Positions 1 through 64,000 of a stretch of DNA of 64,000 nt are shown here, in pieces. How positions within the stretch are numbered: the first letter of the stretch is position 1; every line of letters starts with the position of its first letter. This DNA comes from Terriglobales bacterium (GTDB lineage Bacteria > Acidobacteriota > Terriglobia > Terriglobales > Acidobacteriaceae). Below the pieces are notes generated by a model. The model worked only from the letters and a program-made list of their open reading frames with translations, ran no database searches and was not told the origin of the DNA. The stretch spans positions 1-64,000 of the forward strand of contig JAICXB010000005.1 in NCBI GenBank assembly GCA_025980765.1. Direction: 5' to 3'. The translations under genes were made by a program, and so were the position numbers.

Positions 1-253
1 CTCAGCATCGCGATTCTTTTTTCACCCCAACACTTCGGCCCCCGCTCGGGGCGTGTTTGTGTTGTGGTTCCCTTCGCCGCGGGCGCCCGCCCTCGCTCAG
101 GATGACAGAATATGAACTGACGATGAGAGTGTTTTTTAAACACGCTCTACGATCCCACAACATGATTCCTGGCCCAAAATGGGAATATACCTAGCCCGGC
201 GAAAAGGAGGGCGCACAAACGCACACAGCAGTCGCATCGACAGGAAAGGTGAT

Positions 254-328
254 TGGAGCGGGAGACGGGGATCGAACCCGCAACCAACGGCTTGGGAAGC
301 CGCTACTCTACCATTGAGCTACTCCCGC
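254..328 (-). tRNA. tRNA-Gly (CCC anticodon), CCA encoded
   Basis: Reverse complement GCGGGAGTAGCTCAATGGTAGAGTAGCGGCTTCCCAAGCCGTTGGTTGCGGGTTCGATCCCCGTCTCCCGCTCCA folds as a cloverleaf: 7-bp acceptor GCGGGAG/CTCCCGC, anticodon loop TTCCCAA, T-loop GGTTCGATCC. Confidence 0.95.
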
Positions 329-409
329 TCGATGGGCCGTGCACTGAAGTCTAGCATCCAGCGAAACAGCGCCGCAATCAGTGACGCGAACTTGCGTGAG
401 AGTTGACAA

Positions 410-1111
410 TCATTTCGCTGAAATCACGCGATAACGTATCGGATCTTCGAAGCCGGCTTCCTGAAAACCTTTTTGACGCAGTTGACAGGAGTCGCATTCG
501 CCGCACGCTTCTCCATCCGGAGAGGGATCGTAGCAGCTCACAGTAACTGAATAGTCCACGCCCAACTTCATTCCGAGTCGAATAATTTCGGCTTTGGTGA
601 GTTCAAGTAACGGAGCATGAATGGCAAATCTCGCCTTGTCTTCGACGCCTGCCTTGGTGGCCAGATTTGCCAAATGTTCAAAAGCGGCAATGAATTCAGG
701 CCGGCAGTCTGGATAGCCGCTGTAGTCCAGCGCATTGACTCCGATAAAGATGTCCTGCGCACCCAGCACCTCTGCCCAGGCCAGCGCAAAGGAGAGGAAA
801 ATTGTGTTTCGCGCGGGAACGTAGGTGATGGGCACTCCGGAGCCGATTTCCTTTGGCGATCGGGACTTTGGAACATCGATGTCGCTGGTAAGCGCGGAGC
901 CGCCGAATTGCCGCAGATCGATATCAACCACGATGTGCTTTGCAATCCCAAATGAGGAAGCAACTCGTCTGGCTGCCTCCAGTTCGATCTCGTGCCGCTG
1001 TCCGTAGCGAAAACTCAGCGCATGCACGTCAAAGCCTTCGGCTTTGGCGATGGCCAGAGTGGTGGACGAATCCAGTCCGCCACTCAGCAGTACGATTGCA
1101 GGTCTGTTCAT
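410..1111 (-). CDS. queC: 7-cyano-7-deazaguanine synthase QueC
   Basis: [25 protein letters not shown]-loop motif and C-terminal CxxCxxC zinc site ([10 protein letters not shown]). Confidence 0.95.
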
Positions 1112-1219
1112 CGACAAACTCAGATTCGAGGATGGCATTCGGCGATCGGCATTCGGCCATTACTGGAAGCTGGCCGAACGCCGACAGCCGGGGCCGAGCG
1201 CCCGTTGCAACGATTATAA

Positions 1220-2863
1220 GTGTCTGAATCTGCGCGGGAAAACCGGAGCTATAATTCAGATACCTTGAATCGGCTCGGCATCAGCGCTGTTTTCCTGCTG
1301 TTTTTCGCGATTTCTTCTGCGGCCCTCCAGTCAGATATTCCTGCTCAAGCGGCGCGCGCAGGATCTCCGAAAAATATCGTCGTGCTGATCGTCCCGTTCA
1401 CCAATGCTTCCAAAGCGCCCGGACTGGAGTGGATCGGCGAAGCTTTCGCCGAGGTGCTGGGGCAGCGCATGCAATCTCCGTCAATCTTCATGATCAGCCG
1501 TGAAGACCGGCTATACGCCTTCGATCGCATGGGCATTCCCGCGAACGCGCGGCTTTCGCGCGCGACCCTGCTGCGCATTGCCGAGCAGATGGATGTCGAT
1601 TACGTTGTGCTGGGCGACTACAACTACGACGGAACCAGCTTCACCGCGCATTCCCAGTTGCTGAACATGCGCCGCCTGCATCTTTTGCCGGCGATGACCG
1701 AATCGGGATCGCTGTTGCAACTCGTCGACATCCAGGCAGCCAGCGCATGGGACCTGCTGCGCGAGATGAGCCCGGCGTTGGCCGTCCCAAAACAGGATTT
1801 TGTCGCCGAAACGAAAGACATTCGCCTGGACGCGCTGGAGAACTATGTGCGCGGCGTAATCGCGACCAGCAGCCCGGAGCGGATACGACACTTCAAGGAA
1901 GCGGTCCGGCTGAACTCCAATTACACAGTGGCCATGCTGGCGCTGGGCAAGACCTATTTCGATCTTCGCGATTATGCTTCGGCGATCGATTGGTTCGGCA
2001 AAATCCCAGTCAGCGACACGCATGCCCTGGAAGCAAACTTCTTTCTTGGCCTGGCAGCGTATTACAGCGGAAATCTTGATCGTGCGGCGCAGGCCTTTAG
2101 CCTGGTTGCGGAGCGCTTGCCGCTCACCGAGGTGTACAACAACCTCGGAGTGGTGGAGGCTCGGCGCGGCAAGAGCGATGCACTGGAATATCTGCAAAAG
2201 GCCATGGATGGCGATCCTGCCAATGCCGATTATCATTTCAACTTGGCCATCTCGCTGGCCCGAGCTGGCGATACATCTTCGGCGATTCGCGCGCTCAAAG
2301 AAGCCGTGAACCTTAATCCGAACGATGGCGAGGCCAAGTCGTATCTCGACAGCCTCACGCGCGCGGGCGCGTCACGGCCTCCGTTGGAACGAATCAAGCG
2401 TAATTACGATGAGGCTTCCTTCCGCCAGCTTGCGTTCGCCATTCAAAATGCGCAAGAAGCGCAGATGGCGCACGCCGACCCGAAGAAACACGCAGCCATG
2501 CACGTGGAAGAGGGCAAGCAACAACTGCGCGAAGGTTTCTATGAAGACGCTCGCGACAGCTTTCGTGAAGCTGCATCTCTCGATCCACAAAATAGCGAAG
2601 CTCATCTTGGGCTGGCAAACGCCGAAATGGCGCTCAATGATTTTGCCGGATCCCGCAGCGAGCTCGATGCCGTGCTGAGCATCGGCCCAAATCCAGCGGC
2701 GTATCTGGCTCTGGCGCAGCTTGATCTGAAAGAGAAAAAGCTTGATGCCGCTAACGAGCACCTGGGGCAAGCCCTGCACCTCCAGCCGGAAAACGCAGTC
2801 GCATTGCAACTGAAACAGCAACTCGCGGCGCAAAGCGGGAGCGCGGCGGAGGCGAAGCAATGA
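1220..2863 (+). CDS. TPR-repeat protein with N-terminal TolB/FlgO-like domain
   Basis: Multiple TPR-like repeats (e.g. NADYHFNLAISLARAGDTSSAIRALKEAVNLNPND); N-terminal VLIVPFTNASKAPGLEWIGEAFAEVL. Confidence 0.8.
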   Translation: MSESARENRSYNSDTLNRLGISAVFLLFFAISSAALQSDIPAQAARAGSPKNIVVLIVPFTNASKAPGLEWIGEAFAEVLGQRMQSPSIFMISREDRLYAFDRMGIPANARLSRATLLRIAEQMDVDYVVLGDYNYDGTSFTAHSQLLNMRRLHLLPAMTESGSLLQLVDIQAASAWDLLREMSPALAVPKQDFVAETKDIRLDALENYVRGVIATSSPERIRHFKEAVRLNSNYTVAMLALGKTYFDLRDYASAIDWFGKIPVSDTHALEANFFLGLAAYYSGNLDRAAQAFSLVAERLPLTEVYNNLGVVEARRGKSDALEYLQKAMDGDPANADYHFNLAISLARAGDTSSAIRALKEAVNLNPNDGEAKSYLDSLTRAGASRPPLERIKRNYDEASFRQLAFAIQNAQEAQMAHADPKKHAAMHVEEGKQQLREGFYEDARDSFREAASLDPQNSEAHLGLANAEMALNDFAGSRSELDAVLSIGPNPAAYLALAQLDLKEKKLDAANEHLGQALHLQPENAVALQLKQQLAAQSGSAAEAKQ

Positions 2864-4338
2864 TCAGCGCAATGTCCGCAAACAAAAGATTGTCTGAAGA
2901 GGAGACTGAAGGACCGTCGCCTGCCCTCGGGCGTCTTTGGAGGCGGGTTATGGAAGTTTCCTGTGTGAGCCAGAATCGCTCAGGCCGATGCGCAAGAAAT
3001 CCTCGGCAAAAGGCCGCGCGAGGGCGCGCGTCGGTCCTTCAGCTCGGCGCAGTTGCGCTTTGTTTTTGCTCACTCTTCTTAGTCCCACGAGTTCACGCCG
3101 ATGTCGTGCGCGTGATAATCGATGGCACCATCAACCCCGTTTCCGCCGAGCACATCGAGCGCGGCATTGACCGAGCCGCGGACCAGCACGCGCAGGCGGT
3201 GCTCATTGAGTTGCGCACGCCCGGCGGCCTGGTCGATTCCACTCGCGAGATCATTGCCAAAATCCTGGGTTCTCCAGTGCCGGTCATCGTGTACGTGGCT
3301 CCGAGCGGCAGCCGGGCCGCATCGGCCGGCTTCTACATTCTGGAATCCGCGGACGTCTCTGCCATGGCGCCCGGCACTAATACTGGCGCGGCGCATCCTG
3401 TGCTGATGGGCACCACCATGGATCCGGTGATGAAGGAGAAGCTGGAGAATGACTCCGCGGCCTTCATGCGTTCATTCGTCGCGAAACGCGGACGCAATGT
3501 TGAGGTGGCGGAAAGCGCAGTGCGGCAATCGAAGTCGTTCACCGATTCAGAAGCGCTGCAGCAGCACCTGATCGACTACGTTGCCAAGGACGAGACAGAT
3601 CTATTGCGCCAACTGGACGGCAAGAGCGTCACCCGCTTCGATGGCAAGACCACCGTGCTGCATCTCGGTAGCGCGCAGATCGTGAACTACGGCATGTCTT
3701 TGAAGGAGCAGATTCTCGCGTTCCTCATGGATCCGAACATCGCGTTTTTGATCCTGATGATCGGCGCGGCGGCGATCTACGCCGAGTTCAACCACCCTGG
3801 AGCGGTAATTCCCGGCGTGGTTGGATTTATTTTCGTGATGCTGGCAATCTTCGCGCTGAATCTGCTGCCGCTGCGTTTTGCCGGTGTCGCGCTCATCGTG
3901 GGGGCATTCATCCTGTTTGCGCTGGAAGTCAAATTCGCCACCCATGGGGCCCTCGGCGCTGGCGGCACTGCCATGCTGATCCTCGGCGCTCTGTTGCTGG
4001 TGGACGGGCCGATTCCGCAAATGCGCATTCACCTCACCACGGCAGTGGCAGTTAGCGTTCCGTTTGCCCTGATTACGATATTCCTGCTGAAGATCGCGGT
4101 GCGAGCGCGCATGCGCAAGGTTGTCACCGGCGAACTTGGCCTGATAGGAGAAGTCGGGGTTGCCCGAACGCCGCTTCGCCCTGACGGCAAAGTCTTCGTG
4201 CATGGCGAACTCTGGAACGCGCGTTGCGATTCCGGTGTCGATGCAGGAGAGAGCGTGCGCGTGGCGGCGGTGCGCGACCTGGTGCTCACGGTCGACCGCG
4301 TGCCCGCGGGTGTACCCGTTGGTTCCCGCATGAATTAA
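2860..4338 (+). CDS. NfeD family membrane-bound ClpP-class serine protease
   Basis: ClpP-like region ([16 protein letters not shown]...[13 protein letters not shown]), TM helices, C-terminal NfeD OB-fold-like domain; overlaps upstream stop (ATGA). Confidence 0.88.
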
Positions 4339-4390
4339 CGCTGCTGGAGCTCGGCTTCTCAGGCTTATGCTGGAGCTGGATAACGAAAGT

Positions 4391-4458
4391 TCAGCACCAT
4401 CCGCGGTAGCGGATGGATTATTTGTCGCTGTTATCCGCGCTACCGCGGATGATACTGA
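4391..4458. repeat. REP family 1 (TCAGTACC-GCGGTAGC) inverted pair
   Basis: TCAGCACCATCCGCGGTAGCGGATGG ... TCCGCGCTACCGCGGATGATACTGA. Confidence 0.8.
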
Positions 4459-4471
4459 AAGAGGACTGCCA

Positions 4472-5254
4472 GTGGACTATTTAGTTCCGGCCATCGTGAT
4501 TATCGTTGGGCTGTATCTGATCAGCTCGATCAAGATTCTTGCGGAATACGAGCGCGGCGTCATCTTCCGTCTGGGACGCCTGCTGGCGACCGCCAAAGGA
4601 CCGGGAGTGATTCTGGTGTTCGCGCCGATCGATCGAATCGTGCGAATCTCGCTGAGGCAGGAGGCGCTTGAGGTGCCTCCGCAGGACATCATTACCCGCG
4701 ACAACGTCACCCTGAAGGTAAATGCGGTGATCTTCCTGCGCGTGGTTGACTCCAACAAAGCAGTCGTCGAAGTTTCCAATTACGTTTATCAAACATCGCA
4801 GTTCGCACAAACGACCTTGCGCTCGGTGCTGGGTGAAGTAGAACTCGATGAACTGCTTTCGCATCGCGAAAAGCTGAACCTCCGCATCCAGAGCATTCTC
4901 GATCAGCACACCGCGCCCTGGGGCGTGAAGGTGGTGAACGTCGAAGTGAAGCAGGTCGACTTGCCGGAGAGCATGCTGCGCGCAATGGCCAAACAAGCGG
5001 AAGCGGAACGCGAAAAGCGCTCAAAGATTATTCACGCCGAGGGCGAATTCTCAGCGTCGCAGCGATTGGCGGACGCCGCCAAGGTGCTCGCAACCGAGCC
5101 GATGACGCTGCAGCTTCGCTATTTGCAGACGCTCACCGAAATCGGCGTCGAGAAAAACACCACCATAGTCTTCCCCCTGCCCATCGAGATGATCACCAGT
5201 CTGAGCAAGATCATGGAACAAACCGCAGGATTGGAGAAAAGGCCACAGCCGTAA
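4472..5254 (+). CDS. SPFH/band-7 (slipin/stomatin-like) protein
   Basis: [66 protein letters not shown]; likely GTG start at 4472 because the upstream part of the ORF is repeat sequence. Confidence 0.9.
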
Positions 5255-5264
5255 AGGAACCGGA

Positions 5265-5894
5265 ATGCCGGAACAGAAAGACACTGAAATCGTTTTGGGA
5301 ACAGGAAAACTGCTCGCCATCTTCTTTGCCCTGGCGGCCATGTGCGGAACGTTTTTTGGACTGGGCTACTCATTGGGCCGCAATTCCGGTCCCATGTCCA
5401 TCCAAAGCGAGGAATCGGCCAAGCTGGTCAGTTCCTCGGGCGCAAAGCCGGCAGCCGGAGTCACCGTGACCACACCCCCGGCCTCCGACGTAACTTCTAT
5501 TCCCGCCAGCGCCGCTCCGAACACGGCGGCCAACTCGCAGCCGGATCCAGCTCCCGCTCAAGAGGAAGCCGGGTCTGAAGACGCGAGTACAAATCCCGTT
5601 GGGACGGTAAAGCCGGCGGCGATTCCAGCAAACACTGCTGCGGTGAAGACGCCAGAGCTTGCAACAGCTCCAGGAAATATCACAGTGCAAGTGGCGGCCG
5701 TCACGAAACAGGAAGACGCGCAGGCGTTAGTCTCAGCCCTACGGCGGAAGAATTATCCGGTGTTCGTGCTGCCGATCTCCAACACCGACAGCCTCTATCA
5801 CGTGCAGGTGGGCCCGTTCGCCGAACTGAAAGACGCAGAAGCAATGCGCTCTAAGCTGGCGGGCGACGGCTACAACGCGATTGTGAAGAAGTAG
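5265..5894 (+). CDS. SPOR-domain membrane protein
   Basis: Single N-terminal TM, Pro/Ala-rich linker, C-terminal SPOR motif (ITVQVAAVTKQEDAQALVSALRRKNYPVFV...YHVQVGPF). Confidence 0.85.
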   Translation: MPEQKDTEIVLGTGKLLAIFFALAAMCGTFFGLGYSLGRNSGPMSIQSEESAKLVSSSGAKPAAGVTVTTPPASDVTSIPASAAPNTAANSQPDPAPAQEEAGSEDASTNPVGTVKPAAIPANTAAVKTPELATAPGNITVQVAAVTKQEDAQALVSALRRKNYPVFVLPISNTDSLYHVQVGPFAELKDAEAMRSKLAGDGYNAIVKK

Positions 5895-6049
5895 ACCGAC
5901 TGGATGCGTCCGTATCCGCGCCTTAGCGGAGCTCTATGCGGTAGCTGCGGGTGCTGTTGCTGACAACCTCAGAGTGACCTAAGTAATTTGTTCCCGCCCG
6001 CAATCAAATGGGACAGTAGAGGAATCCCCTAAAGGAAAGGTCCGTCAAC

Positions 6050-7216
6050 ATGGCTACATCCCCCGTTCTGGATCCGGCGCAAGCATCTGCGCCCGCCCAG
6101 AAGACCACCATGCAGATTTCCACGCCCGCACTGATCACCGCCATGGTGAAGTTCAACCCTAAGGTGAGCGACCTGATTATCTCGCCGATGCGTCCTCCGC
6201 AGGTGGAGCTTAGCGGACAACTCGTACCCGTACCCGGTCTGCCGGTGCTCTCGGCCAACGACACCGCCAAAGTCGCCGGCGATTTGATTGGCCCCAATAA
6301 ACGCGGAGCTGAGTTCCTGAAGAACGATGGCGCGTGCGACACCTCCTACAGCATTCCCGATCTGGCACGCTTCCGCGTAAACATCTTTCGCCAGCGAGGC
6401 ACCTATGCGATCGTCATGCGCATCATTCCCATGACGATTCCTTCCTTTGACACGCTGAAGCTTCCGCCTCAACTAATGAGCATCGCCGAACTCAAGAATG
6501 GGATCGTGCTGGTCACCGGCCCCACCGGCTCCGGGAAATCGTCAACCCTGGCGGCTATCATCCGGCTGATCAATGAGACCAAGGCGTATCACATCGTGAC
6601 CATCGAAGATCCCATTGAGTTCATGCATCCGCACGGGAAGTCGACGATTCATCAGCGAGAATTGCACAGCGATACTCCGACGTTCGCGTTGGCTTTGCGC
6701 GCTGCGTTGCGGCAAGCGCCGAAGGTGATTCTGGTGGGCGAGATGCGCGATCGGGAAACCATCGAGATTGCCATGACTGCCGCGGAAACCGGCCACCTGG
6801 TCTTCTCCACCCTGCACACCATCGACGCACCCAAGACGGTGGAGCGCATTATTGGCGAGTTTCCCATCGCCGAGCAGACCGCGATCCGCAACCGCCTGGC
6901 GCAGTCATTTCGCTACATCGTTTCGCAGCGCCTGCTGCCGCGCAAAGACGGTCAGGGACGTATTGCTGCCATCGAAATTCTCAAGTCCACGATGCGTACG
7001 CGCGATTACGTGCAAAACGGCGAGCGTGAAGGACAGTCGCTGCACGATGCCATGGCCGACGGCGAGCTTGAAGGCATGCAGCACTTCGATGCCGTGCTGG
7101 AAAACTACGTCCGCGAAGGTCTGATTACCAAGTCCACGGGCGTAGGCTACGCCAGCAACGCCGGAAACTTCGCGCTTTCGTTGTCGGATTACGAAGAGGC
7201 TGCCGAGCCGGCGTAA
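6050..7216 (+). CDS. pilT: PilT/PilU-type twitching motility ATPase
   Basis: Walker A VTGPTGSGKSSTLAAII, Asp box EDPIEFMHPH, Walker B VILVGEMRDRETIEIAMTAAETGHLVFSTLHT. Confidence 0.93.
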   Translation: MATSPVLDPAQASAPAQKTTMQISTPALITAMVKFNPKVSDLIISPMRPPQVELSGQLVPVPGLPVLSANDTAKVAGDLIGPNKRGAEFLKNDGACDTSYSIPDLARFRVNIFRQRGTYAIVMRIIPMTIPSFDTLKLPPQLMSIAELKNGIVLVTGPTGSGKSSTLAAIIRLINETKAYHIVTIEDPIEFMHPHGKSTIHQRELHSDTPTFALALRAALRQAPKVILVGEMRDRETIEIAMTAAETGHLVFSTLHTIDAPKTVERIIGEFPIAEQTAIRNRLAQSFRYIVSQRLLPRKDGQGRIAAIEILKSTMRTRDYVQNGEREGQSLHDAMADGELEGMQHFDAVLENYVREGLITKSTGVGYASNAGNFALSLSDYEEAAEPA

Positions 7217-8262
7217 GCCGCGAGCGCGGCGTCCTCCGCGGCATAGTCGAATTGCGCGGTATAGTCGAACTGTTTCATCGAAAGTTGCTGCGGCAAGTGC
7301 TCGCGTTCCCAGGCGACGGTGCGATGAATGGCTTCTTTCCGAGAGATCGTCTCGCGATACCCAAGTTCCTGCCGAATTCGCGCCGAACTCGCCACCCAAT
7401 GCTGAGCAAAATTTGCTGGATCGGACAAATGCCTGGGTACTCGCTCAGCAGGTAAGACCACGAACTCGCCTTCCCAATTCATCTCCGCGGCAACTAACTG
7501 CGCCCACTCGTGCTCGGTGAGCGCATCGGATTCGGCAATGTTGTAAACCCTTCCACGAGCTGCGTTCGAAGTTGCGGCGAGCACGATTGCGTGCGCCACG
7601 TCTTCAACATATCCCTTCGGACCGCGCCACTGTGCCCGCGGCTGCGGCAAGATGATTTTGCGACGGCCATCGAGCATTCGCTTCACCAACGGAGCCAATC
7701 GATGCGCCGCATCGCCTGGGCCGTACACCATGGGCAATCTCAGTACCGTGCCGGCGACATTCGAATTTGAGAGGATCGTCTTCTCAACCGGGATTTTGTC
7801 GTAATCGTCGGTGATCCACCCGCTATTGAAAATTGCTTTCATCGCGGCCAAGGCTTCGGGCGAATACAGCCGCTTGGAGCGCAATTCGGAATCTTCAGTC
7901 AGCGGAAGCTTTTGGAGTTCGCCCTCTTCGCTCCGGTGCGAGACGGCGCAGGCGCGATATACGTCCATGCTGGAGATCGCAACTACGCGCGGCGCGATTC
8001 CAGAAAGAGCTTGCAAAAGGCCTTCAGCCTGCGATGCCGAGCTCAGGGCAAAATCGACGGCTACATCGGGCGCGAAATCAGTAAATTCGCGTCGCTGGTT
8101 CGCGAGTTGGTTGCGGTCGCCTTTGATCTCGAGCACGCCCTCAGGCAGCGCTCTTCTCGTGACTCCGCGATGAAAGACGGCGACGCGATGTCCTGCGCCA
8201 ACCAGCTGCTCCAGCACGTTGTGACCGATGAAACCCGTACCGCCAATTAGGAGAATCTTCAT
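7189..8262 (-). CDS. NAD-dependent epimerase/dehydratase
   Basis: MKILLIGGTGFIGHNVLEQLVGAGH Rossmann motif; extended-SDR layout. Confidence 0.88.
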   Translation of the reverse strand: MKILLIGGTGFIGHNVLEQLVGAGHRVAVFHRGVTRRALPEGVLEIKGDRNQLANQRREFTDFAPDVAVDFALSSASQAEGLLQALSGIAPRVVAISSMDVYRACAVSHRSEEGELQKLPLTEDSELRSKRLYSPEALAAMKAIFNSGWITDDYDKIPVEKTILSNSNVAGTVLRLPMVYGPGDAAHRLAPLVKRMLDGRRKIILPQPRAQWRGPKGYVEDVAHAIVLAATSNAARGRVYNIAESDALTEHEWAQLVAAEMNWEGEFVVLPAERVPRHLSDPANFAQHWVASSARIRQELGYRETISRKEAIHRTVAWEREHLPQQLSMKQFDYTAQFDYAAEDAALAAYAGSAASS

Positions 8263-8276
8263 GGATTCCTAGCGGG

Positions 8277-8356
8277 TCAGTACCGCCCGCGGTAGCGGGT
8301 GGGTACGGGCATCGCGCGTGCCGTTGTCACCCATCTGCTACCGCAGATGGTACTGA
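8277..8356. repeat. REP family 1 inverted pair
   Basis: TCAGTACCGCCCGCGGTAGCGGGTGG ... CCATCTGCTACCGCAGATGGTACTGA. Confidence 0.85.
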
Positions 8357-8378
8357 TTGTTCCGCGGCGCAACGATTC

Positions 8379-10565
8379 TCAGTATTCCGCGAGTTCCTGC
8401 ATGGCTTGGTAAAAGTCGTCTGACTGCGGCAGTATCTCGTCTTCGAGTTGCGGCTGATAGGCGACGAAGGTGTCGAGCGCAGCCACGCGGCGCACTGGCG
8501 CATCGAGTTCATCGAAGAGTTCGTCAGCGATGCGAGCTGCAATTTCGGCGCCGTAACCCCAGCTCAGGGTGTCTTCGTGCGCTACGATCACGCGGTTGGT
8601 CTTGCGCACCGAGGTCGCAATGGCCTCCCAGTCATACGGATTGAGAGAGCGCAGATCGATCAGCTCCACACTGACTTGCTGCTCGCGCTCGATCTTCTGC
8701 GCCGCTTGCAGCGCGCGCGGGACAGTTGCGCCGTAAGTGATGACTGTCATGTCCGACCCTGTGCGTACGGTGTTCGCTTTGCCGAACGGAATCATGAAAT
8801 CGGGGCCAGGATAAGGAGCGCGCCCGTAAGTCTCGCGATAGAGACGCTTGTGTTCGAGGAAGAGCACGGGATCGTCGCAGCGGATCGCGGTGCGCAGCAG
8901 GCCATTGGCGTCCAGCGCATTCGAGGGGAAGACCACGCGCATGCCCGGCGTATGCGTGAACAGGCTCTCGCCGCATTGCGAGTGATAGATTGCGCCGCCC
9001 GTCAGATATCCGCCAATCGCAACTCGCAACACCGCCGGAGCGGAGAAGTCTCCATCGGAGCGCCAGCGCATCAGCGGCAGCTCGTTGCGAAGCTGGTGAA
9101 ATGCGGGCCAGATGTAGTCAAAGAATTGCACTTCTACCACCGGCTTCACTCCCCGAGTGGCCAATCCAACCGCGCGCCCAACAATCGTCGCCTCAGCCAA
9201 TGGCGAGTTGAAGACGCGCTGCGCGCCATACGCGCACTGCAGGCCGGAGGTAAGTTTGAAAACCCCGCCTTTACCTTTCACCGATTTTTCTGCCAGATAC
9301 TGTTCACGGCTGCAATCGGCAATGTCTTCGCCAAACATCACGATGCGCTCATCGCGCTTCATCTCGTCGCGTAAACACGCAGTGATCAGGTCGGCCATGG
9401 TCTTGTTTCCATCGCCGGCTTCAGGCTGGGATGAGAATGTCGCCGAGGTCGGGTCCAGGTCGGGCGAGTATTGGAAATTGAAAACGGAATCCGGCGCCGG
9501 CAACCGCGCCGTAAGCGCGCGGTCTGATGCCTGGCGCACTTCGTCTTCAACGCCCTTCTCCAGCCTGTTGATTCCCTCTTCATCGAGGATGTTCTCGCGG
9601 ATGAGGAACAACTGCATGCGGGTGATGGGATCTCGTTGCGCGTCTTTCGAACGCTCCGACTCCGGCCGGTAAAGCTTTTCGTCGTCCGAGAGCGAATGCG
9701 AGTAGGGACGAATGACGTGGCCATGCACGAAGGCCGGACCATTTCCTGCGCGGCAATGCTCGACCGCGCGCTGCATGGCGGCGTAACTCGCGACCGGATC
9801 GGTGCCGTCGCATTCCTCGAAATGGAAGTTCGGAAAGTTTTGTACCAATCTGGAAATGTTGCCGCCGGGGGTGTTCACCTCGACTGGGACCGAGATCGCG
9901 TATTCATTATCTTCAACCAGGAAGAGCACCGGCAACTTCAGGTTTGAGGCATTGCTGAGCGCTTCCCAAAACTCTCCCTGGCTGGTGGTGCCATCTCCGC
10001 AGGAGACATACACAACTTCGTCTCCGTGGAAGATCACGTCCTTATAGCCGGTGTAATCGCTGCGATCGCGACGCTCAGCCGCCTGCGGATTGCGGCTGAA
10101 GTAGCGTCCTGCCTCGGCGCATCCCACCGCCTGAAGAAACTGCGTGCCGGTCGGTGAAGACTGCGTAACGATATTCAGCTTCTTGTGTCCCCAATGTGAC
10201 GGCATCTGACGGCCGCCCGAATTGGGATCGTCAGCTGCGCCCACTGCTTCGAGCAGTTGCTCTTCCGGCGTCATGCCCAGAGCAAGGCAGAGCGCGCGAT
10301 CGCGATAATAGGGGTAAAACCAGTCGTATCCAGCCTTCAACGACAGGCCGGCAGCAACCAGCAAGGCTTCATGTCCGGCGCCGGAAATCTGGAAGAAGAT
10401 CTTCTGCTGATGTTTCAGAAGGATCTCGCGGTCATCAAGGCGGCGAGAGAGAAACATCAACCGGTAAACCTGGATTAGTTGCTCTCGGGTAAGCCCCTGG
10501 TAATTCTTTTCCTGGTGAGCTTCCGCAACTGCGGTCTTCTTCTGCTCCGTCCGGCTCAGCGCCAT
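8379..10565 (-). CDS. 2-oxoacid dehydrogenase E1, fused alpha+beta subunits
   Basis: N-terminal TPP-binding alpha region ([38 protein letters not shown]) followed by transketolase-like beta region ([12 protein letters not shown]...[16 protein letters not shown]). Confidence 0.92.
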
Positions 10566-11195
10566 GCGGACTCCTTAGATTGGATGGATTGTGCAAGGGA
10601 GCACCCTGTATTTTATGCTGAATTTCAATGGAGTGACTACCGCGGATCGCGTGGTGCGTCAAAGGTGTTCTTGAGAAAATCCGCGTGAGACGTAAACCAA
10701 GGCTGGGGAATGAATGTGACGTGCCCAGAGATCGCCAAGTTTTATTGCTTGTTCAGCAACTTGTCACCGAGCTGCATCCAATAGCGTAAAACGGCGTTTT
10801 CGGGCTTTCTTCGTTTGGAGTTCTTGCCTCGAACCTGCGCCCTCGCCCTGCTGTTCGACTCAAGTTGATGCAGAGCCTGGGGTAATGATGCAGAGGCGAG
10901 CGGGTTTCTTTGTGCCAGGCGCGTAGGGAAACGTGCAGGATCAAGCCAAAGCTCGGAATCCTCAGGTTCTTCAGGGGAGCGTTTGGACTTTTTCCTTCCA
11001 GTCGCCATACAGATACACGTTGGTCCTCTGCGATTGGGATGCCCAATCCAGCAACTCTGGTTGGACATCATCCGTGACAAACCTGTGGAAAACTCCCGTG
11101 CGAGGTCAGGAACGTATGGCATAAAGCGCGACCACGGCCTGAATCTGGCAGCAAGAGACAGATATAGGCGGCGGGCACACTGCTCGTATCGGCTA

Positions 11196-12152
11196 TCAGC
11201 ACTCCTGAAAATATTGCGCGATTTGGCGGTATTTCCGATATCGGGATTCGAGCAGTTGGTCACTGCTCATGCTCTTTAGCTCCGAAAGATGGCGCTGCAG
11301 CGCCTCATCAACCAGGGCCGCGGCGGCGTCAAAATCAGCGTGTGCCCCGCCCTCGGGCTCGGGGATGATGCCATCGATGCACTGCAGTTCACGAAGGTCC
11401 TCGGCAGTGATCTTCATGGCCTGCGCCGCGGCTTCCTTCTTGGTTGCATCGCGCCACATGATGGAGGCACAGCCTTCCGGCGAGATCACGGAATAGATTG
11501 AATTCTCCAGCATCAGCACGCGATCGGCTACGGCAATCGCCAACGCGCCTCCGCTGCCGCCTTCCCCGGTAATGATGGCGATAGTAGGGACGCGCAAGCG
11601 GGCCATTTCGCGCAGATTCAGAGCAATGGCTTCGCCCTGCCCGCGCTCTTCGGCGCCCAGTCCGGGATAGGCTCCGGGAATATCGATGAAGCTCAACACC
11701 GGACGCTTGAACTTCTCCGCCAGCTTCATGCAACGCAAGGCTTTGCGATAACCCTCGGGATTGGCCATGCCGAAGTTGCGATGCACTCGCTGCTTGGCGT
11801 CGCGGCCCTTTTGCGTGCCGATGATCATGACCTCCTGGTCATGAAAGCGGGCCATTCCGCACAGGAGCGCGGGATCGTCGGAATAACGACGGTCGCCGTG
11901 AATTTCGCTCCAGCCGGTGAATATCCGCTCCACATAATCGAGGAAATACGGCCGCTGCGGATGCCGCGCTAACTCGGTCTTTTGCCAGGCGGTGTTGGCG
12001 GCGTTGATCTGAACGCGCAAACCCTCAACTTGACGATGGAGATCGTAGAGCTGCTGTTTGGTTTGCTGGTCCGCTCCAGGCAGGGATTCCAGCTGGGAAA
12101 TTTGCCGTTCGATGTGTTCCAGATCGCGCTTGGCTTTGGTGGCTGCGTCCAT
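11196..12152 (-). CDS. accA: acetyl-CoA carboxylase carboxyltransferase subunit alpha
   Basis: RPYFLDYVERIFTGWSEIHGDRRYSDDPALLCGMARF...FIDIPGAYPGLGAEERGQGEAIALNLREM. Confidence 0.97.
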   Translation of the reverse strand: MDAATKAKRDLEHIERQISQLESLPGADQQTKQQLYDLHRQVEGLRVQINAANTAWQKTELARHPQRPYFLDYVERIFTGWSEIHGDRRYSDDPALLCGMARFHDQEVMIIGTQKGRDAKQRVHRNFGMANPEGYRKALRCMKLAEKFKRPVLSFIDIPGAYPGLGAEERGQGEAIALNLREMARLRVPTIAIITGEGGSGGALAIAVADRVLMLENSIYSVISPEGCASIMWRDATKKEAAAQAMKITAEDLRELQCIDGIIPEPEGGAHADFDAAAALVDEALQRHLSELKSMSSDQLLESRYRKYRQIAQYFQEC

Positions 12153-12182
12153 GAATGGGAAGATGGAAGGCTGGTCGGGCGC

Positions 12183-15100
12183 TCAGTCCACGATGCGAAC
12201 GCTGCCGCGTCCGCACAGCTCTTCTGCGCGCGTGATGAATACCCGATCAGCTTGAACATTATAGCCGTCAGCTTCCATCACCACCATGAAATCGCCCGCG
12301 CGCTCGAGGTCAAATAGCAGCTTGGCGTCTCCCTTGCGCTCGGAACAAAGTAAATGCAGCGCGTCCACTGTCTGCGGGAGAGAGCTTTCGAGAGGAATTC
12401 TTATGCGCAGAGCTCGCGGCAGCTTGGGCTTGGCTTCGTCGAGCGCAGTCAGCGTGGAGATTGCCAGTTTGGGATTCGATCCTTCCTCCACGCGCACCGA
12501 GCCGCGCACAAGCACCGGAACTTCCATCTTCAGCTTATCTCCAAGCCGCCGGTAAGCTTCGGGAAAAATGATGGCTTCCACCGAGCCGGACATATCTTCG
12601 AGCATGGCCTGCGCATAGAGTTCGCCCTTGCGCGACTTCAGCACCCGTACTCCGGCGATCAATCCGGCAGTGGTGATTTCGTCCTTGCCGGTTCCCTGCT
12701 TCATCGCGCCGATCGCCTGGGTGTCGAGAGCGTTGAAATCCAGCAGCTTGTCGCGGTACTTCTCCAGCGGATGACCGGTGATGAAGAAGCCGAGAATTTC
12801 TTTTTCGGCGGCTAGCCGCTGGTGCTCGTCCCAATCTGGGACTTCGGGCAGACGCTCAGATTGCTGCGGAGCATCGCTCTCGAATACTCCGAATAATCCG
12901 TGCTGGCCGCACTCCAAATCGCGCTGCGTCTTTTGTCCCCGCTCGATGGCGCGGTCGATCACCGCCATCAGTTGCGCACGCGCGCCGAGCGCGTCCATGG
13001 CGCCGCTCTTGATCAGCGACTCAATCACCCGCTTGTTGAGCAGGCGGAGATCGACTTTCTCGCAAAACTCGAAAAATGAAGAGAATCGCCCCAATTCGGT
13101 GCGCGCTTGCAGAATGGAATCGATCGCTGTTCGGCCAACATTCTTCACCGCCGCCAGTCCAAAACGGATCGCCGCTCCGTGCGGAGTGAAGTTGGCGTGG
13201 CTCACGTTGATGTCTGGCGGCTCGACGGGAATGCCCATTTCGCGGCATTCATTGATGTACTTGACGACATCGTCGGTGTCGCCGGTTTGCGACGTGAGCA
13301 AGGCAGCCATGAACTCGACTGGATAGTGCGTCTTCAGATATGCCGTTTGAAAGGCCAGCAGCGCATATGCCGCCGAGTGGGATTTGTTGAAACCGTATCC
13401 TGCAAACTGTTCCATCAGGTCGAAAATTTTGACGATTTTCTTTTCGGGAAATCCGCGCTCCACCGCGCCCTGCACAAAGCGGTCGCGCTGCTTGGCCATT
13501 TCCTCCGGATTCTTCTTGCCCATCGCCCGCCGCAACAGGTCCGCTTCTCCCAGCGAATATCCCGCCAGACGATTGGCGATCTGCATTACCTGTTCCTGAT
13601 AGACGATTACTCCGAGCGTCTCTTTGAGAATCCCTTCCAGTTCCGGCAACTCATATTCCACGGTGCGCCGGCCGTGCTTGCGCTCGATGAAGTCATCGAT
13701 CATGCCACCCTGGATTGGGCCAGGGCGGTAGAGGGCATTCAGCGCCGTAAGATCTTCGATCGCGGTGGGCTGATACCGGCGCAGCACATCGCGCATGCCT
13801 TGTGATTCAAATTGGAACACTCCGGACGTAAGGCCGGTGTGAAACACCTTCTCATAAGTGGTCTGATCGATGAGCGGCAGAGCCAATAAATCGAGCTTCT
13901 CTCCGCGCACCTGCTCGATCAGGCGGAGCGCGTCATCGAGAATGGTGAGCGTGGTCAGCCCAAGAAAATCCATCTTGAGCAGACCGATCTTCTCGACCGC
14001 CTTCATATCAAAAGCGGTAACGATTTCGTCGTTCTTGGTCTTATGCAGGGGAACGAGTTCGGTGAGCGGCTGCGGCGAAATCACCACGCCTGCGGCGTGT
14101 ACCCCGGAGTTGCGCACCAGGCCTTCGAGCTTGCGGGCAATATCGATCAGCTCCCGAACCTGCGTCTCGTTTTCATAGGCCTGCTGCAGCGGCGGAGAAT
14201 CTTCGAGCGCCTGATCGATGGAAATGTTCAGCGTGTTCGGGACCATTTTGGCGATGCGATCGACATCGCCATAAGGAATGTCCATAGCGCGCCCGACATC
14301 TTTAATTGCCGCTTTGGCCGCCATGGTGCCAAAGGTGATGATCTGCGCTACTTGCTCGCGTCCGTACTTGCGGGTGACGTAGTCGATGACTTCGGCGCGG
14401 CGATTCATGCAGAAGTCCACGTCGATGTCGGGCATGGAGACGCGTTCCGGATTCAGGAACCGCTCGAACAGAAGTTCGTTTTGCAGCGGATCGATATCCG
14501 TGATCTCCAGCGCGTACGAGACCAGCGAACCTGCCGCCGACCCGCGGCCCGGGCCAACAGGAATGCCGTTTTCTTTGGCGTGGCGGATGAAGTCCCAGAC
14601 GATCAGGAAGTAGCCGGAGAACTTCATCTGCTTGATGCAATCGATCTCGCGCGAGAGCCGCTGCTCGTAATCGCTGATTGTATGTTTGAGCTCGCCCCTG
14701 GCTTCCTGGCCGCGAATCAGATCCAGTCGCTTTGCGAATCCTTTTCGAGAGATCTGCTCGAAGTAGCTGTCGAGGTCTTCCCCTTCTGGGACTTCAAACC
14801 GGGGGAACGGGTTCTTCACTTTGTCGATTCTGACATTGCAGCGCTCAGCGATCGCCATGGTGCGCTTCAGCGCATCGGGGAGTTCACAAAAAGTGCGCTG
14901 CATCTCATCTGCCGATTTCACGAAGAACTGATCGCTGTCGAATTTGAAGCGCTTGTCATCGTGAATCGAAGAGGCGGTTTGTACGCACAGCAGGACTTCA
15001 TGTGCATAGGAATCGTCGCCGCACAGATAGTGGCTGTCGTTGGTTGCGATCAGAGGAATTCCGGTTTCGTTTTCCAGGCGCAGCAGATCGGGGCGTATCT

Positions 15101-15650
15101 GCTTCTCCAGCGCCAGGCCCTGGTCCTGAATCTCGAGAAAGAAATTACCGGCGCCGAAGATATCACGATATGTGCCTGCAGTTGCGCGCGCGGCATCGTA
15201 CTTGCCCGCCATGAGGTTTTCGCAGAGTTCGCCCGCCAGGCAACCGGAGAGTCCGATCAACCCTTTCGCATTTTCGGCGAGAAATCGTTTGCTGATGCGC
15301 GGCTTGTAGTACATGCCGTGCAACGAAGCTTCCGAGGTGATCTTCACCAGGTTGCGATAACCTTCATCGTTCTCTGCGAGGACCAGCAGATGGTTGTACT
15401 CATCCCCTTCCGGAGGAGCGCGATGGTCGTCCTTCTTGCAGACATAGAGCTCGCACCCGATGATCGGTTTAATCCCAACGCTTTTGGCGGCGTTATAGAA
15501 GGAGACTGCGCCGAAGATGTTGCCGTGGTCTGTCATGGCCACCGATGTCTGGCCAATTTCCGCCACCCGCTTTACCAGCTTGTCAACATCGCAGGCGCCG
15601 TCGAGCAGCGAGTAGTCGGTGTGGAGGTGGAGATGGGTGAATTCAGACAT
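12183..15650 (-). CDS. dnaE: DNA polymerase III subunit alpha
   Basis: PHP start (FTHLHLHTDYSLLDGA), PGRGSAAGSLVSYALEITDIDPL, PDIDVDFCMNRRAEVIDYVTRKYG. Confidence 0.98.
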   Translation of the reverse strand: MSEFTHLHLHTDYSLLDGACDVDKLVKRVAEIGQTSVAMTDHGNIFGAVSFYNAAKSVGIKPIIGCELYVCKKDDHRAPPEGDEYNHLLVLAENDEGYRNLVKITSEASLHGMYYKPRISKRFLAENAKGLIGLSGCLAGELCENLMAGKYDAARATAGTYRDIFGAGNFFLEIQDQGLALEKQIRPDLLRLENETGIPLIATNDSHYLCGDDSYAHEVLLCVQTASSIHDDKRFKFDSDQFFVKSADEMQRTFCELPDALKRTMAIAERCNVRIDKVKNPFPRFEVPEGEDLDSYFEQISRKGFAKRLDLIRGQEARGELKHTISDYEQRLSREIDCIKQMKFSGYFLIVWDFIRHAKENGIPVGPGRGSAAGSLVSYALEITDIDPLQNELLFERFLNPERVSMPDIDVDFCMNRRAEVIDYVTRKYGREQVAQIITFGTMAAKAAIKDVGRAMDIPYGDVDRIAKMVPNTLNISIDQALEDSPPLQQAYENETQVRELIDIARKLEGLVRNSGVHAAGVVISPQPLTELVPLHKTKNDEIVTAFDMKAVEKIGLLKMDFLGLTTLTILDDALRLIEQVRGEKLDLLALPLIDQTTYEKVFHTGLTSGVFQFESQGMRDVLRRYQPTAIEDLTALNALYRPGPIQGGMIDDFIERKHGRRTVEYELPELEGILKETLGVIVYQEQVMQIANRLAGYSLGEADLLRRAMGKKNPEEMAKQRDRFVQGAVERGFPEKKIVKIFDLMEQFAGYGFNKSHSAAYALLAFQTAYLKTHYPVEFMAALLTSQTGDTDDVVKYINECREMGIPVEPPDINVSHANFTPHGAAIRFGLAAVKNVGRTAIDSILQARTELGRFSSFFEFCEKVDLRLLNKRVIESLIKSGAMDALGARAQLMAVIDRAIERGQKTQRDLECGQHGLFGVFESDAPQQSERLPEVPDWDEHQRLAAEKEILGFFITGHPLEKYRDKLLDFNALDTQAIGAMKQGTGKDEITTAGLIAGVRVLKSRKGELYAQAMLEDMSGSVEAIIFPEAYRRLGDKLKMEVPVLVRGSVRVEEGSNPKLAISTLTALDEAKPKLPRALRIRIPLESSLPQTVDALHLLCSERKGDAKLLFDLERAGDFMVVMEADGYNVQADRVFITRAEELCGRGSVRIVD

Positions 15651-15838
15651 TCAGGGCCTGGGTGCTCTTACAGAGATTCTATGGCAATCAACGAGAGTTC
15701 TGGGCTGAGGATATTGCGCATATGGTGGAAAAGCCGCTTCTGACCAATTACGATGGAGACACAAAGACATCCCGTGGTTGTTGCGAACCCTGTTCAGGCA
15801 AGATATGTAAGCCCTTCGCTGTTCGACAGGCAGGTTCT

Positions 15839-16096
15839 ATGATCAGTATTGATTTGCCGCCTGAAGTGGAAGCCCGTCTGATGACGGAAGCACGCGCGCG
15901 TGGCGTAAAAATACAGACTTACGTGGAAGAACTAATTCAGACCGCGATTAGCTCAGGCAGTTCCCCGAAGCTGCGCACCAAGACTCCCGAAGAGATTGAA
16001 TCGTTTCTCGATGCCATGTCTGTCAATTCCGAAAAGATCGAACAGCTCCCCGACGAAGCCTTCCTGCGATCCAGCTTTTATCGGGATCACGATTAA
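15839..16096 (+). CDS. VapB-like antitoxin (small ribbon-helix-helix-like protein)
   Basis: MISIDLPPEVEARLMTEARARGVKIQTYVEELIQTAI; immediately upstream of PIN-domain remnant. Confidence 0.7.
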   Translation: MISIDLPPEVEARLMTEARARGVKIQTYVEELIQTAISSGSSPKLRTKTPEEIESFLDAMSVNSEKIEQLPDEAFLRSSFYRDHD

Positions 16097-16548
16097 ATGA
16101 CCAGCGGCACGAGATATCTCATCGACACAAATATTCTGCTCCGGCTTTCCAAGCGTGACGATCCTGGTCACCCTCCAGTGAGACAGCGATAGCGAGCCTT
16201 GCGAAAGATGGAGCGGAACTATGTTGTACTCCCCAGAATATCTTCGGGTTTTGGAATGTGTGTACCCGGCCGCGTACAGCTAACGGCTTCGGCTTGTCTG
16301 CCAACGAAGCCAATACACGGGTTCTGACCATTGAAGACACGATGACGATACTTCCTGATAACGAGCAGATTTATCCCGAGTGGCGCAGGCTGGTTGTACG
16401 AAATAATGTGAGGGGAGTTCAGGTGCATGATGCCCGGCTTGCAGCCGCGACGCGCGTCCACGGCGTCTCGTACATTCTGACTCTGAATCAGCCGGACTTC
16501 GTCAGATATACCAGCATCACCGCCCTCTTACCTCAGGACGTCAGCTAA
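16097..16548 (+). pseudogene. PIN-domain VapC-like toxin, frameshifted
   Basis: ATG at 16097 gives MTSGTRYLIDTNILLRLSKRDDPGHPPVRQR-stop (16190..16192). Adding one base near 16186 restores AIASLAKDGAELCCTPQNIFGFWNVCTRPRTANGFGLS...IYPEWRRLVVRNNVRGVQVHDARLAAATRVHGVSYILTLNQPDFVRY to the stop at 16548. Confidence 0.85.
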
Positions 16549-16931
16549 TCTCGCGGTATTCACATTGCACTGTTGAGCTCGCAATACTTGTGCGACCTCG
16601 CACACTCGCTCTCTGGGGTCTGGAGTCGTGCAGTGAGGGACTACCCACCCACCAGGCCAGGGAAGGCTTAAAACGGCGTGGATGCGGGCGCCCTTGTCCG
16701 TGCTTTCCGTGGCCAGTACCGGCGAACATGGCTCCTGGGCAGGATTCGATTCTCGCAACCGCAATAACAACCCTGTGCGCACCACGCACATTCGCTCTGT
16801 GCCATTTGTACCCGAGGGGTGGTGGGGAACGTATGTCGGAGCCCAAAAAAAGCTCCTGAAAGGCACGGGCGAATGCACCGGGATTATACGTTTTACTTAT
16901 GGTGCAACGGGGCCGTGCCGCCGGGGTCCGG

Positions 16932-18563
16932 CTAGCGCTTGCCTTTTTTGGCGATCTTCTTTTTTTTAGGCACCGGCTTGGGCTTCGGTTTCGCGGCTGG
17001 CTTGGAGTGAGACTTTTTCTTTGGCTCCGCTGCCTTCTTCGCAGCCGGTTTGGACGCCGCTTTGGATGCCGGTGGCTGCTTTGCGGGAGCCACAACTTCG
17101 ACTTTTTTGCTGGCGACTGCAACCGGGGCTTTTGTCTCCGCTTTGCCGGGCTTGCCGGATTGGGGCGGGACTTCGGCGGGTGCGGGCGAGGCTGCCACGC
17201 CTTCCTGTGCCGCCGGTGCAGGCGGCGCTGCTTTGGCGACTTTCTTCTTACCACGTCCTCGGCGGGCGGGACTCGGCGGCGCCACCGGCAGCGGCGGTTG
17301 GTGCGGCTCAAGGAACTTTACGATTTCGGCTTCGGTGCGCAGCTTGCCGTCGAGCATCATCAGAAACATTTCGTCCAGCAGTTGCTGATACACCGGCAGC
17401 TCCGGTGTGATGCGCATCTCTGTCATCTTCAGTAGTGGCATCTTCTGCCGATACTGCGGCCACTTGGTGAGGAATGCCTTTATCTTCTGCTCTACGGCCG
17501 ACTGGCGCGTGCTGATGTCGAGAAAGATGATCAGCTCCGGCCGGGTGGACATCAGCAGCTTCCAGGTGGCGGAAGGGGCAGCGTGTTCCTTGGAGGTAAG
17601 TTGCTTGGCCAAATCCTTGGCGTCAGCTTCCAGATTGCGCCACTGCTCGACGAAGTGCTGCCGCGGCATCAGCTTTTGCATGGCATGCACTTCCTTCTCG
17701 GAAACCTTATTGGTCAGGAAATACATGCGCGCGGCCGCCGGATCGGAACTCACGCCGATGTCGGCCAACTGCTGCCTTGTTTTCTGCAGAGCGGCCAGGC
17801 CAGAGGAATCGACTTTGGCCACTGTCCATGCAGGGAAAAGCACCTTCATCCAGCCTTCCTTCTCGAAGGCCTTCATCACGGTAAGGGGATCGTCTTCGTG
17901 CGCGATCTGCTCCAGCTCATATCCGATCGCGCGATTGGAGATGTGCTCGAGGTAGTTGTTCTCTTTGGCGGCATCGAAGCGCGCCTGCGTGCGCTCCTCA
18001 AGTGTCCAGTGGAAGCGCGTGACCAAGCGCAAGGCCCGCAACATGCGCGAGGGCTCTTCCAGAAACGCATAGTTCTGGAGAATGCGCAGGTGCTTGGTTT
18101 CAATATCCGCGACGCCGTTGAAGGGGTCCATCAGCAACCCACGCGACCCCGGATTCAGCGACAGCGCCATGGCGTTTACCGTGAAATCGCGGCGGCGGAG
18201 ATCTTCGTTGATGGTCTCGAAGGAGACTTCCGGCTTACCCGGTTTGGCATAAGTCTCGGCGCGAGCGCTGGCGATTTCTGCGCGCACGTTTCCGGGGAAA
18301 AGCACATAGAGGATGCGGAAGTTTTCGTCGCTGCCCTGGATGATTGCTCCGCCCTTCTGCAGGTCCTTCTGCAGTTTGAGCACGTTGCCCTGAACCGTGA
18401 AGTCGAGATCGCGGATGCTGAAGCCGCTGATAATGTCGCGCACGGCGCCGCCGGTGAGATAGACGTTCATCTCATGGGCGCGCGCAATCTCCTGCACTTC
18501 TCCAACTACCCGGAGCTGGGCCGGGGACAACCGGCTCTCCATCATGTATATGTAATCAGCCAT
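16932..18563 (-). CDS. poly(A) polymerase / tRNA nucleotidyltransferase family protein with long basic C-terminal tail
   Basis: NTase motif VYLTGGAVRDIISGFSIRDLDFTVQG, RRRDFTVNAMAL, LRALRLVTRF; C-terminal about 120 aa Lys/Pro/Ala-rich. Confidence 0.9.
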   Translation of the reverse strand: MADYIYMMESRLSPAQLRVVGEVQEIARAHEMNVYLTGGAVRDIISGFSIRDLDFTVQGNVLKLQKDLQKGGAIIQGSDENFRILYVLFPGNVRAEIASARAETYAKPGKPEVSFETINEDLRRRDFTVNAMALSLNPGSRGLLMDPFNGVADIETKHLRILQNYAFLEEPSRMLRALRLVTRFHWTLEERTQARFDAAKENNYLEHISNRAIGYELEQIAHEDDPLTVMKAFEKEGWMKVLFPAWTVAKVDSSGLAALQKTRQQLADIGVSSDPAAARMYFLTNKVSEKEVHAMQKLMPRQHFVEQWRNLEADAKDLAKQLTSKEHAAPSATWKLLMSTRPELIIFLDISTRQSAVEQKIKAFLTKWPQYRQKMPLLKMTEMRITPELPVYQQLLDEMFLMMLDGKLRTEAEIVKFLEPHQPPLPVAPPSPARRGRGKKKVAKAAPPAPAAQEGVAASPAPAEVPPQSGKPGKAETKAPVAVASKKVEVVAPAKQPPASKAASKPAAKKAAEPKKKSHSKPAAKPKPKPVPKKKKIAKKGKR

Positions 18564-18839
18564 TTTGGTTTTCGCGCTTGCTCCCGGACGGCAGGAAATT
18601 CACAGCGAGCCAACAGCTCCGACGGCCTCCTCGGGCGGGACATGCTTTGAGACGGCCAATCTGGATGTGTTTTATCAGTAAGTGACTCCGGAACAGAGAC
18701 TTAGCCTGAAGCAGGCATGGGGAATCACACACAAACTTGAAACAATATCACAGCAGTTGTCAAGTTGGCTACCGTTATGCTTGGCTACGTGATGGGAGTG
18801 GCAAACGTGCGAGAATCGCCGTTCTAAGCCGTTTCTTCC

Positions 18840-19313
18840 ATGCCCTCTACGCATAAAAAGGTGATCGTGCGAAAAATGGACCGCGACAGCCTCACCGGCT
18901 ATGTCGCCGGCTCCCATTTTGTCGCCGACGGCAAGCTCGAACTGCTGACTCAGTCGGGCAAAGTGATCTACATCGATCTGCGGGAGGTGAAGGGCGTCTA
19001 TTTCGTTCGCGATCTTGCCGATACCGAGGCCGTGGGACGCAAGACGTTTACCACGCGTCCGCGGAGCGAGGGACTGTGGGTGCGCATTGAATTTGTGGAC
19101 AACGACATTCTCGAAGGGCTCATGCCCAATGACCTGACCCTGCTCACCGGGGAGGGCTACCTGGTGATCCCGCCCGACACCCGCTCAAATACCCAGCGCA
19201 TCTTTGTCCCCCGCACCGCATTGGCATCCCTGACCGTGCTGGCAGTAATCGGCGGCGGCGTGCATCGGCGCCGCGAAAAAGATCAGCGCCAAGTGCCGAT
19301 GTTTGAGGAGTAG
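18840..19313 (+). CDS. conserved hypothetical protein
   Basis: ORF with good codon structure; KVIYIDLREVKGVYFVRDLAD; no clear family recognised. Confidence 0.65.
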   Translation: MPSTHKKVIVRKMDRDSLTGYVAGSHFVADGKLELLTQSGKVIYIDLREVKGVYFVRDLADTEAVGRKTFTTRPRSEGLWVRIEFVDNDILEGLMPNDLTLLTGEGYLVIPPDTRSNTQRIFVPRTALASLTVLAVIGGGVHRRREKDQRQVPMFEE

Positions 19314-19548
19314 CTGCTGGAAGCTAGCTCCTAGCTGCTAGCTGCTGGCTGCTAGCGAGCAGATTCCAACCACGAATCACACCGATCAGCACGGATTTCA
19401 TGGATCAAGCTTCTTTTCGTTAATTCTCATCCCTGTGATCCGTGTACATCCCTGTAATCCGTGGTAGGACATTTGCTGTTGCTGTTGCTTTTGCCTGTTT
19501 GCCAGCAGCTAGCAGCCAGAACCCAGTAGCTACTAGAATCATCACGTC

Positions 19549-20577
19549 ATGAAACTCCAGGAAATTGCGCACAGGCTGGGGGCGACTCTCGAGGGTGATT
19601 CGAATCCCGTCGAGATCACCGGTGTGGCCGGCATCGAAGAGGCGGGCGAAGGACAAATTACCTTTGTCGCCAACCCCAAATACGCGCCGGCAGCGCGTTC
19701 GACAAAGGCAGCAGCGGTGATCGTCGGCAATGACTTCCCTTCCGTGGAACGCGTTCTATTGCGGCACCGCAACCCCTACCTGGCGTTCGCTCATGCCATC
19801 GAGCTGTTCTATCGCACCCCGCGGCATCCACCCGGTGTCCACCCCACTGCGGTGATTCACCCCACGGCCAGCATTGGCGGTGGAGCACATATCGGCGCAT
19901 ACGTTGTGATTGAGGAAGACGTCAAAATCGGAAACAACTGCACGCTATTGCCGCACGTAGTCATCTATTCCGGAGCCCGCATCGGCGATAACTTTTTCGC
20001 TCACGCTCATGCGATTGTTCGCGAACGCTGCCAAGTGGGGGACAACGTTATTCTCCAGAATGGCGCAGTCGTCGGTGCCGACGGTTTTGGCTTTGCGAAA
20101 GACGATCGCGGCGAATGGCACAAAATCGCGCAGTCCGGCCCGGCGGTGCTCGAAGACTTTGTCGAAGTGCAAGCCAATGCATGTGTGGACCGCGCCAGCG
20201 TAGGCGAAACCCGCATTGGGTGGGGATCGAAGATCGACAACCTGGTGCAAGTAGGACACGGATCGAAGGTTGGACGGCGCACGCTGCTGTGCGCGCAGGT
20301 AGGATTGGCGGGCTCAACCCGCGTTGGCGATGACGTGATTCTTGCCGGACAAGTCGGGGTTGCCGGGCACTGCACCGTGGGCAATGGCGTAATCGCCACA
20401 GCGCAGAGCGGGATTCCCAACGATGTCGCCGCCGGTAAGGTGGTCAGCGGATATCCAGCGATTGACAATCGCCAGTGGCTGCGCGCGGTTGCGCTATTCA
20501 GCCGCTTGCCGGAACTGGCGCGCAATTTACGCGCGTCGTCGAGGATTTCCAGAGGAACCGGCGCGGCGGTGGAATAG
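19549..20577 (+). CDS. lpxD: UDP-3-O-(3-hydroxyacyl)glucosamine N-acyltransferase
   Basis: Left-handed beta-helix hexapeptide repeats, [42 protein letters not shown]. Confidence 0.95.
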
Positions 20578-20635
20578 ACTGGCACGCGCTCGGTCGCATC
20601 CAACTGCAAAGCTCCAGAGGCGAGTCAAATTATTG

Positions 20636-21463
20636 ATGGACGAAATCGCGACGCGCTCCACCACAATGGATGACAAGAAGCCGTCCGCGCGGATTCCTAT
20701 CCGCGTGCTCCTGCTCGACGATCATTACGACAACCTGATCCTGCGCTCGGCCATCCTGCGCAAGCACGGATATGAAGCCATCAGCGCCAGCACCATCGAG
20801 GAAGCCGAAGCCCGCTTGCAGGAAGCCGATATTGCCGTGCTCGATTATCACCTCGGCGCAGGCAAATTCGGCACCGAGGTGGCCAACAGCCTGCGCGAGA
20901 AGCGTCCACAGGTGCCCATCATTATTCTTTCCGCCACGCTGGAGCGCCGCTTTGGCGGGGTTGAAGACATGCATCTGCTCAAAGGCTACAGCTCGGTCGA
21001 CGATCTGCTCGCCGCCCTGCGCTCCTTCGAAGCCAAGCGCCGCGGCAAACCGGTGGTAGTGGATGCGCGCGATTTCTACTACTCCCGCATCAACATGGCC
21101 ATGGGCGACGAAGTGGTGCTGGAAATCATGGACCGCGATGGCAACTGGCAATACGTGAACGAAACCCTGGCCAGACTGCTGGAAAAAAAGCGCTCGTGGT
21201 TTCTCGGCAAGAACTTGTTCGCGGAATTTCCCGAACTGGGAGAAGAGTGGCAGGACATCATCCGAACCGTCGCCGACACACGGGAAACCTACATCGACCG
21301 AACGTTTCGCGGACTGCCATTGCCCAGAAAGAGTCCCAGATACATTTGGAACGTGCTGGTCTTCTCGCTCAAACTGCATGACAACCGCAACGGCGTGGTG
21401 CTGAGCGCGCGCATTCTGCAGCGCAAAGATCCACTGAAATTGCCCGACCCTGCGGGTGCGTGA
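20636..21463 (+). CDS. response regulator receiver domain protein with C-terminal PAS-like domain
   Basis: IPIRVLLLDDHYDNLILRSAILRKHGYEAISA...VLDYHLGAGKFGTEVANSLREKRPQVPIIILSAT; C-terminal DGNWQYVNETLARLLEKKRSWFLGKNLFAEFPE. Confidence 0.75.
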   Translation: MDEIATRSTTMDDKKPSARIPIRVLLLDDHYDNLILRSAILRKHGYEAISASTIEEAEARLQEADIAVLDYHLGAGKFGTEVANSLREKRPQVPIIILSATLERRFGGVEDMHLLKGYSSVDDLLAALRSFEAKRRGKPVVVDARDFYYSRINMAMGDEVVLEIMDRDGNWQYVNETLARLLEKKRSWFLGKNLFAEFPELGEEWQDIIRTVADTRETYIDRTFRGLPLPRKSPRYIWNVLVFSLKLHDNRNGVVLSARILQRKDPLKLPDPAGA

Positions 21464-21491
21464 TCTGTACGGAGAAGAAAACGATGAAATT

Positions 21492-21580
21492 GTCATCCCG
21501 AGGCGCAGCGAGGGATCTGCTGTTATGAACCTCGCCAAACAGCAGATTCCTCGCTCCGCAAAGGGGCGCTTCGGAATGAC
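21492..21580. repeat. REP-like inverted repeat (GTCATCCCGAGG...CTTCGGAATGAC)
   Basis: Ends are imperfect inverted repeats; internal GGGATCTGCTGTT / AACAGCAGATTCC also inverted. Confidence 0.75.
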
Positions 21581-21947
21581 AATTCACCAGGCTTGTTGCG
21601 CGTGGCTCATTTTGGTTTTTGCTCTGTTATGCGACGGATGCCACTCCCGCGGCATCAACGTCAGCATTCAGAACAACGCGAAGGTTCCGCTCTTAAACGT
21701 CGAAGTGGATTATCCCGGCGCTTCGTTTGGCACCGGTAGCATTCCCCCGAATGGATCGTTTTGGTATCGCATTAAGCCCACCGGCGACGGCCAACTCACG
21801 CTGAGCTTCGATCTGCAGAACGGCGCGAACCACAAAGAGAAAGGGCCAACGCTGCATCACGGAGAAGAAGGAAACATCATTTTGATTGTCGATCAAGACC
21901 CTGCGGGAAAGTGGCAGATGCGGGTGCAGCAGAACCCGCTGCGGTAG
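21576..21947 (+). CDS. small secreted hypothetical protein
   Basis: N-terminal hydrophobic signal (CCAWLILVFALLCDGCHSRG); NVSIQNNAKVPLLNVEVDYPGASFGTGSIPPNGSF. Confidence 0.6.
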   Translation: MTIHQACCAWLILVFALLCDGCHSRGINVSIQNNAKVPLLNVEVDYPGASFGTGSIPPNGSFWYRIKPTGDGQLTLSFDLQNGANHKEKGPTLHHGEEGNIILIVDQDPAGKWQMRVQQNPLR

Positions 21948-21999
21948 CGGCGGGGGCAGTTGCGGTGATCACGCGGGCACCGACCGCCCGCATCCACGT

Positions 22000-22932
22000 C
22001 TATTTCGCAATCGCGGTAAACAGGTCTGAGTTCACCAGGCTGATGAACTTGCGATCGTCGGTTTCGAATTTAATCTTCAAACTGCCGCTGTCTGAATCCA
22101 CCGCGACATTGTCTAACGCGATTTTCTCAGTTGGGGTGGCGTTCATCTTCTTGTATAAGATGCCGGCATGCAGCAGCGATGAAAGCGTCGCCGCGGTGAA
22201 GGCGTCAGAGGTGCTGACGTTGAGGTTGAACTTCACGCCGTTGCTGAAATCCATCTTGTAGGCCGAAGCTTTCAGCCGGTTCTTGATGACGTTGTAGTCG
22301 GCCAGGTTCGCGGCTTCGCCCAGGGCAGACTTCATCATCTCCTGCGTGCCTTTATCGTCAAGCACGCTCCAGATCGCGTCATTGTCCACGCCGGAGATCA
22401 TGTCGACGATCTCCGAATTCGTGTTCAGGCTCTTTCCGTATCCGTCACGCGCATCGAGAGCGGTTTTGAGGGCCGCGGAGTCGCCGAAAAGCATGTTGTA
22501 GTTGTCGAGCAGCACCATCGACAAGCCGCCGTCCATGGGATACAACGACGAATCGCGGTACTTCACCGCCTTGATCTTCTTCTGCTTCAGCCGGAGCGCG
22601 ACTTTATTGCCGGCAAACGCGCCCTGGGCCACACCGACAACCTGCAACCCACTCTTCACCCGAAAAGACGCGAAGGTCAATTGATCGACATCCTTCTCCG
22701 GATCGATGCCAATCCCCTTCAGCGCGGTCTCAAACTTCTTGAGCTGATCGGGCAGAACCCGCTTCTTCAGCGCCTGCGCGCTTTGCGAATCCTGCATGGT
22801 GCGGTAATCGACGTCAATAATCTGCTGGATGTCGGCCGGAATCACAGCGCGGGTCTGGCTGCCAAGCGCGGCAGCAAAGCTGAAAAGAGAGGACGTACAA
22901 ACCGTGGCAAGAGCAAGAATGCGGTACTTCAT
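22000..22932 (-). CDS. secreted hypothetical protein
   Basis: Signal peptide MKYRILALATVCTSSLFSFAAALGSQ; long ORF with coding-like composition. Confidence 0.65.
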   Translation of the reverse strand: MKYRILALATVCTSSLFSFAAALGSQTRAVIPADIQQIIDVDYRTMQDSQSAQALKKRVLPDQLKKFETALKGIGIDPEKDVDQLTFASFRVKSGLQVVGVAQGAFAGNKVALRLKQKKIKAVKYRDSSLYPMDGGLSMVLLDNYNMLFGDSAALKTALDARDGYGKSLNTNSEIVDMISGVDNDAIWSVLDDKGTQEMMKSALGEAANLADYNVIKNRLKASAYKMDFSNGVKFNLNVSTSDAFTAATLSSLLHAGILYKKMNATPTEKIALDNVAVDSDSGSLKIKFETDDRKFISLVNSDLFTAIAK

Positions 22933-22963
22933 GGTGTCCTTTTATTTTACGCCAGCTATTTAG

Positions 22964-23032
22964 ATGAGCAGCTCAGGATAAAGGTAACCCGCATGGGTCA
23001 ACTCAGTCGCTTGGACAATGCACCTTGGAGTG
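22964..23032. repeat. 69-bp dispersed repeat, copy 1
   Basis: ATGAGCAGCTCAGGATAAAGGTAACCCGCATGGGTCAACTCAGTCGCTTGGACAATGCACCTTGGAGTG; ungapped match to 34513..34581. Confidence 0.85.
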
Positions 23033-23546
23033 TCTTAACCGCTACATCTGCTCAACTGCCGACGGCGACCGATGTCGAGTGAATTCTCATGGATGCTGGC
23101 GATGAGGATGTTGAAGTGTTGCGCGGATTGGGAACAATTCCCTCTGCTTTCCTGAGAACAGGGAAAAAATACAGGAAAAATTCGGCGCCGGCAGCGAAAG
23201 CCCAGTAACAGCAAAGTTAACGCCTTTGATTGCTAGCAGCTAGGAGGTATGAGCCAGGAGCTGGTTCCAAAAGCTGAGGAAAGGAACAGGAAAGGAACAG
23301 GAAAGCCCCGATTTTCGGCCTAAGTTTTTGATTTGCAAGCAGCTAGCAGCCAGCAACCGGTAATTGTCTTGAAATAACAGGAAACGAACAGGAAAGCCTC
23401 CGATTTCCACAAGCCAGGGCACGCCGACCTCCACAGTAGGCCAGCACGTGAGACCGGAAAGACGTGGCGGGGATCAGTCCAACCCCAAATGCAGATCCCC
23501 TTCCAGGCGAAGCAAGCGAAGGTTGCGGTTGTCCTAAAATGAAATT

Positions 23547-24302
23547 GTGATCTGTGAACGCAAACCCGCGCTTCTGATGACCAAGCTGTTTGTTGCGCTT
23601 GCGTCGCTGTGCATCTGCTCGAACGCCTGCAAAGCGCAGCAAGCGGGATCGATCGACCTCACTCAGATCGAAGCACGCGATGAGTTGCGACGTCCTCCGG
23701 CGCGCCAGGGCGACGCCACAGAGCTCCGCGGCATGGTGGCGCCTGTTAACTCCTGCGGTCAAATTCCGAAGGACGCTCCTGCCGTTCAGACCACGTTGGT
23801 TTGGGTGGACCGAGAGGAGTACTCGCCAGGCGACAAGATCAAGTTCGAAGTTCGGATTCTGAACACCGGTAGCGTACCGCTCGCGCTGCCATTCTCTCCG
23901 CATTTAGCCGATCTTCAGCCCGCAGACCCGGGCCCCAAAGTCGGATACTCCCAAACCCGGGTTAGCCTGGAGTTCAGCAGCGTGCTGCGCAACGTAAGTT
24001 TCACGGCCCCTGGAGGAGGAGGCAACGTTAATTTGTATGGTGATGAAAGTCATCCGGGAACGATGCTGACCTTACGGCCAGGTGAATGGGCGCAGATCAT
24101 CGGAGAAGGAAAATTCATGATCAATGATTGGCCACCGGAAGCGCATTCCAAGGACGCGATCAATCACTTGAATGCCACGCTTATCATCACTCAGAACGAA
24201 ACCCTTCTGACCTCAACCGACGCAGCAACCACCGAGCGTTACATCTGTCTAAACCAGACCCGGGGACCCAATGTGCCCCTCAAGCTGCGGGCAGCGGACT
24301 GA
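23547..24302 (+). CDS. hypothetical secreted protein
   Basis: N-terminal signal-like sequence; EYSPGDKIKFEVRILNTGSVPLALPFSPH resembles intracellular proteinase-inhibitor/Ig-like fold text. Confidence 0.55.
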   Translation: MICERKPALLMTKLFVALASLCICSNACKAQQAGSIDLTQIEARDELRRPPARQGDATELRGMVAPVNSCGQIPKDAPAVQTTLVWVDREEYSPGDKIKFEVRILNTGSVPLALPFSPHLADLQPADPGPKVGYSQTRVSLEFSSVLRNVSFTAPGGGGNVNLYGDESHPGTMLTLRPGEWAQIIGEGKFMINDWPPEAHSKDAINHLNATLIITQNETLLTSTDAATTERYICLNQTRGPNVPLKLRAAD

Positions 24303-24400
24303 ACACCCCGACAACCGAACGCCGATTGCCCTAAAATGCGGCCGCCTGCCGTTCATTCGCTTCGTAGCTCCGCGGCTTCGCGGCTGCGCAGCTCGACACC

Positions 24401-24428
24401 ACCTACCCGCTACCGCGGGCGGTACTGA
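24401..24428. repeat. REP family 1 single arm
   Basis: ACCTACCCGCTACCGCGGGCGGTACTGA. Confidence 0.7.
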
Positions 24429-24650
24429 TCGATCGGCCGTGGGAAACGAGGATCATCCCGCCGGCAAGTCATCCCTCCCTGGAAACATCCGAGAGTACTG
24501 TGCAGTCTGTGATCAATTTATCTGGCGAGCTCAGCAATCGACCATCAATGCATGCGCCACACTATTGCTTATCGCTCATCGCTTATCGCTGATTGCCTAT
24601 CGCTGATTCCCGCGCATGATAAGGTGTCAGCACTCTCAGCGGAGGTCGCC

Positions 24651-25964
24651 GTGGCTTTCGTTCGTTCCATTGGCCGTTGGACCATGACCGCTCTGGTCGT
24701 GAATTCCATTATAGGAAACAGCATTTTCGGATTGCCGGGGGAGCTTACTCGTCTGCTGGGTCGGGCCAGTCCTGTGGCGATGCTGATTGCCGCGCTGATT
24801 GTCTCGCTGATTGTCGCCTGCATGGCCGAGGTTGGATCGCAATTTACCGAGGCCGGTGGAGGCTACCTGTACGTTCGCCGGGCCTTTGGCCGGTTCGTTG
24901 GTATTGAAGTCGGATGGTTTTACCTGTTCGGTTGTTTGGCAGGCGGAGCAGCCAATGCCACGCTGTTTGTCCTGTATCTATCGACTCTGTGGCCCGCGGC
25001 GGGCGGCAGATTGCTGCGCATCGCCATCATGGCGGCGGTCATCGCGTTTCCCACTTTGGTGAATTTTCTCGGTGTGCGTCGCGGAGCGAACCTGAGCACG
25101 GGACTGACAATCGTGAAGGTCCTGCCGCTGGTTGCGCTGATCGTTCTCGGCCTGGCACATTTCAAAGGCCCGACACAGCCGTTTTCCATTGCTGAATTCA
25201 CACAACCCGGCCTGAGTTCCTGGTTAAGGGCGCTGCTGCTGCTGATCTTCGCTTATGCCGGCTTCGAGTTCGCCATTGCCGCCGGTGGCGAAATAGCAGA
25301 TCCGGAGCGGACGGTGCCGTTTGGGCTGGCGGCAGGTGTGGCGGTTTGCGCGCTGGTGTACATGTTGATTCAGTTTGTGGTGGTAGCCACCATCGGAACC
25401 ACCCCCACGCAACATCCCCTGGCCGACACCGCGTCGGTTGTGCTGCGGCAGGGTGGATCGGTGTTCGTCGCAGTCTCCGTCATGGTTTCAACCTACGCCT
25501 GGATCTCCGGCCAAATCGTGAGCTCGCCGCGAATCCTCTATGCCTTCGCCGCCAATGGCGATGCCCCAGCCTTTCTCGCCAGAGTGAATTCCCGTTTCAA
25601 TACTCCGGCAACGGCCATCGTGGTATTTGCGGCGTTAGTGTGGCTGCTGGCGGCGACGGGAACGTATCTATGGATCGTCGCAGTCGGGGCCGGCGCCCTC
25701 CTGATTCTGTATTGCGGAGTGTGCGCCTCGTTGATTCGTCTGCGGGCCACGCAGCCGCAAGCCAAAGCGCTACGAATCCCCTTCGGTCCGGCCATCGCCG
25801 TTCTCGCGATTGGACTCTCGCTAACATTAATTTCTGCCCTGGACCGGCGCCAGGCGCTGCTGATCGCGATAACCGCACTGCTGGCAACAACAAACTGGTG
25901 GTGGTCAAGAAGGCACGCAGCCAAGGAGCGGGGATCAAAGCTCTTCACCGCGGTCTCGCGATAA
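24651..25964 (+). CDS. APC-family amino acid permease
   Basis: About 12 hydrophobic segments; NSIIGNSIFGLPGELTRLLG; GTG start at 24651 preceded by GGAGG. Confidence 0.88.
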   Translation: MAFVRSIGRWTMTALVVNSIIGNSIFGLPGELTRLLGRASPVAMLIAALIVSLIVACMAEVGSQFTEAGGGYLYVRRAFGRFVGIEVGWFYLFGCLAGGAANATLFVLYLSTLWPAAGGRLLRIAIMAAVIAFPTLVNFLGVRRGANLSTGLTIVKVLPLVALIVLGLAHFKGPTQPFSIAEFTQPGLSSWLRALLLLIFAYAGFEFAIAAGGEIADPERTVPFGLAAGVAVCALVYMLIQFVVVATIGTTPTQHPLADTASVVLRQGGSVFVAVSVMVSTYAWISGQIVSSPRILYAFAANGDAPAFLARVNSRFNTPATAIVVFAALVWLLAATGTYLWIVAVGAGALLILYCGVCASLIRLRATQPQAKALRIPFGPAIAVLAIGLSLTLISALDRRQALLIAITALLATTNWWWSRRHAAKERGSKLFTAVSR

Positions 25965-26024
25965 CGAAGCTGGGGAGCTAATCTGCTTTTATGAGCAGCG
26001 TCTGGTCGCGTTGCACAACGATCA

Positions 26025-26050
26025 ACAGTACCGCCTGCGGTAGCGGGTGG
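26025..26050. repeat. REP family 1 single arm
   Basis: ACAGTACCGCCTGCGGTAGCGGGTGG. Confidence 0.7.
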
Positions 26051-26124
26051 CGCAGTTCCCGTGTCGCGCGCGACACCCGGTGATGATTTGAGCTTGGCGT
26101 GGCAACGGCAGAAGGAGCTGGAAC

Positions 26125-26289
26125 ATGGGTAAGAAGCGTATAGGATCGAGCATTGACGACTTCCTGAGAGAGGAAGGCATCTTCGAAGAATCGCAGCCCC
26201 TGGCAGTGAAGGAAGTTGTGGCCTGGCAACTGGCGCAAGCAATGAAGAAGAAGAAAATTTCCAAGGCCCGCATGGCAGCGATGCTCTAA
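26125..26289 (+). pseudogene. truncated XRE/HTH-type antitoxin (54 aa)
   Basis: MGKKRIGSSIDDFLREEGIFEESQPLAVKEVVAWQLAQAMKKKKISKARMAAML-stop; stops in the middle of the expected HTH. Confidence 0.65.
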
Positions 26290-26356
26290 TCGAGTTGAAG
26301 GGCTCGGGGCCCGAGCCCCAGTAGTGGCAAATCCGGGAGTTTTAATTTTGAGATTC

Positions 26357-26380
26357 GAGGCCGCAGCACGCGGCCTCTTT
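26357..26380 (+). terminator. possible rho-independent terminator
   Basis: Perfect 8-bp stem GAGGCCGC-AGCAC-GCGGCCTC followed by TTT. Confidence 0.5.
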
Positions 26381-26637
26381 CAATGCTGTCTTAATTGAGG
26401 TACTCGATTCCCTGCCGGAGAAACCCCGCGCCCCGCAACCGGCTCCTCGCCGCTCCGTTCATCCACCGCGCTAAAAGGCAAGAAAAAAGACGAAAATAAT
26501 AGACCGCGATATTCCCGACCGCCGATAACCCGCGGTTGATCCGCTTCGCAGCTATGTCAGAGCCAAGCGAAAAGCCGTGCCGGCATCGCGATTTCATCGT
26601 AAAATTGCGCTTTTCAGCATAGCGTCGCAGTTACCAA

Positions 26638-29600
26638 ATGGCCCAAGGCACCGCCACCACCCAACCAAGCACTGACGAGTTCGTCCGCAACGTCATCCAG
26701 AAGTACCGCACGAAGCTTCTCGATTTGACTGGCCGAAACCCGCTGATCAGCTTCCGGCACTCTGAGCGTTCCCGCAGTCATATCCGGATCATTGATGAAA
26801 TTCCGGAGAAACTCTTCGGGAAGCTGGAAGCTGGGAAACAACTGTTTTTCGAGGCCCTCCCAGATCCCGATTTGATACCTGCTGACGAGTTTTCCTCCAC
26901 CTTCCAGACACTGCTGCGCCGAGCAAAAACCCAGGATAACGCCTATAAGGAGGCCCTTAGCGAACTGGGGCCTAACGCTTCGCCGCGGCAGAAGCATAAG
27001 GTCGAGCGCGAGCTTCGTAATCGACTCCGAGACAAACTGGGGCTTGCGCCATTTCAACCGACGTGGGACCCGCTTAAACGGGCGAAAGAATTAGGCATCA
27101 ATCCGGATTACGAACTGCCAGTGCTGAATGGTCAAACTGCGCGGCGCTATAGCGATTCGAAGATTCAGACGCTGTTTTTCAACGAAGATCTCGAACGCAA
27201 GCTCAGTGCCCTTCGTGATTCGGCCCGTGTACTTGAAAAAGACGCAGGATACAACGCGCTCTACTGCACCTTCGGATTCCTGGAATATTACGAGTCAGAC
27301 CACAGCAATGAGAAACGCGTGGCACCGCTGGTTTTCACGCCAGTGACAATGGATCGTCAACTTCTGAATCAGCGTTATTCATATTTCATTCAGACGCGCA
27401 ACGAGGACATTCAGGTCAATGCTGCACTCGCAGAACTGCTCAAGCAAATGGCGGTCACGTTGCCGGTTTGGGTGGAAGACGAAAAGGAGGAAGACCCCCT
27501 TCGCACATATCTGAGAGAAGTTGAAAAGGCGATCGCCGGTAAACGTGACTGGAAGGTCCGACGCTACGTCACAGTTGGCCTGTTCACGTTTTCTACGCTT
27601 GCAATGTACAACGACCTCGATCCTCAGCGGTGGCCTCCTGATGCTCCCCTGGAACAGAGACCTGTTGTTCGCACACTGATTGCAGGTGCCGAAGTCAGCA
27701 ACGTGCAATACGCGGATGACTACGAAATCGATGCCCTTCAGGGGCCGGAGCCACTGGTCATAACCGATGCGGATTCATCTCAGCACAGCGCCGTCGTGGA
27801 TGTGCTCAGGAACAAGTCATCTCAGGTCATCCAGGGCCCGCCCGGAACCGGGAAGTCGCAGACAATTACGAACATCATTGCTGCGGCACTGAATGAAGGC
27901 CTCAGCGTACTTTTCGTTGCCGAAAAGATGGCAGCACTCGAAGTAGTGAAGAAGCGGCTGGATGACGCCGGTTTAAAGACGTTCTGTCTTGAGTTGCACT
28001 CGAACAAGACTTCAAAAACCGCCGTTACAGAGTCACTTTCAGAGCGACTGGAATATCGTGCGCCACGCCTTCGTACCGATCAGGCAACAAGCAATGCCGA
28101 AGCACTAAGAAAAGCCCGAACCGAGTTGCTGTATTACGTGCGCCAAATCAATGAAGCCGCCGGCCAAACTGGGCTGAAAGTCTACGATGTCCTTCTGGGC
28201 AGCGCCGTGCGTGACGAGTTGAGACGCGAGCTCCCCGCTGGCATGGCAGATGCGCGGTTTGCGAATCCACTGAACATCGATCCTTACTCTTACCGGGAGA
28301 TGCTAGACGTCGCCGGTACGCTTGAATCGCAGATGCACGTGCTGGCAGCTTTCGGCAAGCTGGCGGAGCATCCCTGGCGCGGTTTTCAGAACGTTGAAGT
28401 CACCGAACTCGAGGAGACACGTCTGGTCTCGTTACTTGGGGCATGGAACGAAGCAATTCGCTTGTTCAAGACAATGTTCAAGCCATCGAAGTCCGTGTTG
28501 GATCAGTACTAAGCACGCAGCAAGAAATCGAGTTGCTTTGCCATAGGCTGGCAGGGATTCCTCTCCCACCGACGCAGGCGTTTTCCATTCGGACTTATCG
28601 AAGCTGCTGCTCCAAGCACAACCGTGAAAGAGTGCGCGACCTACTCGAACAAGTCCATAAACTGATCACCAGCGAGGCTGCACTGCAAAATCTTTGCGAA
28701 GATGTTGCCGCCGCGCTAAGCATTGGGAGCAAAGCAACGGCTGCGGCTGTTGCCCCATTAAGCGAGTTACACCTTCCGCATTTCACCGTAGCGTCAATTC
28801 TAGATCTGAAGAGAGAGTCTCAACACTCGGCGGATCTCGTGGCGAAAATCGCTGGTTTTTGCGGCACGTTTGTTGAGTCGCTGGGTGTGAAGCAGGTCTC
28901 AATTCACTCTCTGCGCGCCAGCATTGCAGCTATCGAGCTGCTTGGCAGACTGCCTCGTCCCCTCTGGAGCAAACGACTGTCTACGGTGTTGGACGAAGCG
29001 AACCGGCCAGCACTGGAGCGTGGATTAGCCAAGACGACGGCATTGAACCGCCGCCGCACCGTTCTGGATGTCGAGTTCGATCTCCAGCTTCTGCCGACAG
29101 CTGAGGAGCTACGCGGCCATGGACTCGCTCTCCGTTCGGCTAATATGGTGACAGCGCTTTTCAGTTCATCTTGCCGCCAAGCACGCCGTGTTTTCCGAGG
29201 CATCGTTCGAGACTCGTCCCAGAAACGCGGACGAAGCGAAATAGCCGATGGCCTGCTCCGATGCGCTCAACATCTCACAGACCTTCAAGCGTTCGCTTCT
29301 GACGACAAGTTGAGCTCTGTCTGCGGCGCTCTCTTCGCAGGCCTGGAGACTCCGTTCGCGGAAATCCTAGAAGTATCGAGGTGGGCCACTGACGTTCAGC
29401 AACGACTGGCTGCTTTCGGAGAAACAGGCGCCGCAATCCAAAACTTCCTATTCGCTGCACCAATCACTCAACTTGACAGAGTGCTGGCCACGAAAGACCA
29501 GCACGCCTTTTCTCAATTGACGAGCGTCCTCGGCAACACCTCACCCGACTACGATGCAACATGGACTGACTTTGTATTGCAGGAACGTACCCGCGCTACT

Positions 29601-31790
29601 AAGCTAACGGAGGCCGCAGACTTATTCACTAAAGGCCGGTTTAAGCCGACCTGCGGTCAGGAGGATATTGCCCTCGCTGTAAAGTTTCTTGAGGGGGCCG
29701 AGACCGCAGTCAAGCTTCTCTCGGAAGATACTGCGGGATTAGACCTCGTCGGGGGTTCGTTGCCGGCGTTGCGCCAAGAGCGCGAAATTGTCCAAGCTGC
29801 TCTGGTGTTCGCCGAAAGCATAGCGGCTCTCGATCTGCCCCAGGGGTTCATGCAACATTTTTTCGAGAACCCCGAGAACATTACCGCAGAGCGAGCAAAT
29901 GCCACCGAACTGCTGCGGAAATGTTCAACAATGGCCGTCTGCGGCTCATCGGTCAACGACGTAGCTCATTTAGATGTCGCGATGTGGTGCGGCACCGAAT
30001 CTTTTGATCGGACACCGTTGGATCGGCTCTTGAATCGGAACCAGTGCGCCATCGAGCACATTGAAGGATTGCGCGATTACATCAGCTTTTTGCTCGCCGA
30101 AGATTCTGCTTGTGATCAAGGCATCGGTCCCGTTCTCTCGGTCTACTCCGGCGGCGGGGACGATTACCACAATCTACAAAAGGCGGTGGAGCTCGTCTTC
30201 TACCGCTCCGCCGCGGAGACGATTCTCAACAACGATCCGCGGTTGCGGAGGCACAGTGGAGCAACTCATCAAGAGCTTCGCAAGCAATTCCGCGCGCTTG
30301 ATCGCGAGTATCTCGAATTAAAGCGCAAAGAACTGGCACTCAGGCTAACCCAACGTTCGATTCCTACAGGCAATTCCTACTGCCCCGTTGCTCAACTCAC
30401 CGAACTGGCACTTGTAACGCGTGTGGCGGGCCAGACGCGCCCGCGAATCATGGTTCGCGACCTCATGAATCGGGCTGGCAAAGCGATCCAAGCGCTGATG
30501 CCCTGCTGGATGATGAGTCCGATGTCGGTGGCGCAATATCTCGATCCGCGCAACCTGCGTTTCGATCTCGTAATCATGGATGAGGCCTCACAGATCCGGC
30601 CACAAGAGGCACTTGGCGGAATTTCACGTGGCGATAAAGCAGTCATTGTAGGCGACCAGATGCAATTGCCTCCTACCCCCTTCTTTCAGAAGCTGTCTGC
30701 GGGCGAAGCCAGCGAGGATGATGAGTTTGCCGAGGAAGCCAGACAGGACTCCGTATTAGAAGCGGCAGCAGGGCGTTTCTATCCTTCGCGCCGGCTCAAG
30801 TGGCACTACCGGTCGGAGCACGATTCACTCATCGCGTTCTCGAACCGCGAGTTTTACCAGAACGATTTGACGGTGTTTCCATCGCCGTTTTACGACCACC
30901 CCGATTACGGCGTTTCCCTCGTGCAAACAAATGGAATTTATGCAGCTGGCCTGAACGAGGTTGAAGGGAAAATTGTTGTCAAAGCAGCCATTGAGTTCAT
31001 GAAGAGTCACCCTAAGCAGTCGCTCGGACTCGTCGCCGTCAATGCGAAGCAGGCTGAGTTCATCCGCGAGCAATTGGACAAAGAAATCGCAGGCGATCCT
31101 GAAGCTACCGCGTACTCTCAGGAGTGGACCGGAAAGCTCGAAGAGTACTTCGTGAAGAACTTGGAAAACGTTCAGGGAGACGAACGCGACGTGATTTTCA
31201 TCTCGACAGTTTATGGCAAGGACGAGAGCGGCAACTTCCACCAGCGATTTGGGCCAATCAACGGAATATACGGCCACCGGCGCCTAAACGTGCTTTTCAC
31301 TCGTGCCAAGAAGAAAATCACGGTATTCACGTCAATGTCGCCTGAAGACATTCAAGACGAGGGGAAGCATCCTGGCGTCGGCGTTCTTAAACGGTACCTA
31401 CAATATGCACGCGATGGTGTCGTCGTTAGCGCCACATCGAGCGGAGCAGAATGCGACAGCGAGTTCGAGCGTTGGGTTCTCCAAGTACTTCAATCACACG
31501 GCTATGAAGCCGTGCCGCAGGTCGGCGTTTGCGGGTATCGCATTGACATTGGGGTGCGACATCCTGCGAAACCGGGCGTATTCCTTTGCGGCATCGAGTG
31601 CGACGGAGCGACGTATCACAGTGCCCACTCAGTGCGCGAACGGGATCGGCTCAGGCAGGAGATACTGGAACGTTACAAATGGAAGCTCTACCGCATTTGG
31701 TCGACCGACTGGTTTAGAAACCCGAATCTGCAAACGAAGCAGCTCCTGCGCTACTTGGGGGAACTACACCCTCCATCGGCACGGATGTAG
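26638..31790 (+). CDS. DUF4011 + SF1 helicase + C-terminal endonuclease-like protein, split by frameshift (ORF1 26638..28512, ORF2 entering the other frame before about 28508 and ending 31790)
   Basis: N-term RTKLLDLTGRNPLISFRHSERS (DUF4011), Walker A QGPPGTGKSQTITNIIAAAL, Walker B VIMDEASQIRPQEALGGI, GDQMQLPPTPFF, ENVQGDERDVIFISTVYG, C-term DSEFERWVLQVLQSHGYEAVPQVGVCGYRIDIGVRHP...GIECDGATYHSAHSVRERDRLRQEIL. Confidence 0.9.
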
Positions 31791-32080
31791 AGTGCCCGAA
31801 CTAAAACCGGGGCAGACGGGTTGGGCGTGCAAGTGAAGGGTGGACTTTTCAGTCAAGTTCACCGCGCGGAGAACACCGGCATCTGCTTCCCAGTTCCTAG
31901 TTGCTAGCTTCCAGGTGCTGGCTTTTTTCAATTCCGCTCTGCCGAAGCCCGCTCCCAGCGATTGCGGAGCGCCTAAAAATTAGTCCTTTCTGGTTGGTGC
32001 GCCATCTTTTTGTAACGCCAACTCTTCCCTTTCTTGTTGGCTTTGCGGGTTGAAGTGAAGTAGTTTCTCCCTTACTCATT

Positions 32081-33202
32081 ATGGACAAACAGTTCACGCA
32101 GAAGCGCACACTGAGCATTTTGAGACAAGCTGTCGGCCTGGGCGCAGGCGGGGTTATTGGTTGGTTCCTGGGGAAGAATGCCAATCAGGACGTCGGCTTT
32201 CTTGAGTTGCTTAGTCTTTTTGCGATTGCCGTCGTTGTCCACGAGGTTGGACACGTTATCGGCGCGCTCGCAGTGAATTTCCGAGTTTGTTCTTTCATCG
32301 TGGGTCCCATCACGATTCATTGGAACGGTCGCAGGCCGTCCATTCGCTGGGGAACACTGACGATCGGCGGAATGGTTTCATTTGCGCCTAGAGGAATCCA
32401 CGATCTCCGCCGCCGGATGCTCACCGTAACCGCCGCCGGCCCGGCCGCATCCTTTCTCGGAGGGGCATTGGCCGTACTTGCTAGCGCGATCATGCCAGCG
32501 TCGTCGTCTGGCGCTGCTGTCAAGCTGGCAGGCCTGATCTCCTGCGGATTGGGGCTCGTCAGCCTTATTCCGACTCGGAGGTTCTATTTCTCCGATGGCG
32601 CCAAGATATGGGACTTAGTGCGCGCAAAAGGCCGCGGGGAAAGGCAATGCGCGTTGCTGGCGTTGTTAGCGGCCCTGAATGCTGGTACTCGACCTCGCGA
32701 TTGGGATGCGGGTTTAATCGACCGGCTACTGGCGTTCCAGGATGGCTCTGGCCAGGACGTCTCCTGCTACCTGTATGCATTCTGGTGGGCCAAGGACCGG
32801 CGCGATTTCAATGTTGCCCAGCGGTATCTGGAAGCTGCAATCGAGCTCTGGAAAATTTGTCCGCCGGTGGTGAAGTCCTCAATCGCGGTTGACGCAGCTT
32901 TCTTCTATTCCGCAATTCGCGGAGACAGCGCTGCCGGACGCAAGTGGCTGGATCAATGCAAACGGCGCTTAGTCACCGATCGGTATTTCCTCTTGATGGC
33001 AGATTCGGCTGTATTTTTGAGCGAAGGCAAAGCGGCAGAAGCCCACAAGCTGGCGTGCGAAGCCATAAAGGCGCTGCCAAAAGCTCGTTTCGCAGGATTC
33101 GCGATTGCCGCCAGAGACTGGCTGGATGCGATCGCCGACGCAGCGCAGCATGGGCGTAACCGTATCGAAACCTCCGCACTCGCTGCTACGACCGGGCTTT
33201 GA
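32081..33202 (+). CDS. M50-like (site-2 protease family) membrane metallopeptidase
   Basis: HExxH motif in a TM context: FAIAVVVHEVGHVIGALAVNF; further TM segments. Confidence 0.75.
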   Translation: MDKQFTQKRTLSILRQAVGLGAGGVIGWFLGKNANQDVGFLELLSLFAIAVVVHEVGHVIGALAVNFRVCSFIVGPITIHWNGRRPSIRWGTLTIGGMVSFAPRGIHDLRRRMLTVTAAGPAASFLGGALAVLASAIMPASSSGAAVKLAGLISCGLGLVSLIPTRRFYFSDGAKIWDLVRAKGRGERQCALLALLAALNAGTRPRDWDAGLIDRLLAFQDGSGQDVSCYLYAFWWAKDRRDFNVAQRYLEAAIELWKICPPVVKSSIAVDAAFFYSAIRGDSAAGRKWLDQCKRRLVTDRYFLLMADSAVFLSEGKAAEAHKLACEAIKALPKARFAGFAIAARDWLDAIADAAQHGRNRIETSALAATTGL

Positions 33203-33255
33203 TGGTCTTTCTCTGCCCGTTACGCGTGCCAGCGAAGCGCTCTATCGCGAATTGA

Positions 33256-33549
33256 AGAGTGCCGCGTATGCGGCACGAGTGAAAATAGCCCAGGACGAAG
33301 TCCTGGGTAATCGGAAAAAGCAGAACCACACCGCTCTGCCGAAGGCCAGCGCGCAGCGAATGCGGAGCGCTCTAGAAAAATGCATTTTGTTTTGTCGCTG
33401 CGCGCCTTCCGCTCCGCTTCGGCCCATTCGGCTGCGCTCAGGGCAGGCTCTACGGCAGTGCGGAATGAATTTGTTTCTTTCGGCGTACCCAGGGTTCCTT
33501 CGTCACCCTGGGCTACTCTCAGTCGTGCCGCAGAATATGCGGCACTCTT
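33256..33549. repeat. nested palindromic MITE-like element, copy A
   Basis: Outer ends GAGTGCCGCGTATGCGGCAC / GTGCCGCAGAATATGCGGCACTC and inner ATAGCCCAGGACGAAGTCCTGGGT / ACCCAGGGTTCCTTCGTCACCCTGGGCTA are inverted; near-duplicate at 34207..34475. Confidence 0.85.
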
Positions 33550-33633
33550 TTGAAAGGCTATTGGGGGAACGTGGGGCGTACCGCATCCTCCGGCGCTGCT
33601 CTGACCTTCGCTTACGTCTTCCCAAAATGAAAC

Positions 33634-33978
33634 CTACGATTGAAATTCGGGTCGAACGGGATGGTCGATAATGATGGCCCGTCCATCTGTGAGTGCCTTT
33701 ACGGAATGCTTCACCCCAGGCGGGATGATCGCGACAAAACCCGGCCGCGCGATTTGTGCCACGCCATCGATTGTCACTTCAAGTTCACCGTTGATGACCT
33801 CGTAAACTTCTTCCTCGGGGTGCGAGTGCTCGTGAATGGAAGAGCCCTGGATGAATTCATAATGGGCGAAGGTCATACTTGACGAATGAAAATAGCGTCC
33901 ATACCAGCCGGGTAATCGCTCAATGACACGGAGACTGTCGGTGTCTACGAAAGGCATAAGAGGCTCGTAAACGCGCAT
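33634..33978 (-). CDS. cupin-domain protein
   Basis: SIHEHSHPEEEVYEVINGELEVTIDGVAQIARPGFVAIIPPGVKHSVKA. Confidence 0.88.
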   Translation of the reverse strand: MRVYEPLMPFVDTDSLRVIERLPGWYGRYFHSSSMTFAHYEFIQGSSIHEHSHPEEEVYEVINGELEVTIDGVAQIARPGFVAIIPPGVKHSVKALTDGRAIIIDHPVRPEFQS

Positions 33979-34206
33979 GGTAGCACAGCCTCTGCTGAAG
34001 GCTCGCCCGCGCTGCAGTCCGCCGCAGCGGGCGACACCGATTCCTAGCGCCTAGCTGCTAGCTGCTGGCTGCTAGCTTTTTCAATACCACTCTGCCGAAG
34101 GCTCACCTCACCCCGGCCGCCGGGCGGAGAACACCGCCGTCTGCCGAGGGCTCCCCGGTCCGGCGGTTCGGCGCTCTTGCGCGGTGCCCACTTTCTCGAC
34201 TGGAAT

Positions 34207-34475
34207 GAGAGTGCCGCACATGCGGCACGATTGAAAATAGCCCAGGACGAAGTCCTGGGTAATCGGAAGAAGCAGAACCACACCGCTCTGCCGAAGGCCT
34301 GCGCTCAGTGAATGCGGAGCGCTCTAGAAAAATGCATTTTGTTTTGTCGCTCCGCGCGTTGCGCTCCGCTCGGGCCTGCGGCAGCGCGGAATGAATTTGT
34401 TCCTTTCAGCACACCCAGGGTTCCTTCGTCACCCTGGGCTACTCTCAGTCGTGCCGCAGAATGCGCGGCACTCTT
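34207..34475. repeat. nested palindromic MITE-like element, copy B
   Basis: Same ends and internal text as 33256..33549 (TAGAAAAATGCATTTTGTTTTGTCGCT, GGTTCCTTCGTCACCCTGGGCTACTCTCAGTCGTGCCGCAGAAT). Confidence 0.85.
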
Positions 34476-34512
34476 GTATAGACCAGTGGTGAAACGTTGG
34501 GCCTACCAGCAA

Positions 34513-34581
34513 ATGAGCAGCTCAGGATGCCGGTGACCCGGATGGGCCACCTCACACGCTTGGACACTGCACTTTGGAGTG
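34513..34581. repeat. 69-bp dispersed repeat, copy 2
   Basis: ATGAGCAGCTCAGGATGCCGGTGACCCGGATGGGCCACCTCACACGCTTGGACACTGCACTTTGGAGTG. Confidence 0.85.
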
Positions 34582-34653
34582 CATTCACCCGGTCAAATAC
34601 CTGCTGGATTTGCCTTGGGGGCGGGATACAATCCCCGCCGAGCTAACCAACAC

Positions 34654-35607
34654 ATGTTCAAACTCGATCAACAACTGTTTCCCAACACGTTTTCACGGGT
34701 CTCGTCCTTTAATGCGATTCCTGTCCGTGAAGACATACTTTTCGTCAACGCAAAGGGCGAAGAGAAAGCTGGGCTACGGAAAGCAGCGCAAAAGCGGCTG
34801 AGTCAATTGGGAGCTCCACTCAAAAAGCTGCTCTCACCAGACGAAATCGTTCTCTTTACCGCGCGAGCTCAGATGCCAATGAGCGGTTTGGAACAGTACA
34901 GCTTAGGCTGGTTTGCGCAAATTGTCGGCCTGGTGACTCTGGTGCTCACGAACAAACGCTTGTTGGCGTTTCGCGTGAATCGAGACGGATCCTGGCGCGG
35001 GAACGTCCGCAGTTGTGCGTATGGCGATATCAAGGAAACAAAGTTTGTCGGCTTCCTCACTCACTTTGCAATGCTGAAGTATGCGGATGGCACGAAGGAA
35101 AAATACTGGGGGATCGACCGGACAACGAAAAAAATGCTTCGATTGCTGCTGCCCATGCTGCAGCAGGCAAGTTCGCAGGAGACTACGGCAACGAAAGCAA
35201 TGGTTTCTTTGTGTCCGGCATGCGCTGCGCAACTCCGTTCCAGGAACTACGAGTGCCAATCTTGTGGACAGAAATTCCGCGACGAATCGCCTTTGCCCTG
35301 GCGCATTCTGATTCCTGGCGGCGTTTATTTCTACGCGCGACAAAATGGAATGGGCTTGGTGCACGCCCTTATCGACGCGATTTTCATGCTCGAGACGCTT
35401 GCTCTTCTGGTTGTGTTCACAACCTCTTCCGGGACACAGCGGCAGAACGCCGCGATCACTTTGGCCTATTGGGCAGTCCTTCTGCTGATTGAAAAAACCA
35501 TTGCTTTTGCCCATGCGAGAAAATTTCTGCGCGAGTTCATTCCTATCGCTGACACCTCGCGGGCTGCGATGCCGGGAATTTCAGCAGCTGCAGCAGCCGG
35601 GCGTTAA
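34654..35607 (+). CDS. membrane protein with PH-like region and zinc ribbon
   Basis: VLTNKRLLAFRVNRDGSWRGNVRSCAYGDIKE (PH-like), CPACAAQLRSRNYECQSCGQKF zinc ribbon, C-terminal TM helices. Confidence 0.6.
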   Translation: MFKLDQQLFPNTFSRVSSFNAIPVREDILFVNAKGEEKAGLRKAAQKRLSQLGAPLKKLLSPDEIVLFTARAQMPMSGLEQYSLGWFAQIVGLVTLVLTNKRLLAFRVNRDGSWRGNVRSCAYGDIKETKFVGFLTHFAMLKYADGTKEKYWGIDRTTKKMLRLLLPMLQQASSQETTATKAMVSLCPACAAQLRSRNYECQSCGQKFRDESPLPWRILIPGGVYFYARQNGMGLVHALIDAIFMLETLALLVVFTTSSGTQRQNAAITLAYWAVLLLIEKTIAFAHARKFLREFIPIADTSRAAMPGISAAAAAGR

Positions 35608-35634
35608 AAAGTCCAATTTTAGTTTCTGGTTGTT

Positions 35635-35717
35635 CAGCGGCTTCAGCCGCGGCTGAAGCCGCTGGAGATAAACAGGGATCACCTATCGCCTCCCGTCGGC
35701 ACGGATAAATCCGTGCC
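35635..35717. repeat. two perfect palindromes in tandem
   Basis: 30-nt perfect palindrome CAGCGGCTTCAGCCGCGGCTGAAGCCGCTG (35635..35664) and 20-nt GGCACGGATAAATCCGTGCC-type hairpin (35698..35717). Confidence 0.85.
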
Positions 35718-35841
35718 CTTCCCTCAAACGCGATCTATCGCCGGCTTTCGCGGCTTCCTTCCAGAAATTTCAGCTATATACAACCAAGCCGAAAAGTCTG
35801 AGGTTCTATAGGTATGTGGCAGGCGCTGGTTCGCGATCTCG

Positions 35842-36342
35842 ATGACTGGTGGGGCAAAATCCGCGCTGACTCTCGTGCTCTGGGCGTCCGCCTCCTATCT
35901 GCTCTGGATCGTTTTGACCGGGACATTCGCTCTGCACGAACTTCTGCTCGGCACTTTGGCGGCGCTGCTGGCGACTCTGGGACTCGGGACCGTCAACCTC
36001 AAATATCCCGCGCGGTTTCGGCCAACTCTGGGCGAACTGCTCGCGTTCTGGCGTCTCGCCTGGTATCTGCTGAGCGGCGCCGGCGAGGTGTGGCTGGTGG
36101 CAGCCCGGGACCTCGTGGGAGGCAAGCCCGCCAACTCTATGTTCCGGCTCGCTGAATTTGAGGCTGGAGAACAAGAGGACCCGCATTGCACTGCGCGGCG
36201 CGTGCTTGCCACCACCTACACCACGGTCGCGCCGAATTTCATCGTACTGGGCGTGAATTCCCGCGAACGGAAATTGCTCTTTCATCAGATCGAGCGCAGC
36301 GCCGTTCCGAAAATGACGAAAGGATTGGGAGCGAAATCTTGA
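35842..36342 (+). CDS. Na+/H+ antiporter subunit MrpE/MnhE
   Basis: First gene of a Mrp-like cluster; PARFRPTLGELLAFWRLAWYLLSGAGEVWLVAARDLVGG; overlapping downstream mrpF. Confidence 0.8.
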   Translation: MTGGAKSALTLVLWASASYLLWIVLTGTFALHELLLGTLAALLATLGLGTVNLKYPARFRPTLGELLAFWRLAWYLLSGAGEVWLVAARDLVGGKPANSMFRLAEFEAGEQEDPHCTARRVLATTYTTVAPNFIVLGVNSRERKLLFHQIERSAVPKMTKGLGAKS

Positions 36343-36593
36343 ACATCTGGGAACTGGCCGCCCAAGTCATGATCTTTGCCCTCGTGCCTCTCACCTGGAT
36401 GGCGGTCCGGGGAGATGCGCGCCATCGTCTGGTCGCCTTCTTCATGGCCGGAGTGGTGATCACGTTGTTGATGATGCTGCTCACCATGGCATTCAACCGG
36501 ATGCCCATGATGGATCTGGCGATTGCGCTGGCGCTGATGTCGTTTGGCGGAGGCATTGTTTTCGCGCGTTTCTTCGCGCGCCACCTGCGATGA
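36339..36593 (+). CDS. Antiporter subunit MrpF
   Basis: TTG start overlapping mrpE stop; MNIWELAAQVMIFALVPLTWMAVRGDARHRLVAFFMAGVVITLLMMLLTMAFNR. Confidence 0.75.
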   Translation: MNIWELAAQVMIFALVPLTWMAVRGDARHRLVAFFMAGVVITLLMMLLTMAFNRMPMMDLAIALALMSFGGGIVFARFFARHLR

Positions 36594-36946
36594 AGACCAT
36601 TGCCATCGAAGCTTTCCTGGCGGCGGGCGTGCTTACGACGCTGTTGTCCGTTTTGGGAATGGCGCGGATGCGCGATCCCTACCAGCAGATGCACTACATC
36701 TCGCCTCCGGCGTCGCTGAGTGCGATCTGTATCACGGCGGCGATATTTCTTCAGCAGGGGATGAAGCCGGAATCCTTCAAAGCAGTGCTGATTACGCTGC
36801 TGCTGATCGCGATGAACACGATTGTTACCCACGAAGCCGCGCGCGGTTTCCGCATCGCCGAAGTCGAGGATTGGAGTCCCAAAAAGGGAGAAGAAGTGCC
36901 GCTCAAAGCAAGTGACGAACTGGTGCGGCAGGAGCCGGGTTCATGA
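36590..36946 (+). CDS. Antiporter subunit MrpG
   Basis: GVLTTLLSVLGMARMRDPYQQMHYISPPASLSAICITAAIFL. Confidence 0.8.
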   Translation: MKTIAIEAFLAAGVLTTLLSVLGMARMRDPYQQMHYISPPASLSAICITAAIFLQQGMKPESFKAVLITLLLIAMNTIVTHEAARGFRIAEVEDWSPKKGEEVPLKASDELVRQEPGS

Positions 36947-37212
36947 GACTCTTGCAATGGACCATTCTGCTGCTGGTGGCGATTGCCGCGCCCGGCGTTG
37001 TGCTGGCCCGCGATCCAAAAAAGCAAGTTGTGACCCTGAGCTTCTATGGCCTGTTATGCGCTCTGATGTTTTTCATCTTTCAGGCCCCGGATGTGGCCCT
37101 CTCCCAGATCACCATCGGAGCGGTGATGCTGCCGCTGATGATCATGCTGGCGCTCACCCGCATGCAGCATCAAAATCTGCGTCGTGAACGCCAGAAGAAA
37201 GGCAAACAATGA
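36943..37212 (+). CDS. DUF4040/MbhD-like subunit (MrpA C-terminal-like)
   Basis: VTLSFYGLLCALMFFIFQAPDVALSQITIGAVMLPLMIMLALTRM. Confidence 0.75.
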   Translation: MRLLQWTILLLVAIAAPGVVLARDPKKQVVTLSFYGLLCALMFFIFQAPDVALSQITIGAVMLPLMIMLALTRMQHQNLRRERQKKGKQ

Positions 37213-37976
37213 GCTCGCGAGCGCGCACCATTTTCTTTCTGATTTCCGCCGCAGGCTTGGCGGCCGTGTTTGCGTGGGGATTTCGCGATGCGCCGCCACT
37301 CGGCGATTATCGCGGCCCGTACGGCGACGTGGTGACGCAAGTGGCGGGCTATGAACGCCATGCCACCGACGTGGTGAACGCCATCAACTATGACTATCGC
37401 GGCTTTGACACCTTGGGCGAGGAGTTCATTTTCTTTGCTTCGGTGCTGGGAGTTCTCCTGCTGTTTCGTCCGCAGAAAGAAAAAGAGAACGAGGCGAAAA
37501 ACGACAGCAAGGAACAAGAGCACCTGGAAGAAGAGCTGCCGGTATCGGACACCTTGCGGGTGAGCATGCAACTGATGGTCGTGATCATGATCGTGTTTGG
37601 CGTTTACATCGCCGCGCACGGACAACTCACTCCCGGAGGCGGCTTCCAGGGTGGCGTGATTCTCGCCTCGGCGCCGCTGGTCGTTTATCTCTCTGGCAAT
37701 GCCGAGACCTTCGAGCGCATTGTTTCCAGTCCGTTGATCAAGCTGGCGGAATCGGGTGGAGCAGCCGGGTACGCGATCGTCGGGGCCGCTGCCCTGTTCT
37801 TTGGCGCGCATTTCCTTACCAACATCATTCCCCTGGGCATGACTGGAGACCTCTTCTCGTCGGGAACCATCGCCGTGATCAGCGCACTGGTAGGCTTGGA
37901 GGTCACCGGCGGCTTTGTACTGCTGATGAAAACCTACTTGCAGGAGATCATCGTGGCGCACGGCGAGAAGAAATAG
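37209..37976 (+). CDS. Antiporter subunit MrpB-like
   Basis: FGVYIAAHGQLTPGGGFQGGVILASAPLVVYL. Confidence 0.82.
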   Translation: MSSRARTIFFLISAAGLAAVFAWGFRDAPPLGDYRGPYGDVVTQVAGYERHATDVVNAINYDYRGFDTLGEEFIFFASVLGVLLLFRPQKEKENEAKNDSKEQEHLEEELPVSDTLRVSMQLMVVIMIVFGVYIAAHGQLTPGGGFQGGVILASAPLVVYLSGNAETFERIVSSPLIKLAESGGAAGYAIVGAAALFFGAHFLTNIIPLGMTGDLFSSGTIAVISALVGLEVTGGFVLLMKTYLQEIIVAHGEKK

Positions 37977-38323
37977 TGCTGAACTATCTCACATACATTG
38001 TGGCTGCCTGGATTTTTCTGTGGGGACTCTACGGCATCGTCACCAGCAAGAACCTGGTGCATCAGGTCGTCTGCGCGGCCGTGCTGCAGACCTCGACCTA
38101 CGTTCTGCTGCTCGGCATTGGTTTCAAAGTGGGAGGAACGGCGCCGATCTTCGCCGACATTCCTGTTGGGACTTCAGTCGTCGATCCACTGGTGCAGGCG
38201 CTGATGCTGACTGACATCGTGGTGGAAGCGACAGTGATGGCGCTGCTGCTGTCGATGGTGGTGAAGTCAAATGAAGTTGCGGGGACCGTCGATCCTGAAG
38301 AGTTGCGAGTACTGACGGGATGA
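37976..38323 (+). CDS. Antiporter subunit MrpC (NuoK-like)
   Basis: GTG start; DPLVQALMLTDIVVEATVMALLLSMVVK. Confidence 0.82.
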   Translation: MLNYLTYIVAAWIFLWGLYGIVTSKNLVHQVVCAAVLQTSTYVLLLGIGFKVGGTAPIFADIPVGTSVVDPLVQALMLTDIVVEATVMALLLSMVVKSNEVAGTVDPEELRVLTG

Positions 38324-40140
38324 CTGCGACCACAATGTTTCCGCTTCCAATCGCAATTCCGCTCGCGGTCGCGGCCTTCATTGCCCTGAGCGGCAAATTG
38401 CTGGGACGCCGCTTCTCCGATGCGCTCGCAATTGCCACAGCCGCAGCCAATTTGTGGATGACAATCTCGATTCTGCGCGCTACCTGGTTGCAGCCGCAAA
38501 CCTATTGGTTCGGCAACTGGTGGCCGCGCGCTCACGATGTGGCGTTGGGAATCTGCTTTACCGTGGATTCCGTCGGGGCTTCACTGGCGGTGCTTGCCAG
38601 TTTGCTTACCACTGCCGGGCTGCTCTTTTCCTGGGAAATCTTTGAAGACACTGAGAACCATTTCCAACCGCTGATGTTGATCTTCATGGCGGCGATGTGC
38701 GGCTTCAGCTATACCGGCGATCTGTTTAACCTGTTCGTCTTCTTCGAGCTGATGAGCGTCGCCGCGTTCGCGCTGTGCGGACTGAAGACGCTGGAGCCCG
38801 CGCCGTTGCAGGGCGCCTACAACTTCGGCCTGGTGAACACCGTAGGCGCGTTCATGATCGTAATGGGAATTGGACTGCTCTACGCGCGCACCGGCGCGCT
38901 CAATTTCGCGCAGGTTGGGCGCTCGCTCGGGAGCAGCAGCGATGCGCTGGTATTGCTCGCGTTTCTGCTGATCTCAGTAGGCTACATGGTCAAAGCGGCG
39001 ATTGTGCCGTTCCACTTCTGGCTGGCAGACGCGCACGCTGTGTCTCCCAGTCCGGTATGTGTGTTGTTCTCCGGAGTGATGGTCGAACTCGGCATCTACG
39101 CGGTGGCGCGAGTGTACTGGACGATGTTCCAGGGCGGACTCGCGGCGCACACGCGCGAGCTACGTGCAATTTTGTTAGTGATGGCCGCGATCACGGCGAT
39201 CGTCGGAGCGCTCATGTGCTACGCCGAACATCATCTCAAGCGGCTGCTGGCGTTCTCCACCATCGCGCACGCTGGACTGATGCTCGCCGGAGTCGGCCTG
39301 CTTGCGCCCAAGGCGCTGGGCGGCTTCTCGCTTTATGTCTTGTCGCACGGCGTGGTCAAAGGTGGATTGTTTCTTTGCGCTGGGATCGTCCTGCATCGAC
39401 TGCGAAAGATCGGAGAAGACCACTTGCACGGAGAAGGCAAAGGCATGTGGTGGACTGCAGGCCTTTTCCTTTTGGGCGCCTGGGGGCTCGCGGGAGCTCC
39501 TCCGTTCGGCACACTGCTGGGGGAAAGCATGATTTCGGATTCGGCCAAAGAGTTTCATCAGGCCTGGCTGCCCTACATTTTCATGTTTGCCGAAATCGTG
39601 ACTGCCGGCGCGGTCTTTCGCGCTACCTTCAGAATCTTCTTCGGATGGGGCGAACTGGCTCCGACCGATAGGTCTTCTCAAATCGAAGAAAAGCCGGAGA
39701 CGGATGAAGAGGAAGAAAACGTCCCCGCCGTGATGTTCGTTCCTGCAGCCGTCCTGATTCTTTTGGGAATTGCCTTGAGCGCAGTCCCGAATTTGCGCAG
39801 CACCGCCGAAGCCGGCGCGCAGTTATTTACGAATCAGTTCACCTACGCACAGGCGGTGCTGCAGAACGTTGAGCCGGCCGCTCCCGCGCTCACCGCGCCG
39901 GAACCGCTTACATCGTCGATCGTCCGCTCCTGCATCGCTCTCGCACTCGCGCTGTTGCTCGCCCTGGGGAGCCTGTTCCATAAGAGGATCGGAGGATGGC
40001 TGAAGTTCACCCACAGTCTGGAACTTGGCAATCCCATTTTGAGAAAGGCCCACAGCGGGCATCCCGGAGATTACGTTGCCTGGCTATCATTTGGGACGGC
40101 ATTGCTGGGGGGCATGTTTGTCTGGTTCTTGCGGCGTTAG
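38320..40140 (+). CDS. Antiporter subunit MrpD / NADH-quinone oxidoreductase M-like
   Basis: SVGYMVKAAIVPFHFWLADAHAVSPSPVCVLFSGVMVELGIYAVARVYW proton-translocating membrane protein signature. Confidence 0.9.
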   Translation: MTATTMFPLPIAIPLAVAAFIALSGKLLGRRFSDALAIATAAANLWMTISILRATWLQPQTYWFGNWWPRAHDVALGICFTVDSVGASLAVLASLLTTAGLLFSWEIFEDTENHFQPLMLIFMAAMCGFSYTGDLFNLFVFFELMSVAAFALCGLKTLEPAPLQGAYNFGLVNTVGAFMIVMGIGLLYARTGALNFAQVGRSLGSSSDALVLLAFLLISVGYMVKAAIVPFHFWLADAHAVSPSPVCVLFSGVMVELGIYAVARVYWTMFQGGLAAHTRELRAILLVMAAITAIVGALMCYAEHHLKRLLAFSTIAHAGLMLAGVGLLAPKALGGFSLYVLSHGVVKGGLFLCAGIVLHRLRKIGEDHLHGEGKGMWWTAGLFLLGAWGLAGAPPFGTLLGESMISDSAKEFHQAWLPYIFMFAEIVTAGAVFRATFRIFFGWGELAPTDRSSQIEEKPETDEEEENVPAVMFVPAAVLILLGIALSAVPNLRSTAEAGAQLFTNQFTYAQAVLQNVEPAAPALTAPEPLTSSIVRSCIALALALLLALGSLFHKRIGGWLKFTHSLELGNPILRKAHSGHPGDYVAWLSFGTALLGGMFVWFLRR

Positions 40141-40213
40141 ACCGAACTCTTCCGGTACAAACTCAGAAAAGACTTCCCTTTCCTTACGCATAACTGGTAC
40201 ATATCCGAATTGA

Positions 40214-42643
40214 ATGCTCTCCGCGATTCAAGATGTTCTTCACGATGTCCGGTATGCGCTGCGGTTACATCGCAGAACTCCGGCTCTGTCTCTGATGGCG
40301 GTGCTGACGCTGGCGCTGGGGATTGGCGCAAACACTGCCATATTTTCCATTGCCTCTCCGCTGCTGTTTCGCAAGCTGCCGGTTGCGAATCCAGATCAGC
40401 TCGTGCACATCGGCTATGCAGGCAGCTTGGGGAGCACAGAAATCTCTGAGATTGAAGGATTCCGGCTCTATTCCGAAAATGCGAAGGCATTCTCCGATGT
40501 GATTGCTTTCGCATCCATCGGAACGCCCGACGTTCGTTATCGAGAAAATACAGAAGAGGCGGGTGGCGAAGCGGTTTCACAGAACTACTTTGCCGCGCTC
40601 GGTATCGTTCCGGCGGTCGGACGGCTGTTTGATCGCGACTCGCAGACCCAGTCGACTTCGATTGTCCTGAGCTTCGGATTGTGGCAACGGGTATTCGGAG
40701 GCCAAGCGGATGCGGTGGGCAAGAGCGTTCTGGTGAACGGCCTGCAATACACCGTAATCGGCGTGACTCCAGCGAGCTTCTTTGGCGTGACTGTCGGCGA
40801 GTCGCCGGATTTCTACTTGCCTCTGCGAAATTCGGTGGCCAGCCCCGACTGGGTCACCGTCGTGGGCCGGTTGAAAACAGGCGTGAGCCTGGCTGCTGCC
40901 CAGACGAATCTGCTGCCGATTTTTGAACGTGTAAAGCAGCAATCGCCACTGCCGCCGGATGAGATACGACAAGGCATGGAACGGCTGGTGCTGACTCCGG
41001 TTCCGCGCGGAATCTCAGAAGTTCGGGAGCGACTCGGGTTGCCGGCCCGCATCCTGCTCCTCGCTGTCGCGCTGGTGCTGCTGATCGCGTGCGCGAATGT
41101 AGCCAGTCTGCTGCTTGCCCATAACAGCGTGCGTCTGCGCGAATTCACCGTGCGCCAGGCGCTCGGCGCCGGACGCGTGCGCATCATCCGCCAGCTCCTC
41201 ACCGAAGTTTTTTGCCTGGCAGTCGCCGGCACGATTCTTGGCGTATTCGCTCAGATCTGGGTGAGCCGTCTGCTGCTGAACTCACTTTCCACGGTGCGCG
41301 ACCGCATCAGCCTGCATGCTGGATTGACCACAGATGTGCTGGCCTTCAGCGCTGGAACTATGCTTCTCGCTGTGCTTCTGGCGGGCATTCTGCCGGCGTT
41401 GTTCGTCGCCCGGTCGGACATCTCCGGTGGCTTGAAGACGCAATCGTCTTCCGCTCCTGGATCGGTGTTCCGTTCCGGGATGACGGGATTTGTTGTAGTG
41501 CAGTTGGCGTTTTCGGTGGTGTTGCTCAGCGCTGCCGGGCTTCTGCTGCACAGCCTGCTGCGCATGGAGACGGTGAATGTTGGCATGGACCGCAATCACG
41601 TTGTGGTTGCGGATCTGCTCGGAACCTCGGCGCTTCCCGCGCCGCGCGCGGCAAATTTCTATCAAGAGCTTCTGGCCAGGACGGCGTCTTTGCCCGACGT
41701 GCGCAGCGCCAGTCTTTCGCTATTCGCTCCCATGAGTGGACGGGAGTTGGGCATCAACGTCGATGTCGAAGGATACAAATCTCGACCGGGCGAGGAGCTA
41801 CATACGTTTTTGAACAGCGTTGCCCCCGGATATTTCAAAACCATGCAGATTCCATTGCTGGCGGGCCGCGACTTCGATTCCCATGACGGCCTGAACTCGC
41901 CACGCGTAGCGATTATCAACAGAACAATGGCAGCTCACTTCTTCGGCGGCTCCGATCCAATTGGCAAGCAAGTGAAAACCGTCGAAGGAAATCGGTTATT
42001 GCAGGTGATCGGCGTGGTGGGAGACGCGAAATACAACGACATCCGCGAGCAGACGCCTGATTGCTTCTATCTAGATTTCAATCAGTCCGCTCCGACGGCA
42101 ATTCGCAGCTCGTTGCTGCTGCGGGTTTCGGGTGCACCGTCCAGTCTGCTGTCAGGAAGCCTGCGCCGGCTTGTTCGCAGTCTGGATCCTTCCGTTCAGG
42201 TCGCCCAAGTTGAAACCATGCGCGAAAAGATCGATGAATCCATCCACCAAGACCGCTTGCTCACCGGCCTCTGTACCGCCTTCAGCAGCCTGGCGCTGCT
42301 GTTGACGGACATTGGACTTTTCGGGACGCTCTCTTTCGGCGTTGCGAGCCGCAGAAACGAGCTGGGAGTACGAATGGCCCTCGGCGCAATGAGACAAGAT
42401 ATCTTTTCACTGATCGTTGGACAGGCTCTACGTGTAACTGCAGTTGGCTTACTGGCAGGTATTGCCGGAAGCCTGGCTGTTTCAATTTATCTGAAGAGCC
42501 TGCTGTTCGAAGTGTCACCGATAGATCCGCTTGCCTATGCCGCTGTAGCTGTCTTGCTGCTCATCGCCGCTGCCCTCGCCTCGTACCTTCCAGCGCGGCG
42601 GGCCATGCACGTGGATCCAGTGGAGTCGCTGCGTTATCAGTAG
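40214..42643 (+). CDS. ADOP-type (duplicated) ABC transporter permease, MacB/FtsX-like
   Basis: DVRYALRLHRRTPALSLMAVLTLALGIGANTAIFSI; duplicated FtsX regions; C-term RRAMHVDPVESLRYQ. Confidence 0.93.
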   Translation: MLSAIQDVLHDVRYALRLHRRTPALSLMAVLTLALGIGANTAIFSIASPLLFRKLPVANPDQLVHIGYAGSLGSTEISEIEGFRLYSENAKAFSDVIAFASIGTPDVRYRENTEEAGGEAVSQNYFAALGIVPAVGRLFDRDSQTQSTSIVLSFGLWQRVFGGQADAVGKSVLVNGLQYTVIGVTPASFFGVTVGESPDFYLPLRNSVASPDWVTVVGRLKTGVSLAAAQTNLLPIFERVKQQSPLPPDEIRQGMERLVLTPVPRGISEVRERLGLPARILLLAVALVLLIACANVASLLLAHNSVRLREFTVRQALGAGRVRIIRQLLTEVFCLAVAGTILGVFAQIWVSRLLLNSLSTVRDRISLHAGLTTDVLAFSAGTMLLAVLLAGILPALFVARSDISGGLKTQSSSAPGSVFRSGMTGFVVVQLAFSVVLLSAAGLLLHSLLRMETVNVGMDRNHVVVADLLGTSALPAPRAANFYQELLARTASLPDVRSASLSLFAPMSGRELGINVDVEGYKSRPGEELHTFLNSVAPGYFKTMQIPLLAGRDFDSHDGLNSPRVAIINRTMAAHFFGGSDPIGKQVKTVEGNRLLQVIGVVGDAKYNDIREQTPDCFYLDFNQSAPTAIRSSLLLRVSGAPSSLLSGSLRRLVRSLDPSVQVAQVETMREKIDESIHQDRLLTGLCTAFSSLALLLTDIGLFGTLSFGVASRRNELGVRMALGAMRQDIFSLIVGQALRVTAVGLLAGIAGSLAVSIYLKSLLFEVSPIDPLAYAAVAVLLLIAAALASYLPARRAMHVDPVESLRYQ

Positions 42644-42736
42644 CGGGACCATTTTCCCCGGACCGGATCGTCGGCCTGGGCTACCACCAGGGAAACAGCC
42701 CGAGTTCACGACAAGCTCGACTGCCGCCTGCGTACA

Positions 42737-43522
42737 TTACGTAGCTCCTCGCATCCTAACGATCTGCCTCAGCATACCGAGCAGAAGTTCGCAGTCGGCG
42801 GCGGACAGATTGAGACGGCGCATCAGACGCCGTACCTTTTCTTCTGAAGACGGGAGTGCCTCAGCGGTCGTGTATCCGCTGCTAAGGAGAGCTTCGGTCA
42901 GCACTGTCGTGAGGCGGTCGAGGTCTTTTGCTTGGGCCCTAACAGCTTCGACGCGCTGGGGTTCCGATTGCATATTCGGATTGCGGACTAGTTCGTACAG
43001 GCACACTGCTACCGCTTGTCCTAAATTCATGGAGATATTCGCTTCGCATGTGGGGACGCGCAGTAGCCAGTGGCAATAGGTGAGATCGTGGTTTGAGAGG
43101 CCTACCTTTTCCGATCCGAACAGGAGGGCGACCGGGCCTGCCTGGCTGGTTATTAGATCCCTGCCTTCGGCTTCGTCCAACCGCCTGATTGAGTGATGTA
43201 ACTCTCGCTGACGGACCGCGGTCGTCCCCACGACTAATGTGCAATCGGCTACAGCCTCCGCGACGGTGTTGAACTTTTCGGCGCGGGCCAGCACTTCTGC
43301 GGCGCCCACAGCGGATCGGGCTTCCCGAAAGGCAACTTCGTAGGGCCGGACTACACGCAGATGCAAAAAGCCGAAGTTGCTCATGGCGCGAGCGACCGCG
43401 CCGATGTTCAGCGGATTTCGCGTGCGCACCAGAATTACGCGGACGGAGGTTTCAAGGCCAGCAGGCAAGAGCGTATTGTAGCCGGAACGCGATTTCGAGC
43501 CTGCGCGGTCAGAGCATGGCAA
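42737..43522 (-). CDS. TrmJ-like SPOUT RNA methyltransferase
   Basis: VILVRTRNPLNIGAVARAMSNFGFLHLRVVRP...ALLFGSEKVGLSNHDLTYCHWLLRVPTCEANISMNLGQAVAVCLYEL. Confidence 0.9.
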   Translation of the reverse strand: MPCSDRAGSKSRSGYNTLLPAGLETSVRVILVRTRNPLNIGAVARAMSNFGFLHLRVVRPYEVAFREARSAVGAAEVLARAEKFNTVAEAVADCTLVVGTTAVRQRELHHSIRRLDEAEGRDLITSQAGPVALLFGSEKVGLSNHDLTYCHWLLRVPTCEANISMNLGQAVAVCLYELVRNPNMQSEPQRVEAVRAQAKDLDRLTTVLTEALLSSGYTTAEALPSSEEKVRRLMRRLNLSAADCELLLGMLRQIVRMRGAT

Positions 43523-43890
43523 AAAACAAGGTCACCATCGATACCGTTCGCAAAATGGGAATGGCGTTGCCCGGCGTGGAGGAAAGCACCGCTTATGGCT
43601 CCCCCGCGCTCACGGTGCGCGGCAAGCTGCTGGCGTGCATTCCCGTTCACCGCTCGGCCGAGCGCGCTTCGCTGGCGGTTCGCATTGCGTTTGAGGACCG
43701 TGCGGCGTTGATGGCCGCAGATCCCGAGGTCTATTACCTCACTGAGCACTACGTCGAGCATCCGGTGGTGTTGGCGCGCTTGTCGCGCATTCAACCCGAG
43801 GCGCTGCAAGACCTGCTGGCAATGGGCTTGCGGTTCGTGACCGCGAAAGCCGGTGTACCAGCCTTCCGCAGAAAACGGCGAGAGTCCTGA
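43516..43890 (+). CDS. MmcQ/YjbR family protein
   Basis: VRKMGMALPGVEESTAYGSPALTVRGKLLACIPVH. Confidence 0.8.
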   Translation: MAKNKVTIDTVRKMGMALPGVEESTAYGSPALTVRGKLLACIPVHRSAERASLAVRIAFEDRAALMAADPEVYYLTEHYVEHPVVLARLSRIQPEALQDLLAMGLRFVTAKAGVPAFRRKRRES

Positions 43891-43936
43891 AAACGCGGGT
43901 TCCCACTCATACAGAAATGCTCTAATCTGAATTGCG

Positions 43937-45118
43937 ATGATATCGACTGCGGAACGGGCGACGACCCGGAGACGGCGAAGTCCGCTACGCATCGTGCTCC
44001 TGGTCGTTGCAATTGTCCTGCTGCTGCTGTGGCCCATCATCCGCGAACACCTTCGCGCGCTGTCACTGCTGGCGCGAATGGCGGGGAAAAACAATTTCAT
44101 ATCGCGGCTCGATCACCATATCTATGACGTGAAGGACATTTCGATTCAGATCGGGGAACAAACAATCCCGGCGCGGCTCTATCTTCCTCGACGCTCGCCG
44201 CATCCGCCGGCGATGGTTGTGGCACATGGGCTGCATCAGCTCGGAATGAATGAACCACGTCTTGTAGCTTTTGCCGGCGCTCTCGCCCAAACTGGCGTGG
44301 AGGTGCTCACGCCCCAACTCGACGCTATCGCCGATTACCGCGTCGAGCCGCAGACGATTGACGTGATCGGCGAGAGTGCCGACACTCTGGCCCAGCAAGC
44401 GGGAATGAAGCAGGTGGGCGTGCTCGGCTTAAGCTTCTCCGGAGGCCTGTCGCTGATGTCGGCCGCCGATCCGAAATATTCAAACGAAATTGCATTTGTT
44501 GCTGCCGTAGGCGCGCAGGATGATACCGATCGCGTCGAGCACTATCTGGTCGAAGGCGAGACGCATTGGCCGGATGGAAGACTATTCACGGTTCCTCCCC
44601 ACGAATATGGATGGCTTATCCTTATCTACTCGCATCCGGAAGACTTCTTCCCCGCTGCCGACGTAGAAAACGCTCGCACTTCTCTCCGGCTGCTGCTGCA
44701 TGGGGATGTGACTGGCGCGAAACGCGAAGCGCAGCAGCTTTCGACCGACGGGCAGAAGTTGATGGACAAGATCTTCGACCATCAGCGAGACGCATTTCGG
44801 GAATCGCTGCTAGCACATTTGAGTAAGCATGAAGCCGAAGCGACCGCTGTCTCGCCGCACGATCATCTTGCCGGACTGAAGGCCAAAGTCTTACTCATAC
44901 ATGGCGAAGGAGACGACGTCATTCCACCTACGGAATCGGAATGGTTGGCGCACGATATACCCAGTGGACATCTCCAGGAAGTCCTCATCAGTCGCGCCAT
45001 CTCGCACGTAAGCCTGGAGCGTGAGCCCGGATTCCGAGATCAAATGGCGGTGGTGCACTGGATCGCGCTGATGCTGGGCGATGCCGACCGCGAATCGCCG
45101 GCCAAATCACCAAAATGA
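43937..45118 (+). CDS. alpha/beta hydrolase
   Basis: MVVAHGLHQLG, GVLGLSFSGGLSLM nucleophile elbow, KVLLIHGEGDDVIPPTESE. Confidence 0.82.
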   Translation: MISTAERATTRRRRSPLRIVLLVVAIVLLLLWPIIREHLRALSLLARMAGKNNFISRLDHHIYDVKDISIQIGEQTIPARLYLPRRSPHPPAMVVAHGLHQLGMNEPRLVAFAGALAQTGVEVLTPQLDAIADYRVEPQTIDVIGESADTLAQQAGMKQVGVLGLSFSGGLSLMSAADPKYSNEIAFVAAVGAQDDTDRVEHYLVEGETHWPDGRLFTVPPHEYGWLILIYSHPEDFFPAADVENARTSLRLLLHGDVTGAKREAQQLSTDGQKLMDKIFDHQRDAFRESLLAHLSKHEAEATAVSPHDHLAGLKAKVLLIHGEGDDVIPPTESEWLAHDIPSGHLQEVLISRAISHVSLEREPGFRDQMAVVHWIALMLGDADRESPAKSPK

Positions 45119-45125
45119 GATTGGA

Positions 45126-46079
45126 ATGGTAACTCTCGAAAGAATTCGTGAAGCCCAGCAAAGATTGCGCGGCGTTGCAGTTCGCACTCCACTGCTCGCG
45201 ATCTCGCTGACACAGGGCGAAGTATTTCTGAAACCAGAAAACCTGCAACCAATCGGATCGTTCAAACTCCGCGGGGCGTACAACAAAATTGCCTCTCTTT
45301 CTCCGCAGCAGCGTAGTCGCGGCGTGATTGCCTACTCCAGCGGGAACCATGCTCAAGGTGTCGCCTATGCGGCGCGGGCGATGGGCTGCAAGGCGACAAT
45401 TGTGATGCCCAGCAACTCGCCTGCGCTGAAGCTGGAGAAGACGAAATCTCTGGGCGCAGAGGTTGTGATTGTGGGTCCTTCCAGCGATGAGCGCAAAGCG
45501 CGCGCCGAGGAGCTGGCATGTGAACGCGGTCTGGCGCTGATTCCTCCGTATGACGATGAGGCTATCATCGCCGGTCAGGGCACTGCCGGACTCGAGATCC
45601 TTGAGGATTTACCTGATCTGGAGGCGGTGCTGGTCGCAGTCGGCGGCGGCGGGATGATCAGCGGCATCGCTACGGCGATAAAAAACCTGCATCCCGCTAC
45701 ACGCGTTTACGGAGTGGAATCGGAGCTGGCGGCAAAGGGCAAAGCCAGCTTCGAAGCCGGCCACCGAGTCACGTTTCCGGCAGAAGAGACCTCGCGCACC
45801 ATCGCCGACGGACTGCGCACACAAAGCGTCGGTGAATGCAATTTTGAGCACATTCAGAAATATGTCGATGGTTTTGTCAGTGTGACTGAGGACGAGATTC
45901 GGGAGTCGGTGCGCCGGCTTGCGCTCGATGCCCACCTGATCGCAGAACCCAGCGGCGCGGTTCCGTTCGCGGCATTTCTATTCCATCGCGAAGAACTTGC
46001 AGCGGGCGATAGAATTGTAGCTATCGTGAGTGGCGGAAATATTGCGCCAGAAATGCTGCAGGAGATTCTTGCCAGCTGA
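45126..46079 (+). CDS. threonine/serine dehydratase (PLP-dependent, IlvA/TdcB-like)
   Basis: LKPENLQPIGSFKLRGAYNKIASL, SSGNHAQGVAYAARAMG, VAVGGGGMISGIATAIK. Confidence 0.93.
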   Translation: MVTLERIREAQQRLRGVAVRTPLLAISLTQGEVFLKPENLQPIGSFKLRGAYNKIASLSPQQRSRGVIAYSSGNHAQGVAYAARAMGCKATIVMPSNSPALKLEKTKSLGAEVVIVGPSSDERKARAEELACERGLALIPPYDDEAIIAGQGTAGLEILEDLPDLEAVLVAVGGGGMISGIATAIKNLHPATRVYGVESELAAKGKASFEAGHRVTFPAEETSRTIADGLRTQSVGECNFEHIQKYVDGFVSVTEDEIRESVRRLALDAHLIAEPSGAVPFAAFLFHREELAAGDRIVAIVSGGNIAPEMLQEILAS

Positions 46080-46159
46080 ACGTAAGGCAAAATCAAAAGC
46101 CATGCCACGGATTGGACGCATGTCCACGGATTTCAAGAGTCAATTTACACGAATATTTC

Positions 46160-47110
46160 ATGGGTAAACGTCTTCACTTCCTACTATTCCTTTCATTTCT
46201 CCTTTTGCTGACTGCGCTGCTTCATGCCGACGAAAACACTGAGCGTGGCGTGGCGGTATCTCCACAGACGGTTTACGTTTCCCCGGATACTTCAAGCCAG
46301 AAGATTGGCGTCCTCGAGCGCGGACGCGAGGCGGCGGTGCTTGAGCACAGCGGCCAGTGGATCCACGTGCTGGCGTCTATGGGTCCCGATCCGAACGGTG
46401 GTGAGCGCGATGTCTCCGGCTGGATGCAGGACAAAGGCCTGGTCCGCAAGACCACGCCCAATGGCGATCAGGTTCTTTTTGGTGAAGCCGCCGATTCCGA
46501 GGCCCAGGCCAGCCAGCGTGGTGGACGTCGCGGCGCCGACAAGGACGCTTACCGCCTGTATCACCGCGTTGCCGAATATTTCCCTAATTCACCGCTGGCC
46601 GGCGAGGCCGCGTACCGCTCTGCCGACATTGCCTGGCAACTCGACGTCGAGGACATGAAGCATCGTCCTTCTGCAAAAGAGAAAGACCCCTACATGCGAC
46701 ATCAGATGGACGAAGACCAGATGCGCCAGGTCGAGCACAAGTACTCGCACACCAAGTGGGCCGATCTCGCCGCTTTCGATCTGATCGACAATAAACTTTG
46801 CGGCGACTGGCAGGGCGATCCCAAATGTCCGGAAAAGGAATCGTCGATTTACGAGAAGTATGCCGCCGAACATCCACAATCTCCCAAAGCAGCCGAAGCC
46901 CTCTACGATGCCGCCTCGCGCCAGGCAGCGCTGATTGAGATGTACCGCGAGCAGGAAGACCAGAAAAAATCGGATGAGAGCCGCGCGAAAGCTATGGCAA
47001 TCGCGCAACGGATTCCACAACAATATCCGCAATCCGATTACGCCTATCGCGCGCAACGCCTGATTTTTTTCCTGCAACAAAAAATCCCAACCTACGGTAA
47101 TACCGAGTAG
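46160..47110 (+). CDS. secreted SH3-like/TPR protein, hypothetical
   Basis: Signal peptide; SPQTVYVSPDTSSQKIGVLERGREAAVLEHSGQWIHVLA (SH3_3-like); C-terminal YPQSDYAYRAQRLIFFLQQK. Confidence 0.65.
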   Translation: MGKRLHFLLFLSFLLLLTALLHADENTERGVAVSPQTVYVSPDTSSQKIGVLERGREAAVLEHSGQWIHVLASMGPDPNGGERDVSGWMQDKGLVRKTTPNGDQVLFGEAADSEAQASQRGGRRGADKDAYRLYHRVAEYFPNSPLAGEAAYRSADIAWQLDVEDMKHRPSAKEKDPYMRHQMDEDQMRQVEHKYSHTKWADLAAFDLIDNKLCGDWQGDPKCPEKESSIYEKYAAEHPQSPKAAEALYDAASRQAALIEMYREQEDQKKSDESRAKAMAIAQRIPQQYPQSDYAYRAQRLIFFLQQKIPTYGNTE

Positions 47111-47127
47111 TTCCGAAAGGAAACTAA

Positions 47128-48003
47128 TTGCCCATCTATCAAGCTGTTGTGCTCGCCATCGTGCAGGCATTTGGCGAGTTCCTGCCAATTTCCAGCTCCG
47201 CGCACCTGATCCTGACCCGTTGGCTGTTCGGCTGGAGCGAATTGGATCCCGCGATGGACCTCACCTTTGACGTGGCGCTTCATGCCGGCACTCTGCTCGC
47301 GGTGCTCATCTATTTCCTGCCGACGTGGATCAACCTGATCGTCGCTGGATTCGGTGGTCAACCGAAACTTTCCGGAAGAGGCGCGCCGTTCGGACAAGTG
47401 AACGAAGCCGAGAGTGGCCGCGATCGTTTCCTGCTCTGGTGGATCGCCCTCGCGACGGTCCCGGGCGCTATAGCAGGCAAGCTCCTCGACAAGTATGCGG
47501 AAATCCGCTTTCGGGAAGACTACATCCTCATCGGCGCCATGCTGATTGTGGTCGGATTGCTGATGGGAGCGGCGGAAAAATGGGGCAGCCAGACGCGCCC
47601 CTTTACGGGAATCAAAGCGCTCGACGCTATCCTGATTGGAATTGCCCAGGCCTTCGCTCTTATTCCCGGAGTCTCCCGCTCGGGATCAACAATCACCGCC
47701 GGCCTGGCTCGGGGATTGAATCGGGAAGCTGCCGCCGTCTTCAGCTTTCTATTGCTGGCGCCAATCACCGCCGGCGCAGTACTGCTCAAAGCCCATTCTG
47801 TGATCAAGGCCGGCGGCCTGCCTGGGGGCATGGGTCTGCCCTTCGCCGTTGGATTCGCCATCTCGGCCATAGTTGGAATGGGCGTAATCGCCTTTTTCCT
47901 CAAGTACTTACGCCAGCATTCGCTGAGAGCCTTTGTTGTTTATCGGGTGCTGATCGGGTGCGCAGTAATCATCTTGGCTCTGGTTCGAATGCGCGGCCAC
48001 TGA
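47128..48003 (+). CDS. uppP: undecaprenyl-diphosphatase
   Basis: AIVQAFGEFLPISSSAHLIL, FALIPGVSRSGSTITAGLARGLNREAAAVFSFLL; TTG start. Confidence 0.95.
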   Translation: MPIYQAVVLAIVQAFGEFLPISSSAHLILTRWLFGWSELDPAMDLTFDVALHAGTLLAVLIYFLPTWINLIVAGFGGQPKLSGRGAPFGQVNEAESGRDRFLLWWIALATVPGAIAGKLLDKYAEIRFREDYILIGAMLIVVGLLMGAAEKWGSQTRPFTGIKALDAILIGIAQAFALIPGVSRSGSTITAGLARGLNREAAAVFSFLLLAPITAGAVLLKAHSVIKAGGLPGGMGLPFAVGFAISAIVGMGVIAFFLKYLRQHSLRAFVVYRVLIGCAVIILALVRMRGH

Positions 48004-48128
48004 CAAGTCCGAAGCCGAACCAGACCAATCAGTTTCTTTTCCTGCACAATCTGCGATAATCGGCCTGCTCTGGTGTTTTCCGCGACTGCCACCCGGGCTG
48101 ACCTGGGTGGCTCGCGCCAAACGCCTCA

Positions 48129-50495
48129 ATGAAATCGCTGCTTCGGCTCTTCACGCCGACCAGGAACCGCCGTTTCAACGAACTCGTCGGCTTCGTGCTG
48201 ATGGCGTCGGCGCTGCTGTTGTTCCTCGCGCTGGTTTCCTACTCGCCGCTCGATCCTTCCCTCAACACCGCTTCTTCCATGGGCGGCAGCGATTCGACGC
48301 ACAATTGGATCGGCCGCGTCGGCGCACTGATCAGCGATGGCTTCCTGCAACTCTTCGGAATCGCAGTTTTCAGCCTTCCGGTAATGCTGGCCGGGCTTGG
48401 CCTGCGCTGGTTCCGCTCCCGAAACATTAACTCACCGGTGGAAAAGGCGCTGGGCGCTCTGGTGCTGTTGATGTTCACGCCGGCGTTGATGGCATTGCTG
48501 CCTGGGCATTTGCGATGGCTGAATGCCATCCCCATTGAGGGGGTACTGGGACGCATCCTCGGCGATTTTCTTATTCACTATTTCAATCTCGTCGGTGCGT
48601 ATTTGGTCTCACTGAGCGTGATTGCCGCCGCGCTCTACCTCTGCACCACGTTCTCCTTCACTACCGCGCATGTTTGGGTCGGCACCCACTTCGCCTTCGT
48701 CGGCGCAGCATGGCAGCGGGTGGAAGATTGGCGGGCCGAACGCCTGCGCATCAAGGCGCAACGGGAACTGGAAAAGCGCAAGGCTGCGCGTCCAACGGTG
48801 GGCAGCCAGCCGGCGCCCGACACCAAAATTACTCCTATTGCCAGGGTCGCCAATGTGTATGACCAAGTGCAGCCGGCGAAGATGGTAGAAGCGCCCAGCC
48901 TTTCGGCCATTCCGGCTGAATCCGGACCCGAGCCTATGTCCACCGAGCCACAAGAGACGGCTATCGAAGTCGGCATTCGCGCCGATAGCGCCATCAAGCG
49001 AAAAACCGTGCTGCCGAAGACTTTTGGTGGATTTCAGCTTCCGCCCAGCTCCATGCTGAAGCGTCCTGACGACCAGCACGCGATCAATGAGGAAGAACTG
49101 AAGGGGCTGGCGCAGATTCTGGTAGAGAAATGCGCGGAATTTGACGTGCATGGCACGATCACGCACATCAATCCCGGGCCTGTAGTCACGACGTATGAAA
49201 TGAAGCCCGAGGCGGGTGTGAAGTACAGCCGGATCACCGGCCTGTCTGACGATCTCTGCCTGGCGATGAAAGCCGAGAGCATTCTGATCGAGCGCATGAC
49301 CGGCAAGAACACCGTCGGCATTCAGGTGCCCAACGCTGAGCGCGAGACCATCTTCCTGCGCGAGGTAGTCGAATCACAGTACTTCGGCGACGCGCGCTCG
49401 CGGCTGACTCTGGCCCTGGGCAAAGACATTAATGGCCGCATCATTACCGCCGATCTGGCAACCATGCCGCATTTGCTGATTGCCGGGTCCACTGGATCGG
49501 GCAAGTCTGTCGCCATCAATGCCATGATCATGTCGCTGCTCTTCAAGGCAACGCCGGAACAGGTGCGCCTGATACTTGTCGATCCCAAGCGAGTGGAACT
49601 TGGCAACTACGACGGTGTTCCGCATCTCTACACACCCATCATCACCGAGCCCAAGCTGGCATCAGTGGCACTTCGCAATGCAGTACGCGAGATGGAGCGT
49701 CGCCTGAAATTGTTGGCGGAAAAAGGCGTGCGCAACGTCGATCAGTACAACAAGCTCTTTACCGAAGACACGCCCAGCCTGTTCGAGACTGAGACCGAGC
49801 ACAAGCCGCTGCCGTACATCGTAATCATCATCGACGAGCTCGCTGACCTGATGATGCTCGATGGAAAGAATGTGGAAGAATCGATCACGCGACTTGCGCA
49901 AATGGCGCGTGCCGTCGGCATTCACCTGATACTTGCGACCCAGCGTCCGTCCGTTGACGTGATCACCGGGCTCATCAAGGCCAACATCCCGACGCGGATT
50001 TCTTTCCGCGTGGCCACGAAAGTGGATTCCCGCACGATTCTCGACGCCAATGGGTCGGAATCGCTGCTTGGAAGGGGCGACATGCTCTTCCTCGCACCCG
50101 GCTCAGCTCGCGTACAACGCGTGCACGCTCCCTTTGTCACCGAGAAAGAAATTGCTCAAGTGGTGGAATTCTGGCGCTCGCAAGGCGAAGCCGAATACGA
50201 AAAGAAATTCCTCGAGGCTCCGAAGGACGACAATACCGGACCGGACGGCGATGGCGAACCGGGAGAAGACGATCACGACGAACTCTACGAAGACGGAGTG
50301 CGCCTGGTCTTGGAGTTCGGCAAAGCTTCCACTTCCCTGCTCCAGCGACGGCTGCGCATCGGCTATGGCCGCGCTGCGCACCTGATCGATCTCATGGAGC
50401 GCGACGGCATAGTCGGCGCGGCGGACGGCCCCAAACCCCGCGAAGTCCTCAAACGCCCGGATTGGATCGACGAAGTAGAACAATCGTTGCGATAA
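48129..50495 (+). CDS. ftsK: FtsK/SpoIIIE DNA translocase
   Basis: LIAGSTGSGKSVAINAMIMSLL, ILVDPKRVEL, C-terminal gamma domain STSLLQRRLRIGYGRAAHLIDLMERDGIVG. Confidence 0.97.
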   Translation: MKSLLRLFTPTRNRRFNELVGFVLMASALLLFLALVSYSPLDPSLNTASSMGGSDSTHNWIGRVGALISDGFLQLFGIAVFSLPVMLAGLGLRWFRSRNINSPVEKALGALVLLMFTPALMALLPGHLRWLNAIPIEGVLGRILGDFLIHYFNLVGAYLVSLSVIAAALYLCTTFSFTTAHVWVGTHFAFVGAAWQRVEDWRAERLRIKAQRELEKRKAARPTVGSQPAPDTKITPIARVANVYDQVQPAKMVEAPSLSAIPAESGPEPMSTEPQETAIEVGIRADSAIKRKTVLPKTFGGFQLPPSSMLKRPDDQHAINEEELKGLAQILVEKCAEFDVHGTITHINPGPVVTTYEMKPEAGVKYSRITGLSDDLCLAMKAESILIERMTGKNTVGIQVPNAERETIFLREVVESQYFGDARSRLTLALGKDINGRIITADLATMPHLLIAGSTGSGKSVAINAMIMSLLFKATPEQVRLILVDPKRVELGNYDGVPHLYTPIITEPKLASVALRNAVREMERRLKLLAEKGVRNVDQYNKLFTEDTPSLFETETEHKPLPYIVIIIDELADLMMLDGKNVEESITRLAQMARAVGIHLILATQRPSVDVITGLIKANIPTRISFRVATKVDSRTILDANGSESLLGRGDMLFLAPGSARVQRVHAPFVTEKEIAQVVEFWRSQGEAEYEKKFLEAPKDDNTGPDGDGEPGEDDHDELYEDGVRLVLEFGKASTSLLQRRLRIGYGRAAHLIDLMERDGIVGAADGPKPREVLKRPDWIDEVEQSLR

Positions 50496-50528
50496 ACCGA
50501 ATCGGAACAGTGGCAACCCATGGTTCGA

Positions 50529-50972
50529 TCATTTAACGGGATCAAAGCATTCCAATCTTTCCGACTGGGCGGCCTCGATGAGGTTTAGATCTGAGCAGAT
50601 AAAACGGGCAGATGAACTCAGGGAATATTGCAAGACCTTGCAGGATGCAAGCTGTATGGCATCCAACGCGCGAAGAGCATGTCTGTCGATCAACAGAAAA
50701 GATTCGCTAATGACCGCATCCGTGACTGGTTGCTGGAGAAACTTTTCCGCCAGTGTCGAATCGAAGTAATCAAGTAATTTCTCTGCGATCAACTTGGGAA
50801 GGTCTCCGGATCGTTGTCTGCGCCGTACTGCTGAACGTAGCTCAACAGGGGCCAACGAGGAGATCGCAAGCCGGTTATCGGGTGAGACGGCGAGTCCGAT
50901 CATCACGTCGGTGCCGGACTCGCGAATAAACAGCTTCAATAGTGCGCTTGTATCCAAGTACAAGATCGCCAA
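50529..50972 (-). CDS. PIN-domain toxin (VapC-like)
   Basis: TTG start 1 nt after the stop of the upstream ORF; ILYLDTSALLKLFIRESGTDVMIGL...ISSLAPVELRSAVRRR...LRALDAIQLASCKVL...FICSDLNLIEAA. Confidence 0.85.
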   Translation of the reverse strand: MAILYLDTSALLKLFIRESGTDVMIGLAVSPDNRLAISSLAPVELRSAVRRRQRSGDLPKLIAEKLLDYFDSTLAEKFLQQPVTDAVISESFLLIDRHALRALDAIQLASCKVLQYSLSSSARFICSDLNLIEAAQSERLECFDPVK

Positions 50973-50973
50973 A

Positions 50974-51603
50974 TCACCCTCTGTCCCGTAGCATGGTCTT
51001 TGATATTGGCTCTCCGGGCAATTCAATCGGGGTAAAGCCCCAACCAGAATGAGCATCAATGCCCAGTACTGCGGCACTGACGGCATTATTTCGATTCACG
51101 CGAACCGTTGTCGTGGGATAGGGCTGGCGGGGATTCGGAATCTTGCCGAGGAGAATGAGACCTTCCTCAATTGCTTCGGCGACTAGCTTTTTGCGGATAT
51201 CCGCATTCACCGCCCAGCCAAAGCTTTGCCTAGGAAGATAGGTGTCGCGAAACCATTTAAGGGCAATAAATTGATATCCAGGGATTGCTTCCGCTTTAGC
51301 GAGGGCCCCGATGAGGTCTCGAATTGGATCCGAAGGTGATTTTAACTTCGAATCAGCAGCCGAAGAACCTTCTGGCGAACGTTGGTTCATTTGATCGAAC
51401 TCACTTTCAAGCGAGTCGGCGCAGGGCTCCAAGCGAAAAATGCCGTGTTCTCCGCGGGTGGGCTGCCAGTTCTCTGCAGATGCGGAGCGACGCTTCCTGC
51501 GCTGATTGCCATGTAGTTCGACGCAAACTCGGAATCCTTGGGGGATAAAAGGCAATTCCGCAAGCTTGCGGGCAATCGAATCTTCTAGCTCGCGGATAGT
51601 CAT
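50974..51603 (-). CDS. hypothetical 209-aa protein coupled to PIN toxin (candidate antitoxin)
   Basis: Tightly linked upstream of PIN gene; winged-helix-like region FIALKWFRDTYLPRQ...VAEAIEEGLILLGKIPNP; short C-terminal tail FTPIELPGEPISKTMLRDRG. Confidence 0.65.
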   Translation of the reverse strand: MTIRELEDSIARKLAELPFIPQGFRVCVELHGNQRRKRRSASAENWQPTRGEHGIFRLEPCADSLESEFDQMNQRSPEGSSAADSKLKSPSDPIRDLIGALAKAEAIPGYQFIALKWFRDTYLPRQSFGWAVNADIRKKLVAEAIEEGLILLGKIPNPRQPYPTTTVRVNRNNAVSAAVLGIDAHSGWGFTPIELPGEPISKTMLRDRG

Positions 51604-51659
51604 AACATAGCCTCTTTTTCCCTAAGATAATCCGCAATATATCCTGCGGATGGCTATAT

Positions 51660-51685
51660 ATTATAATAGAAATTAAGTCTGTCAA
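51660..51685 (-). promoter_or_regulatory. putative sigma70-like promoter of the 209-aa/PIN operon
   Basis: Minus strand TTGACA (51685..51680) and AT-rich -10 region TATAATATATA (perfect TATAAT at 51665..51660, 14-nt spacer; TAATAT gives 16). Confidence 0.5.
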
Positions 51686-52635
51686 GAGTTAATTCGCTCC
51701 GGCAACTGGATCACAATTGACTGGCTCAGCACCAGCGCAATACCCACAATCTGGAGCGCGACCAGTTTCTCTCCGACAAATGCTGCGGCCAGAACGCTGG
51801 CGAATACCGGCTCAAGGCAACTGGTGACAATCGCGCTGGTTGGATCCAGCAGGCGCAGTCCGCCCAGATACAGTGCGAACGGCAACAGCATCGAGATCAT
51901 TGCGAAGACGAATAGGAAAAGCCACTCGCGTCCGGAGTAGTGCTGAGCAGCGATATGCCATGGCGGATTCACAACAATCCAGAAGATGCTCGCTGCGAGC
52001 AGGGTATAGAAGAGCACCAGCCATCGCGACGACTGCTGCAGCAGTCGCGCTCCGACCACGTTGTAAAAGCCATACGAAAACGCAGCGCCCAAAGCCGCAA
52101 TAATCCCGATTGCATTTACGCGCGCCTGCGACGCCGGCCCGGCGAGCGCTACCATTCCACATCCGACAAACGCGAAAAAGACCGCCATGCCGCGCAGCCA
52201 GGTCGCTCGCTGCTGTCGGGAGACGACCATGTACGCATATACCCACACCGGCGCGGTGTACTGCACAGTAATGGCGATGGCAACGGTGCTCTTCTGAATC
52301 GCGTAGTAGTAGAAGAAATTGGCGCCGCAGACACCGAGAACACCCATGGCAGCGCAGAGCAGCAGGGTCTTTCTGCTGGCAACCAGCTCGCGTCGCCCGC
52401 GAAAACCGAGCAGCAGTGGAATAAGTACCAGCAACGCGAACGTGGAGCGAGTCTGCGAAAGAATGAGCGGATCGATGCCGGCGCCGCGCACCCACTCGCT
52501 GCCGTTGAAGACAGCTTTGCCCCAGGCCGCCGACGCGCCGTAGCAGAACGCCGCGGCGGCGATGAGCAGGTAGCCCTCTAACTTGCGGGCATCAAGATTG
52601 AAGAATTTGTTCGAGTCGTTGTGGATCGAAGCCAA
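51682..52635 (-). CDS. EamA/DMT family transporter
   Basis: Ten TM-like segments; two EamA-like halves; FFYYYAIQKSTVAIAITVQYTAPVWVY. Confidence 0.88.
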   Translation of the reverse strand: MASIHNDSNKFFNLDARKLEGYLLIAAAAFCYGASAAWGKAVFNGSEWVRGAGIDPLILSQTRSTFALLVLIPLLLGFRGRRELVASRKTLLLCAAMGVLGVCGANFFYYYAIQKSTVAIAITVQYTAPVWVYAYMVVSRQQRATWLRGMAVFFAFVGCGMVALAGPASQARVNAIGIIAALGAAFSYGFYNVVGARLLQQSSRWLVLFYTLLAASIFWIVVNPPWHIAAQHYSGREWLFLFVFAMISMLLPFALYLGGLRLLDPTSAIVTSCLEPVFASVLAAAFVGEKLVALQIVGIALVLSQSIVIQLPERINS

Positions 52636-52840
52636 TCATCACCTGGTCGTCAACAACGATAGTGGGAGTCGAGCGGCTATGGTATTTCTCTACCAGTTCC
52701 CGCACGGCGGAATAGTTATTTGAGACATCGCGAATTTCGAATTCAATTCCTCTCTCCGAGAGGAAAGCCTCAGCAACGTGGCACGGCGGTCAGCCCGGCT
52801 GGCTGTACACCACTACCTTCTTTGACTTTCGCGCTTCCAT
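52592..52840 (-). CDS. glutaredoxin-like candidate selenoprotein (in-frame TGA at codon 17)
   Basis: Minus-strand translation MEARKSKKVVVYSQPG[TGA]PPCHVAEAFLSERGIEFEIRDVSNNYSAVRELVEKYHSRSTPTIVVDDQVMIGFDPQRLEQILQS-stop. SD AAGGAG at 52850..52845. TGA at 52792..52790 replaces the first Cys of CPPC; cis-Pro STPTIVV and GFDPQRLEQIL match the glutaredoxin fold. Confidence 0.82.
52747..52765 (-). promoter_or_regulatory. candidate bacterial SECIS stem-loop
   Basis: RNA TTCCTCTC-GGA-GAGAGGAA: 8 perfect base pairs, loop begins with GG, 32 nt between TGA and loop. Confidence 0.6.
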
Positions 52841-52873
52841 GCGACTCCTTAATTTGTTAGATATGCAACCATC

Positions 52874-54304
52874 CTACCGCCGGTTGTCAGTTTGTGGCTC
52901 GGTGTGGATCAATACTTTGAACAGCTCCGGCGCGGCTTGCTTGAAGCGAATCTCCAGCGCCGTAGAAATCTCATGGACGCGCGCCAGGGAAAGATCATCC
53001 GGCAACGTGGTGTGACACGACAGATAGATGTGGTCGCGCACGCGCTTCAGCGCGAGCTCGTGCAGATCGATGATCTCCGGGAACTCTGTCGCGACATTTC
53101 TTAGCTTCTTTTCCAACTCCGCATCGCTCAAGCCGGCATCGCCCGGCTCAATCGTCGCCGAGTCGCTCTCGATGTGGGTAAGGATGGAGCCGATCTCCGG
53201 CACCTCGCTGTGCATCTCGTCTTCCAGCAGAGTCACGAAGTCGTGCGCCTCCTTCAAGGAAAGGCGTTCATCCAGCTCCAGATGTTGTTCCAGATGTAGC
53301 TGCCCATTCAGGTCCTGCACATTTACATCGTGGACACTCAGATTGTGTCGGGCGGCAACGGCGCGCACACGATCGAAAATATTCTCGCTTCCCGCCGCGC
53401 GGGGCATGGCGCTAATAGTGACGTCAGCATCGGGAAGAACGCCGCGAACAGCGCTGGTGACGGACTCCGCCATATGCTCCGAATGCTGCAATGTCGCATT
53501 GCGATTAAGCCCGACTTGCACGTCGGCGAAGTAGCGGTTGCCGGCGCGGCGAATGCGCACTCGCTCCACGTCGAGAATGCCGGGAACGTTTTCGATTGCG
53601 CGAACAATCTGAACGCGCACACCGCTGGGCGCGGCATCGAGCAATGCATCCACCGTTTGTCGCGCCAGCCGCGAGCTGACGTAGATGATTACCCCGGCCA
53701 CTGCAAGAGCAGCAATAGGGTCGGCAACTCGCAACTGAGGAATGTTCCAGTGATGGCCGGCCCACACCAGCGCGAGCCCGACTACCACTACCCCACTGGA
53801 CCAGATATCGGTGGTGAAGTGCAGAGCGTCTGCCTCGAGCGCCTGGCTGTCATAGCGCAGTGCCGTCTTACCCAACGCGCGCGAGCGCCAGAAGTCCACA
53901 AGCATCGAGAGGAAGAGCACAGCGAATGCTGCCAGCGTGGGCTCGATCAGGACATGGTGGAAGAAGAGCCGCCGGACCGCCTCCGTCACAATCCATACAC
54001 AGGTAATAAGCAGCAGGCCGGTTTCGATGAAGGCGGAAAAATTCTCGATTTTTCCGTGGCCGTACTGGTGATCGGAGTCGGCGGGCTTGTCGGAGACCCC
54101 GACTGAGAAGAAGGTGATCACCGCCGCAATCAGGTCGAGCCCGGAATGCGCAGCCTCCGAGATCAACCCCAGGCTGCCGGTGGCGATCCCGACCACGATC
54201 TTGAGTGCGGTGAGCGCAACCGAAGCAAAAACGGAGTTGCGCGCCACCGAGCGCTTTTCACTCCGCATGCTGTCGGTTCGCGAGGAAATATAGGAAGTTG
54301 CCAT
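52874..54304 (-). CDS. cation diffusion facilitator family transporter with extended C-terminus
   Basis: NSVFASVALTALKIVVGIATGSLGLISEAAHSGLDLIAAVITFFSVGVSDKPADSDHQYGHGKIENFSAFIE. Confidence 0.9.
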   Translation of the reverse strand: MATSYISSRTDSMRSEKRSVARNSVFASVALTALKIVVGIATGSLGLISEAAHSGLDLIAAVITFFSVGVSDKPADSDHQYGHGKIENFSAFIETGLLLITCVWIVTEAVRRLFFHHVLIEPTLAAFAVLFLSMLVDFWRSRALGKTALRYDSQALEADALHFTTDIWSSGVVVVGLALVWAGHHWNIPQLRVADPIAALAVAGVIIYVSSRLARQTVDALLDAAPSGVRVQIVRAIENVPGILDVERVRIRRAGNRYFADVQVGLNRNATLQHSEHMAESVTSAVRGVLPDADVTISAMPRAAGSENIFDRVRAVAARHNLSVHDVNVQDLNGQLHLEQHLELDERLSLKEAHDFVTLLEDEMHSEVPEIGSILTHIESDSATIEPGDAGLSDAELEKKLRNVATEFPEIIDLHELALKRVRDHIYLSCHTTLPDDLSLARVHEISTALEIRFKQAAPELFKVLIHTEPQTDNRR

Positions 54305-54424
54305 CGCGGGCTGGTAACCTAATCTTATACGGGATGCGTCCGCCTGCCGAGCCATGTGGCTCCGCCGGCTGTGCTAGCATTTTCCGTCCTTCCCCGCGAA
54401 ATCATTGGAGGCATTTTGAACTTC

Positions 54425-55546
54425 ATGAAGTCCAGCGTTCTAACGCTTGCCCTGCTCACTGCAGCATGCTTTTGCTTTGCACAATCGGGTGCGCCGGCAG
54501 CCAATGCCGGAAGCCAATCTACGCCGACAGCTCCGGCGGCAGCCAATCCCTCTGCCCCGAAGGCGCCGGCGGAATCCAGCGTTCCGGAAACCGCTCCGGT
54601 AATCACTATCGATGGTGTTTGCGACGTTCCCACTGGAGCTGCGAAAGCAGCGGCCGCTCCAAAGACAGGAACCTCCACTGCCGCGAAATCCGGACCCGGG
54701 GAGCCGGGCGCAAATTGCAAGACGCAGATCACGAAGGCCGAGTTTGAAAAGCTGATGAAGGCGGTGGCTCCTACGGCTCCGGCCGCGGCCCGCCGGCAAA
54801 TCGCGGCCAAATACTCTCAGCTCCTGATTGCCGCCAATGAAGGTGAGAAGCTCGGCGTGGATAAGGATCCCGACTTCAAAGAGCAACTCCGGCTAATGCG
54901 TCTCCAGTTGCTAGCCCAGAATGCCGAGCGCAAGCTGCAGGCCAATGCCTCGGATATCAGCGACGCGGACGCCAAAACTTATTACGAGCAGAACCCTTCC
55001 GCTTTCGAGGAGGTGCAGCTCACCAGAATCCTGGTTCCTCGCAGTAGTGACGCCAAGATTGATGCGAAGTCTATCGCCGATAGTCTGCGCCAACAATTCG
55101 CTGCAGGCGGGGATGCCGACAAACTGCAGAAGGACGCTTACACTCAGGTCAAGAACACCGGTGAGCCGCCGAGCACGAAGTTCGGAGCCAAACGCCGCGG
55201 AACTCTGCCCCCCGCGCAGGAGCAGCAAATTTTCAACCTCAAGCAGGGCGAAGTCTCGCAGGTGATTCCCGATTCGGTAGGTTTTGTGATCTATCGCGTC
55301 GATTCCAAACGCCAACTGCCTTTCGACGATGTCAAAGCAGACGTGAAGCGGCGGCTGACGCAGCAGCGTTTGACCGATGAAGGCGAGAAGATTTTCAAAT
55401 CCGCAAAAACCGATTTCAATGAGGCGTATTTCGGACCGATGAACGCTGGTTCTCCGTTAGGTGGACCAGCGCCGCCTAGCATGAAACGCCCGTCCGAACC
55501 TGCGCCTGGCGCGTCCACTCAACCGGCGGCTCCGCCGAAACATTGA
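54425..55546 (+). CDS. periplasmic peptidylprolyl isomerase (PpiC/SurA-like)
   Basis: Signal peptide; KTYYEQNPSAFEEVQLTRILVP..., FGAKRRGTLPPAQEQQIFNLKQGEVSQVIPDSVGFVIYRVDSKR. Confidence 0.8.
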   Translation: MKSSVLTLALLTAACFCFAQSGAPAANAGSQSTPTAPAAANPSAPKAPAESSVPETAPVITIDGVCDVPTGAAKAAAAPKTGTSTAAKSGPGEPGANCKTQITKAEFEKLMKAVAPTAPAAARRQIAAKYSQLLIAANEGEKLGVDKDPDFKEQLRLMRLQLLAQNAERKLQANASDISDADAKTYYEQNPSAFEEVQLTRILVPRSSDAKIDAKSIADSLRQQFAAGGDADKLQKDAYTQVKNTGEPPSTKFGAKRRGTLPPAQEQQIFNLKQGEVSQVIPDSVGFVIYRVDSKRQLPFDDVKADVKRRLTQQRLTDEGEKIFKSAKTDFNEAYFGPMNAGSPLGGPAPPSMKRPSEPAPGASTQPAAPPKH

Positions 55547-56628
55547 TGGCTTCTGTGAAGCCTTCCCTCGTGGTGACGGGCGTTGCCGGAAATCTTGGTG
55601 CTCGCCTGTTACCGCTGCTGGAGGGCTTCAACGTCATTGGTGTTGACCTGCATCCTCCCTCAACTTCGGTTCCGCTCGTCTTCGAAAGTATCGATTTGGG
55701 GCAGGAATCCTCCTGCGTACGTCTCGCGCAAATCCTGCGCGAAACGCGGGCTGTCGGCGTGGTGCATCTCGCGTTCGTTCTCGATCCTCTGAAGATGGAC
55801 ATTCTGGATCGGGAGCGGATGTGGCGCATCAATGTCGCCGGCACCGCCCGCGTGCTCGAAGCCATTGCGGAAGCCAATCGCATGGGCGGCAAAGCGGCAA
55901 AGTTCGTCCACCTCAGCAGCGTCGCCGTGTATGGCCCGAACCCGCGGCGGCCGGCCCTGGAAAGCGATCCTCTGGACGCGCACACGCTCACCTATGCAGT
56001 TCACAAACGCGAAGCAGATATGGCGGTGCAGTCGCGGGTGAAGGACTTGGGTGCCTGTAGCGTGTATCTTTTGCGGCCGCAAATCTTCTCCGGCCCGTCC
56101 GTACAGAATTACATGATTGATTGTCTGCGCGGAACTGCCTATGGTCGAGGCCGACTGGGCAAGAGACTGAAACAGCAAGGTAAGCGTCTGCCGTTCGTCT
56201 TTCCCTATGGCGGCAGATATCTGCAGAACAAGGTCCAGCTCGCGCATGTCGACGACGTGGCGCGCTTAATTGCCTGGACATTGGCGCGGCCAAAAGAGAA
56301 AGAGCCACTCACGATTCTGAACGTCGCCGGACGCGGCGAGCCGATGACCGTGGCCGAAGCCATTCGCCTCACGGCGGCATCGGTCAAGCGTCTGCCAACC
56401 GCAGCGCTGTGCCGGCAAATCATTCGACTGATGTGGAAACTCGGCGCAACTTCTATTCCGCCGGATGCATTTCCTTACCTCATCGGGTCCTATCCAATGG
56501 ACACCGGCAAGCTCAAGAAATTTCTCGGCAACGATTACGAACAGGTGATCCAGTACAGCACCGAAGCCGCGCTCATGGACGCAATGAAAGCCGTGCCACA
56601 ACCAAGTTCGAAGACGCAGACCGCGTGA
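55543..56628 (+). CDS. NAD-dependent epimerase/dehydratase (SDR)
   Basis: VVTGVAGNLGARLLPLLEG; WRINVAGTARVLEAI; YAVHKREAD. Confidence 0.85.
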   Translation: MMASVKPSLVVTGVAGNLGARLLPLLEGFNVIGVDLHPPSTSVPLVFESIDLGQESSCVRLAQILRETRAVGVVHLAFVLDPLKMDILDRERMWRINVAGTARVLEAIAEANRMGGKAAKFVHLSSVAVYGPNPRRPALESDPLDAHTLTYAVHKREADMAVQSRVKDLGACSVYLLRPQIFSGPSVQNYMIDCLRGTAYGRGRLGKRLKQQGKRLPFVFPYGGRYLQNKVQLAHVDDVARLIAWTLARPKEKEPLTILNVAGRGEPMTVAEAIRLTAASVKRLPTAALCRQIIRLMWKLGATSIPPDAFPYLIGSYPMDTGKLKKFLGNDYEQVIQYSTEAALMDAMKAVPQPSSKTQTA

Positions 56629-56766
56629 AAGGCCAAAGCTTTACCGCGGATTTCACGGATGGGCACGGATTTCACGGATCTGTTTGTTTCGAAATCACTC
56701 TTTGCCTATCCGTACGATCCGCGTAGATCCCGAACATCCGCCGTAAAGCTTTTGCCCCTCTTGGCA

Positions 56767-57525
56767 TCACTTGCGGGCACGATAAAGCCCGGCAATACCG
56801 AAACTGTATGTCTCCCAGCTTTGATTGCGAAAGCCAGCGTTACCAATCCGGCCCAGCATCTCTTCCGGAGTTGGGAATCGCGATACCGAGGCGGGCAGAT
56901 ATGCATATGGACCGCTCACGCCGGACAGTATTGTGCCGATTCGGGGAAGCACGTTGCGGAAATACGCGCCGTAAAGCTTGCCCAGCAATCCGCCGGGCTC
57001 GCTGAAATCGAGAATTCCGATCTCTCCACCTTCCCGCAATACACGGTAAATCTCCCGCAGACCGGCATCGTAATTAGCAAGATTACGAAATCCGAAAGCC
57101 GAAACGACGAGATCGAATGCGTTTCCCGGAAATGGGAGCTGCAAGGCATCGGCTTCGACGACGGATATCTCTAAGCGGGCAAACTTTTCCGCGCCCCTGG
57201 TCAGCATGCCTCTCGAGAAATCTGCGCCGGCTATCAGTGCCGCAGGAGACCGTCTGCGAACTGCAGCGGCCATATCCCCGGTTCCGCAGCACAGGTCAAG
57301 CACCCGCGCGTGCGGCTGCGAAAGAAGATTGCGAAAGCGCCTGGCGGTCCTCCACCACCACAGGCGGTCGACATTCATCGAGAGCACGTGGTTCAGCAGG
57401 TCATAGCGCGGCGCAATCTCATCGAACATCTTCTGGACTGCTTGTGCCGCCGAGCGCTCGTCGGCCGCGCCGGTGGGAGCGGCACCGACTACGGGTTCGT
57501 TTCCGTCTTTGAGATGTGTCGGCAC
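56767..57525 (-). CDS. ubiE: demethylmenaquinone/ubiquinone methyltransferase (UbiE/MenG)
   Basis: [32 protein letters not shown]-type start, [46 protein letters not shown]. Confidence 0.93.
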   Translation of the reverse strand: [252 protein letters not shown]

Positions 57526-57528
57526 AGT

Positions 57529-58629
57529 TCAATTTCGGGAAAGATAATGCAACTGATCGACCGCATCCACGATTACCTCGTTCGATACTTTGTCGTAGAT
57601 CGCAACTTTACCGACCGAAATGGGCAGAATAAAATTCACTTTGCCGCCAATTGTCTTCTTGTCCGCCTGAAGACGCTTCACGATGTCTTCTCCCCGGCTG
57701 TTCACTTCCGGTAGAGGTGAATAGGAGAGCACAGTAGAGACGATCCGTTGCGCCACATCGGCCGGAGTTTTGCGCACAGCCGTTCCAATCATGGCCGCTG
57801 CCGCCATTCCCCAACCCACCGCTTCTCCATGTAGAAAATGCTTGTAGCCGGTGTCTGCCTCAAGGGCGTGGCCGATGGTATGTCCGAAATTCAAAATGCG
57901 GCGCAGGTCAGACTCACGCTCGTCGGCGCTGACTACCTGTGCCTTGATGCGCGCTGAAGCGAGAATCACCCGCTCCATCTGTTGCAGATCGCGACCGACA
58001 ATGGCTTGCTTCTTCTGCTCCAGCGCTTCAAATAACTTGCCGTCGCGAATCACTCCGCACTTGATTACCTCGAACAAGCCTGCGCGGAGTTCGCGCTCGG
58101 GCAGCGTAACCAGCAATTCAGGATCGGAGATCACAGCGCGCGGCTGGTGAAACGTTCCCAGCAGATTCTTTCCGGTGCGTAGATTGACGCCGGTCTTGCC
58201 TCCGATAGCTGCGTCCACCTGAGCCAGCAGCGTGGTGGGGACCTGAAACAAAGCGACGCCGCGCATGTACATTGACGCCAACAGTCCGGCCAGGTCGCCG
58301 GTAACTCCGCCACCAAACGCGATTACCGCGCAGCTACGATCGGCGCCTGTGGACGCCATGCGTTCGGCAAGCTGCTCGAGGACCGTAACAGTTTTGCTGC
58401 GCTCACCGTCCGCCAGTTCGAGCAGTTTGTATTCGATGTTCGCTGCCGCCAGTGATTGCTCCAGTGCCTTTCCCCAAAGACTCCATACCGGCGCCGCTGC
58501 CACGACGTAGCAACGCGATTTGCGGCTCGGCAGCAGCTTTGCGATGATCTTTCCCGCCCGCCGCAGCAGGCCACGTTCCACAAGAATTGGATACTTCGAG
58601 GAACCGGTTTTGACCTCGATTTTCTTCAC
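57529..58629 (-). CDS. aroB: 3-dehydroquinate synthase
   Basis: IAFGGGVTGDLAGLLASMYMRGVALFQVPTTLLAQVDAAIGGKTGVN; NFGHTIGHALE. Confidence 0.96.
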   Translation of the reverse strand: MKKIEVKTGSSKYPILVERGLLRRAGKIIAKLLPSRKSRCYVVAAAPVWSLWGKALEQSLAAANIEYKLLELADGERSKTVTVLEQLAERMASTGADRSCAVIAFGGGVTGDLAGLLASMYMRGVALFQVPTTLLAQVDAAIGGKTGVNLRTGKNLLGTFHQPRAVISDPELLVTLPERELRAGLFEVIKCGVIRDGKLFEALEQKKQAIVGRDLQQMERVILASARIKAQVVSADERESDLRRILNFGHTIGHALEADTGYKHFLHGEAVGWGMAAAAMIGTAVRKTPADVAQRIVSTVLSYSPLPEVNSRGEDIVKRLQADKKTIGGKVNFILPISVGKVAIYDKVSNEVIVDAVDQLHYLSRN

Positions 58630-58715
58630 GCGCTCTCATCATATCTCACCCATTCCGACGAGCTTCTACGCGCCTTCTACCCGCGATTCGCATGCTACCA
58701 TCGAAGGTTCTGCGC

Positions 58716-60299
58716 ATGAATTCCATCCCTTCTGAGACTGATTTCATCGTTGTGGGCGGCGGGATCGCCGGGTTGCGCGCGGCCATCGGCCTAGCCGAAG
58801 CCGGACGCGTGCTGGTGGTCAGCAAGCAGGAGGTTACGGAAAGCAATACTCAGTATGCGCAGGGCGGCATCGCGGTCGCCCTCAGCGATGAAGATGAAGT
58901 CGCATTGCATCTCCATGACACGCTGGAAGCCGGCGATGGGCTAGTGAATATTGAAGCTGCGCGCGTGCTGGTGGAGGAAGGCCCACACCGAATCCAGGAA
59001 CTGATCGCGTGGGGCACCGAGTTCGATCGCAGCGGCACTCGGCTGACCTTCACTCGCGAAGGCGCGCACAGCCGTTCGCGGATTCTGCACGCGCACGGCG
59101 ACTCCACCGGACGCGAGATCGGTCGCGCGCTCATCGCCAGAGCGCGCACTCTGCCGAACATCGCGTTTACCGAGTTCGAGTTCACTGCCGATCTGTGTGT
59201 TACCGGGAATCGGGTTGCCGGCGCGCTTCTGCTCGCTCCCGATGGCACTCGCCAGATGGTTAGCGCGAAGGCAGTGTTGCTGGCCACCGGAGGCGCCGGA
59301 CAGGTCTACTCCGACACCACCAATCCTTCAGTTGCGACCGGTGATGGAATCGCGATGGCGCATCGCGCAGGCGCGGCGATCTCTGACATGGAATTTTTTC
59401 AGTTCCATCCCACCGCATTGTCGCTGCCAGGCGCGCCACGGTTTCTGCTGTCGGAGGCGCTGCGTGGAGAGGGCGCGCTTCTCCTCAACAATTCGCAACA
59501 ACGATTCATGCCTCGCTATCACCCGCTGGCCGAGCTCGCTCCTCGCGATGTGGTCGCGCGCGCTATCGTGCAGGAGATCGCCAACAGCAGCGCTCAGCCT
59601 GCGCTCGCATTCCTCGATTTGCGCCACCTCGACAGTGCTCACCTGCGCGAGCGCTTCCCCCGCATTTACACCACCTGCAAACAATATGGAGTGGACATCA
59701 CCCGCAATCTGGTGCCGGTGCGTCCGGCTGCGCATTACCTGATGGGAGGGATTAAGACCGACCTCGGCGGCCGCAGCACCATCGCTGGGCTCTACGCAGC
59801 GGGCGAAGCCGCCTGCACCGGCGTGCACGGCGCCAATCGACTGGCCAGCAATTCTCTGCTCGAAGGACTGGTTTTCGGCGCCCGTGCTGCTGAGGCAATG
59901 CGGGAGGAACGACCCGGTGGCTCTGCCAAACTGGAAGCACACGGCAACGATTCAGTAGCCAATGAGAAACACGATTTACCACAGCAACTGAAAAAACTTA
60001 TGTGGGAATGCGCCGGAGTGATCCGAACCAAATCGGGACTGATGCGCCTCCAGGAACAAATCGCACAGTGGAAGACGCCCACAGGTGGAGCTGCTTCGCG
60101 AGCAGCCATCGAGACCCGCAACCTTCTCGCGGTGGCAAGCTTAATCTGCGAGTCCGCGCTGGCAAGGGAAGAAAGCCGCGGCGCGCATTTCCGTACAGAT
60201 TTCCCAAAGCATGACGATGCGAAGTTTCTAAAGCACTCAGTCGTGATCGGAGATCGGATCAGTTTTGGCGAGACTGGGGGCCAACTCGAAGGTCTGTAA
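58716..60299 (+). CDS. nadB: L-aspartate oxidase
   Basis: DFIVVGGGIAGLRAAIGLAEAG, NTQYAQGGIAVALSDEDEVALHLHDTLEAGDGL, HYLMGGIKTDLGGRSTIAGLYAAGEAACTGVHGANRLASNSLLEGLVFG. Confidence 0.96.
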   Translation: MNSIPSETDFIVVGGGIAGLRAAIGLAEAGRVLVVSKQEVTESNTQYAQGGIAVALSDEDEVALHLHDTLEAGDGLVNIEAARVLVEEGPHRIQELIAWGTEFDRSGTRLTFTREGAHSRSRILHAHGDSTGREIGRALIARARTLPNIAFTEFEFTADLCVTGNRVAGALLLAPDGTRQMVSAKAVLLATGGAGQVYSDTTNPSVATGDGIAMAHRAGAAISDMEFFQFHPTALSLPGAPRFLLSEALRGEGALLLNNSQQRFMPRYHPLAELAPRDVVARAIVQEIANSSAQPALAFLDLRHLDSAHLRERFPRIYTTCKQYGVDITRNLVPVRPAAHYLMGGIKTDLGGRSTIAGLYAAGEAACTGVHGANRLASNSLLEGLVFGARAAEAMREERPGGSAKLEAHGNDSVANEKHDLPQQLKKLMWECAGVIRTKSGLMRLQEQIAQWKTPTGGAASRAAIETRNLLAVASLICESALAREESRGAHFRTDFPKHDDAKFLKHSVVIGDRISFGETGGQLEGL

Positions 60300-60305
60300 G
60301 AATTG

Positions 60306-60377
60306 GGTAATTGTGAAATCGGGTAATTGAGTAATTATTGTCTCCCTGGTTTTCAATTACCCGATTACTCAATTACC
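60306..60377. terminator. 24-nt-arm inverted repeat between convergent genes (possible bidirectional terminator)
   Basis: GGTAATTGTGAAATCGGGTAATTG / CAATTACCCGATTACTCAATTACC. Confidence 0.45.
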
Positions 60378-60388
60378 AAATGTCCTAC

Positions 60389-62053
60389 TTAGCCCAGATA
60401 CTCCAACTCCACCGTCGTGCAATCGTCTGACGGCGGCGCACCTTCGGCAAAGGCACTGACAGCTCCGAACAGGTCTTGTCCGGAGACCACCGTTGATTCC
60501 AGACGCTCGTCGCCGAAGAAATCACCAGCATTGTTCTGAGCTTCATTCACGCCATCGCTCACCAGCACCATGCGGTCACCGGGCTTCAGTTGGAATTTAT
60601 AGGTGGAATACTCCGCTGTGGGAATCAGTCCAAGCGGCAGATTGCCTTCTCCAGGACGAGCGACCTCCCCTTTGCAGACGCGCACGGGCGGGACGTGTCC
60701 GCAATTCAGGAACTCGCAGTCGCCGTTGGGATCCACGCGCAGCAAGTTGAGCGTCGCATATTTTTCGCCCAGCTTCTTGACACAAAGAAAACGGTTCACC
60801 GCCAGAGCAATATCGCTCAGGGGCACGCGCGCGACCAGTTGCGAGTAGATCATGCCTTGCAGAATCGATGCGAGAATCGCGGCGGAAACGCCTTTGCCGC
60901 AAATGTCAGCCAATACCAGGTAAAGCGATCCATCGGCCAGCACAGCATCATAAAAATCGCCGCCAATTTCCTGGCAGGGCAAGCTGCGCGCCCGCAATCG
61001 CGCGAACGGCACTTCGGGAATCACCACCGTCATCAAGCGCTGCTGGATGCCGGCGGCAATCGCCAGTTCCTTCTGATACAGCCTCGCATTCTCTTCCGCC
61101 TGCGCGAGTTGTGCTGTCTCAATCAGGGCGGCGGCTTCAGTCGCTACCGTATTGAGGATGTCGCGGCTCAATCCGGAAAGATCACGGGAGGCAAAGCGGC
61201 TGTCGAGGTACAACACACCAGTGATCGCGCGCGACTCCGAATCGATGGTCTGTTCCTGCGCCGAAACTGTGCGGCGATACAGCGGCATGCAGATGACGGT
61301 TCGCAGATCGTGCGCGACAATGCTCTGCCGCGCCGCCAAATCCGAATGACTGGCGGTATCCGTGATGATCACACGCGACGCCGAGTTCATCGCGTCTTTC
61401 AGGATCGAATGCGAGATGGTGCGGTCGTCCCGTAATTCATCGCCGCTCGAGTTCCTGCCCACCGCCAGTTCGAGTTCTCCGTCCTTGCGCATGAGAAAAA
61501 CGAATCCACGTTCGGCTCCGGTGATTCGCAGTGTGGCTTCGACCAGCGTGTTGAGGATCTCGTGGATGGCGCCGCCGCTGTTCAGTTTGCGCGCGACCTC
61601 CAGGAAAAAAGCCAGCTTCTCCAGATCGGAGGCTTCCTCCTTGACCTGCAATCCCGAAATCTGGCTTAGCAATTCGCGCGCCGGGCTGGTCCCGCCCTGT
61701 GTGGTTGTTCCGTATAGGAAGACGATGTAATTGCGCTCATTCGTGCTGCCGAACTGCAGATGATCGTTGTTCAACAGCTTGTGGCGCTTGATCGACACGC
61801 CGTTCACGTATGTGCCATGTTTGCTGCCAAGATCGAGCAGATAGTACTCGCCGCTCATTTGCACGATCTCGGCATGGTCGCGCGAGGCCATGGGATCGGT
61901 GATGATCAGGTTCTTCTCGGCGCGTCTGCCAATGGTGAAAGGAAAACTAATCAGCGGGATCGACTGCTCTTTGTCTCCTTCGACGCGCACCAGGACCGGC
62001 ACTTCCGCCGCTCCGACAATCGTGAGGTTCGCAGTTGAGGCGTGGCTGGACAT
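60389..62053 (-). CDS. FHA-GAF-PP2C (SpoIIE/RsbU-like) phosphatase
   Basis: FHA: IGRRAEKNLIITDPMASRDHAEIVQMSGEYYLLDLGSKHGTYVNG; GAF-like middle; phosphatase IGGDFYDAVLADGSLYLVLADICGKGVSAAILASILQGMI. Confidence 0.92.
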   Translation of the reverse strand: MSSHASTANLTIVGAAEVPVLVRVEGDKEQSIPLISFPFTIGRRAEKNLIITDPMASRDHAEIVQMSGEYYLLDLGSKHGTYVNGVSIKRHKLLNNDHLQFGSTNERNYIVFLYGTTTQGGTSPARELLSQISGLQVKEEASDLEKLAFFLEVARKLNSGGAIHEILNTLVEATLRITGAERGFVFLMRKDGELELAVGRNSSGDELRDDRTISHSILKDAMNSASRVIITDTASHSDLAARQSIVAHDLRTVICMPLYRRTVSAQEQTIDSESRAITGVLYLDSRFASRDLSGLSRDILNTVATEAAALIETAQLAQAEENARLYQKELAIAAGIQQRLMTVVIPEVPFARLRARSLPCQEIGGDFYDAVLADGSLYLVLADICGKGVSAAILASILQGMIYSQLVARVPLSDIALAVNRFLCVKKLGEKYATLNLLRVDPNGDCEFLNCGHVPPVRVCKGEVARPGEGNLPLGLIPTAEYSTYKFQLKPGDRMVLVSDGVNEAQNNAGDFFGDERLESTVVSGQDLFGAVSAFAEGAPPSDDCTTVELEYLG

Positions 62054-62155
62054 GGCAGGTTTGGAATGCTCTAAGCCTAACACTACTCTGTGCAGGTTTT
62101 CTGGGTTTGCGCCGTGCCGCGGAGCGGGGTTACACTTCCGCACTCGCCCCGAGGT

Positions 62156-63013
62156 ATGCCCATGCTAGACACTGTGAATCTCAAAAAGAGTCTCTCAAAA
62201 TCGGCCTACCAGAAAGCCATGCCGGAGCTGCAGGAGCGGCTGCGCAAGCTGCAGTATGAGGCCAAGGAAGCCAAAGTCACGACTATTCTTTGCCTGGAAG
62301 GATGGGACGCCTCGGGCAAAGGCAATATCGTTCGCAAGCTTACCGAGAAGCTCGATCCGCGTGTGTTCCGCGTATATCCCGGCAGCCCGCCTACCCCCCT
62401 CGAACAGCGGTATCACTTTCTGCATCGCTATCAGATGGCATTGCCGAATTACGGAGATATGGCTGTTTTCGACCATGGCTGGTACCGTCGCGTGCTCGAC
62501 GAGCGCTGCGACAAGCTGGTGAAGAAGAGCGAATGGCGCGACGCCTATCAGCAGATCAATGAATTTGAGCGCTGGCTCTCCGACGACGGTCAGGTGATCG
62601 TCAAATTCTGGCTGCATATCTCGAAAAAGAAGCAGAAGCAGCGTTTCAAGAAGTATTTAGCCGACCCGAACCTGCGATGGCGCGTGACCAAGGAATACCG
62701 GCAGCATCATGCTGACTACAACAAGTGGATCCCCGCGATTGAAGACATGCTCGCCAAAACGGAAACCAGCTATGCTCCGTGGACCGTGGTCGAAGCCAAC
62801 GACCAGCGCTGGGCGGTAGTCCGTGTCTTCGAAGTGCTGGCGCAGCAGATTGAAAAGGAGCTCGCCCGACGTAAACAGGCCAACTCCCCGAGTGTCTCCG
62901 GGGCGGAGGTTCCCAAAGTAAGCGTGAAGAAGAAGATCGCTCGCAAGCGTACGGCCCGGGTCAATGGTCATTCCGATTCACGACCTGCCCAGGCGGAGGC
63001 TGCCCATGCTTGA
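62156..63013 (+). CDS. polyphosphate kinase 2 family protein (first of tandem pair)
   Basis: ILCLEGWDASGKGNIVRKLTEKLDPRVF; FDHGWYRRVLDERCD; basic C-terminal tail. Confidence 0.9.
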   Translation: MPMLDTVNLKKSLSKSAYQKAMPELQERLRKLQYEAKEAKVTTILCLEGWDASGKGNIVRKLTEKLDPRVFRVYPGSPPTPLEQRYHFLHRYQMALPNYGDMAVFDHGWYRRVLDERCDKLVKKSEWRDAYQQINEFERWLSDDGQVIVKFWLHISKKKQKQRFKKYLADPNLRWRVTKEYRQHHADYNKWIPAIEDMLAKTETSYAPWTVVEANDQRWAVVRVFEVLAQQIEKELARRKQANSPSVSGAEVPKVSVKKKIARKRTARVNGHSDSRPAQAEAAHA

Positions 63014-63713
63014 AAAACTCGACATGAGCAAAAAGCTCAACAAGAAAGACTACGCGGACCAGATTGAAACCGCGCAGTCACGCCTGCGCAAGCTCGAATA
63101 CCGCATCTACAAAAAGCAAGTGCCGGTGCTCTGTGTTTTTGAGGGCTGGGATGCCGGCGGAAAAGGCGGGGCCATCAAGCGAGTAACCGAGATGCTCGAT
63201 CCTCGCGGGTTTTCCGTATCCAGCTATGCAGCGCCAATCGGTGAGGAGAAAACGCATCATTACCTCTGGCGCTTCTGGCGCAATCTGCCTCGCACCGGCC
63301 ACATTGCGATTTTTGATCGCAGCTACTACGGACGGGTTCTGGTGGAGCGGGTCGAACATTTTGCCGCCGATCCGGAATGGCAGCGCGCCTATCAGGAGAT
63401 CAACGAATTCGAGTCGCATCAGGCATCGTTCGGCATGGTGGTCTGCAAATTCTGGCTGCACATCACGCCGGAAGAGCAACTTCGCCGCTTCCGCGGACGC
63501 GAACTCGATCCCTTCCGCTCTTACAAGCTCACAGAAGAGGATTGGCGCAATCGAGCCAAGATTCCCGAGTACACCAGCGCAGTAGAGGACATGCTGATGC
63601 GCACCAGCACTCCGCACGCGCCCTGGACGGTAGTGGAAGCCAACGATAAGTTCTACGCCCGCGTGAAGGTGGTGGAGACCGTGGTGGATGCGATAGAGCA
63701 ACGGTTAAACTAG
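63006..63713 (+). CDS. polyphosphate kinase 2 family protein (second of tandem pair)
   Basis: VLCVFEGWDAGGKGGAIKRVTEMLDPRGFSVSSYAAPIGEEKTHHYLWRFWRNLPRTGHIAIFDRSYYGRVLVERVE; start overlaps previous stop by 8 bp. Confidence 0.93.
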   Translation: MLEKLDMSKKLNKKDYADQIETAQSRLRKLEYRIYKKQVPVLCVFEGWDAGGKGGAIKRVTEMLDPRGFSVSSYAAPIGEEKTHHYLWRFWRNLPRTGHIAIFDRSYYGRVLVERVEHFAADPEWQRAYQEINEFESHQASFGMVVCKFWLHITPEEQLRRFRGRELDPFRSYKLTEEDWRNRAKIPEYTSAVEDMLMRTSTPHAPWTVVEANDKFYARVKVVETVVDAIEQRLN

Positions 63714-63728
63714 AAAACAGGGAAAGGC

Positions 63729-63834
63729 GTTTCGAGTTTCAAGTTTCTAGTTTCAGGCGAAAATGTCGAGCTCCCATTTTCATTTCAGCCTTCGTTACAT
63801 CTCCGGAGTCCACTCGAAACTTGAAACTCGAAAC
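63729..63834. repeat. inverted repeat built of (GTTTCNN) heptads
   Basis: Left GTTTCGAGTTTCAAGTTT and right AAACTTGAAACTCGAAAC are perfect 18-nt inverted arms; each side extends as about four GTTTC-spaced heptads. Confidence 0.8.
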
Positions 63835-63878
63835 CTGAAACGCTTTTCTGCTGTTAACCTTCGCAGGAGATATCTCCC

Positions 63879-64000
63879 ATGAACACACCAGCAGCTTCAG
63901 TCGCCGACTATGGCGCGCGCGCGATCGGTCCGATTATTCTTCTGGGCGCTCCGGGAGCGGGCAAGGGCACGCAGGCCAAGCAGATCGTGGACCGCTATGG
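63879..64000 (+). CDS. adk: adenylate kinase, N-terminal fragment (runs off window)
   Basis: MNTPAASVADYGARAIGPIILLGAPGAGKGTQAKQIVDRYG: P-loop GAPGAGKGTQA. Confidence 0.88.
   Translation, partial: MNTPAASVADYGARAIGPIILLGAPGAGKGTQAKQIVDRY

Follow-up and report, generated by a model that had tools for sequence, protein, structure and literature searches.

Selenocysteine (Sec)-containing glutaredoxins of bacteria were described from the Sargasso Sea in 2005 (PMC1088965) and by Zhang et al. in 2006 (PMC1794560), and glutaredoxin (Grx) is listed as a UxxC selenoprotein in a 2026 review (PMC13188914). UxxC glutaredoxins are hence an established bacterial selenoprotein family, and the novelty that the initial annotation of the present locus implied was overstated. 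Two further groups of small redoxins are of relevance. First, according to PMC3720550, BC3987 possesses a CPPC site and is grouped near the Cp9/YruB redoxins, Cp9 sharing an operon with thioredoxin reductase. Second, the clostridial cGrx1 is glutathione-dependent, as summarised in PMC13188914. For Acidobacteria, the 2006 survey counts three selenoprotein families (PMC1794560), among which the gene considered here may already have been sighted; a literature search found no report of such a redoxin in this group.

The window, i.e., the whole stretch of 64,000 nucleotides analysed (contig JAICXB010000005.1 of the Terriglobales assembly GCA_025980765.1), contains the following features in the region of interest:

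52592..52840, minus strand: gene for a glutaredoxin-like redoxin that contains Sec, with 82 codons and a stop (PF00462 match, TGA in homologues, predicted thioredoxin fold)
52790..52792, minus strand: TGA at codon 17, predicted to encode selenocysteine as the first residue of UPPC (TGA in 44 UPPC homologues of Acidobacteriota; 17 others have TGC/TGT in this column)
52845..52850, minus strand: Shine-Dalgarno sequence AAGGAG, 4 nt ahead of the ATG
52747..52765, minus strand: bacterial SECIS hairpin with an 8-bp stem, a GGA loop and 32 nt from UGA to loop (fold energy, compensatory changes, published model)
51682..52635, minus strand: EamA-family transporter gene overlapping the redoxin gene by 44 nt, with its sole usable start (TTG 52635) located within the latter (PF00892, 114 bits; overlap kept in congeners)
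52874..54355, minus strand: cation diffusion facilitator (CDF; cation efflux) gene, upstream of the redoxin gene (PF01545, 151 bits, and PF16916; conserved upstream of the Sec redoxin)

The DNA reads as the initial annotation had described it. Minus-strand translation from ATG 52840 covers 82 codons, codon 17 being the TGA at 52792-52790; from there, the frame is open to the terminal TGA (52594-52592), giving MEARKSKKVVVYSQPG-U-PPCHVAEAFLSERGIEFEIRDVSNNYSAVRELVEKYHSRSTPTIVVDDQVMIGFDPQRLEQILQS. Codon 17 occupies the place of the first Cys of redoxins (motif UPPC), and the annotated ribosome-binding site AAGGAG was found 4 nt upstream of ATG 52840. Also as annotated, no usable start lies just past the TGA; the first in-frame ATG, GTG or TTG is a GTG at codon 46, making re-initiation beside the TGA unlikely. 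The gene is absent from the program-made list of open reading frames, as had been remarked, and ordinary gene calling splits or skips such Sec-redoxin genes. Nevertheless, the Pfam glutaredoxin domain PF00462 spans the TGA (57.2 bits versus a cut-off of 22.9). Together with the TGA at the same codon in five congeners and in dozens of genomes, this match indicates that the arrangement is not due to chance. It is almost certain that 52840..52592 on the minus strand represents a genuine selenoprotein gene. The proposal that the TGA is read as Sec, rather than being a nonsense codon, is strongly supported by the conservation of the TGA, purifying selection, the SECIS hairpin, and the presence of selB, tRNA-Sec and selD.

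Homologues were searched for in 200 genomes, the source genome included. All five congeners (80-83% identity) possessed a TGA aligned with codon 17 and followed by PPC, so that the close relatives carry TGA and not TGC or TGT, and at least 38 of the 199 related genomes, congeners counted in, had a TGA at this codon within UPPC. The best homologues among the 200 genomes had one in-frame TGA each, and TGC or TGT was found at this position in 14 genomes. In all, 44 UPPC genes and 17 Cys genes were examined, the latter with Cys in the same alignment column; an in-frame UGA is thus conserved among homologues and replaced by Cys in others. According to a scan of GTDB contigs that have named records, the bearers belong to the Acidobacteriota (Gp1 soil MAGs, Candidatus Angelobacter, Acidobacteriaceae, and Terriglobia), and two Planctomycetota relatives carry Cys at the Sec site. 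Downstream of the TGA, comparisons between congeners yielded a dN of approximately 0.03-0.11 and a dS of approximately 0.26-1.4, corresponding to a dN/dS of approximately 0.08 (about 0.07-0.1), with differences mostly at third codon positions, indicating purifying selection on the part of the protein past the TGA. In the same bacterial class, a more distant second clade of redoxins that encode Sec (L077-L085, e.g. L078:1498-1731, plus strand), with the motifs UMFC, UIFC or ULFC, showed weaker hairpins at the same place and other gene contexts. In one further locus (L071, G090:C716), the redoxin frame ran without a stop far beyond its usual end and across the EamA gene, likely because of a frameshift or an assembly error.

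These data bear on three other explanations of the TGA. A nonsense mutation, upon which translation would end at codon 17 and the remainder of the gene decay, could draw on the failure to find selA in the 83.8%-complete assembly (see below), but it is very unlikely given that dozens of genomes have the TGA in common, even where identity falls to 39-60%, that the dN/dS past the TGA is low, and that a covarying hairpin of the right geometry follows; at the level of the clade, conservation rejects it. A sequencing or assembly error at an original TGC or TGT might be suspected, since the window stems from a draft metagenome-type assembly of 95 contigs; however, the same TGA occurs in independent assemblies of the five congeners and of many other genera, including complete genomes of single-contig scale, and these independent genomes leave an error with a probability close to nil. 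Finally, nothing was found in favour of a lineage-wide reassignment of TGA, for instance to Trp or Gly. It is extremely unlikely and was rejected, as TGA terminates the redoxin gene itself and genes of the congeners, the genome contains a dedicated tRNA-Sec and SelB, and the alternative residue at codon 17 is always Cys.

Past the UGA, the RNA folds as UUCCUCUC-GGA-GAGAGGAA, with a 3-nt loop beginning with GG and an energy of -9.9 to -10.5 kcal/mol. The bacterial SECIS model comprises a loop of 3-9 nt with a G in its first two positions, a stem of 4-16 bp, a spacing of 16-37 nt, and an energy of at most -7.5 kcal/mol (PMC13188914), which the geometry of the hairpin fits (loop of 3 nt, spacing of 32 nt, G first, and a minimum free energy below -7.5 kcal/mol). 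In a selection of 21 Sec sequences, 97.6% of the core cells were paired, and nine cells contained double changes, with compensatory double changes in three of the six core pairs (C-G to U-A, U-A to G-C, and C-G to A-U). The covariation score of this set was 0.284, versus 0.117 for shuffled alignments and 0.06-0.13 for slid registers. At a fixed register, all 44 UPPC genes possessed at least five of the six core pairs and a loop starting with GG; the Cys genes (n = 17) had zero to four of the six core pairs at the same register. As the stem also encodes LSERG, amino acid constraint adds to the conservation on the Sec side. The compensatory changes, together with the absence of the stem from the Cys forms, argue for a function of the RNA. 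No significant fold z-score was obtained for the 61-nt stretch directly past the TGA, because the short hairpin is diluted over this length. The reading of the TGA as Sec is hence backed by a covarying SECIS hairpin that the initial annotation had not described; the Sec forms possess it, and it has decayed in almost all of the Cys forms.

Concerning the selenocysteine machinery, the source genome contained selB (376.8 bits, cut-off 242), tRNA-Sec (64.9 bits versus a gathering score of 47; SeC(tca) in ARAGORN), and selD (369.8 bits), i.e., three of the four genes for which a search had been proposed. The fourth one, selA, was not found in the source assembly, with either the family model or the SelA of a congener as query. 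The selD gene (L050, G000:C90:13166-14089, minus strand) itself contains an in-frame TGA (AAG-U-ASKL), followed by the hairpin GUCCGGC-GGU-GCUGGAC, and is predicted to be a second selenoprotein gene of this genome. Within the genus, tRNA-Sec was above the cut-off in five of the six genomes and selA in all five congeners. In addition, selA occurred in all 38 other UPPC-Sec genomes versus 5 of the 14 Cys genomes (Fisher p ~5e-7), this p value being too small, as most of the selA-less Cys genomes form one clade, so that independence is overstated. A selenoprotein lineage in which the source strain has lost selA, leaving the gene silent or its UGA inefficiently read, is quite unlikely. Such a loss would accord with the failure of both selA queries and with the position of pyruvate kinase, which adjoins selA in two congeners but in the source genome occupies the interior of a contig, with no selA next to it. 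However, this gene order is not found in the other congeners examined, so the position of pyruvate kinase is no test of selA loss. Moreover, the genome is 16% incomplete, and selB, tRNA-Sec and the Sec-encoding selD persist intact. Given the 83.8% completeness and the differing selA order between congeners, the gap is not attributable to a contig end either.

On a tree of 70 rows, built from a short protein and having many weak branches, the Cys forms comprised one clade outside the Sec group and five separate tips inside it. In four of the latter five (G034, G082, G086, and the locus L089), the EamA gene is kept downstream as in the Sec forms, so that these look like Sec-to-Cys changes; some orthologues have thus apparently reverted from Sec to Cys. 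For example, G034 (Cys; L054:1498-1734, minus strand) is sister to the Sec-encoding G098 (support 97/84) and harbours the Cys orthologue in the same gene cluster. An 8-bp hairpin with the loop AGGU occurs there at the SECIS position and is an apparent relic of the SECIS after the Sec-to-Cys change. Since bacterial Sec-to-Cys changes are called rare in the recent review (PMC13188914), these cases are useful. The set holds natural Sec/Cys pairs, some of them within one gene cluster.

The gene neighbourhood was conserved, with EamA downstream in 42 of the 44 UPPC loci and the cation-efflux gene upstream in 30 of the 44, some loci being incomplete. Throughout the genus (six genomes), the EamA frame begins directly with a TTG placed 44 nt ahead of the end of the redoxin gene, and no other ATG, GTG or TTG precedes the first membrane segment. 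Likewise, all candidate EamA starts lay inside the redoxin gene in 30 of the 42 Sec loci, and the same applies to the Cys orthologues of G034 and G082. A translational coupling of the redoxin and EamA would be a natural inference from this overlap. As EamA has no start outside the redoxin gene, its synthesis may possibly depend on UGA 17 being read as Sec. That the cluster forms a selenium-responsive operon, in which EamA synthesis may need ribosomes reading UGA 17 as Sec, is a doubtful proposal; if true, redoxin and exporter alike would be governed by the supply of selenium, and the overlapping transporter makes such selenium-dependent coupling directly testable. From the location of the redoxin gene between a cation-efflux gene and EamA, a role in redox upkeep tied to metal or metabolite export might be guessed. 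Elsewhere in the window (34210-34259, minus strand), an Rfam Acido-Lenti-1 RNA scored just above its gathering score (37.8 versus 37).

Concerning the protein family, the product has a predicted thioredoxin fold (mean pLDDT 91), in which the cis-Pro landmark noticed initially (T58-P59) is invariant; this fold, with its cis-Pro, together with PF00462 above its gathering cut-off, places the protein among those with a glutaredoxin domain. The best fold match was BC3987 (PDB 3ZIT/3ZIJ, CPPC site), with a TM score of 0.83-0.86 to the query. With Cys replacing Sec, the best NCBIfam family was the YruB/Cp9 redoxin (TIGR02196; 82.9 bits, below the cut-off of 88.55), followed by Uxx-star (NF041212; 53.1 bits, cut-off 66), NrdH (TIGR02194; 46.5 bits, cut-off 85.75), and Grx3-type glutaredoxin (TIGR02181; 43.4 bits, cut-off 90), all of them below cut-off; the neighbours are CDF and EamA genes and not an nrd operon. 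Glutathione synthase (TIGR01380) was not found above cut-off in the six genomes of the genus. The name glutaredoxin, as first assigned, therefore holds for the PF00462 domain but is loose, the nearest relatives being BC3987 and Cp9 (YruB-type).

As to the mechanism, SelB and tRNA-Sec would insert selenocysteine at UGA 17, guided by the hairpin that closely follows it. Through its selenol, Sec17 would then attack disulfide or peroxide-derived substrates, and Cys20 would resolve the mixed selenide-sulfide. The likeness to YruB/BC3987, the operon of Cp9 with thioredoxin reductase, and the lack of TIGR01380 hits in the genus point to a selenol-thiol redoxin, regenerated most likely via a thioredoxin-reductase-type flavoenzyme rather than via glutathione.

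Compared with known systems, the window protein resembles the bacterial Sec-Grx (UxxC) in its PF00462 domain, the replacement of the first CxxC cysteine by Sec, the SECIS right past the UGA, and the existence of Cys homologues. It differs from them by its UPPC motif, its YruB/BC3987-type sequence, its occurrence in Terriglobia-type Acidobacteriota, its CDF-redoxin-EamA cluster, and a doubtful glutathione dependence. BC3987 of Bacillus cereus (3ZIJ/3ZIT) and Cp9/YruB (PMC3720550) are the best matches in both sequence and fold (~40% identity), with CPPC at the place of UPPC, a Ser/Thr four residues ahead of the first redox residue, and the same length class, although they carry Cys instead of Sec and have other neighbours. 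The second-best fold match was the clostridial cGrx1 (PDB 7C10; 34% identity), which differs in phylum and context. This protein is the glutaredoxin of C. oremlandii, which carries Sec in its natural form; a study of 2011 on it is cited in PMC13188914. The Uxx-star families (NF041212, NF041114, and NF041211) likewise consist of small glutaredoxin-like proteins in which Sec occupies this position, and all members of alignment A2 have an NF041212 match (E < 1e-5). In contrast to UXX-star family 1, which is given as UxxT, the window protein retains the second Cys (UxxC). The locus hence belongs to a clade of YruB-type redoxins that encode Sec and are spread over a family of Terriglobia-type Acidobacteriota, which are abundant soil bacteria.
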